Below are positions 1 to 40,349 of a stretch of DNA of 40,349 bases, one piece after another. The DNA is taken from positions 1 to 40,349 of the forward strand of contig JAPLMW010000092.1 in the NCBI GenBank assembly GCA_026386845.1, in the 5' to 3' direction. The stretch is from Phycisphaerae bacterium (GTDB lineage Bacteria; Planctomycetota; Phycisphaerae; Sedimentisphaerales; UBA12454). How positions within the stretch are numbered: position 1 is the first letter of the stretch; each line of letters opens with the position of its first letter. The position numbers were made by a program, and so were the translations under genes. A model generated the notes under the pieces. That model was not told the DNA's origin. It did no database searches and worked only from the letters and a program-made list of their open reading frames with translations.

Positions 1-32
1 AAAAAAGTAAAAATTTAATTTGGAGAAGAATT

Positions 33-776
33 ATGAAGAAGTTAATTACAATTTGTTTAGTAGTATTTTTTGCAATTAATGCGAATGCGGTTATGATTAC
101 GCACACGCACTCGCAGGGTATTGGAAGTTATGACGTCTCGTTTAACAGCGGGGGCAGTTATACTAGTTCATACTTGGGAAGATTCGTGATGTCGGTGGCT
201 ACTTCTACGACATTGCCAGCGAACTACCCTGTCTACACCTATTCAGACCACCCGTATAGCTTTTATTCCTACTGCCTTGAACCCACTCAAAGCATTGCTG
301 TGGGCCATACTGCAACCTACGACTTCACTATTGGCTCCTTGGCAGGGACCGATGGTATCTCGGCACCGGAGGCTGTCTTGATCAATGAGCTCTTCGGCCG
401 CTACAGTCCGCTCCTGAGCGCCGATCCCACGGGCAACTATACCGGTGGAACTTTCAGAACGGCTGCTGCGGCATTGCAGTTGGCGATCTGGAAGATCAAC
501 CTGGACGCGGCGACCGAGACCTTGGGGCTTTGGGACTTCACCAGTGGACTTATGCGAGTAGGCACTATCACTGCAGAAAGTGGGGCGAGCAAGACAGCAA
601 ACGTGGTCGCGTTGGAGATGCTGAACAGCCTCACTGGCACGGGTCCGATGGCGTGGGGATTGGAGGGCTTGCGGAGTACTTCAACTCAGGATCTGCTCAT
701 CCAGTCTATCCCAGAACCGGCGACGATTGCGATTCTTGGTCTTGGCGCTTTGAGTCTTGTTAGAAGAAAAAAGTAA
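33..776 (+). CDS. PEP-CTERM surface protein with thioester-domain-like motifs
   Basis: This 247-residue exported protein has a signal peptide (residues 1-19) and a C-terminal PEP-CTERM anchor: the PEP motif at 227-229, a hydrophobic helix, then an RRKK tail. In systems of this type an exosortase removes the tail at the membrane; none is in this window. The body contains FYSYCLEP (Cys81) and, further on, AALQLAIWKI (Gln149, Trp153). That Cys plus Q-x-x-hydrophobic-W pattern resembles the internal Cys-Gln thioester domains of Gram-positive adhesins and related PEP-CTERM proteins, so covalent surface attachment is possible but unproven. A GGAG Shine-Dalgarno lies 8 bases before the ATG. The signal peptide and its DNA are almost identical to those of the next gene, so the leaders look duplicated. 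Confidence 0.85.
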   Translation: MKKLITICLVVFFAINANAVMITHTHSQGIGSYDVSFNSGGSYTSSYLGRFVMSVATSTTLPANYPVYTYSDHPYSFYSYCLEPTQSIAVGHTATYDFTIGSLAGTDGISAPEAVLINELFGRYSPLLSADPTGNYTGGTFRTAAAALQLAIWKINLDAATETLGLWDFTSGLMRVGTITAESGASKTANVVALEMLNSLTGTGPMAWGLEGLRSTSTQDLLIQSIPEPATIAILGLGALSLVRRKK

Positions 777-878
777 GGGACGGAGTTAACCCACAGGATG
801 GGTATAAACAAAGGAGTGTAAGAAGAACAGTGATGAAGTGATGCATAAGCAAGACAGTGATTAGAACCGTAAAGAACG

Positions 879-919
879 AGGGCTGAGCCGCGAATCAGCA
901 ACCCAGCCCTTCTATTTTT
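879..919 (+). terminator. Rho-independent terminator after the first PEP-CTERM gene
   Basis: The arms AGGGCTG (879-885) and CAGCCCT (904-910) form a 7-bp stem, followed by a T-rich tail. It lies about 100 bases after the stop codon. The loop is long (18 bases), so efficiency is uncertain. Confidence 0.6.
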
Positions 920-956
920 CAACCAACTGGTAACAAAGTAAAAAGGAACAATGGAA

Positions 957-1693
957 ATGAAGAAGTTAATGACAATTTGTTTAATTATATCAGCTCTGGC
1001 GGTTTCGTCAGATATTGTATCAGCCAATATAACCAATGGCGGATTTGAAACCGGCGACCTGACCGGCTGGACCTATGAGGACGCAAATAGTGGCCACAAC
1101 GGGGCTACCGGCAATGCGCTATCTGTAACAGAAGATTATCATTATTCCGGCGGGCATGCGTTATGGGGATCTGCTTCCCTTCTTAGTGACTGCTCGGCCT
1201 GGAATGGACAAGAAGACTGGTCACGCACTTATGCATGGTCGGACGCCCAGAACCTGTCCGATGTAAATTCAATCCAGCTTTATCTTACTGACTTCCGGTC
1301 CAATCCCCCCCCCCTGCAAATTGGGGCTGGGGACAGGAAGTCTTTCTGATGCTCAATGATGGAACAAACAGCGCTTCTGTATTACTGATTGACAATCACG
1401 AGCCGGGATACACAAGCCTCTTCGATCTTGGACTCTATACAAGCTCGACGGGCAGCGACAAAAGAACCTGGTATGGCTTTGATGTCGCTCTCAGCACGAC
1501 TGGTTTTGGCGCCGGTATTAACCTTTCAAACGCAAAGGTCGGAATCTGCTGGGAGGCTATTAGCTGGCTAACATCGTATCCCCAAGAACTCAAGGCCGAA
1601 GCTGCTGTTGACAACATAACACTTGTTCCAGAGCCGGCAACGATTTGTCTGCTGGCAATTGGTTCATTAGCCTTCATTGGAAGGAAGAAATAA
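957..1693 (+). pseudogene. PEP-CTERM protein split by a frameshift in a poly-C tract
   Basis: Two reading frames together encode one PEP-CTERM protein. The first part (957 to about 1304) has a signal peptide and a NGGFETGDLTGW opening typical of secreted Planctomycete proteins with a carbohydrate-binding-like beta fold. The second continues from the C run as NWGWGQEVFLMLNDG and ends in VPEPATICLLAIGS plus a GRKK tail. The frames join only if one C is added (or two removed) within ten C at 1305-1314. As written, the first frame stops at 1349 after an unrelated tail. The start at 957 is preferred over the ATG at 951 because AAGGA at 943-947 is then 9 bases away. This could be a real pseudogene, a phase-variable gene or a homopolymer error. 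Confidence 0.75.
1305..1314. repeat. Ten-C homopolymer at the frameshift
   Basis: A run of ten C lies at the point where the reading frame of the second PEP-CTERM gene changes. The upstream codon frame must shift by -1 here to stay open. Long mononucleotide runs in surface-protein genes are typical sites of slipped-strand phase variation and also of sequencing error. Confidence 0.9.
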
Positions 1694-1782
1694 TAGTTAA
1701 GGAAAGAAGAGTTAATAATAAATCTGCGACAGGGCCGTCAGGTTTCTGACAGTTTTGTCCGTCTATTTTGGAGAAGAAGAAA

Positions 1783-2493
1783 ATGATTTGGAAAAGAAGA
1801 AGAAAAACAAGAAATACTGTTCTCGTTTTGCTGGCCGTTTTTGCCTTAAACACCCTGACTTACGCCAATATGATTTACAGCTTTGACATCTTCAACAACC
1901 AAAAATACGAAAACGACCCGCGGCTTACTTTTACGCTGACAATCAGCGATGAAGGTCTGGTTGCAGGCAGGCATACAGCAGGCTTAAGATTCGACAACAG
2001 CAGTGCCATCAGTTCGTCAATTACCGATATTTATTTCGATGCCCATCCGGATACCGGCAGTTCTCTTATTTTCGACGGTGTTTCAATCATCGAAGGCACC
2101 GGCGTATCCTTCAGCAAAGGCGCAAGTCCGCAAACTCTGCCCGGCGGCGAAATGCTTACGCCAAAATTCGACAAAACTCCGGAATACAGCGCCGACTCCG
2201 ATTCACCGGTCTCTCCAAGCGGCATAAACCCAAACGAATGGCTTAAACTCGTTTTCACGCTGAAAACGGAAAGAAATATTAATGATTTAATTGCTGAAAT
2301 CGCTGCCGGCGGCAGCGCCACAGCGACAAATCTTCGGGTCGGCATTCACATTCAGTCTTTGCCGGCCGCCTGCGGCAGCGACAGCGCTTCAGCCATAAAT
2401 TGCGCTCTGCCAATACAGCCGATACCCGAACCGGCAACGATTTGCCTGCTCGGCCTCGGTGCTTTGAGTCTTATTCGCAGAAAAAAACACTAA
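1783..2493 (+). CDS. PEP-CTERM surface protein, third of the cluster
   Basis: This 236-residue exported protein starts with a basic stretch (WKRRRKTRN) and a hydrophobic signal segment ending near TYAN. It ends in IPEPATICLLGLGALS plus an IRRKKH tail, a complete PEP-CTERM anchor. The body (GVSFSKGASPQTLPGG, SPSGINPNEWLKLVFTL, LRVGIHIQSLP) matches in style a widespread but uncharacterised PEP-CTERM family, so no function is assigned. The ATG at 1783 is chosen because GGAG at 1770-1773 stands 9 bases before it; a TTG 15 bases upstream overlaps that site. A terminator follows. Confidence 0.85.
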   Translation: MIWKRRRKTRNTVLVLLAVFALNTLTYANMIYSFDIFNNQKYENDPRLTFTLTISDEGLVAGRHTAGLRFDNSSAISSSITDIYFDAHPDTGSSLIFDGVSIIEGTGVSFSKGASPQTLPGGEMLTPKFDKTPEYSADSDSPVSPSGINPNEWLKLVFTLKTERNINDLIAEIAAGGSATATNLRVGIHIQSLPAACGSDSASAINCALPIQPIPEPATICLLGLGALSLIRRKKH

Positions 2494-2521
2494 TCAGGTG
2501 TTAATTTAAGCAAACCTTTCA

Positions 2522-2548
2522 GGCTGCCGACTACCGACAGCCTTTTTT
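2522..2548 (+). terminator. Rho-independent terminator after the PEP-CTERM cluster
   Basis: GGCTGCCG (2522-2529) pairs with CGACAGCC (2535-2542) with one mismatch and a 5-base loop, followed by six T. It separates the PEP-CTERM genes from the K+ uptake pair. Confidence 0.8.
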
Positions 2549-2560
2549 ATTTTCTGGAAT

Positions 2561-2589
2561 TTTCCAAAAACATAGAATAGAATTATAGT
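2561..2589 (+). promoter_or_regulatory. Candidate promoter just upstream of trkH
   Basis: TTTCCA (2561-2566), a 17-base spacer and TATAGT (2584-2589) resemble a sigma-70 promoter (4/6 and 5/6 to consensus). The -10 ends only 5 bases before the ATG at 2595 and there is no Shine-Dalgarno, so the mRNA may be leaderless. Confidence 0.4.
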
Positions 2590-2594
2590 CTATT

Positions 2595-4307
2595 ATGGAT
2601 ATCCTTTATAAAAACAAAACCCTCGAGCGGCTGCTGATATTGACAAATATTGCCGCAACTACCGCTGTTGCCGGAACGGCCTTACTGCAGTTAGGCTTCT
2701 TTAAGCCGATACTTTCCGATGCGCAGATGTATTTGATACTCGCTGCCGCCGCGATCTTTTTCACAGGGGAAAAATTCATAAGATTCTTCAACGCCCGCTC
2801 CAAAAAAGATTACCTTCATTTCTGCTGGTTTGAATTTATTTTTATCGTCCTGTTTGCAGTCCTTTACTTTTCGGCAGGCATCTTATGGGCATTAGGCGTT
2901 TATCTGCTGATGCAGATTATTACAAAGGTATGCAGGACTATGGTAAATATTGCCGCCGCAGGCAAAAGTCCTGCCGCAGCTTTCATCGGCAGCTTCATAG
3001 CTCTCATTCTGGCCGGTGCACTTCTTCTTATGCTGCCGCGAAGCCATACCCAGCCGGTAAAGTTCATTGACGCATTATTCACCTCTACAAGCGCAACCTG
3101 TGTAACAGGTCTTACTGTAAAAAATACCGGAGCGGATTTTTCCATTATAGGTCACACAGTAATACTCTGCCTCATCCAGCTTGGCGGTTTGGGTATTGTA
3201 ATTTTCGGCGCCGTTTTCGCCCTGCTTTTCGGCCAGGCTCTTAATGTTCGCCAGGCAGCGGCAATGCAGGATTTACTCATCGCTCAAACTGTGAGCAAAA
3301 TAGCAAAGGCCATCGCATTTGTCTTCGTTGCGACAATCGTAATCGAAGGATGGGGTGCAATATGTCTTTATAAGATGTGGGATTTGGCTGCCCCCCTGCC
3401 GGCTCATATCACAAGTAAATGGTTCTGCTCGGTATTCCATTCTGTCAGTGCGTTTTGCAATGCCGGACTCGGCCTCTTTTCAGACAATCTTATCAGATAT
3501 AACTTTGACTGGCGGGTTTACGGCGTCATCTGTCCATTGATAATACTCGGCGGCCTGGGATTCGGCGTTCTTGAAAATCTTTACGACATATTTGCAACTA
3601 AAATCAAAAATCTACTCAGTGCAAATTACAACCGTCCTGTAAGAATGGAACTTCAGACAAAAATAGTTTTGCTTGTAACCGCTATACTTATTGTCGGCGG
3701 AACAGCGGGGCTGCTTATCTTTCACAACAATACAGACAGCCATCATATTAACCTTGCCGACGCTTTTTTCCAGGCGGTAACAGCCAGAACAGCCGGTTTT
3801 AACACCATTGACATCAACACTCTTTCGGCGCCTGCGAAAATGATTCTTATAATACTTATGTTCATCGGCGGCTCGCCAGGCGGAACCGCAGGCGGAATTA
3901 AAACCGTTACGCTGGCAGTAATCATAATGGCAATTTACGCTACGATACGCAAAAGAGCCGAAGTGGAAATTTTCAAACGCTCCATACCGCTTGCAATTGT
4001 CGGCAAAGCTCTTGTGGTAGTATCGCTCTTTATGGCAGTGCTGTTTTCAGCGACTTTCCTGATGACAATTACCGAAAGACATAACGATTTTGATTTTATC
4101 GCCATAATGTTTGAGGCAGCAAGCGCTCTTGGCACTGTCGGGCTATCCTGCGGGATTACGCCGGCTTTGACAACAGCGGGAAAAATTATTATCATTATTA
4201 CTATGCTGATTGGCAGGCTTGGGCCGCTTACGCTGCTTGCTGTTTTGACTTTCAATATAAAGCCGGCCCGGTATAATTATCCGACGGAATCCGTAGTTGT
4301 GGGATAA
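2595..4307 (+). CDS. trkH: TrkH/KtrB-family potassium uptake channel subunit
   Basis: This 570-residue inner-membrane protein belongs to the K+ transporter superfamily that works with a cytoplasmic RCK gate. Four pore-loop repeats are visible: TSATCVTGLT (about 165-174), SAFCNAGLG (285-293), TARTAGFN (396-403) and SALGTVGLS (510-518). The third is followed by a glycine-rich GGSPGGTAGG segment typical of the gating region. About four extra membrane segments precede the first repeat, making it longer than a minimal KtrB. Its partner RCK gene follows 44 bases downstream, forming an operon. No Shine-Dalgarno is seen before the ATG. Family assignment is firm; Trk versus Ktr type is not settled, though the single-RCK partner favours Ktr-like. 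Confidence 0.93.
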   Translation: MDILYKNKTLERLLILTNIAATTAVAGTALLQLGFFKPILSDAQMYLILAAAAIFFTGEKFIRFFNARSKKDYLHFCWFEFIFIVLFAVLYFSAGILWALGVYLLMQIITKVCRTMVNIAAAGKSPAAAFIGSFIALILAGALLLMLPRSHTQPVKFIDALFTSTSATCVTGLTVKNTGADFSIIGHTVILCLIQLGGLGIVIFGAVFALLFGQALNVRQAAAMQDLLIAQTVSKIAKAIAFVFVATIVIEGWGAICLYKMWDLAAPLPAHITSKWFCSVFHSVSAFCNAGLGLFSDNLIRYNFDWRVYGVICPLIILGGLGFGVLENLYDIFATKIKNLLSANYNRPVRMELQTKIVLLVTAILIVGGTAGLLIFHNNTDSHHINLADAFFQAVTARTAGFNTIDINTLSAPAKMILIILMFIGGSPGGTAGGIKTVTLAVIIMAIYATIRKRAEVEIFKRSIPLAIVGKALVVVSLFMAVLFSATFLMTITERHNDFDFIAIMFEAASALGTVGLSCGITPALTTAGKIIIIITMLIGRLGPLTLLAVLTFNIKPARYNYPTESVVVG

Positions 4308-4351
4308 ACCTATCCCTTGTTTTGAATACTGTCCAAAGGAGACTGATTGAT

Positions 4352-5035
4352 ATGAAAAAGTTTGCAGTAATAGGTCTTGGCAGATTCGGCCGAAAATTGG
4401 CTGCTACTCTCACAATGGGCGAAGCTGAAGTAATAGCGATAGACCAGAATCGTGAAATAATCGAGGAAATCCGCGACGAGGTAACACACGCTGTAAGACT
4501 CGACAGCACTGATGAGGATGCTCTGCGGTCTCAGGGAATCGATAAAGTGGATGTCGCGATTGTCGGCATAGGCCAGGGCGGACGCGGTTTTGAGTCTTCG
4601 ATACTTACCGTCGTCAATTTAAAGGCAATGGGTGTGCCGCAGATTTATGCCCGCTCAGAAAACCTTATCCAGGGACAGGTACTGTCAAAGGTCGGTGCCA
4701 CAGAAGTCATCTATCCTGAAATCGAATCTGCTCAGCGATGGGCCTATAAACTGCTCACGCCGCAGATAACCGACAAGATAGACCTCGCACCGGGCTATTC
4801 GCTGGCAAGCGTAATCGCCCCGGCAAGTTATCACGGAAAAACCGTTCTCGACCTCCAGTTCCGCCATAAATATGGAGTTAATCTGGTTTCGATAAAAAGA
4901 GGCGAAAAAGCGGAAGATGTAAAACAGAAAGGCGAAATAATAAATGTCCCCTTGCCGGATACCGTTATTTACGAAGATGATATCCTGATGATTGCCGGCT
5001 CGGATGAAGACCTCGCAAGGCTGCCGCAGGAATAA
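4352..5035 (+). CDS. trkA: TrkA/KtrA-type RCK regulatory subunit
   Basis: This 227-residue cytoplasmic protein has an N-terminal Rossmann RCK_N domain (VIGLGRFGRK nucleotide-binding loop near residues 5-14, acidic DQN at the end of beta-2) and a C-terminal RCK_C domain (from about residue 140). One RCK_N/RCK_C pair is the KtrA arrangement; E. coli TrkA has two in tandem. It should form a ring that gates the TrkH-type pore encoded just upstream in response to bound nucleotide. The ATG at 4352 is chosen because AAGGAG at 4336-4341 is 10 bases upstream; an upstream TTG at 4322 would put the ribosome-binding site inside the coding region. Confidence 0.92.
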   Translation: MKKFAVIGLGRFGRKLAATLTMGEAEVIAIDQNREIIEEIRDEVTHAVRLDSTDEDALRSQGIDKVDVAIVGIGQGGRGFESSILTVVNLKAMGVPQIYARSENLIQGQVLSKVGATEVIYPEIESAQRWAYKLLTPQITDKIDLAPGYSLASVIAPASYHGKTVLDLQFRHKYGVNLVSIKRGEKAEDVKQKGEIINVPLPDTVIYEDDILMIAGSDEDLARLPQE

Positions 5036-5041
5036 ATTTTT

Positions 5042-6112
5042 TCAGACACGCCTGAATTTTCTCAACTTCTCAAGCATCTGCTGAAAATCAATAGGCAGAG
5101 GCGCCTCGAATGTCATTTTCTTGTTCGTCGTCGGATGCGTCAATTCAAGATGCCAGGCGTGAAGAGCAGGCCTTGCCATCAGCGGTTCTTCAGGCTTGGC
5201 CTGTTTATCCTCAATCTGCCAGTGATAGACAATTTTCCCTCCGTACATTTCATCGCCGACTATCGGGTGTTTTATATAAGACATATGGACGCGTATCTGA
5301 TGCGTTCTGCCGGTTCTTATGTCAAGTTTAAGCAGCGAATAACCCCTGAATTTTTCGAGAACCTCATAATATGTTATCGCTTCCTTGCCGATTTCCGGCC
5401 GAACTGCGAATCTCTCGCGTATTATCGGGTGAACAGCCAGCGGCTTATTTATGCAATCCGCCAAAAGTTCAGGTGTGCCGTGCACAATCGCCAGATAATG
5501 CTTTCTTGTTTGTCTCATTTCAAATTGTCTGGCCAGCCGCCAGTGAGCGGTATCATTTTTCGCGATTACAAGAGCGCCTGTGGTATTACGGTCGAGCCTG
5601 TGAACTATGCCGGGGCGAAACTCCTCGCTGCCCTTTGAAAGCTGCTTGGCGTAATACACAAGAGCATTGACAAGCGTGCCTTTCTTAAAGCCTCTGGCGG
5701 GATGAACAATCAAGTTCGCCTGTTTATTGATAACAAGAATATCATCGTCCTCGTAAATAATATTGAGCGGAATATTTTCCGGAATAATTTCTTTAATCTC
5801 AGGCGGCGGCAGAATCAAATCCACGGTATCTCCCGGCGAAAGTTTCGTGCTGGGCTTGGCGGTTTTGCCGTTGATAGTTACCGCCTGTTCTCTTATCAGT
5901 TTCTGAAGTGTTGTTCTGCTGAACTGGCTTAATCTGCCCTGGAGGTATTTATCGAGCCTGCGGTTTGTTATGTTATTTCCGACCCGCAGCGACAGGTGTT
6001 CCGCGCCTTCGGTCTGGTCAAGTAATTCCTGCCCGCCCAAAGGCGAAGTCTCGCCTAAAGCGGAGTTGTTTTGTTCGTTTGTGTTTTGGCCTGTAAGCTC
6101 TTGCTCATTCAT
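5042..6112 (-). CDS. rluD: RluD-type 23S rRNA pseudouridine synthase
   Basis: This 356-residue protein probably converts uridines to pseudouridine in 23S rRNA. After a polar extension of about 40 residues it has an S4 RNA-binding domain (RRLDKYLQGRLSQFSRTTLQ), then the RluA catalytic domain with GIVHRLDRNTTGALV, whose Asp is the catalytic residue. S4 plus catalytic domain and the overall length fit RluD/RluC rather than RluA; the exact target uridines cannot be told from sequence. Its Shine-Dalgarno (AAGGTG) and the first two bases of its ATG lie in one arm of an inverted repeat (6111-6183), which may control translation. The gene follows a YfgM-like gene on the same strand. Confidence 0.9.
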   Translation of the reverse strand: MNEQELTGQNTNEQNNSALGETSPLGGQELLDQTEGAEHLSLRVGNNITNRRLDKYLQGRLSQFSRTTLQKLIREQAVTINGKTAKPSTKLSPGDTVDLILPPPEIKEIIPENIPLNIIYEDDDILVINKQANLIVHPARGFKKGTLVNALVYYAKQLSKGSEEFRPGIVHRLDRNTTGALVIAKNDTAHWRLARQFEMRQTRKHYLAIVHGTPELLADCINKPLAVHPIIRERFAVRPEIGKEAITYYEVLEKFRGYSLLKLDIRTGRTHQIRVHMSYIKHPIVGDEMYGGKIVYHWQIEDKQAKPEEPLMARPALHAWHLELTHPTTNKKMTFEAPLPIDFQQMLEKLRKFRRV

Positions 6113-6183
6113 CCCGCACCTTTTAAATATTCAATGTATCACGTATATTTTTTGAAGAATTGAATGGAAAGAAGGTGCGGGAT
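6111..6183 (-). promoter_or_regulatory. Hairpin that would mask the rluD ribosome-binding site
   Basis: Bases 6111-6122 and 6172-6183 are perfect 12-bp inverted repeats, with a second 7-bp paired block (6129-6135 with 6159-6165) nearer the loop. On the minus-strand mRNA the 3' arm reads AAGGTGCGGGAT, i.e. the Shine-Dalgarno through the AT of the start codon. The 5' arm lies about 10 bases after the stop of the upstream gene. No T-run follows, so it is not a typical terminator. A near-identical arrangement is found before the Gfo/Idh gene at 39775-39887. Confidence 0.6.
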
Positions 6184-6193
6184 TCATCTCAAG

Positions 6194-6979
6194 CTATTTA
6201 GCCAAATTAAAGTCCAAATCCTTCTGCGATGTAATACCAGTTCCCGTCAACGGTGTTTCCAGTTCCAGCGGCTTGTCTGCGGGCTGCTGAATTTGCGGTT
6301 TTAGAGCCTGAACAAAAAAGACCTTTTCCTGGTAGTCGCTTATAACCTGTGCACGAAATTTCGCTCTTGCATCGAATGAGGTGCCCTGATATTGGGGCGA
6401 ATCAGCTATTTTTTCATAAAGTTTTTTGGCTCCTGCAAAATCTCCCATATCCTCAAGGCACAAGGCTATTCCATATTCGGCCATAGCCGCCACTTCGGGC
6501 GAATCCTTTGCCTTTTCGAGAGCCTGTTCATAAACAGTTTTTGCCTGCTCAAGCTGATATCTCTGCACATCAGCTTCTGCAGCCTTGGGACGATAGTGAA
6601 GCTCGGTGCGAAGAGCTTCTGCCCTTTTAATCATCGCTAAAGCTGACAAAAGCGGATTGTCTGTTTCCGTAGCGGCGTTTTGAAGACTGCCTGCCGTGTT
6701 AAGAAAAATATCCGAAACACCCAGCCCCTGCACTTTGCCGGCCAGCACAGTCTCTCTCTGCCAAATAAGCTGCTCAAGCAAAGCCGTCGTCATCGCCTGC
6801 TTTTGCTCCCAGACATCGCCCTGTTTGCTGTAAAAGAATATTGTATAGACAATAAGGCCTGCGATTACAATCGCCCCGACAATTATAGTTGTCTGATTTT
6901 CCTTAAACCACTGAGGAAAATGTATAATCCAGTCGGCCAGTTCATTTGTTGCCAACTCATGACGACGTTCTGATTTCAT
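6194..6979 (-). CDS. Membrane-anchored TPR-like protein (YfgM-like)
   Basis: This 261-residue protein has a short cytoplasmic N-terminus, one membrane helix (about 30-50, TTIIVGAIVIAGLIVYTIFF) and a long exposed helical region. Two stretches resemble tetratricopeptide repeats: YQLEQAKTVYEQALEKA and AEYGIALCLEDMGDFAGAKKLYEKIA. The layout of one N-terminal helix plus TPR helices is that of YfgM-like proteins, which assist the SecYEG translocon in E. coli, but the resemblance is structural and the function here is inferred. An AAGGAAA Shine-Dalgarno precedes the ATG. It is followed on the same strand by the RluD-type gene, across the inverted repeat. Confidence 0.6.
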   Translation of the reverse strand: MKSERRHELATNELADWIIHFPQWFKENQTTIIVGAIVIAGLIVYTIFFYSKQGDVWEQKQAMTTALLEQLIWQRETVLAGKVQGLGVSDIFLNTAGSLQNAATETDNPLLSALAMIKRAEALRTELHYRPKAAEADVQRYQLEQAKTVYEQALEKAKDSPEVAAMAEYGIALCLEDMGDFAGAKKLYEKIADSPQYQGTSFDARAKFRAQVISDYQEKVFFVQALKPQIQQPADKPLELETPLTGTGITSQKDLDFNLAK

Positions 6980-7006
6980 CTTATTTTTCCTTTTTTAATT
7001 CATCCC

Positions 7007-7075
7007 CCTGCTTTCTTGCCCGCCGCCCCGACTTGCGTCGAGAAACGCGGGGGCAGGCGAAAGCAAGAAGGCAGG
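7007..7075. repeat. Long GC-rich palindrome between divergent genes
   Basis: CCTGCTTTCTTGC (7007-7019) pairs with GCAAGAAGGCAGG (7063-7075), 13 bp with one T-G pair. A second inner stem is formed by the GC-rich bases around 7020-7030 and 7048-7059. There is no T-run on either side, so it looks like a dispersed palindromic element rather than a terminator. Confidence 0.7.
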
Positions 7076-7194
7076 ACTAACCTGATAAATACCAGAGGAG
7101 ATTATAGCTGTTTGCCTTTTAACTTGCAATATCCGTTTTGCACCATTAAAATCTTCGTTTAACGAACAAATAAACGGATTTATCAGGAAAAACA

Positions 7195-8991
7195 ATGTTT
7201 CAGAAACGCATAAGTACTGTAAAAGCGATATTTTGTCTTATTTCCTGCCCCTTGTTTATTGCTGCCTTTTGCTCCGGAGAAATCGACAAAACAAGATACA
7301 TAACTATTGACGAAATCAAGCCCGGAATGGATGCCGTATGCCTGACGGTTTACAAAGGGGTGGAGGTCGAGAAATTCAATCTCAAGGTTGTGGATGTTGT
7401 CAAAGGTCTTGAACCCGCCAGAAACGCTATCCTTGTAATGGGCACTGATGAAAGATTTATTCACACAGGTCCTGTCGCAGGCTGCAGCGGCTCGCCGGTG
7501 TATATAAATAACAGGCTTGCCGGTGCACTGTCATTTGGCTGGGCATTCAGCAAGGACCCGCTTTACGGCGTAACTCCCATAGAGGAAATGCTGCAGGCAG
7601 GCACTTACACACCGCCTGCGAAAACATCTCCTGCACCGGCTCTGGATTTCTCAAAACCCATCAACCTTAAAACGGCATACAACCAGATAATAAACTTCGA
7701 AAATCACAAACCGCGGGATACCGGCATAAACTGGCTGCCTTGCCCGATAACCACTACTCTGCCGGCAGCTTCTTTTTCTGATTCCGCCGGCGCATTTGAA
7801 TCTGTCGGTCTTTTGCCGGTATCGGTCGGCGCTTCCGGAAAGTTTCCCGAATATACCGATGTTTCAATGAAGCCCGGCGGCATACTTGCCCTGCCGCTTG
7901 TTTACGGTGATATCGAACTGGCCGCCATCGGCACAATTACTGAAGTAGTCGGCGACAAAATTTACGCATTCGGTCATGGTTTTACCGGCGAAGGACCTAT
8001 TGATATCCCGATGGGGACAGGATACGTTCACACCGTTGTAGCCAGCGTTATAAGGTCGTTCAAATTCGGTCAGACAATCGACATTAAAGGGGCCTTATAC
8101 GCCGACCAGTCAACCGCTGTTGTCGGCACAATCGGCAAAAAAGCCGCGACGATTCCCATGCGACTGACGGTAGAACGATTCAACGATAAAAAAAGAACTT
8201 ACAATTGTCAGATTGTATCGCACCGGTTTTTTACGCCGCTTCTGGCTAAAATATGCCTGGCAGGGACAGCCCAAATGTTCGGACCCCTCCCTGCCGACCA
8301 TTCGATACAATACAAAACCCGTATCGGCATCGAGGGCTATGAACCTGTCTGTCTGGAAAATTTCTCAAGCTTTGCCGAACTTGACGATTACCTGTCCGAC
8401 AGCATCGGCGCTTTGGGTCTTATCCTGAATAACCCTTATGACAGGCCGCAGATAACATCTCTCGATTTTGAGATTAAAATCCTGCCTCAAACGGCAATCT
8501 CTCATATATGGAGCTTTGACGTATCGGATACAACGGTAAAGCCCGGCCAGACAATAACAGCGCAGGTTTCGCTGGAGTCATATCTTACCGGCCACAAAAA
8601 CTATAAACAGACAATAACCATTCCGGAAAATATCCCGCCGGGCAATTATAAACTTACGATTGCCGGCATAGATGATTATGTGCAATTTATAACAAGAGCG
8701 GCTCCGTATAAATACACACCTGAGAATCTGCCGAACCTGATAAGCATTATAAACAACGTCGCCAACACAAAAAGAACCGGTTTGCATCTGATTTTGACTC
8801 TGCCCGCAGGCGGTATCGCTATCGAAACGGCAGAATTGCCTCAGTTGCCGCTCAGTAAAACCGTACTCCTGAACAATGAAAAACGCTCAATGGTTACAAA
8901 ATCCGCGGCACAATGGCTCGAAGAAACTATACCCGTTGATACTATCGTTATAGACAGCAGGTCGCTGGATATAACTGTCGAAGAAAATTAA
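7195..8991 (+). CDS. Exported SpoIVB-like (S55) peptidase-domain protein
   Basis: This 598-residue protein has a signal peptide (about 1-27) and an S55-like domain. GCSGSPVYINNRLAGAL (96-112; candidate nucleophile Ser98) matches the GMSGSP segment of SpoIVB, and AAIGTITE followed by KIYAFGHGF (His261) matches its catalytic His region. In SpoIVB the His comes before the Ser; here the order is reversed, as if circularly permuted, which I believe is usual for long planctomycete and acidobacterial members. The C-terminal 200 residues look like a beta-sandwich with no assigned role. It is followed after 26 bases by the propeller gene. Whether it is an active peptidase is unknown. Confidence 0.75.
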   Translation: MFQKRISTVKAIFCLISCPLFIAAFCSGEIDKTRYITIDEIKPGMDAVCLTVYKGVEVEKFNLKVVDVVKGLEPARNAILVMGTDERFIHTGPVAGCSGSPVYINNRLAGALSFGWAFSKDPLYGVTPIEEMLQAGTYTPPAKTSPAPALDFSKPINLKTAYNQIINFENHKPRDTGINWLPCPITTTLPAASFSDSAGAFESVGLLPVSVGASGKFPEYTDVSMKPGGILALPLVYGDIELAAIGTITEVVGDKIYAFGHGFTGEGPIDIPMGTGYVHTVVASVIRSFKFGQTIDIKGALYADQSTAVVGTIGKKAATIPMRLTVERFNDKKRTYNCQIVSHRFFTPLLAKICLAGTAQMFGPLPADHSIQYKTRIGIEGYEPVCLENFSSFAELDDYLSDSIGALGLILNNPYDRPQITSLDFEIKILPQTAISHIWSFDVSDTTVKPGQTITAQVSLESYLTGHKNYKQTITIPENIPPGNYKLTIAGIDDYVQFITRAAPYKYTPENLPNLISIINNVANTKRTGLHLILTLPAGGIAIETAELPQLPLSKTVLLNNEKRSMVTKSAAQWLEETIPVDTIVIDSRSLDITVEEN

Positions 8992-9017
8992 AATTTAAAA
9001 CTATTACAGGGTCAATT

Positions 9018-11309
9018 ATGAAAAAAATTCTTTCTGTTCTGATAGTCGTCGTCCTTGCAGCCAGCTGCTCTGCCATTACAAGCAAAATCATTAAGCATAA
9101 ATCAATGGACGATTTTTCCAAAGGGAAAACGAAGGACACGGTCATAAATTCCCGCGGCAATATCATGCTCGCCGGAGCAACTCAGGTGCTGACCGAAGAC
9201 TTTAATAATGTCTGGATAATAAATTCAATCGTACAGACTAAAGACGGTTCAATATATCTCGGCACAAGTCCCAACGGCCAAATATACAGGTGCAAAGACG
9301 GCAAAATTGAATGTATTTACGACCCACTGCCGCAGACTAATGAGCCAAATGAGCCTAATAAGCCTAATAAGCCGAATGAACCCAATAAACCGAATGAACC
9401 CAATGAGCCTAATAAACCCAATGAGCCTAATAAACCAGACAAGCCCAAAGGCGGCATTGCTAAAAAACATCTGCAGAACCTGCACGTTTTCAGGCTCGTG
9501 CTCGATTCTTCCGGCAAAGTCCTTGCCGGCATAAGCGGCGACAAATGCCGTCTTATTCGGTTTGACGGCAAAAACTTTGAAACGCTCTTTGAGCCTAACG
9601 AAACATCTTATGTATTTGCCATAGAACTCGATAAAAAAGGAAATATTTTTGTCGGTACCGGCCCGAAGGGCAAAATATGGCGGCTCGACAGCAAGGGAAA
9701 AAATCCTCAGCTTATTTATACCTGCAAAGACAAAAACGTCCTGTGTCTTGCAATAGATTCGGCCGGCATTCTGTATGCAGGTACTGACACGAGAGGAATT
9801 ATCTACAAAATAGAACCCGACAAAAAAACCGCCTCAGTGCTTTACGACAGTAACGAAGACGAAATTACCGACTTGTTATTGGATGGCAAAGGCTGTCTCT
9901 ACGCAGCCGCTACTTCATATAAATCAATCAAGGCACAGTTGAAAGATGTTCCGGAAGCCAAACCCTTTGCTCCAGGCAGACCGGAGGGAAAAAACGAAGA
10001 AGAACCATCTGAAGAATCCTCCGACACAGGGGGAATATCGCTTAAAATAGCAAATACCGGCCCGGACAATAAACCTGCGGAGTCTGGCGAACCGCCCGCA
10101 AGCCTCAAAAGGGATAATCAATCCTCTGCGAGTCATATCTATAAGGTTGACCCGAACGGTTTTGTAACCGATATCTTCAGCAAAACCGCGGTCTTTTTTG
10201 CTCTCTATATGCAAAATGACAAACTTTTCGTCGGCACAGGCAACAAAGCGCGGGTTTTCAGCATCAATCCCCAGACAGAAATTGAAACCCTCGTTTATGA
10301 AGACCAGACCGCTTCCCAGATAACCGATATAATTGGGTCAGGCGGCAACATATATTTCTGCACCGCAAATCCGCCAAAACTCATACTGCTCAAGTCGAAG
10401 TATGCCGCCAAAGGCAGTTTCGAATCCGCACTTATTGACGCCGCTCAGCCGGCAAAATGGGGCAAACTGCAGCTCGACGCCGACATTCCAGACAAGACAA
10501 AGGTCCTGCTTTCCGCCAGAAGCGGAAATGTCGACGATGTCAACGACACAACCTTTTCCGGCTGGACAGAGCCGATAAAAATAACAACGCCGATAGACCT
10601 TATCATTCCTCTGGGCAGATTTTGCCAGTACAAATTGATTCTTGAAGGCAGCGAAGATTCAACACCGGTTATACGCGAAGTTGCCGCTGCTTTTGTAATA
10701 CCCAACCTCGCCCCCAAAGTAACAAAGATAACCGTCGCCAAAGCAGACAAAAAAGAAAACCCCGGCACCCTTAAAATCGACTTCGACGCCGAAGATGAAA
10801 ATGGCGACCAGCTTATATATAAAATAGACTTCAGAAAAACAGGACGCAGCGGCTGGATTGAGCTGAAAGACGAGCTTGACAAGCCCACCTTTGACTGGAA
10901 CAGCAGAACTGTTGAGGACGGCATCTATGAAATCAGGGTTACTGCCTCGGATGAACTGAGCAATGACCAAAGCACAAAACTGACAGGCTCAAGAATCAGC
11001 GACCCGGTAACGATTGATAATACCGCGCCTGTCATTGAGAAGCATAATCTTCAGGTCTCAAATACAAAGGCAGTGCTTGACCTGAAAATAAAAGACCAGT
11101 ACAGCGTTATCGAAAGTTTAAGCTATACAATCGACAGTAACGAAAAATGGATTTCAACACTGCCGAAGGACGGTATCTTTGACACAACAGAGGAAGACTT
11201 CACAATAACAATAACCGATTTAAAACCCGGCCGGCATGTTCTTGCCATAAGGGTATCCGATGTCGAGACTAACACAATGTATAAAACATTCGATGTTGAC
11301 ATTAAATGA
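9018..11309 (+). CDS. Secreted beta-propeller protein with NEP/NKP linker
   Basis: This 763-residue exported protein has a signal peptide (LIVVVLAASCSA; a weak lipobox is possible). The N-terminal two thirds hold repeated strands such as DGSIYLGTSPNGQIYRC, GNIFVGTGPKGKIWRL, GILYAGTDTRGIIYKI and DKLFVGTGNKARVFSI, which suggests a six- or seven-bladed propeller. Two low-complexity stretches interrupt it: twelve Asn-Glu/Lys-Pro triplets near residues 108-143 and an acidic Pro/Ser-rich insert near 315-370. The last 200 residues look like fibronectin/Ig-type domains (AEDENGDQLIYKIDFR; GIYEIRVTASD). No enzymatic motif is visible; binding or scaffolding at the cell surface is a guess. Its stop overlaps the fumarase start by 4 bases. 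Confidence 0.7.
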   Translation: MKKILSVLIVVVLAASCSAITSKIIKHKSMDDFSKGKTKDTVINSRGNIMLAGATQVLTEDFNNVWIINSIVQTKDGSIYLGTSPNGQIYRCKDGKIECIYDPLPQTNEPNEPNKPNKPNEPNKPNEPNEPNKPNEPNKPDKPKGGIAKKHLQNLHVFRLVLDSSGKVLAGISGDKCRLIRFDGKNFETLFEPNETSYVFAIELDKKGNIFVGTGPKGKIWRLDSKGKNPQLIYTCKDKNVLCLAIDSAGILYAGTDTRGIIYKIEPDKKTASVLYDSNEDEITDLLLDGKGCLYAAATSYKSIKAQLKDVPEAKPFAPGRPEGKNEEEPSEESSDTGGISLKIANTGPDNKPAESGEPPASLKRDNQSSASHIYKVDPNGFVTDIFSKTAVFFALYMQNDKLFVGTGNKARVFSINPQTEIETLVYEDQTASQITDIIGSGGNIYFCTANPPKLILLKSKYAAKGSFESALIDAAQPAKWGKLQLDADIPDKTKVLLSARSGNVDDVNDTTFSGWTEPIKITTPIDLIIPLGRFCQYKLILEGSEDSTPVIREVAAAFVIPNLAPKVTKITVAKADKKENPGTLKIDFDAEDENGDQLIYKIDFRKTGRSGWIELKDELDKPTFDWNSRTVEDGIYEIRVTASDELSNDQSTKLTGSRISDPVTIDNTAPVIEKHNLQVSNTKAVLDLKIKDQYSVIESLSYTIDSNEKWISTLPKDGIFDTTEEDFTITITDLKPGRHVLAIRVSDVETNTMYKTFDVDIK
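9339..9446 (+). repeat. Nine-base tandem repeat encoding NEP/NKP triplets
   Basis: Twelve 9-base units of the form AAT-(G/A)AG-CCN run in frame in the propeller gene and encode Asn-Glu-Pro or Asn-Lys-Pro, the last beginning with Asp. Such units can expand or contract without shifting frame. Confidence 0.9.
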
Positions 11310-12157
11310 GAACTATTCAATTTGAAAAAATCGTTTCCGAAGTTGAAAAACTCTGTATAAAAAGCAGCCATGAACTGCCCCAGGATGTCCTGACCGCTCT
11401 ACAGGCCGCTGCACAAAAAGAGTCAAACGCCTCCGCGAAAAAAATCTTAAATCAGCTTATTGAAAACGCAAAAATTGCAAAAGACCAACAAATCCCCATC
11501 TGTCAGGACACAGGTCTTGCCGTAGTGTTTCTTCAAATCGGCTCACAGGTTTCTGTAAGCCCTGATAATACTACAATTGTTGACGCTGTAAATACAGGAA
11601 TAGCAAGAGGTTACGAAAAAGGCTTCTTGCGTAAAAGCGTTGTTGCCCAGCCTTTGAATAATCGAAAAAACACCGATACAAACACCCCTGCGGTTATCCA
11701 CACGGAAATTGTCCCGGGCGATAAAATCAGGATAACGCTGATGGCCAAGGGCGGCGGCTGCGAAAACAAAAGTCAGTTCAAAATGTTTTTGCCGACCGAC
11801 GATAAGGAAAAAATTATCGGCTGGATTGTAAACGTCGTCGCACAGGCCGGCGCTGATGCCTGTCCGCCTTTTGTTGTTGGCGCAGGTCTCGGCGGCGATT
11901 TTGAACAGTGCTGTCTCTTAAGCAAGAAAGCCTTGCTGCGAAAACTCAACTCTCACAACACTGATTCTTTTTATGCCGATATGGAAAAACAGCTTTTACA
12001 AAAAATAAATTCGCTTGGCATTGGCCCGGCAGGTCTTGGCGGCGATACAACCGCTCTTGCCGTTATGATTGAAACTGCCCCCTGCCATATCGCCTCACTT
12101 CCCGTCGCCGTGAACATCGAATGTCACGCTCATCGCCACGCCTCTTGCGAAATTTAA
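11306..12157 (+). CDS. Class I fumarate hydratase, alpha subunit
   Basis: This 283-residue protein is the [4Fe-4S] alpha domain of class I fumarase or L-tartrate dehydratase, which interconverts fumarate and malate in the TCA cycle. The expected cluster cysteines are seen in IPICQDTG, GGGCENKSQ and the FEQC segment after CPPFVVGAGLGG. The C-terminus (VAVNIECHAHRHAS) is that of a complete alpha subunit. In two-subunit enzymes a beta subunit of about 180-200 residues normally follows at once, but here the next gene is rsmA on the other strand, so the partner must be elsewhere or absent. It overlaps the propeller gene by 4 bases (ATGA), so the two are translationally coupled. Fumarase versus tartrate dehydratase cannot be decided. 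Confidence 0.88.
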   Translation: MRTIQFEKIVSEVEKLCIKSSHELPQDVLTALQAAAQKESNASAKKILNQLIENAKIAKDQQIPICQDTGLAVVFLQIGSQVSVSPDNTTIVDAVNTGIARGYEKGFLRKSVVAQPLNNRKNTDTNTPAVIHTEIVPGDKIRITLMAKGGGCENKSQFKMFLPTDDKEKIIGWIVNVVAQAGADACPPFVVGAGLGGDFEQCCLLSKKALLRKLNSHNTDSFYADMEKQLLQKINSLGIGPAGLGGDTTALAVMIETAPCHIASLPVAVNIECHAHRHASCEI

Positions 12158-12164
12158 ATCTTAA

Positions 12165-12190
12165 TAAAAAAATATCCGCCAAAGACGGAT
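12165..12190 (-). terminator. Rho-independent terminator of the ribE-pdxA-rsmA operon
   Basis: ATCCGCC (12174-12180) pairs with GACGGAT (12184-12190), 7 bp with one T-G pair and a 3-base loop. On the minus strand it is followed by a run of T (the A-run at 12166-12172), as expected after rsmA. The bases before it on the minus strand (TTGTGGAATC) recur before the terminator of the Gfo/Idh gene. Confidence 0.7.
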
Positions 12191-12222
12191 TCCACAATTT
12201 TAATTTTTAATTTTTAATTTTT

Positions 12223-13107
12223 TTATCCGAGCATTTCATTACACAGGTTTGCGATTGAGACATAATCTACTGCGCTTAATTCCTCAGGCCGGTGATGAGG
12301 GTCGACAAATGCCCTTGTAAAAATATCCTGCCAGTTATGAACGTTTGCAAGTTTGCCTTGGGCGTATTTTACGCAGGCCTTCATCATTTTTCGCCTATGG
12401 CCCATAAAAAGATTTACTACCTGTTTGAACAGTTCGATATTATGAATTTCAGCTACTTTTTTCGCATCTCTGTCGAATCGCACCATAGCCGAATCCACCT
12501 GCGGCATCGGCCAGAACACCTTGGGCGATAGTTTTCTCAAAACCCGGCACTGCCCCATTGCAGCAAGAAAGATGCTTAGTATTCCGTAATCGTCGCTGTC
12601 CGCCTCGGCTGCCATACGGTGAGCGACTTCTTTCTGCACCGTTACTATCATTTCATCGGCAACGACAGCCCCATCCAGAAGATTCATCATTACAGACGAG
12701 GCCACATTATACGGCAGGTTTGCCACAAGCAGAACCCGTCCGAAAACTTCCTGCTGTGCTTCCTGCACTTTTTCAAGTACCTGGCGATTGATGGTATTTT
12801 TGTTTTCAAGGACATCTGCAATTACCATCTCGAAATTTTTCGCGTTACGAAGATGCTGTTTTGTTATCTCCGCCAGGACATCATCGCATTCGACAGCTAT
12901 AACTTTTCCCGCCCTTTGGACAAGCTCGCCTGTCAATGACCCTGTGCCGGTGCCTACTTCGATAACTATGTCATTTTCCGTGATATTCGCGTTTGAAAGC
13001 AGCAGTTCCATAAGATTAAGGTCGATGAGGAAGTGCTGTCCAAGCCGTTTATTCGGCTCAACTCCCGCCCCTGTCAAAAGTCTCTGTATATCAGTCTTCG
13101 TCTGCAT
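12223..13107 (-). CDS. rsmA: 16S rRNA dimethyladenosine transferase (KsgA/RsmA)
   Basis: This 294-residue enzyme dimethylates two adjacent adenines near the 3' end of 16S rRNA using S-adenosylmethionine. Motifs are RLGQHFLID at the start, the methyltransferase glycine loop VIEVGTGTGSLT, VIAVECD, and the adenine-binding NLPYNVAS. The C-terminal helical domain (FMGHRRKMMKACVKYAQG) is present. It is slightly longer than the roughly 270-residue E. coli protein. It lies 5 bases after the pdxA stop on the same strand, a neighbour pair conserved in many bacteria. Confidence 0.95.
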   Translation of the reverse strand: MQTKTDIQRLLTGAGVEPNKRLGQHFLIDLNLMELLLSNANITENDIVIEVGTGTGSLTGELVQRAGKVIAVECDDVLAEITKQHLRNAKNFEMVIADVLENKNTINRQVLEKVQEAQQEVFGRVLLVANLPYNVASSVMMNLLDGAVVADEMIVTVQKEVAHRMAAEADSDDYGILSIFLAAMGQCRVLRKLSPKVFWPMPQVDSAMVRFDRDAKKVAEIHNIELFKQVVNLFMGHRRKMMKACVKYAQGKLANVHNWQDIFTRAFVDPHHRPEELSAVDYVSIANLCNEMLG

Positions 13108-13112
13108 ATTAT

Positions 13113-14168
13113 TTATTTCCCTGTTGCCTCACTTTTACACTCTAACTTCTGTCTTTTCGTTTTCGCCATTTCTATCGCAAGTTTTATCGCCGCCTTCATA
13201 CTCGACTCGTCCGCAACACCTTTGCCTGCGATGTCAAATGCCGTGCCGTGTGCCGGCGATGTCCTGATTATCGGCAGACCTATTGTAACATTTACAGCAT
13301 CTTTAAACGCTAATAATTTTACCGGTATCATTCCCTGGTCGTGATACATCGCAACAACGCCGTCGAATTCACCTGCCGCCGCCCTTACAAAAAGCGTATC
13401 TGCCGGATATGGCCCTGAGCAGTTTACGCCCATTTCCTGTGCAATCAAAATCGCAGGGCTGATTATCCTTTGTTCCTCATCGCCGAATTGGCCATCTTCG
13501 CCTGCGTGCGGATTTAATGCCGCTACCGCTATATGCGGATTTTTAATTCCGAAATATTCCTGCAGAGCGGTATTGAGTAAATCTATAGGCTCATAAACGC
13601 AGCCGATTGTGAATTTGTTTCTCAGCTCAAATAGTGCTTCGTGTATTGTTGCAAGTGCGATTTTTAAAGGCCCTGCGACAAACATCATTGCCTTTTGCGG
13701 GCTTTTGCATAGTGCCGCCAGAAGTTCCGTATGTCCCGGCCATTCAGCCTCTGCCTGTTTCCAGCTTGCCTTGCTTATCGGCGCAGTAACTATGGCATCT
13801 ACTATGCCGGCCTTTGCAGCTTCGGTTGCATCGATACAGAACCGCAGCGATGCCTCGCCTCCCGCTTTGCTTGGTCCTTTTGCCCAGTTCGGCACTGAAT
13901 AATCGTCATAATCCGCAACGACAACGTTTCTCGGTAAATCTCTGCTTATCTTTTCATGCTGGCATCGTCCCCAGTAAGGCTCGATTTCCACAATGTCGGC
14001 AGCGTATTCGAGAAATTCATCCATTCCGAAGATAATAAATTTCGCGCAACGCCGCAACAGCGGGTCATACAAGGCCTTTACGATAATCTCCGGCCCTATT
14101 CCCAGCGGCTCGCCCATCGTTATGCCTATAACCAGCGGCTCATCAGAATTATGATTATTGTCAACCAT
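13113..14168 (-). CDS. pdxA: 4-hydroxythreonine-4-phosphate dehydrogenase
   Basis: This 351-residue enzyme oxidises 4-phosphohydroxy-L-threonine in the DXP-dependent pathway to pyridoxal phosphate and needs a divalent metal and NAD. Family features include GITMGEPLGIGPEIIVKAL at the start, TAPISKASW, a metal-site GHTELLA, NPHAGEDGQFGDEE and the C-terminal MYHDQGMIPVKLLAF and RTSPAHGTAFDIAGKG segments. It begins 11 bases after the ribE stop and ends 5 bases before rsmA, so the three genes form an operon joining B2, B6 and rRNA maturation functions. Confidence 0.95.
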   Translation of the reverse strand: MVDNNHNSDEPLVIGITMGEPLGIGPEIIVKALYDPLLRRCAKFIIFGMDEFLEYAADIVEIEPYWGRCQHEKISRDLPRNVVVADYDDYSVPNWAKGPSKAGGEASLRFCIDATEAAKAGIVDAIVTAPISKASWKQAEAEWPGHTELLAALCKSPQKAMMFVAGPLKIALATIHEALFELRNKFTIGCVYEPIDLLNTALQEYFGIKNPHIAVAALNPHAGEDGQFGDEEQRIISPAILIAQEMGVNCSGPYPADTLFVRAAAGEFDGVVAMYHDQGMIPVKLLAFKDAVNVTIGLPIIRTSPAHGTAFDIAGKGVADESSMKAAIKLAIEMAKTKRQKLECKSEATGK

Positions 14169-14179
14169 CGGCCAAACTT

Positions 14180-14812
14180 TTAAAAACCAAGCTCCTTAAG
14201 CTTTTCAATAGTAAGCTCTTGCTTATGTCCAAGAACATTATCAAGCTGTTTTTTCACCATTCTGCAGATTATATCTGTTTCTACATTGACCATATCGCCG
14301 ACTTTATAATTTTTAAAAATAGTATTTTCATAAGTGGCTGGGATAATAGCCGCTGTGAAATTTTGCTCTTGTATATCAACGATTGTAAGACTAACGCCGT
14401 CAACCGCTATCGAGCCTTTGGGAACAATATAATCCGAAATTTCTTTACCAACCTCAAAGGCATATACCCGGAAATCTCCTTTCTTTTCGATTTTTTTAAC
14501 TTTGCCGATTGTGTCGATATGTCCCTGCACAAAATGTCCGCCGAACCTGTCGTCCGCCTTCAGCGCCCTTTCGATATTTACCTCTGAACCGGCTTTCAAT
14601 TTACCAAGCGTTGTTTTTGACAGCGTCTCTGCGCTTACATCAAACTCCGCGGCAGTCCCTTTCGGGCCGGCAACGGTCAGACACACCCCATTGACAGCGA
14701 TACTATCGCCGCATTTCACATCCCAGCCGAGATTTATTGTAAGCCTTATACCGCCTGTTTTACTGACAGATGAGATGGCCTTACAAACCGTTTCAATTAA
14801 TCCTGTAAACAT
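14180..14812 (-). CDS. ribE: Riboflavin synthase alpha chain
   Basis: This 210-residue enzyme joins two 6,7-dimethyl-8-ribityllumazine molecules to give riboflavin. It shows the two homologous lumazine-binding barrels of the family: the first starts MFTGLIETV and carries GDSIAVNGVCLTV; the second carries GGHFVQGHIDTIG and GSIAVDGVSLTIVD. Length is as expected. It is first in a ribE-pdxA-rsmA operon. No FMN riboswitch is visible upstream (14813-14973). Confidence 0.95.
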   Translation of the reverse strand: MFTGLIETVCKAISSVSKTGGIRLTINLGWDVKCGDSIAVNGVCLTVAGPKGTAAEFDVSAETLSKTTLGKLKAGSEVNIERALKADDRFGGHFVQGHIDTIGKVKKIEKKGDFRVYAFEVGKEISDYIVPKGSIAVDGVSLTIVDIQEQNFTAAIIPATYENTIFKNYKVGDMVNVETDIICRMVKKQLDNVLGHKQELTIEKLKELGF

Positions 14813-14973
14813 ATAAGTCCCGACAATACAGATAATTACGAATATTATCCCCTACAAAAATTATATTGTCAAATGTCTTTTTGCCGATGTTTTTTGACTT
14901 TTAGGTAAAACATTTAGCTGGTATTATGGTATTATATTATAAGGTTATTTTAAAGGAAAAGTGGATAAATTAT

Positions 14974-16674
14974 ATGAGAAAATTCAGCAGCATGCGGAAA
15001 ACCGTTTTTTTAACTGTTATTTTACTTATTACTTACACCCTTGAAGTTTTTGCCGCAACTCAGTACGCACCGGCACAACAAAAAAGAGCGCAAAGTCCTC
15101 AGGAAAGAATACAGCAACTCAAGACGGATGCTCCTAATGCTTCAACTGAGGTCTCAACTAAATGTCAGGAAATTATCTCCTACGTTAACTCTGTCCAGAC
15201 GCCTTCCGACCCGAATATCAAAGAACTTCTCAAAATCATTGCGAGAAACAGAAAGTATCTGCCGGTATTTGATGAATCACAGAAGAGCACTTATCACATC
15301 CTCTCGGCCTGGGTTTACTATTTCGACAACAAACCGGACAAGGCATTGAAACAGGCCTCTTCAGGAAAGAAAGCTTCTCCGCAAAATTCAAATACCGTAA
15401 AAACATTTTTTGCTATTTCTCTTGTTTATAAGGACTACGCATCTGCAATCGAGGCCCTGACAGAACAAGACGCAGGTAAAAATAGAGCTCCGAAATCCAA
15501 CGAAGCCGAATTCCAGTCTTCCCAGCAGGCAAATGTGGGTGATTTTCAGCTTGATGTAAATGCTGTCAGGACTGAGCCGCTTGGCAAGGTCTTTGATTTT
15601 CATCCCGAGCCTGTGGGACCAAACTCAACTTCCTGGCGGTCACCCGGTCGGATTGCCTGTGCCCTGCTGTGGAAAATCGACGCTAATGAGTTTGACAGTT
15701 TCGCGCCGGCAGAAACGGCAGCGGAAGCAAATACACCTAATGAACCCAATCTGCCTGTTTCCCCTGCTCCGGAATCTGCTCCAGCGACTGCTCCGTCCGA
15801 AGATGGTGTAAGCAGCGAAACGCCGGTGCAGACCGGTTCTGAACAACAGGGTAATCAACAAACTCCGGCTTTCGCATTTGCAGAATTCGCACAATTGCAA
15901 AGCCTGTTTGCAAAAGATAAAAAAGTCGTCTTTGCGGCAATTAATCTTAATAATCCTGAAAAAAGAAAGAATCTCGAAGGCTGGCTCGACAAAAATCCTC
16001 GAACCTGCCCGACTTTCCTGCTTGCTCCCGCCGGACAGCAGAAAATGCTTTCGCTTCTCGGAGAATCGAACAGAGAAATACTTTTGATTGTTGGGCCGAA
16101 CTCTACTATCAGATATGCCGGTGATGTTAACGGTTTTCTGCCGCAGATGGTTATTAATAGTATTCTGGCAAATCCGCAGGAATTTGCGGAACCAAATGAA
16201 TCCGATCTGCCGCCTGCGGCCAGCTTAGCCGAACCGTCTGCTGTCGCTGAACCAAACAAATCAAATCTGCCTGCTGCCCAACACGCCAAGCCGCCTGCCG
16301 AATCAAACATAACACCGGCTTTAACAGTTGATGTAAACAAGACCGCTGTAAATACACAACAGCTTCTAACCCAGCCCAATAAGCCCAACACAACTGCAAA
16401 TGCCGTTTCTCCGGAAAAACAGAAGGCCGATGACGGCTTTTCCGCCGCCGATGATTATCAAGCGGAGACACTCCTCTCAAATGCCAGGACTTTTCTCAAA
16501 ATCGGCAATAGACTCCCATCACACCAATACAAAGACCCTATCAATTGGTGCAGACAGGTAATGAAGGATTATCCTAACACAAAATATGCACAGGAGGCGC
16601 AGATGCTTCTGCGAAATGTGCCAAAAGAGCATCGCGCACAATACAATATTACCGACGAGGAGTTAGGCCTTTAA
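14974..16674 (+). CDS. Exported TPR-like protein with Pro/Ala/Asn-rich linkers
   Basis: This 566-residue protein has a signal peptide (MRKTVFLTVILLITYTLEVFA). An N-terminal helical part (AWVYYFDNKPDKALKQASSGKK) is TPR-like. A middle part (FAEFAQLQSLFAKDKKVVFAAINL, then TFLLAPAGQQKML) has a thioredoxin-like feel without a CxxC motif. These are joined by Pro/Ala/Asn/Glu-rich linkers with NEPN units like those of the propeller protein. The C-terminus (INWCRQVMKDYPNTKYAQEAQMLL) is again a TPR-type helix pair. ATG 14974 is chosen as it places the signal peptide at the N-terminus with a weak GTGGA site 8 bases upstream; 14992 is an alternative. No function is recognised. It is followed after 29 bases by the thymidylate synthase gene. 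Confidence 0.7.
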   Translation: MRKFSSMRKTVFLTVILLITYTLEVFAATQYAPAQQKRAQSPQERIQQLKTDAPNASTEVSTKCQEIISYVNSVQTPSDPNIKELLKIIARNRKYLPVFDESQKSTYHILSAWVYYFDNKPDKALKQASSGKKASPQNSNTVKTFFAISLVYKDYASAIEALTEQDAGKNRAPKSNEAEFQSSQQANVGDFQLDVNAVRTEPLGKVFDFHPEPVGPNSTSWRSPGRIACALLWKIDANEFDSFAPAETAAEANTPNEPNLPVSPAPESAPATAPSEDGVSSETPVQTGSEQQGNQQTPAFAFAEFAQLQSLFAKDKKVVFAAINLNNPEKRKNLEGWLDKNPRTCPTFLLAPAGQQKMLSLLGESNREILLIVGPNSTIRYAGDVNGFLPQMVINSILANPQEFAEPNESDLPPAASLAEPSAVAEPNKSNLPAAQHAKPPAESNITPALTVDVNKTAVNTQQLLTQPNKPNTTANAVSPEKQKADDGFSAADDYQAETLLSNARTFLKIGNRLPSHQYKDPINWCRQVMKDYPNTKYAQEAQMLLRNVPKEHRAQYNITDEELGL

Positions 16675-16703
16675 GAATTACATTATTACATGGAGGTAGG
16701 AAA

Positions 16704-17576
16704 ATGAGCAGCATTCCTGTAATTACCATTGAGGCAGGTTGTTTACCCCAAGCCTGGGAAGCGGCCGTTCTGGCCGTATGGGACGATGGGATCGAAATAA
16801 AAACCCAGTACGACAAACCAGATGACCCGCCCAGCAAAGACGCAACGGCAATAATTACGGTAGCCGACCCTTTCGCAGAGCCTCGAATACATAAAAATTT
16901 CCCCGGCGGACCGGAAGAGCTTGAAGCTTACCGGCAGGAAGTTGTTGACGGCATCCACGACCACTGGATTGACCCCGCGGCAGGAAAATGGACTTATACC
17001 TATCACGAAAGACTTTTCGCATACTGCCCCGTCGAGAACATCAGAAATCCCAAATCGCCAAAACCCTTTGCGAAAGTCAATCAGATTCAATATATAATTG
17101 ACTCTCTTTCCCAAACCGCATATACAAGGCGCGCTCAGGCTATTACCTGGATGCCGACCGCAGATACAAAAACAGACGACCCGCCCTGCCTCCAGCGGAT
17201 ATGGTGCCGGCTGCTCGAAAATCCAGATGGCTCTTTCACTTTGAATATGAACACTCACTGGAGAAGCAGAGACCTTTACAAGGCCTGGTTTATGAATGTA
17301 TATGCCCTGACTGATTTGCAGAGAATCATTGCGGAAAAAATATCCAAAAAAATCCACAAGCTTGTTAAAGTCGGCAGATACGTTGACATAACGGATTCGC
17401 TGCACATTTACGGCAGTTATTTCAGAGACGCTGCTGCTGAGGTGGAAAAGATGAGGGACGGCGACTTCAAAAAGCGTTCCTGGCATTCCTCGCATCCGGC
17501 TTTTTCGATGATGACTGCCGAGGCAATGGAAAAACTTGCCAAAGACCCCGATTGGTACGCAAAGGCCAAAGGCTGA
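16704..17576 (+). CDS. thyA: Thymidylate synthase, ThyA family (archaeal-like)
   Basis: This 290-residue protein should methylate dUMP to dTMP with methylene-tetrahydrofolate. Alignment by eye to the family gives YTRRAQAITWMP (phosphate-binding Arg142-Arg143), DPPCLQ with the nucleophile Cys162, THWRSRD (phosphate-binding Arg), FMNVYAL with Asn198 (the residue that favours uracil over cytosine, so dUMP rather than dCMP) and DSLHIYGSYF with His234 and Tyr236. Overall it is far from E. coli ThyA and closer in style to archaeal and dCMP-hydroxymethylase-like members. A strong TGGAGG Shine-Dalgarno precedes the ATG. Its position shortly before nrdR fits deoxynucleotide metabolism. Confidence 0.82.
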   Translation: MSSIPVITIEAGCLPQAWEAAVLAVWDDGIEIKTQYDKPDDPPSKDATAIITVADPFAEPRIHKNFPGGPEELEAYRQEVVDGIHDHWIDPAAGKWTYTYHERLFAYCPVENIRNPKSPKPFAKVNQIQYIIDSLSQTAYTRRAQAITWMPTADTKTDDPPCLQRIWCRLLENPDGSFTLNMNTHWRSRDLYKAWFMNVYALTDLQRIIAEKISKKIHKLVKVGRYVDITDSLHIYGSYFRDAAAEVEKMRDGDFKKRSWHSSHPAFSMMTAEAMEKLAKDPDWYAKAKG

Positions 17577-17668
17577 CACTGCCTTTAGACGCCTTACGAT
17601 TAACGCAGCCTATATCTGTATAGTCCTATAATCGCTTCATTTTTATCTTTCAATCTCCTTTGCCAATC

Positions 17669-17827
17669 AGATTTGCACTTTTATAATTTATTTCTTATAT
17701 ATTTTACGGGGGAGTAGAAGCTTGCCCGCCTCTAGCGGGGTGGGTTGGCACAATGGACTCCTTATCTCCTTCTACTATTTGTGTTCCTGCCTTGGGGGGA
17801 TGAACCAGGGCAGGGAGTAATTAAAAA
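17669..17827 (+). repeat. First unit of a tandem duplicated hairpin element
   Basis: This non-coding unit shares with the next unit (17887-18047) a start GATTTGCA, the block AATTTATTTCTTATA (17685-17699), and a hairpin whose stem CCTGCCTTGG (17786-17795) / CCAGGGCAGG (17805-17814) encloses the 9-base loop GGGGATGAA. The stretch after the hairpin (AATTAAAAAGCT) is also shared. Conservation of the hairpin between copies suggests a small structured RNA; no promoter was convincingly identified. Confidence 0.55.
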
Positions 17828-17828
17828 G

Positions 17829-17847
17829 CTTGTCCGCCTGTGGCGAA
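17829..17847. repeat. Short dispersed CTTGTCCGCC palindrome
   Basis: CTTGTCCGCCTGTGGCGAA is one of several copies of a short palindrome family in this window. Related copies lie at 17721-17740, 18058-18076 (degenerate), 25686-25715 and 31720-31739 (the last two inverted). Confidence 0.5.
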
Positions 17848-17886
17848 CTGATACGGCTTTGACAAATAAATAAAAAAAACTTTCGC

Positions 17887-18047
17887 TGATTTGCATCTGT
17901 TGAATTTATTTCTTATAGTTTTAAGTGGAAGTGAAAAGAAAAAAATCGCTAACAAATTGACTTCTTCTCTCCTCCTTTAACTTGTGCTTCCTGCCTTGGG
18001 GGGAATAACCAGGGCAGGGCGAAATTGAAAAGCTCGATTGAGCTTTT
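17887..18047 (+). repeat. Second unit of the tandem duplicated hairpin element
   Basis: It repeats the preceding unit at an offset of 218 bases in its first part and 204 bases at the hairpin. Stem CCTGCCTTGG (17990-17999) / CCAGGGCAGG (18009-18018) is identical to copy 1, with loop GGGGAATAA of the same 9-base length. It ends in a perfect 8-bp hairpin, AAAAGCTC (18028-18035) with GAGCTTTT (18040-18047), which with its T-rich side could act as a terminator. Confidence 0.55.
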
Positions 18048-18079
18048 GATTATAAAACTTGTTCGCCTCAAGTGAATTT

Positions 18080-18258
18080 ATCCGCCTCGGCTGTTTCTGC
18101 CTGGGGCGGATTCCTTCGCCGATGTCGCACTCCGCAGCGCGGCAGGTAAACTCGGGATGGACGCGTTAACTGTAACGTGTCGTCAGTGACCATCTTGTTT
18201 GGGGGGACTTTCGTATATGGGGTCTCTGCTCTCAGGGGACGCAGAGACCTTCTCTTTT
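18080..18258 (+). ncRNA. Candidate structured non-coding RNA ending in a terminator
   Basis: Three stems follow one another without a protein gene: P1 ATCCGCCTC (18080-18088) / GGGGCGGAT (18103-18111); P2 TGTCGC (18123-18128) / GCGGCA (18139-18144); P3 ACGCGTTA (18161-18168) / TAACGTGT (18173-18180), enclosed by GATGG (18156-18160) / CCATC (18190-18194). P1, P2 and P3 each contain a G-U pair. A strong terminator closes the region. No match to tmRNA, RNase P RNA, SRP RNA or a known riboswitch consensus was recognised. The 5' end is not defined, and the RNA could instead begin within the repeat units. Confidence 0.45.
18221..18258 (+). terminator. Strong Rho-independent terminator of the RNA candidate
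   Basis: GGTCTCTGC (18221-18229) and GCAGAGACC (18241-18249) form a perfect 9-bp stem with an 11-base loop, followed by TTCTCTTTT. The nearest upstream plus-strand gene stops 640 bases before it, so it more likely ends an RNA transcribed from the intergenic region. Confidence 0.8.
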
Positions 18259-18403
18259 GCGCCCTTATTTTTTCCTTCTTTATACCTCTGTGAATTTTTC
18301 ATCACATCTGCCATTACTTCATTAAAACCCATAGCTTGCAGCGAAAAGAAAAAACCATTAACAGGCCCGATTTGTCATTTATAACAATTTTCAAATATTT
18401 TGA

Positions 18404-18431
18404 TTGACATACTATATATGGGTTTTAGAAT
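18404..18431 (+). promoter_or_regulatory. nrdR promoter
   Basis: TTGACA (18404-18409), a 16-base spacer and TAGAAT (18426-18431) form a near-consensus sigma-70 promoter. It would place the transcript start about 38 bases before the nrdR GTG. Its spacer contains an NrdR-box-like site. Confidence 0.7.
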
Positions 18432-18454
18432 ACCTTTAATTCAAAATATTGTGG
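18409..18454 (+). promoter_or_regulatory. Two NrdR-box-like operators at the nrdR promoter
   Basis: Bases 18409-18424 and 18439-18454 each agree at 12 of 16 positions with the remembered NrdR-box consensus acaCwAtATaTwGtgt. Their starts are 30 bases apart, close to three helical turns, as NrdR sites usually occur in pairs. One lies between -35 and -10 and the other just downstream of the start of transcription, a layout for autorepression. Confidence 0.5.
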
Positions 18455-18475
18455 TATTACTGGCAGAAAAGAAAC

Positions 18476-18967
18476 GTGAAATGTCCATATTGCAAGGAAA
18501 ACCGGGACAGGGTTATTGACTCCCGTTCAAGCGAGGCTGGGCGGGTAATTCGTCGGCGGCGCCAGTGTCTGGCCTGCAGAAGAAGATTTACGACCTACGA
18601 AAAAATCGGTGAAAGTTTCAAGCTCAGCGTCATCAAAAAGGATAATTCACGAGTTCCTTACGAAAGGGACAAGGTAATCGCCGGTCTGCAGAAAGCCTGT
18701 TACAAAAGACCTGTCTCTGCCGAACAGATACAGCAGATTGCTGATAAGGTCGAGGAAGACATATTCAGGCATTCTGACAGAGAGGTAAACTCGAAATTTA
18801 TCGGTGAAAGTACTATGAAGCATCTAAGAGCTGTGGACAAGGTCGCGTATATTCGTTTCGCCAGTGTTTATCGGCAGTTTACGGATGCCGGCGAGTTTAT
18901 AAATGAAGTAACTCAGGCTATTATGGAGCCTGACAATACAAATCAGCCAAAGCTGTTTACAGACTAA
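18476..18967 (+). CDS. nrdR: Transcriptional repressor NrdR
   Basis: This 163-residue regulator represses ribonucleotide reductase genes when dATP is bound. It has the family zinc ribbon at the N-terminus (KCPYC ... CLACRRRF) followed by an ATP-cone domain (VIKKDNSRVPYERDKVIAGLQKAC). The GTG at 18476 gives the usual MKCPYC beginning; an in-frame upstream TTG would add nine unrelated residues. The Shine-Dalgarno is weak. Upstream are a good promoter and two NrdR-box-like sites. A second ATP-cone gene follows 17 bases downstream. No ribonucleotide reductase gene is in the window. Confidence 0.93.
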   Translation: MKCPYCKENRDRVIDSRSSEAGRVIRRRRQCLACRRRFTTYEKIGESFKLSVIKKDNSRVPYERDKVIAGLQKACYKRPVSAEQIQQIADKVEEDIFRHSDREVNSKFIGESTMKHLRAVDKVAYIRFASVYRQFTDAGEFINEVTQAIMEPDNTNQPKLFTD

Positions 18968-18984
18968 ATAGAGGGAGGTCAGGG

Positions 18985-19647
18985 ATGCAGCTGAAAGTAA
19001 TAAAAGCTGATGGTGCAATAGAAGGGTATTCGCACACGAAAGTTATCGCAGCGCTCGTCAATGCCCTCGTGGAGCCTGTCCAGAACAATATTTCTGTTGC
19101 CCGCGAACTCGCCGAAGCGGTTACATTTTATCTGTACAACAAACACGGCAGAGACAAAATCACAAGCAGCGAGATTCTGTCGATAATTCAGGCCGTGCTT
19201 TCATCTACCGGCTATGATGACGCCGCAGCCAATCTCTCCGAACACCACTACAGGCGAAGCCTTTTAAGGACAAGAATTGAAGTGGCTAAATCCGATATTC
19301 AGAAAATTTCTGACGCCGTCAGACTGCGGCAGAACATTACGCCGCAGCCGGGCAGTTCCTGGAATAAATCAAAAATTATCAATGACCTGACAACTGAGTA
19401 CAATTTCGACAATATCACGGCAAGAACCGTTGCTTCAATGGTTGAAGAAAAAATACTCGCTTCGGGACTCCGTCGCCTGCCGTCTTCTTTTATCAGGTTT
19501 CTCGTCCTGATACAGGCACAGGCGATACTCTCGGCACAGCAGCAGTTACAAGCGGACGAAAAATCTGCTGCTTGTTCTATAAATAACGCGGTCAGGGATG
19601 AACGCCTCAGGCAGCCGCAAAATGGACTTTGCCCCGTCGAAGTTTAA
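18985..19647 (+). CDS. Stand-alone ATP-cone domain protein
   Basis: This 220-residue protein starts with an ATP-cone (LKVIKADGAIEGYSHTKVIAALVNAL, residues 3-28, through about 90), the nucleotide-sensing module of ribonucleotide reductases and NrdR. The second half (WNKSKIINDLTTEYNFD ... FIRFLVLIQAQ) resembles a divergent second cone. It has neither a zinc ribbon nor reductase catalytic motifs. A GGGAGG Shine-Dalgarno precedes the ATG, and the gene lies 17 bases after nrdR, so co-transcription is likely. A role in sensing ATP/dATP is inferred; the partner is unknown. Confidence 0.8.
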   Translation: MQLKVIKADGAIEGYSHTKVIAALVNALVEPVQNNISVARELAEAVTFYLYNKHGRDKITSSEILSIIQAVLSSTGYDDAAANLSEHHYRRSLLRTRIEVAKSDIQKISDAVRLRQNITPQPGSSWNKSKIINDLTTEYNFDNITARTVASMVEEKILASGLRRLPSSFIRFLVLIQAQAILSAQQQLQADEKSAACSINNAVRDERLRQPQNGLCPVEV

Positions 19648-19748
19648 AAGGCAGGTTGGAAGAAACCCAAATCCATTGCCGACTCGACTACGCTGCCTGA
19701 GAATTTTTTTGGTTTCCGTATCGCTTATGTTCCGCTTGGAGAAAGAAT

Positions 19749-20468
19749 ATGAACCTTATACTTTTCGTTGCAGTCCTTTTAGTATCATTTGTTGTCGTCC
19801 GAATAGGGGCTATTGCTTTTCAGCTTACCGGACTTGACTGGTCTTTGGCGAAATTTCAGGCCTTGAGTTGTTTTACGGGCACAGGTTTTACCACAAGGGA
19901 ATCCGAACTCATCGTTTCAAATCCCCAGAGACGAAAAATCGCTTCTGTCCTCATTGTCCTCGGAAATGCAGGACTTGTTACTATGATAGCTACTTTCGCC
20001 AATTCCTTAAGACCAAGAGTGGGTGAAGCCAGAATTTCCCTGCCTTTTCTCAAAGATTTTATACCGTCAGACTTGCTGCCCTGGATAAATTTTGCCTTGA
20101 TTATCCTGTTGTTTCTACTGCTCTATAAGCTCTTTACGCACGACAGCCCCGCTCACGGCTTGACAAACTTCTTGAGAAAATTTATTTTAAAGAAAGATAT
20201 AATCAAACATGTAACTTTTGAGGAACTTTTAATTTCCACAGGCGGCTACGGCGTCTCGAGGATAACTATTTGCGCAAACAGCCCTGTCCTGAACAAAACA
20301 CTTATAGAGTCAAAACTAAGAAGTTATGATATAACCGTTCTTGCCATTGCAAGAGGCCACGAAACAATACCGAACCCGCCTCCGGATACAACCTTTATGC
20401 TCAACGACGAGCTTATTTGTTTCGGAAGGCTTGAAAATATCCAGGCTAAAATTTATGCGGCAGCCTGA
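19749..20468 (+). CDS. Membrane protein with one TrkH-like pore motif and RCK_C domain
   Basis: This 239-residue protein has membrane helices at about 1-28, 64-83 and 109-129, and a C-terminal RCK_C (TrkA-C) domain from about 155 (RITICANSPVLNKTLIESKL ... DELICFGR). Between helices 1 and 2 lies KFQALSCFTGTGFTTRESEL (35-54), followed by RRKIASVLIVLGNAGLVTMI. This matches the fourth pore repeat of the TrkH in this window (FEAASALGTVGLSCG ... MLIGRLGPLTLL) in its spacing and key F-x-A-x-S, T-x-G and L-I-x-L/G-x-x-G positions. It may form an oligomeric K+ channel with a built-in ligand-sensing domain. GGAG lies upstream of the ATG. It follows nrdR and the ATP-cone gene. Confidence 0.7.
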   Translation: MNLILFVAVLLVSFVVVRIGAIAFQLTGLDWSLAKFQALSCFTGTGFTTRESELIVSNPQRRKIASVLIVLGNAGLVTMIATFANSLRPRVGEARISLPFLKDFIPSDLLPWINFALIILLFLLLYKLFTHDSPAHGLTNFLRKFILKKDIIKHVTFEELLISTGGYGVSRITICANSPVLNKTLIESKLRSYDITVLAIARGHETIPNPPPDTTFMLNDELICFGRLENIQAKIYAAA

Positions 20469-20494
20469 AGAATCTTTTACTTGAAAGGATGAAT

Positions 20495-21274
20495 ATGAAA
20501 AAGATTTTTACATTGATGCTTTGTCTGGCAATGCTTGTAAGCTGCACAGCACTGGGAAAAATTAATCCCTGTGATGTAAAGCTCAATTCACATAGTGCGG
20601 TTACCCCGGCCCCCAGGCTCGACAAGGATTGGTGGCTGCCTCGCCACAATGCCATTCTCGAAAGAAACAAGCAGGGCAATGTTGACCTTATTATGGTCGG
20701 CGATTCTATCACACACTACTGGGAAAAAGGCGGCAAACAAATATGGGACCAGTATTATGCCAAACGCAATACGGTTAATATGGGGTTCAGCGGAGACAAA
20801 ACGCAGCACGTACTCTGGCGTCTCCAAAACGGCGAAATTAATGACATCAATCCAAAATTAGCTGTTGTAATGATTGGAACAAACAATTCAAAAGCCGATG
20901 ACAACACCGCCGAACAAATCGCCGACGGCATTAAAGCCATCGTTTGCGAACTTAGAACCAGATTGCCGAACACGAAAGTCTTGATACTTGCGATTTTCCC
21001 TCGCGGCTCAGACCAGCAGCGGGAAAGCAAAACGCAGGATGCGGTCCCTAATCCGCGGTGGGAAAAAAATAACAAGGCCGGTAAACTTGCTTCAAAAATC
21101 GCTGATAATAAAATGATTTACTACCTCGATATAAATAAAAAGTTTTTGAACAAAAAAGGCGTGCTCACCAGAGAAGTAATGCCGGACCTGCTTCATCCGC
21201 AGGAAAAAGGCTATAAAATATGGGCCGAAGCTATGGAGCCGACAATTGTAAAACTGATGGGTAAAACAAAATAG
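20495..21274 (+). CDS. Exported SGNH/GDSL hydrolase
   Basis: This 259-residue esterase-fold protein has the four family blocks: LIMVGDSITHYW (Ser nucleophile), the Gly block NTVNMGFSGD, VVMIGTNNSK (Asn) and DLLHPQEKGY (Asp-x-x-His). It resembles the platelet-activating-factor acetylhydrolase/carbohydrate esterase branch, which removes acyl groups from sugars or lipids; the substrate is unknown. The signal peptide ends LVSCTALG, a possible lipobox. The ATG at 20495 is preferred because AAAGGA (20484-20489) would overlap the other ATG at 20489. A bidirectional terminator follows. Confidence 0.88.
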   Translation: MKKIFTLMLCLAMLVSCTALGKINPCDVKLNSHSAVTPAPRLDKDWWLPRHNAILERNKQGNVDLIMVGDSITHYWEKGGKQIWDQYYAKRNTVNMGFSGDKTQHVLWRLQNGEINDINPKLAVVMIGTNNSKADDNTAEQIADGIKAIVCELRTRLPNTKVLILAIFPRGSDQQRESKTQDAVPNPRWEKNNKAGKLASKIADNKMIYYLDINKKFLNKKGVLTREVMPDLLHPQEKGYKIWAEAMEPTIVKLMGKTK

Positions 21275-21300
21275 GGCCAATTCCCTGTTGCTATAAAAAA

Positions 21301-21324
21301 GGCCGGTTAAATACCGGCCTTTTT
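21301..21324. terminator. Bidirectional Rho-independent terminator
   Basis: GGCCGGT (21301-21307) and ACCGGCC (21313-21319) form a perfect stem with a 5-base loop, T-run on the right and A-run on the left. It lies between the converging SGNH hydrolase and lipoprotein genes. Confidence 0.9.
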
Positions 21325-21329
21325 CTATA

Positions 21330-22094
21330 TCATTTTTTGCCCCAAAGATTTTTAGACCTGCCGATGAGTATCCGCACCTTGACAATCTTATCTTCGAGTT
21401 TCATTCCAACTTGTCCCTTGTCCAGTGTCAAATGGTCGAACTCCAGCCCTTTAGCCTGGTCAAGTTTCTCGGCAAGAACAGGCGACTGGCTCAGCACATA
21501 AAGTATTCTCTCGAAAGTCTGATTAATCATCATCCCGCCTGTAGCTGGAATTGTGCTTTCCTGCCGAATCTGTTCGATATCATTACGTATGTTTTCCAGC
21601 ACTTTCGTCAGTATCGCAATCCTTTTTTGATTCTCGCTGGTGTATGCCTCGGTTAAAGTTTCCTCGTCAAGAATCATATCGGTATCAAATCGCAGTTTCT
21701 GTCCTATGTCGCCGAGATACCACGGCTTTTCGTCAACCGCCAGAAAATGTTTCCTTGTCACCGTAAAATCTTCCTCATTAAAAGCAGTCATTGTCAGCCA
21801 GAACGAGTAACCCTTCTTCTTTTCTCCATAGCTTGCGATAACACTTTCGCTCTGGCTTATCGACTCCTGTTTATATTGTTTTATAACATCCAGCACATCG
21901 GCGCTTGTGCTTTTATTAATCTGAATTTTATCGTAAGCCTCTGGGAGCCGCTTTGTATAGGGTTTGGGCGATTTCTGAACTCTTTCGAGCGGCTCTTCTA
22001 TCCCGCAGCCTGTATAAAATAACGTCACCGCAGCCGTAATCAGAACCACCAAAAAATTTGTAGTCTTCAAACAAATTCCTTTCAGCTTATACAT
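21330..22094 (-). CDS. Putative lipoprotein of unknown function
   Basis: This 254-residue protein has a signal peptide ending LFYTGCG, a fair lipobox (Cys30). The rest is charged and mainly helical with a likely coiled coil around 150-175 (ENQKRIAILTKVLENIRNDIEQI) and a short beta-rich C-terminus. No family is recognised. There is no clear Shine-Dalgarno: the bases before the ATG are mostly the seven-base repeat array shared with the end of ilvC. It lies downstream of ilvC on the same strand, 67 bases away. Confidence 0.7.
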   Translation of the reverse strand: MYKLKGICLKTTNFLVVLITAAVTLFYTGCGIEEPLERVQKSPKPYTKRLPEAYDKIQINKSTSADVLDVIKQYKQESISQSESVIASYGEKKKGYSFWLTMTAFNEEDFTVTRKHFLAVDEKPWYLGDIGQKLRFDTDMILDEETLTEAYTSENQKRIAILTKVLENIRNDIEQIRQESTIPATGGMMINQTFERILYVLSQSPVLAEKLDQAKGLEFDHLTLDKGQVGMKLEDKIVKVRILIGRSKNLWGKK

Positions 22095-22100
22095 TTCAAA

Positions 22101-22161
22101 ACTAACGACTATCGACTAACGACTAGCGACTAACGACTAGCGACTAGCGACTAGCGACTAA
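22101..22161. repeat. Tandem heptamer array CGACTAN touching the ilvC stop codon
   Basis: Eight heptamers CGACTA(A/G/T) at 22106-22161, plus a partial one, fill the gap between ilvC and the lipoprotein gene. On the minus strand the array starts directly after the ilvC TAA as TTAGTCGCTAGTCG. The same sequence follows the stop codon of the NifU-like gene at 31691. Confidence 0.9.
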
Positions 22162-23163
22162 TTACACTTCTTTCGCTTTAATCCACTTCATCATCTTGCG
22201 CAGTTTCCTGCCGACTTTTTCAAGCTTGCAGTTATAGTCTTTCTTGTAGAGCGCGTTGAATTTCTTCATACCGCTTTTATACTCGGCAACCCACTCTCTT
22301 GCGAACTTCCCGCTCCTGATGTCGGCAAGGATTTTCTTCATCTCGGCTCTTGTCTTGTCGGTAATGATTTTCGGCCCTCTCGTCAGGTCGCCGTATTCTG
22401 CCGTATTCGAAATAGAATATCTCATATAACTCATTCCGCCCTGATACATCAGGTCAACAATGAGTTTTACTTCGTGCATACATTCAAAGTAAGCAATTTC
22501 AGGTTGATAACCCGCTTTGACAAGCGTTTCAAATCCGGCTTTTATCAGCGAGGTCAATCCGCCGCACAGAACACACTGCTCGCCGAACAAATCCGTCTCG
22601 GTTTCTTCCTTGTAGGTAGTCTGGATGATACCGGCTCTTGCTCCGCCCATTCCATTGCCCCACGCAAGCGCGATTTTCTTTGCGTTGCCGGTTGCATCCT
22701 GCTGAACAGCGACAATACAAGGCACACCTCCGCCTTTTTCGTATTCGCTGCGAACCAAATGCCCCGGCCCTTTCGGAGCAATCATAACGACGTTCACATT
22801 CTTCGGCGGTACAATATATTTAAAATGAATATTAAATCCGTGACAGAATCCCAGCGTTTGTCCTGCCTTCAGGTTCGGCTTAATCTGTGTCTGATATATC
22901 TTCGCCTGCATTTCATCCGGCAGCGTTACAATTATCAAACTTGCGCCGTTCATTGCCGTTTTAATATCGCCCGGCTTAAAACCGTGCTTTTGCGCCAGCT
23001 TGTAATTATCCGTGCCTTTAAGTTCGGCAACAGCTACTTTTATTCCGCTGTCGCGAAGGTTCAGGCTATGTGCGTGTCCCTGGCTGCCGTAGCCGATTAC
23101 CGCTACTTTTTTGCCTTTTAACGGCCCGATTGGTGCGTCTTTTTGATAATATATCTTTGCCAT
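22162..23163 (-). CDS. ilvC: Ketol-acid reductoisomerase
   Basis: This 333-residue enzyme rearranges and reduces acetolactate or acetohydroxybutyrate in valine, leucine and isoleucine synthesis. It shows the NAD(P) loop [17 protein letters not shown], the metal and substrate region [19 protein letters not shown], and YECMH-like [18 protein letters not shown]. Length fits class I. An AGGAG Shine-Dalgarno is 9 bases before the ATG. It is transcribed away from ilvB and ilvN, which lie 3 kb to the right, instead of in the common ilvBNC order. Confidence 0.96.
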
Positions 23164-23271
23164 TCCAATTATCTCCTAATTAAATAATTATCAGGTATTT
23201 TGTGTATTTTCACATACGAACCGCCCTTTTGCAAGTGAATTTATTCGACCCCGCAACCATTTGACGTTTTT

Positions 23272-23308
23272 TTCCTTACTTCCTTATTTCTTTGTTTCCT
23301 TACTTCTT
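23272..23308. repeat. CCTTACTTCCTTATT-type repeat upstream of ilvC
   Basis: The stretch holds repeated CCTTACTTC units. Matching blocks occur at 37504-37590 upstream of uvrA, where they form both arms of a long inverted repeat. Confidence 0.6.
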
Positions 23309-23341
23309 TTTTCATGCCTTCGTGACTGTAAAACATTTGAT

Positions 23342-23370
23342 TTGACAGCAATACTGCGATGGCCTATAAC
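23342..23370 (+). promoter_or_regulatory. Promoter of the RluA-type gene
   Basis: TTGACA (23342-23347), a 17-base spacer and TATAAC (23365-23370) make a near-consensus promoter. The -10 ends 11 bases before the ATG at 23382 and no Shine-Dalgarno is present, so the leader would be only about 4-5 bases. Confidence 0.65.
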
Positions 23371-23381
23371 CCAAAATTACT

Positions 23382-24080
23382 ATGCCTAAAAAAAGACGCT
23401 CTAATAAAGGACATTTGCCTCGGGGTCTGGAAATACTCTATGAGGACGATTGTTTAATAGTTATTGATAAGCCTGCCGGGCTGCTCACCGTCGGCACGGC
23501 TTCAAACAAAACAAAAACTGCTTATTACGTCCTTACCGATTATGTCCGCAAAGGCTGCGCCAAATCGCGCAATCGGATTTTCATCGTTCACAGGCTCGAC
23601 CAGTGGACTTCCGGCGTGCTTATCTTCGCCAAAAGCGAAGAAGTTAAAATGCGTCTGCAGGAGCAGTGGAAAGATACCCAAAAAAAATATCTTGCGATAG
23701 TTCACGGCCGTCTGTTGCAAAAAGAAGGAATTATTACATCATATTTAGCCGAGAACAAAGCTTTTGTTGTTTACTCTACGAAAGACCCCGCCAAAGGTAA
23801 ACTTTCGCATACCGCTTACAAGGTCTTAAAAGAAACCAAGCAGCTTAGTCTATTAGAAGTTAATCTCCTGACCGGCAGAAAGAATCAGATACGTGTCCAT
23901 TTGGCTGACATTGGCCATCCGGTTGCAGGCGACAGAAAATATGGAAAGGCCGATGACGGTTTAAAAAGACTTGCCCTTCACGCCAAATCTATTTCTTTTA
24001 AGCATCCGACCACCGGCAGACTAATGACATTCGAATCCAAAATCCCGTCTTATTTTAATAACCTGATGAACAACGCTTAA
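23382..24080 (+). CDS. RluA-family pseudouridine synthase
   Basis: This 232-residue protein has only the catalytic domain of RluA-type synthases, without an S4 domain. The catalytic loop is IVHRLDQWTSGVLIFAK with its Asp; the LLTGRKNQIRVHLADIGHPV block is also typical. It should modify uridine in rRNA or tRNA; the target is unknown. A very good promoter sits so close to the ATG that the mRNA is probably nearly leaderless. It is followed at once by a C5G2 hairpin. Confidence 0.88.
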   Translation: MPKKRRSNKGHLPRGLEILYEDDCLIVIDKPAGLLTVGTASNKTKTAYYVLTDYVRKGCAKSRNRIFIVHRLDQWTSGVLIFAKSEEVKMRLQEQWKDTQKKYLAIVHGRLLQKEGIITSYLAENKAFVVYSTKDPAKGKLSHTAYKVLKETKQLSLLEVNLLTGRKNQIRVHLADIGHPVAGDRKYGKADDGLKRLALHAKSISFKHPTTGRLMTFESKIPSYFNNLMNNA

Positions 24081-24101
24081 CCCCCGGACCTGTACCGGGG
24101 G
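24081..24101 (+). repeat. GC hairpin directly after the RluA-type stop codon
   Basis: CCCCCGG (24081-24087) pairs perfectly with CCGGGGG (24095-24101). It starts at the base after the stop codon. No T-run follows, so termination is uncertain. Confidence 0.6.
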
Positions 24102-24118
24102 GCAGGGTTCGGTTAGAA

Positions 24119-24246
24119 ATATTTAGCCCGCCGTTTCACGGCGGGTTTGGTGATTTTCGTTCGTGGTTAGCCCTGCCATCATTTTAATCCTCCGTAGGGG
24201 GACTATGGCAGGGTTATATTTAGCCCGCCGTTTCACGGCGGGTTTG
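24119..24246 (+). repeat. Two identical 31-base hairpin repeats around an inner hairpin
   Basis: Bases 24119-24149 and 24216-24246 are identical, each with stem CCCGCCG / CGGCGGG and a 5-base loop, preceded by ATATTTAG and followed by GTTTG in terminator style. Between them AGCCCTGCCAT and ATGGCAGGGTT (about 24169-24215) form another stem. Repeated terminator-like units without a gene between them suggest a dispersed palindromic element. Confidence 0.7.
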
Positions 24247-24250
24247 TTTG

Positions 24251-24281
24251 TCATTGCGAGGCCATAGGCCGTAGCAATCTC
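24251..24281. repeat. TCATTGCGAGG...GCAATCTC dispersed palindrome
   Basis: TCATTGCGAGGCC then a short gap and GGCCGTAGCAATCTC form a nested palindrome (ATTGC/GCAAT and GGCC/GGCC). The sequence type is a familiar intergenic repeat in several unrelated bacterial phyla. Confidence 0.6.
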
Positions 24282-24405
24282 AAAGTATTCCTTTTTATGA
24301 ATGTTTGTAATATTTGACTTCTTATAGAAATTGCTTACAATGTAAAATAAGGCAAGACTTGTATAATGTGCCTAACTGGGTAAATACCTTTTGAGAGGAA
24401 AAAGG

Positions 24406-25563
24406 ATGCTGCTTATTGATGGAATAAAGTATCATTTGTTTGTGCCTGAAAATGAAACTGATTTAGAACAGTATGTAGAAAAAAACTATAAGCACATATT
24501 TGGACAAGATTCCATTTACTTGCCAAAAAAGAAAATAAAGTCAAAAGCAGGTATCGGAGTCATTCCTGACGCTTTTGTTATATATTTTAACCCCAAACCA
24601 AGTTGGTGTGTTTTGGAAGTAGAATTATCAAGCCATCCTCTTTATGAACATATTTTCCCCCAGGTTACAAAATTCAAAAGAGCTGTCGAAGATAACACAT
24701 GCAAAAAGAATCTTACTCGTTTCTTTTATGAATCAATTACAGAAGACCCGATGTTGGAAGCGGGATTTAAACACAAAATTGGTTCTGGTGAAATCTATAA
24801 ATCCATCTCCGATATGGTAGAAGAAAAGAAGCCGCTTTTTGTTGTGGTAATTGACAAAAACACTGACGAACTTGAAGAAGTCATTCTGGATTTTAACGAT
24901 AAAGTTCGAATAATCGAATTTAAAACATATCAACGAGAAGAAGCGGAAGGAGTGGTTGCTTTCTCATTTCAATCTTTGGTAACATCCTCTTCTGAAAAAA
25001 ACATTTTGCGTTCTACTCAACCATTGGATAAGGGGGAATACAAACGTGGTCAGCTTGGGAAAGCAATATATAACTTATTTGAGAACAAAGGTATTGAAAA
25101 TGTTTCGTATGAAGAATGTGAGAAATTGGCACTTTCCATCAAACCTGATTCGCAGTTTAATGCAAATCATTTTTCATGGTATAAAAATCATTATCTTAAA
25201 GCGGGTGACAACCGTAATTCGAAATCTTTTGAATATACAATTTTTGGCAAAATCTTCATAGTTCATAACGCTCGTCAAGTTTTGACTGGTATTTTAGAAG
25301 CCTTATCCGAACACGATGGTTCCTTTATAGGGCTATTATGTTCTCCAGATCAAATTCATGGGAAGAAAAGAAGATATGTCGCTCTCAATAGAAAAGACCT
25401 CTACCCCGATAGACCAGACCTTTGCGAGTCTTGTGCATATCAACTTAAAAATGGTTATTGGGTTGGCACAAACTATAGTACTTCAAGTATTAAACAAATG
25501 ATACGTTTAATAACAGAAGCAGCAGGTTTAAAATATGGTAAAGACGTTATTGATAGTTTATAA
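24406..25563 (+). CDS. AT-rich PD-(D/E)xK nuclease-like protein, possible defence gene
   Basis: This 385-residue protein starts at ATG 24406 (GAGAGGA site upstream). The N-terminal domain shows GVIPDAFVIY (Asp55), WCVLEVELSS (Glu71, Glu73) and FPQVTKFKRAV, the order of a PD-(D/E)xK restriction-type nuclease core as in NucS/DUF91-like proteins, but the usual Lys is Glu73. A helical middle part (RGQLGKAIYNLFENKG) may be winged-helix-like. The C-terminal domain (LKNGYWVGTNYSTSSIKQMI ... AAGLKYGKDV) looks like accessory domains of restriction enzymes, a weak impression. Its codons are visibly more AT-rich than those of its neighbours and it lies between ilvC and ilvB amid repeats, which suggests acquisition by transfer. 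No methylase or partner is present. Confidence 0.65.
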   Translation: MLLIDGIKYHLFVPENETDLEQYVEKNYKHIFGQDSIYLPKKKIKSKAGIGVIPDAFVIYFNPKPSWCVLEVELSSHPLYEHIFPQVTKFKRAVEDNTCKKNLTRFFYESITEDPMLEAGFKHKIGSGEIYKSISDMVEEKKPLFVVVIDKNTDELEEVILDFNDKVRIIEFKTYQREEAEGVVAFSFQSLVTSSSEKNILRSTQPLDKGEYKRGQLGKAIYNLFENKGIENVSYEECEKLALSIKPDSQFNANHFSWYKNHYLKAGDNRNSKSFEYTIFGKIFIVHNARQVLTGILEALSEHDGSFIGLLCSPDQIHGKKRRYVALNRKDLYPDRPDLCESCAYQLKNGYWVGTNYSTSSIKQMIRLITEAAGLKYGKDVIDSL

Positions 25564-26245
25564 AATTATCGCATTATGGACTGTTAATAATTATTTTTAA
25601 TTTTTTCTTTGAAGTTAAATAGGAGACGTTCACGTATTTTTGATTTTTAATTTTCTGTTGTTGCCCGTCCTCGCTGTTTCGCCAATCCGCCTTCGTTAAA
25701 CCTACGGCGGACAAGAATTCTACTCTTTTTCTTTTCAAACTCAATTTACCCTGTGAAGTGCTTCTCTGTCCAATAAGAAAAATAAATATTCATTGAGAAG
25801 CTACTTCATCGGGGTCCGCATACTAAACACCAAAGGATTCTTTGTGTCTTGGCGCCTTGCCTGTCTTGAGCGAAGCCGAAAGAGTGGCTAAAAAATCCCT
25901 AAAAACCTCGGAGCCGCAGCGGAGACCCCGCCCCAATGAAGCTCTACGATTTAATTTTTTCATTGTCGGAGCCACAGCGCAGATCCCGACGCATCGGGAT
26001 GGCCCTGCCAAATGAAGAAATTGCGGGGGTAAAAATCCCTCAAAAACACCTAAAAACTTCCGCTTTTTTCGTAAAACTCCCCAAAAACCCGCGAAATCCG
26101 CGTCGCAGTATTTAATTTTTGATTTTTTATCTGTAGTTTTTATTTTTTATATTTTATTTTTGATATTGTTCGCTATCGACCAGCGACTAAATAGCCCCTT
26201 GACATTCGCCGATAAACTTCCCCCCAAAGTCCATCTGTTTTACCT
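25564..26245. other. Gene-free, repeat-rich stretch before ilvB
   Basis: No supported gene is seen in these 680 bases. They hold AT-rich tracts (TTTTTAATTTT type), a TCCGCC...GGCGGA palindrome (25686-25715), a hairpin at 25748-25814, fragments of the TTTGTGTCTTGG (from about 25839) and CTTGAGCGAAGCC (from about 25865) dispersed repeats, two imperfect copies of a CGGAGCC(G/A)CAGCG(G/C)AGA block (25909 and 25966), and the heptamer-like CGACCAGCGACTAA (26176-26189). Confidence 0.6.
25748..25814. repeat. Hairpin repeat, ACCCTGTGAAG / CTTCATCGGGG type
   Basis: The left arm at 25748-25766 and right arm at 25795-25814 pair as CCC...TGAAGT..GCTTCTC with GAGAAGC..ACTTCA..GGGG with small bulges. The outer ends match the hairpin at 30503-30603, while the inner bases differ but still pair. 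Confidence 0.6.
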
Positions 26246-27928
26246 ATCAAGACAGGCGCCGAGATTATTGTCGCTACGCTTATTGAGCAAGGGGTCGAAA
26301 CAATTTTCGGTTATCCGGGCGGAGTGGTATTACCTTTATTCGACAAACTCTACGACGCCCCGATTAACTTTATTATTCCCCGTCACGAGCAAGGCGGCGC
26401 GCATATGGCTGATGGCTACGCCCGCGCGAGCGGCAAAGTTGGCGTTGTGCTGACGACCAGCGGACCCGGCGCGTGCAATCTGACTACCGGCATCGCGAAC
26501 GCGATGATGGATTCCGTGCCGATAGTCGCGCTGACCGGCCAGGTGCGGACAGACCTGATTGGCAACGATGCCTTTCAGGAATCCGATATCACCGGCGTTA
26601 CCCGCTCAATCACGAAACATAATATGATTGTAAAAGACGTTAAAGACCTGCAGCAGTCAATACGCGAGGCGTTTTATATCGCCGGTACAGGCAGACCCGG
26701 CCCGGTGCTTATCGATATTCCGGTTGATATCGAAGTCGCAAAATGCCAGATGAAACCTTTGACAGAAGTTTCTCTGCCCGGCTATAAGCCGCAGGTTAAA
26801 GGCCATCATCGCCAGATAAAAATGGCTGCGGAAGCAATCAACAAATCCGAAAAGCCGGTTGTTTACGTCGGCGGCGGTGTGGTCTCGTCTAATGCCGCAG
26901 AAGAACTGCGAGCCTTCGCGCAAAAGGCCAATCTTCCTGTGACAATGACACTTCTTGGTTTGGGAACATACGACCAGACAAGAGCGGAATCGCTCGATAT
27001 GCTCGGAATGCACGGAACTGCTTACGCAAATTACGCAGTTCAGGAATGTGATTTGCTGATTGCTATCGGTGCGCGTTTTGACGACCGTGTAACCGGCAAA
27101 GTAAAGACCTTCGCGCCGCACGCAAAGGTTATTCATATTGATATCGACCCAAGCAGTATCAGCAAGAACGTCGCTGTTAATATACCCGTTGTCGGCGATG
27201 CTAAATATATTCTTACTGAACTGATAAAAGAGGTTCAGCATAAAGAAAGAAAAGAGTGGTTCGATAAAATAGCAGATTGGAAAAGCCGTTTCCCGCTTCG
27301 CTACGATACGAAAAGTCCGAACATCAAGCCTCAATATGTTATCGAGCAGATTTGGGAAGCGACGAAAGACAGGGCTATAATCGTTACCGGCGTCGGTCAG
27401 CATCAGATGTGGACTTCGCAGTTTTATAAACATACGAAACCCAGACACTTTATAACCTCCGGCGGACTTGGCACTATGGGCTTTGGTCTGCCTGCGGCGA
27501 TTGGTGCACAGGTTGCTTTGCCGGACGCTCTCGTTGTCGATATCGACGGCGACAGCAGCTTTAATATGACCCTGACCGAAATCAGCACCGCTGTCCAATA
27601 TGAACTGCCGATAAAAGTCTGCATTATCAACAACGGCTATATGGGAATGGTCCGCCAATGGCAGGAACTGTTTTATAATAAGAGATATTCGAAAAGCTAC
27701 CTGAAGAATCCCGATTTTGCCGCTGTTGCAGAGGCACTCGGCGCGGTTGGAATTACCGTTGAAAAGAAAAGCGAAGTTAAAAACGCTATCGCAAAAATGA
27801 TTGCGGAAAAGAAACCCTGCATCGTCGATTTTCACGTTGAACGTGAAGAAAATGTCTGGCCTATGGTCGCGACAGGAAAAAGCCTGCACGAAATGGACGG
27901 ATTAGATATATTTGAAAGTATGGCGTAA
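26246..27928 (+). CDS. ilvB: Acetolactate synthase large subunit, start unresolved
   Basis: This ThDP enzyme condenses pyruvate to acetolactate (or makes acetohydroxybutyrate), the first common step of branched-chain amino acid synthesis. It shows FGYPGGVVLPLFD, PRHEQGGAHMADGYARASGK with the catalytic Glu, SGPGACNLTTGIANA, and the C-terminal ThDP site GDSSFNMTLTEISTA ... IINNGYMGMVRQWQE. Homology clearly begins at KTGAEIIVATLIEQGVETI (26249), but the first usable start in frame is a GTG at 26324, inside GGVV, which would remove the conserved start. An ATC stands where ATG is expected (26246). A frameshift in six C at 26220-26225 could link the frame to upstream TTG codons. The rest is intact. 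Confidence 0.9.
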   Translation: MKTGAEIIVATLIEQGVETIFGYPGGVVLPLFDKLYDAPINFIIPRHEQGGAHMADGYARASGKVGVVLTTSGPGACNLTTGIANAMMDSVPIVALTGQVRTDLIGNDAFQESDITGVTRSITKHNMIVKDVKDLQQSIREAFYIAGTGRPGPVLIDIPVDIEVAKCQMKPLTEVSLPGYKPQVKGHHRQIKMAAEAINKSEKPVVYVGGGVVSSNAAEELRAFAQKANLPVTMTLLGLGTYDQTRAESLDMLGMHGTAYANYAVQECDLLIAIGARFDDRVTGKVKTFAPHAKVIHIDIDPSSISKNVAVNIPVVGDAKYILTELIKEVQHKERKEWFDKIADWKSRFPLRYDTKSPNIKPQYVIEQIWEATKDRAIIVTGVGQHQMWTSQFYKHTKPRHFITSGGLGTMGFGLPAAIGAQVALPDALVVDIDGDSSFNMTLTEISTAVQYELPIKVCIINNGYMGMVRQWQELFYNKRYSKSYLKNPDFAAVAEALGAVGITVEKKSEVKNAIAKMIAEKKPCIVDFHVEREENVWPMVATGKSLHEMDGLDIFESMA

Positions 27929-27935
27929 GAAAGTT

Positions 27936-27963
27936 AAAAGTGAAAAGTGAAAAGTTAAAAGTT
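27936..27963 (+). repeat. Tandem heptamer AAAAGT(G/T) between ilvB and ilvN
   Basis: Four 7-base units (AAAAGTG twice, AAAAGTT twice) lie 8 bases after the ilvB stop and end at the ilvN Shine-Dalgarno (GAGG, 27964-27967). Confidence 0.85.
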
Positions 27964-27974
27964 GAGGATAAACT

Positions 27975-28475
27975 ATGAAACATATAATAAGCACATTGGT
28001 TCAGAATAAGCCGGGAGTGCTGGCACACGTGGCCGGGATGTTCGCGGCAAGGGCTTTTAATATCGATTCACTCGCTGTCGGAAGAACAGACGACCCGGCA
28101 CTTAGCAGAATGACTATAGTCGTTATCGGAGACGATAAGGTCGTAGAGCAGGTCCGCAAACAATTGGAAAAAATAATCGACGTTGTCAAGGTTCAGGACT
28201 TCGCCATAAAAGACGTTATCGCTCACGATTTAATGCTGATGTGCGTCCACGCCCCGCCGGAGAAACGGCCTGAAATCCTCGCGCTGGTTGAGATGTTCAA
28301 GGGCAAAGTCGTGGATATCGGGCAGAAATTCGTTATGGTCGAACTGGCAGATACGGAAGAAAAATTGGAGGCCTTTATCGAGGCCTGCCGGCCTTACGGC
28401 ATAAAAAATCTCGCCCGCACAGGCACAGTGGCAATGGCAGGCTTCGAACGAACGGAAATCGCCGATAATCAATAA
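27975..28475 (+). CDS. ilvN: Acetolactate synthase small regulatory subunit
   Basis: This 166-residue regulatory partner of IlvB confers valine feedback and full activity. The N-terminal ACT domain reads HIISTLVQNKPGVLAHVAGMFAARAFNIDSL (3-33), and the C-terminal domain (LMLMCVHAPPEKRPEILALVEMF ... IKNLARTGTVAM) is the usual second ACT-like half. Length is standard. It starts 46 bases after ilvB with a GAGG Shine-Dalgarno, and a terminator follows. Confidence 0.95.
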   Translation: MKHIISTLVQNKPGVLAHVAGMFAARAFNIDSLAVGRTDDPALSRMTIVVIGDDKVVEQVRKQLEKIIDVVKVQDFAIKDVIAHDLMLMCVHAPPEKRPEILALVEMFKGKVVDIGQKFVMVELADTEEKLEAFIEACRPYGIKNLARTGTVAMAGFERTEIADNQ

Positions 28476-28502
28476 GAATACATAACTCAGATTTCTATTT
28501 AG

Positions 28503-28530
28503 CCCCCGGTTTTACTGGGGGTTTTCTTTT
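28503..28530 (+). terminator. Rho-independent terminator after ilvN
   Basis: CCCCC (28503-28507) and GGGGG (28517-28521) pair, followed by TTTTCTTTT. The lead-in ATTTAG is the same as at the repeats near 24119 and 24216. Confidence 0.8.
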
Positions 28531-28579
28531 CCGGGTTTTTCAACAGAACCAAAAAAGTAAATCAGAAACAGGCAGCGGT

Positions 28580-30469
28580 ATGGCAATAATCGGAATGCAG
28601 GATGTGAGCGTTGGTTTTGGCGGCCGGCCATTGCTTGAACGTATAAATTTACAAATCGAGGCGAGCGAGCGAATTTGTCTGCTCGGCCGCAACGGCGTTG
28701 GGAAAACGACGCTGATGAAACTCATTACAGGCGAAGTTTTGCCCGAAAAAGGTGATGTTTCACGTGTGCCGAAGCTTACGATAACGTGCCTGACACAGGA
28801 TGTGCCGGATAATCTGAGCGGGACGGTGTTTGAGTTTGTTTCCGAGGGGCTGGGCCAATGCGGAAAGCTGTTGGCGCAGTATCATCTTGTCAGCCATCAG
28901 CTCGCCATCGACCACGATAACAAATCGCTGCTGACCAAGCTTGATAAACTGCAGCGCTCGCTCGATGCCGAAAACGGCTGGCAGATGGACCGGTATGTCG
29001 AGAACATCATTGAAAATATGGAACTGGACGGCGAGATGGAAGCGACGGGCCTTTCGGCCGGAATGAAACGGCGTGTATTGCTGGCGCAGGCGATAGTTCG
29101 CAGGCCGGATGTGCTGATGCTTGATGAGCCGACTAACCATCTTGATATCGAAGCGATAACGTGGATTGAGGATTTTCTGGCCGGCTATAAAGGGACGCTG
29201 ATTTTTGTCAGCCATGACCGGGTGTTCGTCAGGAAGCTGGCGACGCGTATCATCGAACTTGATAGGGGCCGGGCGACAGGTTATTTTTGCAGCTATGAAA
29301 CATTCCTCGTTCGCAGGGATATCGCCAATGAAGCACAAGCGGTTGAGGATTCGCTGTTCGATAAAAAGCTGTCGCAGGAAGAAGTGTGGATTCGCAAGGG
29401 GATAAAGGCACGCCGGACGCGCAACGAGGGTCGTGTGCGGGCGCTTAAGAAGATGCGTAATGAGCGGAGCCAGCGCAGAAAGAAAATCGGAAATGTCAGG
29501 ATGCAGATGCAGGATATTCAGCAATCCGGCAGGCTGGTAATCGAGGCAAAGGATATTTCATTTGCATATCTGCCCGAAAGGCCGATTATTTCGAACTTTT
29601 CCACGACCATTATGCGCGGCGACAAGATCGGCGTCGTTGGGCCTAACGGCTCGGGAAAAACGACGCTGCTGCGGGTGCTGCTTGGGGAACTTGCGGCGCA
29701 GCAGGGCACAATACGCCATGGCACGAATCTTCAAATCGCGTATTTCGACCAGCTGCACGCGCAGCTTGATTATGGGAAATCCGTGTATGAAAATATCGCC
29801 GACGGCAATAAGACAGTGGTGATTAACGGAAATCCCCGGCACGTCATCGGCTATCTTCAGGACTTTTTGTTTACGCCTGACCAGTCGCTGGCCCCGTTGT
29901 CAAATCTTTCCGGCGGCGAGCGGAATCGGCTGCTGCTGGCGAAACTTTTTGCGCGGCCGGCCAATGTGCTGGTGATGGATGAGCCGACAAATGACCTTGA
30001 TATCGAGACGCTGGAGCTGCTCGAAGAATTTTTGCTCAACTATCCCGGGACGGTGCTGATGGTAAGCCACGACCGCGAATTTCTAAATAACGTCGTTACC
30101 AGTATTATAGCTCTCCAAGGCGATGGCGTTCTAAAGGAATATATCGGCGGCTACGATGACTGGCTAAGGCAGAAAAAGGCACTGCCAAAACCCCAGCCCC
30201 AAAAAACCCCGGCGAAAACGGTGAAGCAATCGCCGCTGAAAGAACCGGTGCGAAAATTGACTTCTAAGGAAAAGAAGGAGCTCAAAGCGTTGCCCGCTCT
30301 CATCGAAAAATTGGAAAGCGAGTTACGGCAGCTGCACGAGATGATGGCTGACCCGGCGTTTTATAAAAAGGGTTCAGAAGTTGTCACGGTCGGTATCAGG
30401 GCCGGGGAATTGAAAAAGCAGCTCGATGAACTTTACGCCCGCTGGCAGGAACTGGAGACTCCTTCGTAA
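28580..30469 (+). CDS. uup: ABC-F ATPase, Uup-type
   Basis: This 629-residue soluble protein has two ABC ATPase domains and no membrane segment, so it belongs to the ABC-F proteins that act on ribosomes or DNA branches. Domain 1: Walker A GRNGVGKTT (36-44), signature LSAGMKRR, Walker B VLMLDEPTNHLD. Domain 2: GPNGSGKTT, LSGGERNR, VLVMDEPTNDLD. A linker rich in Arg/Lys lies between them, and the C-terminus (LTSKEKKELKALPALIEKLESELRQL) is the coiled coil that marks Uup. No Shine-Dalgarno stands out before the ATG. Uup is favoured over EttA by the C-terminal coil. Confidence 0.9.
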   Translation: MAIIGMQDVSVGFGGRPLLERINLQIEASERICLLGRNGVGKTTLMKLITGEVLPEKGDVSRVPKLTITCLTQDVPDNLSGTVFEFVSEGLGQCGKLLAQYHLVSHQLAIDHDNKSLLTKLDKLQRSLDAENGWQMDRYVENIIENMELDGEMEATGLSAGMKRRVLLAQAIVRRPDVLMLDEPTNHLDIEAITWIEDFLAGYKGTLIFVSHDRVFVRKLATRIIELDRGRATGYFCSYETFLVRRDIANEAQAVEDSLFDKKLSQEEVWIRKGIKARRTRNEGRVRALKKMRNERSQRRKKIGNVRMQMQDIQQSGRLVIEAKDISFAYLPERPIISNFSTTIMRGDKIGVVGPNGSGKTTLLRVLLGELAAQQGTIRHGTNLQIAYFDQLHAQLDYGKSVYENIADGNKTVVINGNPRHVIGYLQDFLFTPDQSLAPLSNLSGGERNRLLLAKLFARPANVLVMDEPTNDLDIETLELLEEFLLNYPGTVLMVSHDREFLNNVVTSIIALQGDGVLKEYIGGYDDWLRQKKALPKPQPQKTPAKTVKQSPLKEPVRKLTSKEKKELKALPALIEKLESELRQLHEMMADPAFYKKGSEVVTVGIRAGELKKQLDELYARWQELETPS

Positions 30470-30502
30470 TTTTCTACTCTCGACTTGCACTGTTAAAGGT
30501 TT

Positions 30503-30603
30503 ACCCCGTGAGATTTACCCCGTTAGATGCGTCGGTTAGCTACTTGGAAATGCTGTTAGCTATCTAACTGGGGTGCTTTCCAATGAGACTTATCTCATCG
30601 GGG
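30503..30603. repeat. Nested double-hairpin element
   Basis: Outer arms ACCCCGTGAGAT (30503-30514) and ATCTCATCGGGG (30592-30603) and inner arms ACCCCGTTAGAT (30517-30528) and ATCTAACTGGGGT (30562-30574) pair with single-base bulges. The two left arms resemble each other, as do the two right arms, so the element looks like a hairpin duplicated inside itself. A related single hairpin lies at 25748-25814. Confidence 0.7.
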
Positions 30604-30637
30604 CGAAAATTTATCACGGAGAATTCGCGGTTTTGAA

Positions 30638-30686
30638 TTTCCCGCCGTCGCGGCGGGAAAATGACCCCGGCAAGGTATTGCCGGGG
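30638..30686. repeat. Two consecutive perfect GC hairpins
   Basis: TTTCCCGCCG (30638-30647) pairs with CGGCGGGAAA (30651-30660), and CCCCGGCAA (30665-30673) pairs with TTGCCGGGG (30678-30686). No T-run follows. The bases after them, GGGCTAACCACGAA-like, recur inverted near 24160-24175. Confidence 0.7.
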
Positions 30687-30791
30687 CTAACCACGAATAA
30701 ACTAACCCTGTTAAATCCCCCTCCATAACTGTCGGGGCTCTGTTGTGTTGTGAATGATTGGGGCGGCATAAAGATAAATACTTTTAAATTA

Positions 30792-30820
30792 TTGCCATTC
30801 GGGCAGGCCGCGGGTAGAAT
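30792..30820 (+). promoter_or_regulatory. Promoter of the ferritin-like gene, apparently leaderless
   Basis: TTGCCA (30792-30797), a 17-base spacer and TAGAAT (30815-30820). Only six bases separate the -10 from the ATG at 30827, so transcription should start at or next to the A of the start codon. Confidence 0.6.
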
Positions 30821-30826
30821 ACAGGT

Positions 30827-31315
30827 ATGGACAAGGGAGAGATTAAACAAGTTGCGAAATGGGATTATGACGTTAGGAAATTCAAGTCTGTCGACGAGAT
30901 ACTGGATTTTGCAATAAGCAGGGAGATAGACGCAGAGGCTTTTTATAAGGAATTGGCAGAGATGGTAGAGAATCCAAAGATGGTCAAAGTCCTTTTAGAT
31001 TTGGCCGCCGAAGAGGTAGAGCATAAGGAAAAGCTGGAGGCTGTCAAGGCCGGCAAAAAAGAAATAGGTGACCGGGAAGTCGGAAACCTTGAGATTGTCG
31101 ATTATGTAAAGGACATTAAACACCATCCCAAGATGAATTACGTTGACCTGCTTGTTGTGGGAATGAAAAAGGAGGAGACCTCACGCAGGCTTTACGCTTA
31201 TTTGGCGGCAATCGCTCAGAAGCAAGAGTTCAAAGATGTTTTCCTCAAGCTGGCCCAGGAAGAGACTAAACACAAACAGCGATTTGAATTTGAATACGAC
31301 CTGATGACATTCTAA
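30827..31315 (+). CDS. Ferritin-like (rubrerythrin-fold) diiron protein
   Basis: This 162-residue protein is a four-helix ferritin-like domain. Metal-ligand candidates lie in REIDAEAFYKELAE (helix 1), AAEEVEHKEKL (ExxH, helix 2), KKEETSRRLYAYLA (helix 3) and AQEETKHKQRFEFEY (ExxH, helix 4). It lacks the C-terminal rubredoxin of classical rubrerythrin, so it is nearer to small 'ferritin family' proteins of anaerobes linked with oxidative stress or iron handling; the exact role is unknown. There is no Shine-Dalgarno; the promoter -10 sits six bases before the ATG, so the mRNA is probably leaderless. Confidence 0.85.
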   Translation: MDKGEIKQVAKWDYDVRKFKSVDEILDFAISREIDAEAFYKELAEMVENPKMVKVLLDLAAEEVEHKEKLEAVKAGKKEIGDREVGNLEIVDYVKDIKHHPKMNYVDLLVVGMKKEETSRRLYAYLAAIAQKQEFKDVFLKLAQEETKHKQRFEFEYDLMTF

Positions 31316-31426
31316 AGACCCAAAATCAGGCTCTTTAAGTCCTGAATCGGATTAAATAACTGGTAAATCGGGGAGTATTTGTTATAATGCCTTTTTCTAA
31401 TTCAAATTATTTTCAGGAGTTTGACA

Positions 31427-31690
31427 ATGTGTGAAAATTGCGGCTGCAATAAGGGCGAAAAGACTTTAAAAGATAAGGTTACGGAAGTAATCGACAGTAT
31501 CCGTCCGATGCTTCAGAATGACGGCGGCGATATAGAACTTGTAGAAATAGACGCAAACAACGCTGTGAAGGTTCGTCTTCAGGGGGCCTGTCGAGGTTGT
31601 CCGGGAGCACAGATGACACTAAAAATGGGCGTTGAAAGACTCCTGAAAGAACGTGTGCCGGAAGTCAAGGAAGTTATCGCAGTCAAATAA
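31427..31690 (+). CDS. NifU C-terminal-domain protein (Nfu-like Fe-S carrier)
   Basis: This 87-residue protein is almost entirely an Nfu domain, which carries an Fe-S cluster between subunits and passes it to target enzymes. The signature is RPMLQNDGGDIELVEI and the cluster motif GACRGCPGAQMT (CxxC). It also has an unusual Cys-rich start, MCENCGC. The ATG at 31427 is chosen as AGGAG (31415-31419) is 7 bases upstream; a TTG at 31421 lies too close. A TATAAT at 31383-31388 may be its -10, with a poor -35. Heptamer repeats begin right after its stop codon. Confidence 0.88.
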   Translation: MCENCGCNKGEKTLKDKVTEVIDSIRPMLQNDGGDIELVEIDANNAVKVRLQGACRGCPGAQMTLKMGVERLLKERVPEVKEVIAVK

Positions 31691-31691
31691 T

Positions 31692-31719
31692 TAGTCGCTA
31701 GTCGCTAGTCGCCAGTCGC
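31692..31719. repeat. Tandem heptamer TAGTCGC after the NifU-like stop codon
   Basis: Three TAGTCGC units and one CAGTCGC unit begin one base after the stop codon. A further TCGTTAGTT covers the stop of the converging glycosyltransferase gene (31743-31749). The array matches the one next to ilvC (22101-22161) in the same orientation relative to the stop codon. Confidence 0.85.
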
Positions 31720-31739
31720 TTCCGCCAGAGGCGGACAAG
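31720..31739. repeat. TTCCGCC...GGCGGACAAG palindrome
   Basis: TCCGCC AGA GGCGGA forms a perfect 6-bp stem with a 3-base loop followed by CAAG. It is an inverted copy of the CTTGTCCGCC family seen at 17721, 17829 and 25686. Confidence 0.6.
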
Positions 31740-31744
31740 AGTCG

Positions 31745-33535
31745 TTAGTTGGCAGGACAGCGGAGGCGATAGACATTTACGAAACGTCTTTCATTAGCTT
31801 TTAACTGCGTGATAAACTGATACGGGCCTGTATCGCGTCCTGCGGCGAGAGGCGCAAGATTCTGCATTTTCCAGATTTTGTAATAATCATCCGACGGCGC
31901 AAATCCGATTCTTGAATCCCAGATTACATAAGTAACATTTTTTTTGCAGCATAAATCCACAAATTCAGCGGGGCTGTTTGCATCGACAAAGGCATCCATT
32001 TCAAGAAAATTATCTTTATAGTCCGGAGCCATCAAAACAAGAAGATTGGCCATTGTCGTTACAAGTTTTTCTCCCTTTTTAGCGTTCTGAACATACCAGT
32101 CGGCAAGATACTTAAACTCTATGTCACGGCCGCCATTGCCTACCAAACCTGCCACGGCAAACTGATTGGAGACGATAATCAGAATCATCAATGCGAGGAT
32201 AGCAACTTCTTTAATTACGCTTTCCTTATAGGCAAGAAATCCGGCGGCAAGCACAACGAGCACCGCCAAGGCCGCAACATACGGCAGCGATGCGCCAGCT
32301 GCGCTCATTTGCGCTAATCTCGGAAGAAAACCAGCCAACCCGAGAGCCCAGATAATCGCGATTAGTATTACAACCAGTTGCAATGCAATTATAATTCCTT
32401 TGGGCAATTTAAGTTTTCCGGTTATCAGATTCCAGAAGCTCTGCAGACCGTAAATGCAAATAAGCAGAACTATAGCGAAAATAGTCGCATGGTATCTGGG
32501 CATAGGATAGGGATATTTGGCGTGGAGCCAGAAATACGGGACGATAAATATCAGCAGGACCAGTATTTTCCACTGACGTTTGCATAAGCCATATACGGAG
32601 CCGAACAGAAAACTGATAAGGACAAAAAATTTGCTTAAATTCATAAGCGATTGAGCAGAATCCTGGCTTACTTGCGGAGAAGGTAAAAATAACTGATAAA
32701 AGCCGACCTGCCAGAGCATACCGGCGTGTTTTATAAAACCTGTCTTTGCGGCCACATCGCCGACAAACTGCGATTTGTATTCTTTAGTGAATACCCTGAA
32801 ATAATGAGTTGTGCCCATTCCCTGTTCAAAGACGGTTCCCGCGAGCCACAGGAAAAGCGGAATTGAGGCAATCGAGGCATAAACAAAAGCGAGGATTCGC
32901 TCTTTTTTATTTTTTCCCTCGAGCATATCCAAGACAAAGGCGCAAAGGATAAGAGCTGCCCCTTCATATCGCACCATCGACGTCAGGGCGGCAAAAAGAT
33001 AAGCCCATTTCGACCTTATGAATATAAAATATAAAGTAAGCCAGATAAAAAACAATAAAGTAGTTTCGGCAATACCCTCAGTTAAAAGCTGCAGGCCCCA
33101 GGGATTAATTATAGCGATGAGAGCAAACCAGACGGCGGAGCGGCCGATGATTTTCCGGCCGACCAGCCAGAATAATACGGCTGTCAATGAATGGGCTATT
33201 GAGTTAAGCAGCCAGGCGCCGGTAAAGTCGGGGCTTTGCCCACCTGTAATTTTCCCCAGCAATACCTGCAGTATTCCAAGCAGCGGCACCCTCTTAAAAT
33301 CCGTAGGCATCTGAAATGACAATATCTGTCTGCCTACAATCGCGAAACAGCTAAAGTCGGGATGCGGCACAACCTGATGGCCCCAATAAATAACTGCCTG
33401 ATAGATGCCGAACGCAAGAAGCAGAAAGAACAAAAAAATATTAACCTGTTTTTCCCTTTTTTCTGTCTGCTGCAGCAACTGGCCTGAAATGGTTTCTTTG
33501 GAAATCTGCGCGGTTTTATGCTTTTTCTGCTTCAT
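31745..33535 (-). CDS. Membrane glycosyltransferase-like protein (GT39/ArnT fold)
   Basis: This 596-residue protein has a cytoplasmic N-terminus, about a dozen membrane helices and a soluble C-terminal part (about 480-596). The first loop after helix 1 has HPDFSCF with an acidic residue at the place used by GT-C enzymes of the PMT/ArnT type, and the SLTAVLFWLVGRKIIGRSAVWFAL and GIAETTLLFFIWL segments are typical of that fold. Such enzymes move a sugar from a polyprenyl-phosphate donor to a protein or lipid outside the membrane; donor and acceptor are unknown. It begins 2 bases after mtnA in a uvrA-mtnA operon. Its stop codon overlaps the heptamer repeat shared with the converging NifU-like gene. 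Confidence 0.75.
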   Translation of the reverse strand: MKQKKHKTAQISKETISGQLLQQTEKREKQVNIFLFFLLLAFGIYQAVIYWGHQVVPHPDFSCFAIVGRQILSFQMPTDFKRVPLLGILQVLLGKITGGQSPDFTGAWLLNSIAHSLTAVLFWLVGRKIIGRSAVWFALIAIINPWGLQLLTEGIAETTLLFFIWLTLYFIFIRSKWAYLFAALTSMVRYEGAALILCAFVLDMLEGKNKKERILAFVYASIASIPLFLWLAGTVFEQGMGTTHYFRVFTKEYKSQFVGDVAAKTGFIKHAGMLWQVGFYQLFLPSPQVSQDSAQSLMNLSKFFVLISFLFGSVYGLCKRQWKILVLLIFIVPYFWLHAKYPYPMPRYHATIFAIVLLICIYGLQSFWNLITGKLKLPKGIIIALQLVVILIAIIWALGLAGFLPRLAQMSAAGASLPYVAALAVLVVLAAGFLAYKESVIKEVAILALMILIIVSNQFAVAGLVGNGGRDIEFKYLADWYVQNAKKGEKLVTTMANLLVLMAPDYKDNFLEMDAFVDANSPAEFVDLCCKKNVTYVIWDSRIGFAPSDDYYKIWKMQNLAPLAAGRDTGPYQFITQLKANERRFVNVYRLRCPAN

Positions 33536-33537
33536 AA

Positions 33538-34605
33538 TTAAACCTGTCCGATAATTTTTCTGATTTTTTCTTCTGTCGGCTGCTGAATAATACCATTTTC
33601 CGTAATAATAGCCGAGATATTTTCTGCAGGCGTTACATCAAAGGCGGGATTATAAACATTTATATCCTGCGGCGCGGTCTGAACATTCATATAATTAATT
33701 ACTTCCTGGGGCTGTCTTTGTTCAATCGGGATTTGGCTGCCATTTTTTAATTTTAAATCGAAAGTGCTCGACGGGGCGGCGACATAAAACGGTATATTAT
33801 GGGCTTTGGCGAGAACGCTTAAAGAATAAGTACCGATTTTATTGGCGGTATCGCCATTGGCGGCGATTCTGTCGGCGCCGACAAACACGGCGTTTATTTT
33901 GCCGTCCTTCATCAAAGCCCCTGCCATACTATCGCAGATAAGCGTAACGTCAATCCCTGCCTGCCTAAGCTCCCAGGTGGTAAGCCTTGCACCCTGCAGA
34001 AGCGGCCTTGTTTCGTCAACATAAACCCTGAATTTTTTTCCTTTTCTCTGCGCTTCAAAAACCGCGGCAAGAGCCGTGCCATCGCCCGCCGTTGCAAGAG
34101 CGCCTGCGTTACAGTGGGTAAGAATCGCTGAGCCGTCAGGAATGAATCTTTCGCCGTTTACGCCGATTTTACAGCACATTTCGACATCCTCATTGTAAAT
34201 TTTCTGCGCCTCATCAAGCAGACATCTTTTTAAATCCTTTACTTCCGCATCAGGATTTTGGGCTGAAAAACTGCGAGCTTTATTTTTCATCCTCTCCAAA
34301 GCCCAGAAAAGATTAACTGCGGTCGGTCTTGACTTTGAAAGGAAATCCGCTTTTTTTTCGATATGGCTTAATGCCTCTGCAAGTTTTAATTTTTCCGTTT
34401 CCTGCGCTGCAAGACAAATTCCAAACGCGGCGGCTACGCCTATTGCCGGGGCGCCTCTTATGGCAAGAGTCTTTATGGCTTCATACAACTGCTGGGGTGT
34501 TTTACATTGTATTGCGGCAAATTGGGCAGGAAGTTTTCGCTGGTCTGTCAGTTCAAGGAAACCATCGCAATCGCCAATCCATTGCAGTGTCTTAAAGTTT
34601 TTCAA
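33538..34605 (-). CDS. mtnA: S-methyl-5-thioribose-1-phosphate isomerase
   Basis: This 355-residue enzyme converts methylthioribose-1-phosphate to methylthioribulose-1-phosphate in methionine salvage; it belongs to the eIF2B-alpha-like family. Seen are RGAPAIGVAAAFG near the start, the catalytic Cys in ILTHCNAGALAT, and the catalytic Asp in VFVGADRIAANGD followed by NKIGTYSLSVLAK. Length is normal. It starts 2 bases after the uvrA stop and ends 2 bases before the glycosyltransferase gene. No other methionine salvage gene is in the window. Confidence 0.95.
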   Translation of the reverse strand: MKNFKTLQWIGDCDGFLELTDQRKLPAQFAAIQCKTPQQLYEAIKTLAIRGAPAIGVAAAFGICLAAQETEKLKLAEALSHIEKKADFLSKSRPTAVNLFWALERMKNKARSFSAQNPDAEVKDLKRCLLDEAQKIYNEDVEMCCKIGVNGERFIPDGSAILTHCNAGALATAGDGTALAAVFEAQRKGKKFRVYVDETRPLLQGARLTTWELRQAGIDVTLICDSMAGALMKDGKINAVFVGADRIAANGDTANKIGTYSLSVLAKAHNIPFYVAAPSSTFDLKLKNGSQIPIEQRQPQEVINYMNVQTAPQDINVYNPAFDVTPAENISAIITENGIIQQPTEEKIRKIIGQV

Positions 34606-34607
34606 AT

Positions 34608-37460
34608 TTATTCCTTATTCTTTTTGCCGTTCAGATATGTCTTAAGATACCGTGCGGTGTAGCTTTTTTCAACCCTGATAACTTCTTCAGGCGTTCCAGC
34701 GGCGATAATCTGCCCGCCGGCCTGACCGCCTTCAGGGCCAAGGTCGATAATGTAATCGGCAAGCTTGATTACATCAAGATTATGCTCAATCACAATTACG
34801 GTATTTCCCAAATCGCATAACCTTTGCAGCACATTGAGCAAATTATGAATGTCGGCAAAATGCAGACCTGTCGTCGGCTCATCAAGAAGATACAAGGTGT
34901 GCCCTGTCGAGCTTTTTCCCAGTTCTGCGGCAAGTTTGACTCTCTGCGCTTCGCCGCCCGAAAGAGTCGTCGATGATTGGCCAAGCTGCATATAACCAAG
35001 CCCGACATCGCTTAAGGTTTTGAGCATCTCAACAATTTTCGGGAAGCTGGTGAAGAATTTCAACGCTTCTTCAACCCGCATATCGAGAACATCGGCGATA
35101 TTTTTGCCTTTATAAGTAATCTGCATCGTTTCAGGATTATACCTTTTCCCCCTGCACTGCTGACAGACGACATAAACGTCAGGCAGAAAATGCATTTCAA
35201 TTCTTTTAGTGCCCTGGCCCTGACAATCCTCGCATCTGCCGCCTTTGATATTGAAGCTGAATCTTCCTGGGCTGTAACCTCTGATTCTGGCCTCCCGTGT
35301 TTTGGCAAACAACTGCCTAATCAGGTCGAAAAGACCTGTATAAGTAACCGGATTGCTTCGAGGTGTTTTGCCGATAGGCGACTGGTCAATTTCGATAACT
35401 TTGTCAATCTGACTTGTGCCGAGAATATTTTTGTGCTTGCCGGGCTTGGAACCGAAGTTATACAGTTTTCTTTTAAGACCTTTTAAAAGCACTTCCGTTA
35501 TAAGCGTACTTTTTCCCGAGCCGGAAACGCCGGTTACGCAGATAAATGCGCCGAGCGGAAATTTGACATCAATACTTTTGAGATTATTTTCCGCGGCTCC
35601 TTTTACTTCAAGACAATAACTCATCCTGGTTTTTCGCCTTTTAACCGGCAACTCAATTTTTCTTCTGCCTGAAAGGTAATCGCCTGTCAGAGACTGCGGA
35701 CAATTGCATATATCTTCAACGCTGCCCTGAGCAACGAGACGACCGCCGTTATCGCCTGCGGCAGGACCGATATCAATTATATGGTCGGCACTTTTTATAA
35801 CGTCTTCATCGTGTTCGACCACAAGCACCGTATTTCCGATATCAGTCAGTTTTCTTAATATGCCCAGCAGTCTTTGATTGTCCCTTCGATGCAGACCGAT
35901 AGTCGGCTCATCGAGGACATAACAGCAGCCGACCAGACCGCTGCCGACCTGAGTGGCAAGTCTTATACGCTGTGCTTCGCCGCCGCTTAACGTGCCGCTT
36001 CTGCGGTCGAGCGTCAGGTAATTTAATCCGACATCCACAAGAAATTTTAATCTCGCCTTTATTTCCTTTAATGGCCGGGCAGCTATTAATGTTTTTTCGC
36101 CGTCAAATTTAAGATTATCAAAAAATTCCTGCGCCTCTTCCACGCTCATTCGAGCGACATCGCTTATACTTTTGTTTGCTACTGTAACAGCAATCGCTTC
36201 TTTACGAAGCCTTGCACCGTTACAAGTCCTGCACGGCTGTTCTGAAAGATAGCTGTGCAGTCTTGCCTTAACATATTCGCTGGAGGTGTTCCGCCATCTT
36301 TTATCAAGATTTGGAATAACGCCTTCAAAATAGACGCCATATTTTTTTTCATCTTCTTCTTTTGTGCCGTGCATCAGGATTTTTACTATGGGCGGCGGTA
36401 TTTTTAAAAAAGGCATTGCCTTGTTTATTCCGAAATCCCTGCAGAATTGCATAATCATTCTGCTGTAAAAGATATTCATTCTCTTTCCGCCTTTTCGCCA
36501 GGCGTCAATCGCGCCGTTTTCGAGAGACAGATTTTTTTCAGGCACAATCAAATCTTCATCAAATTCAAGTATTGTTCCCAGACCATCGCAACTGCCGCAG
36601 GCTCCGTAAGGACTGTTAAAACTGAACAGTCTGGGAGAAAGTTCTTCCAGAGACGCGTCGGAATGCTCGCTGCAGGCAAATTTTTCACTGTAAATAAGGT
36701 TTTCCCACAGACCGTTCCCGCCGTTTTTTTTGTCTTCTCCCGGGGCCTGGGCCATAACAGAAATCAGGCCATCTCCAAGCTTTAAAGCGGCCTCAACGGA
36801 ATCAGCAAGACGGATTCGCACCGTATCTTTTATGATGAGCCTGTCCACAACGGCAGCGATATCGTGCTTTTTATTCTTGTCCAGCTTTGGCAAGTTTTTG
36901 ATATCATAAACCGTACTATCAACACGCACCCTCACAAAACCCTGGCTCTGAATTCCCGCGAAAATATCCCTGTGCTCGCCTTTCTGGCCGCGAACCAGAG
37001 GCGCACAGACCTGAATCCTCGTATCCGCAGGCAAAGACATTATGCTGTCAACAATCTGTGAGGCGTGCTGACTTGAAATTTCCCTGCCGCAAATCCAGCA
37101 GTGCGGCGTGCCTGCCCTTGCGAAAAGCACCCTGCAGTAATCATAAATTTCGGTTGTTGTCGCGACGGTAGAACGCGGATTGCTTGTGGCGCTCCTCTGC
37201 TCAATCGCAATCGTCGGAGGAAGACCTTCAATGTTCTCCACGTCGGGCTTCTGCATCTGTTCAAGAAACTGCCTTGCATAGGCGCTTAACGATTCAACGT
37301 ATTTTCGCTGGCCTTCGGCATATATAGTATCAAAAGCCAGCGAGCTTTTTCCTGAGCCGCTGATGCCGGTGATTACGACAAATTTATCGCGCGGAATTTC
37401 GACGTTTATGTTCTTGAGGTTGTGCTGGCAGGCACCTGTTATCTTTATCGATTTCTGCAT
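34608..37460 (-). CDS. uvrA: Excinuclease ABC subunit A
   Basis: This 950-residue DNA-damage sensor of nucleotide excision repair has two ABC ATPase halves: Walker [10 protein letters not shown] (32-40) and GVSGSGKST, signatures [12 protein letters not shown] and [12 protein letters not shown], and zinc modules. The first zinc module reads FACSEH ... GACGSC, with His where E. coli has Cys, a variation I believe other UvrAs share. The second is [10 protein letters not shown] ... CQQC. The UvrB-interacting region [12 protein letters not shown] is also present. It is the first gene of a uvrA-mtnA-glycosyltransferase operon, with an AAAGGAAA site before the ATG. A long inverted repeat lies directly upstream. 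Confidence 0.96.
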
Positions 37461-37470
37461 TGTTTTCCTT

Positions 37471-37620
37471 TAGCCACCAAGACACGAAGGCACGAGGTTT
37501 AAAGAAGTAAGGAAGTAAAGAGGCAAGGAAGTAAGGAAAAACGAGCGAAAACATTCCTTACATCCTTACTTCCTTATTTCCTTGCTTCCTTTTCTTTGTG
37601 TCTTGGTGCCTTTGTGGCTA
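37471..37620. repeat. Long inverted repeat upstream of uvrA
   Basis: The arms at 37471 onward (TAGCCACCAAGACACGAAGG, then AAGTAAGGAAGTAA-type units) and up to 37620 (the reverse: TTACTTCCTTATTTCC, then TTTGTGTCTTGGTGCCTTTG) are imperfect inverses over about 70 bases each. The CCACCAAGACAC type is a dispersed intergenic repeat; a fragment also occurs near 25839 and the CCTTACTTCC part at 23272-23308. It lies in the 5' region of uvrA. Confidence 0.7.
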
Positions 37621-37748
37621 TTACCTTTTTCGACTTCTGCTTACTATTCGTATCCGCCTGCTGAAAGTTCACAATAAGCCAATTTGGTTATTGTATCAGA
37701 AACATTCAAGAAGTAAAATACATTTATTACTTCATTTTTTGTAAGTAT

Positions 37749-38291
37749 ATGAAAATAAAGAAGTTACATAACTGGAATATCGCACCAAAAGAGGCAATTG
37801 AACTGCAAAAAAGCCTTGCTGGGCAGGTGCAGGTCCGGCGATTTAATAAAAAGCTAAAAACAATCGGCGGACTTGATTGTGCGTTTACTCCTTCGACAAG
37901 TTCAGGACACCGTGACGATAAAAAAAATATAATCGCCTGTGTGGTAGTTATGTCCGCAAAGACTTTTGAGATTATCGAGACCTCTTATACGGTGCAGGTC
38001 GTAAATTTTCCTTATATACCCGGCTTACTGTCATTTCGTGAAGCGCCTGCCTGTCTTGCCGCCATAGAAAAACTTACTTCAACAAGTCCATTAATGGATA
38101 AAGGGGAAATTATCGGTTCGGTAGTCAGGACCCGCAGCAATGTAAAACCGGTTTTTGTTTCCATTGGCAATAGATGCAGACTTTGCGATGCTGTCAGAAT
38201 TGTGCTTGATTGCTGCAAGAAATACCGCCTTCCTGAACCAAGCCGGCTTGCGCATCAAATTGTAACGAAATTGAAAAAAACCGCCAGCTAA
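37749..38291 (+). CDS. nfi: Endonuclease V lacking its central catalytic segment
   Basis: This 180-residue protein is clearly endonuclease V, which cuts DNA near deaminated bases such as inosine, but is shorter than the usual 210-230. Present are GGLDCAF (Asp43), the FPYIPGLLSFREAP wedge and Glu98, and the C-terminal SPLMDKGEIIGSVVRTRS, VFVSIGNRC and YRLPEPSRLAHQ (His169). Missing is the block of about 50 residues with the DGHGxxHPR motif and PTIGxAK, so AIEKLTSTSPLMDKG joins directly in frame. The family's second catalytic Asp is therefore gone. Residues 48-55 (PSTSSGHR) are encoded by a dispersed TTCGACAAGTTCAGG-type repeat inserted in frame. It is probably inactive if the sequence is right. 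Confidence 0.85.
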   Translation: MKIKKLHNWNIAPKEAIELQKSLAGQVQVRRFNKKLKTIGGLDCAFTPSTSSGHRDDKKNIIACVVVMSAKTFEIIETSYTVQVVNFPYIPGLLSFREAPACLAAIEKLTSTSPLMDKGEIIGSVVRTRSNVKPVFVSIGNRCRLCDAVRIVLDCCKKYRLPEPSRLAHQIVTKLKKTAS

Positions 38292-38367
38292 TAAACGTTT
38301 TGGGATTTCTGCACAATCCGGGTCGCAGAACCCATCTGTAAAATAGAAAGTTTTCAATACTCGCATA

Positions 38368-38733
38368 TCACCTGCTGGTATGACTGCGAGCGCACTTGCC
38401 ACAAAGGTCGGCAACATCCAATGCTCGATTGAATAGGCTAATCTTGCGACCACAAATCCGGCAAACTTTACTTACGCCGCGCACCGCTTTTTGCCGCAAC
38501 GTCGCAACTCGATAGACGATAAAACCAAATAAGCAATAGGCCGTCACTATACCTGCTGCGGCCGCCGCACGCCGCTTTTCTAGTTCTGCAAAACTTGGGT
38601 TATCTATTAGGAATCGTATCACAAACACCAAAACAATAGGCCAGCCTATGCCGAGTTTCCCTCTTCGCAGGGCTGAGTCCACCAGAATGCCAAGAATAAG
38701 CAATCCGACAGGAATCAAAAAAAGCCATGTCAT
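38368..38733 (-). CDS. Small membrane protein with C-terminal zinc ribbon
   Basis: This 121-residue protein has hydrophobic segments at about 1-20, 30-43 and 60-78, then a basic stretch (LRQKAVRG) and a zinc-ribbon-like end, CRICGRKIS ... DLCGKC (two CxxC). No family or function is recognised. A strong AAGGAG Shine-Dalgarno 7 bases before the ATG, seen on the minus strand, supports it as a real gene although it stands alone between nfi and the Gfo/Idh gene. Confidence 0.65.
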   Translation of the reverse strand: MTWLFLIPVGLLILGILVDSALRRGKLGIGWPIVLVFVIRFLIDNPSFAELEKRRAAAAAGIVTAYCLFGFIVYRVATLRQKAVRGVSKVCRICGRKISLFNRALDVADLCGKCARSHTSR

Positions 38734-38870
38734 TACAAGACTCCTTGTGTTTCTTTGGCGCGTTTGACATCTGATTTTGAATTGGGTAACGCGCGATGCT
38801 GTCAGTGAGTATTCTATCCTATCCGCCGGAACAGGTCAAACGGAATCTTCGAGCTGCGGCAGGCTGAATA

Positions 38871-38898
38871 TTAAAATAAACATCGGTCTTCGGCCGAT
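38871..38898 (-). terminator. Terminator after the Gfo/Idh gene
   Basis: ATCGGTC (38882-38888) pairs with GGCCGAT (38892-38898), 7 bp with one T-G pair; on the minus strand a T-rich tail follows (A-rich 38871-38880). The preceding minus-strand bases AAAATTGTGGAATC also precede the rsmA terminator. Confidence 0.6.
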
Positions 38899-38933
38899 TC
38901 CACAATTTTCATTTTTAAATTTTCAATTCGTTT

Positions 38934-39776
38934 TCAATCCCATTTATGCTCTTTAACGGATTTTAAAATTTCCTCAGCGCATTTGAGAGCGGCCAAGCCT
39001 TCGGCAGCAGTTACTTCGGGACGATTATTTTTATCGGCAACGGCATTTAAAAATGCCTCCTGCTCGACACGGAGAGGTTCCCTGTCATCTATATCAAGCT
39101 GTTCAATATGGAGCAAATCCGGCCAGTTTATGCCGGCAAAATCAAAATTGCCTTCCTGCTGTTTTTGCTTGACCCATTTTACCACGTCTTTATTGGGGTC
39201 TGTATTTATCACAAGGCCTTCTTTCTTTAGGAAATCGAGGCTCAAATATGCCTGCCTGCTGGCGAGAATAATATCAATATCGTGAATCATTACATCAAGG
39301 ACAACGCCAATATCGGTCGAGCGAAACGGATAAGGACTGATTCTGACCGCTTCGATGAATTTCGGCTCGATTTTGAGCCTTTTCATCGCCTGCACGACCG
39401 GATTGCATCTTTCTGAATGTCCTACTGCGACGACCGTATTATTTTTTTCGGCGAGCGCAACAATTTTTTCGCCATCGGCTGCGCTTGCGGCAAGAGGTTT
39501 TTCAATAAGTATAGGAATATTATTGCTTATGAAAAGTTCGGCAAGTTCAAGATGGCTTTTTGTCGGAGCTGAAATTGTTACGGCATCGACTTTGCCTAAA
39601 AGTTCCTTTGCATCCGCAAAAGCAGCACATTTGTATTCCTTTGCAAGTTTCTTCGCCTTGTCGGGCTGAACATCAACAATTGCGACAAGGCTGCTTTGAG
39701 GCAGTTTGCTGAGGACTTTTGCGTGAATCTGCCCCATTTTGCCTGCGCCGACTACCGCAGTTCTGATTTTATTCAT
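38934..39776 (-). CDS. Gfo/Idh/MocA oxidoreductase next to lpxA, possibly GnnA-like
   Basis: This 280-residue NAD(P)-dependent enzyme has the Rossmann start VVGAGKMGQIHAKVL, the family EKP motif (ILIEKPLAA, 92-100) and GHSERCNP. It follows lpxA on the same strand. In some bacteria GnnA, a UDP-GlcNAc 3-dehydrogenase of this family, lies near lpxA and supplies 3-amino lipid A precursors; that role is plausible here by context only. It is shorter than the usual 310-330: after MIHDIDIILA the sequence jumps to SRQAYLSLDF, lacking about 45-50 residues of the sheet domain by comparison with remembered relatives. Its Shine-Dalgarno and start sit in an inverted repeat like that of rluD. Confidence 0.82.
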   Translation of the reverse strand: MNKIRTAVVGAGKMGQIHAKVLSKLPQSSLVAIVDVQPDKAKKLAKEYKCAAFADAKELLGKVDAVTISAPTKSHLELAELFISNNIPILIEKPLAASAADGEKIVALAEKNNTVVAVGHSERCNPVVQAMKRLKIEPKFIEAVRISPYPFRSTDIGVVLDVMIHDIDIILASRQAYLSLDFLKKEGLVINTDPNKDVVKWVKQKQQEGNFDFAGINWPDLLHIEQLDIDDREPLRVEQEAFLNAVADKNNRPEVTAAEGLAALKCAEEILKSVKEHKWD

Positions 39777-39887
39777 CCCGCACCTTCTTTAATTCCTTAT
39801 TACTTCTTTTATGTTTCATAGAAAAAACTTTATTTTATAAAAAATATATGACCTACCAATATATTGAATATTTAGAAGATGCGGGAT
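39775..39887 (-). promoter_or_regulatory. Hairpin that would mask the Gfo/Idh ribosome-binding site
   Basis: Bases 39775-39788 and 39874-39887 pair over 14 bp with one G-U in the mRNA. The 3' arm reads AGAAGGTGCGGGAT and includes the Shine-Dalgarno and AT of the start codon. The 5' arm lies about 15 bases after the lpxA stop codon. Compared with the rluD copy, a G-C pair is replaced by G-U, so pairing is kept. The 85 bases between the arms are AT-rich. Confidence 0.6.
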
Positions 39888-39902
39888 TCATTGGCAATCC
39901 CA

Positions 39903-40349
39903 TCAATGTTCTGTTCTAAGTGATTCGAGGTATCTGCCGAATCGATGCTGGCTGCTTCTGAGCAGTGAATCAACCATAGCCTGCACGTTTTCATCAAGTC
40001 CGCCTTTGGCGGCAAGGGCTTTGGCGTTTTTCAGAAGCGGTGTTTTGCTCTTATACAAAAATTTAAAAGCGTCTAAAACCGCTTTTTGCTGCTCTTCATT
40101 GAGGCCTGCCCGTATCATTCCTCTTTCATTTATCAATCTGACTTCCGGCGGATAATGGCCGCTTATAGTCACAAAAGGCGTTACATCGTGATTCAGTCCG
40201 GCCATTGCAGCAGCATAACTCCATTTACCGACCGTAACAAACTGATGAATCAAGACGCTGCCGCTGAGCCAGACACCAGTTTCGATTTTGCAGTGACCGC
40301 TTATCTGGGACGCGTTGCTGATAACTGTTTTATCCTCAACTACACAATC
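39903..40349 (-). CDS. lpxA: LpxA, UDP-GlcNAc O-acyltransferase, 3' part only
   Basis: At least 148 C-terminal residues of LpxA, which adds the first acyl chain to UDP-GlcNAc in lipid A synthesis. The left-handed beta-helix hexapeptide repeats (ISGHCKIETGVWLSGSVLIHQFVTVG) run out of the window at its right edge, and the C-terminal helical domain (MIRAGLNEEQQKAVLDAFKFLYKS) is complete. The N-terminus, with the catalytic His, lies outside. It is followed on the same strand by the Gfo/Idh oxidoreductase. Confidence 0.9.
   Translation of the reverse strand, partial: DCVVEDKTVISNASQISGHCKIETGVWLSGSVLIHQFVTVGKWSYAAAMAGLNHDVTPFVTISGHYPPEVRLINERGMIRAGLNEEQQKAVLDAFKFLYKSKTPLLKNAKALAAKGGLDENVQAMVDSLLRSSQHRFGRYLESLRTEH

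Follow-up and report, generated by a model that had tools for sequence, protein, structure and literature searches.

The locus upstream of the rluD-like gene raises the question of why a hairpin should cover the start site of one gene and recur at the start of another, unlinked gene in the same window (the whole 40,349-nt stretch of DNA that was analysed). On the minus strand, the arm AAGGTGCGGGAT at 6111-6122 terminates on the ATG of a 356-aa rluD-like ORF and has a perfect 12-bp complement at 6172-6183, and the inner blocks ATTGAAT/ATTCAAT also base-pair. The initial annotation had described such a 12-bp complement, an additional 7-bp block and an arm holding the Shine-Dalgarno sequence and most of the start codon; all three were recovered, with a measured spacing of 49 nt. 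Its further claim of the same arrangement with the same arm at 39775-39887 held for the arrangement, which is a real second copy, but not for the arm, in which one change (AAGATGCGGGAT) gives a G-U pair. Minus-strand genes lie downstream of both hairpins (Table 1), and RNA folding against dinucleotide shuffles gave z = -5.7 for the rluD copy and z = -3.4 for the copy at 39775-39887. An ordinary Rfam RNA was rejected as the identity of the hairpin because no Rfam family matched anywhere in the window. Separately, nested imperfect inverted repeats of the GGAAGTAAGGAAG type were observed at 37472-37611, upstream of a uvrA-like gene.

Table 1. Positions of the two element copies in the window, their target sites and the neighbouring genes
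Feature	Position	Strand	Remarks
Short element copy, 71 bp, at the rluD start, TCCCGCACC...GGTGCGGGA	6112..6182	-	inverted orientation
Nuclease-coding remnant PAPFKYSMYHVYFLKN* in the rluD copy		+	matches full-length L242, 92% over 25 nt
Target duplication TGAA, right copy	6108..6111	-	with the element's last A forms the new rluD ATG
Old rluD start ATGAA, left target copy	6183..6187	-	6 nt past the TPR-gene stop; its ATG now opens the 18-codon leader ORF MNPAPSFHSILQKIYVIH*
Shine-Dalgarno AAGGTG, supplied by the element	6117..6122	-	paired within the hairpin
Host gene, RluD-type pseudouridine synthase (S4 + PseudoU_synth_2)	5042..6112	-	356 aa
Upstream TPR-repeat gene	6194..6979	-	its stop precedes the old rluD start by 6 nt
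Second copy, 111 bp, at the oxidoreductase gene start	39776..39886	-	usual orientation
Target duplication TGAA, right copy	39772..39775	-	new start = element A + TG; empty in 9 relatives
Old start ATGAA, left copy	39887..39891	-	opens the leader MNPASSKYSIYW*
Host gene, GFO_IDH_MocA (Gfo/Idh/MocA) family oxidoreductase	38934..39776	-	280 aa

Copies, target duplications and start codons

Searching the 2.40-Mb genome for the arm and its inverse within one mismatch returned 46 forward and 47 reverse matches, nearly all as convergent pairs, and the reversed control returned 0 and 0, a copy number that excludes a chance palindrome. About 38 element copies were present in the window's genome (a planctomycete MAG near the Sedimentisphaerales, which are represented among its closest named genomes, themselves planctomycete MAGs), and 106 copies were collected from six genomes of one family; of 397 genomes sampled from across the class, 6 contained the short element, all of one family. 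The copies have terminal inverted repeats of 13 bp and are usually 106-112 bp long (other forms measure 45-50, 71-81 and up to about 150 bp), with the general layout TGNN/TCCCGCACCTTCT...AGAAGGTGCGGGA/TGNN and a 4-bp direct repeat at both sides. This repeat is mostly TGAA (TTCA on the other strand), also TGTA, TGGA and TGAG, and the flanks are identical at 4/4 positions in the large majority of the 106 copies; since the variants match side to side, the repeat is a target duplication and not element sequence. A minority of copies, that of rluD included, stand in inverted orientation, and one of 271 bp (L204) is a short copy containing another inserted repeat.

Indeed, we found uninterrupted sites in relatives. 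In nine relatives, the rluD start is uninterrupted and comes only a few nucleotides after the TPR gene ends, and at the second locus one relative reads acgggtatttcaATGAATAAAATC against the occupied gggattgccaATGAA[111 bp]ATGAATAAAATC. In the relative G009, 12 of the 15 element-bearing genes that were located are empty and 3 are occupied (trpB, ispH and a YSC84-like lipoprotein gene), and a table of 14 genes by 11 genomes likewise gave a patchy distribution. Because relatives have an uninterrupted start at the same gene, the element copies are insertions with target duplication.

As regards start codons, the initial annotation had considered that genome-wide copies might bear no relation to them; instead, 84 of the 106 copies in the six genomes terminate precisely at the start of an ORF, on its start codon. 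The geometry there is A-TGNN/TCCCGCACC...GGTGCGGGA/TGNN, in which the element's last A or G and the TG of the duplication make the new start (ATG in 81, GTG in 3) and the Shine-Dalgarno AAGGTG is located inside the element's terminal repeat. Among copies flanked by TGAA, 72 of 76 are at starts, compared with 25 of 102 non-coding ATGAA sites sampled from the window's genome, and TGAA accounts for 86% of targets (72/84) and 34% of start codons (25/73); both the TGAA sequence and the start-codon setting therefore matter. The surroundings of the targets otherwise resemble those of any ATGAA start, except for a preference for A at -1. The targets include many normally essential genes, as judged by sequence likeness (ispH, murG, tsaD, acpS and others). 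The initial annotation had offered, as one of two readings, a mobile palindrome that brought a ribosome-binding site, and this is strongly supported by the roughly 38 copies, the 4-bp duplication, the empty sites and the position at start codons.

The other 22 copies are off the exact start register. Four copies of 47-50 bp lie in frame within long ORFs (L047:2548-2597, L189:2097-2143, L192:2042-2091 and L223:2083-2132), and in these the length plus the 4-bp duplication is a multiple of 3, so that 17-18 codons are added in frame. We also observed a subgroup (L047, L048, L050:12682-12785, L054 and L189) with C/G as the outermost pair and with flanks of TTGA, not TGNN; its members are not at start codons, and the TTGA of L050 contains the stop codon of the preceding ORF. 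TTG was tried as a start for this group and rejected, as no ORF of at least 60 codons begins there.

When comparing the interiors of the copies, we observed that those of non-orthologous copies are about 59% identical (shuffled level 55%) and that some pairs at different genes reach 88-94% (L036/L057 in the window's genome, L186/L202 in G008); these near-identical interiors show that the short forms move. In addition, some genes carry unrelated copies in two genomes (L230 in G004 against L186 and L202 in G008), which are therefore independent insertions at one start codon. When a gene carries the element in more than one species, the interiors usually share 83-98% identity, with host third codon positions at 45-76%. 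This likeness was seen in L035/L184, L043/L237/L212, L045/L235/L210 and others. Constrained vertical descent could account for it, as could lateral spread; it is not what simple decay of a dead insert would give, and this counts against the explanation that we prefer below. At murG, a one-base change common to G008 and G009 favours descent, and separate insertions are favoured at tsaD, where the near-identical elements L234 and L203/L213 have duplications of TGGA and TGAA, and by L232 and L206, which are near-identical elements at the same gene with duplications of TGAG and TGAA; in each case both sides have changed together. Selection on a leader peptide was also considered as the cause of interior conservation and rejected for ispH, where, by eye, the G006-G009 differences are not concentrated in third positions.

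Full-length copies and their GIY-YIG gene

One ORF takes up the 297-bp copy L240:2458-2754. It starts at the left ATG, the old start of the host gene (MNPAPSQYSIYHVYLLKSKADNSLYIGYTNNLNRRLDEH...), ends 13 nt before the returned start and encodes a GIY-YIG protein (Pfam PF01541, 4e-17). A second full-length copy, L242, 71% identical in the genome search, is found in a genome of another family, and in both the GIY-YIG nuclease is the sole gene. The differences between them fall on codon positions 1:2:3 as 21:12:48, and the GIY-YIG protein is therefore under purifying selection. At E <= 1e-18, the 397 genomes of the class sample yielded no third full-length copy, and none was found in the window's own genome, an incomplete MAG. 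The nearest solved structures to the nuclease are UPF0213 proteins, none of which, to our knowledge, is bounded by repeats.

The N-terminus of the nuclease, MNPAPS, is encoded by the element's own end. Short copies retain this N-terminus (MNPAPSKYSIYYVYLLKN...), some retain ...LHIGYTNDMNHRLEQ before the right end, and at one host gene the copy measures 106 bp in G009 and 297 bp in G011. The copies of about 110 bp are internal deletions that kept the ends and sometimes recognisable nuclease codons. A role of the nuclease in mobility is suggested by its association with the two full-length copies; we know of no GIY-YIG enzyme that makes 4-bp target duplications.

Other GIY-YIG genes were noticed beside repeats. 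L243 (G000:C33:7109-7357) carries one between different inverted repeats, CCCTCACACCAATGGT and ACCATTGGTGTGAGGG, directly before a phosphofructokinase-like coding start, and is possibly a second family with the same habit. L253 (G039) and L257 (G014) are GIY-YIG genes with terminal hairpins at the same position inside 23S rRNA genes, and the hairpin of L253, TCCCGCACCTTTTTG, has an end sequence nearly that of the start-codon element.

The hairpin and the retained old start

In the predicted mRNA folds, the Shine-Dalgarno sequence and the start codon are paired (mean start-site pairing probability 0.91), a predicted sequestration like that of RNA thermometers and riboswitches. Moreover, 1049 of 1092 arm pairs are Watson-Crick, and the covariation that the initial annotation had thought worth checking is present, both sides having changed in 25 cases against 1.9 expected. 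These compensatory double changes indicate that arm pairing is kept, for which template-switch repair of palindromes could be an alternative source. Given the predicted pairing and the compensatory changes, the other reading in the initial annotation, a translational switch, seems plausible only as a consequence of insertion.

The old start is still ATG, GTG or TTG in 76 of the 84 copies at start codons, in another 5 an ATG stands 1-2 nt away from it, and sequences like Shine-Dalgarno occur upstream of old starts at the normal rate. Sixty-one copies of 95-125 bp have ATG as their old start, and in 24 of them the leader ORF is open to an ATGA overlap (TGA over the new ATG), against 3.7 expected by shuffling. 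All 24 fall in the length class that produces such an overlap, and some of the openness may be a remnant of the nuclease ORF. Because a ribosome from the retained old ATG would open the hairpin, and because many leaders end in ATGA overlaps, translational coupling between the leader and the host gene is likely. Six copies (L045, L235, L210, L046, L052 and L186) contain near their centre a third arm, AAGATGCGGG or a similar sequence, which could pair with the left arm in place of the start-site arm in the manner of an attenuator.

Origin of the element and comparison with known systems

We consider it probable, with some reserve, that the hairpin in the window is an internally deleted short copy of a mobile element that inserts at start codons, is driven by its nuclease and has its hairpin opened by leader translation. 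Insertion duplicates a 4-bp target, usually the TGAA of ATGAA, and the host gene receives a new start (A or G of the element plus TG) and AAGGTG, with the old ATG staying across the element. In the full-length element, the nuclease gene is read from the captured old start and ends just before the returned start, and by nicking or cutting start-codon sites the nuclease may drive insertion of the full-length as well as the short copies. The arms would fold, in the mRNA, into a hairpin that hides the new start; a ribosome from the old ATG would then pass the left arm, unfold the hairpin and start again at the new start or close to it. Expression of the host gene would thereby survive, and even essential genes could tolerate the insertion. 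Weighing against this explanation are the association with two full-length copies as the ground for the nuclease's role, the 4-bp duplications, the inverted minority of copies and the 22 copies off the start register.

The standard anatomy of a MITE likewise combines terminal inverted repeats with 4-bp duplications and short non-coding copies, and the element might be MITE-like, mobilised in trans by an ordinary transposase that is absent or unassembled here, with the GIY-YIG gene as a captured passenger and with ATGAA preference plus selection for harmless sites accounting for its positions. We regard this as unlikely, since in each of the two families the nuclease ORF runs from the captured ATG through the whole of the full-length copy, is under purifying selection and has left remnants in short copies, and since non-coding ATGAA sites other than starts, although about threefold commoner, are nearly free of copies. 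Furthermore, apart from nested or neighbouring copies, the 567 kb of fetched DNA contained no longer element that combines these ends with a matching duplication, and no relative with the same ends that encodes a DDE-type transposase; the full-length relatives found encode GIY-YIG. The candidates for a large transposon with the same ends were rejected: the unpaired arm matches of L040 and L060 belong to coding DNA that is unrelated, L037 consists of two copies side by side, and the long spans of L052, L060, L182 and L230 are two short copies flanking other DNA.

A true homing element, whose nuclease cuts uninterrupted starts so that repair copies the element into the same gene from another genome, would fit both the interior likeness of same-gene copies relative to host third positions and the patchy distribution over the tree, but homing creates no target duplications and no spread to many unrelated genes, both of which are seen here. 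As the upstream flanks of element-bearing pairs are 0.54-0.84 identical, giving no sign of co-conversion, and the tsaD duplications differ between species on both sides, we hold homing to be improbable. Least of all do we expect a non-mobile RNA regulator encoded by the host (a translational switch or thermometer), to which the stable hairpin over the Shine-Dalgarno sequence and start, the compensatory arm changes and the strong interior conservation at some genes might point: a stand-alone regulatory hairpin is excluded by the empty sites and target duplications, and near-identical copies at unrelated genes, some 38 copies before functionally unrelated genes and the lack of an Rfam match in the window make it very improbable.

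The element that we propose resembles MITEs and the short bacterial interspersed palindromes Correia/NEMIS, RUP and BOX in its inverted repeats, short duplication, many non-autonomous copies and hairpin transcripts, but it targets the start codon itself and returns a start and a Shine-Dalgarno sequence, and its only full-length relative encodes a GIY-YIG nuclease, not a transposase. Unlike REP elements, which are palindromes without target duplication, it has target duplications. Rickettsia palindromic elements are palindromes of about 50-150 bp that insert in frame in protein-coding genes; here, four copies of 47-50 bp lie in frame within ORFs, and most copies of our element are at start codons, outside the protein. 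Free-standing GIY-YIG homing endonuclease genes, of which the T4 seg genes are examples, have one cognate site and make no duplication, whereas the element has inverted repeats, target duplications and deleted non-coding derivatives and occupies dozens of unrelated sites per genome. Such genes are likewise small and lie between neighbours left intact (GIY-YIG survey, PMC1564403). The single-domain GIY-YIG proteins of UPF0213 (PDB 1zg2, 1ywl), the closest solved sequences, are one compact domain like the element's nuclease. IStrons (PMC4227781), inteins and bypass elements are also selfish DNA harmless to the host gene, by splicing or bypassing, whereas this element would be so by rebuilding translation initiation.

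In the open literature (subscription journals and preprints being outside the scope), we found no description of elements that target start codons or carry only a GIY-YIG gene. It seems to us evenly balanced whether this is a transposable element of a new class, with a lone GIY-YIG nuclease for its mobility enzyme and start codons for its target, in which the initiation site is exchanged and host translation is linked to that of the element. Mobile elements usually avoid genes or splice out, and this one enters the most sensitive position of a gene; the insertion would be tolerated, even in likely essential genes, because the element rebuilds the start signal. Should the GIY-YIG protein be what moves the element, it would represent a new kind of transposition enzyme, and the small GIY-YIG proteins, a widespread family that is poorly understood, would gain a testable function. 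Further, the element may offer a natural system for studying how start codons are recognised as a DNA target and how a start-site hairpin is opened by coupled translation.
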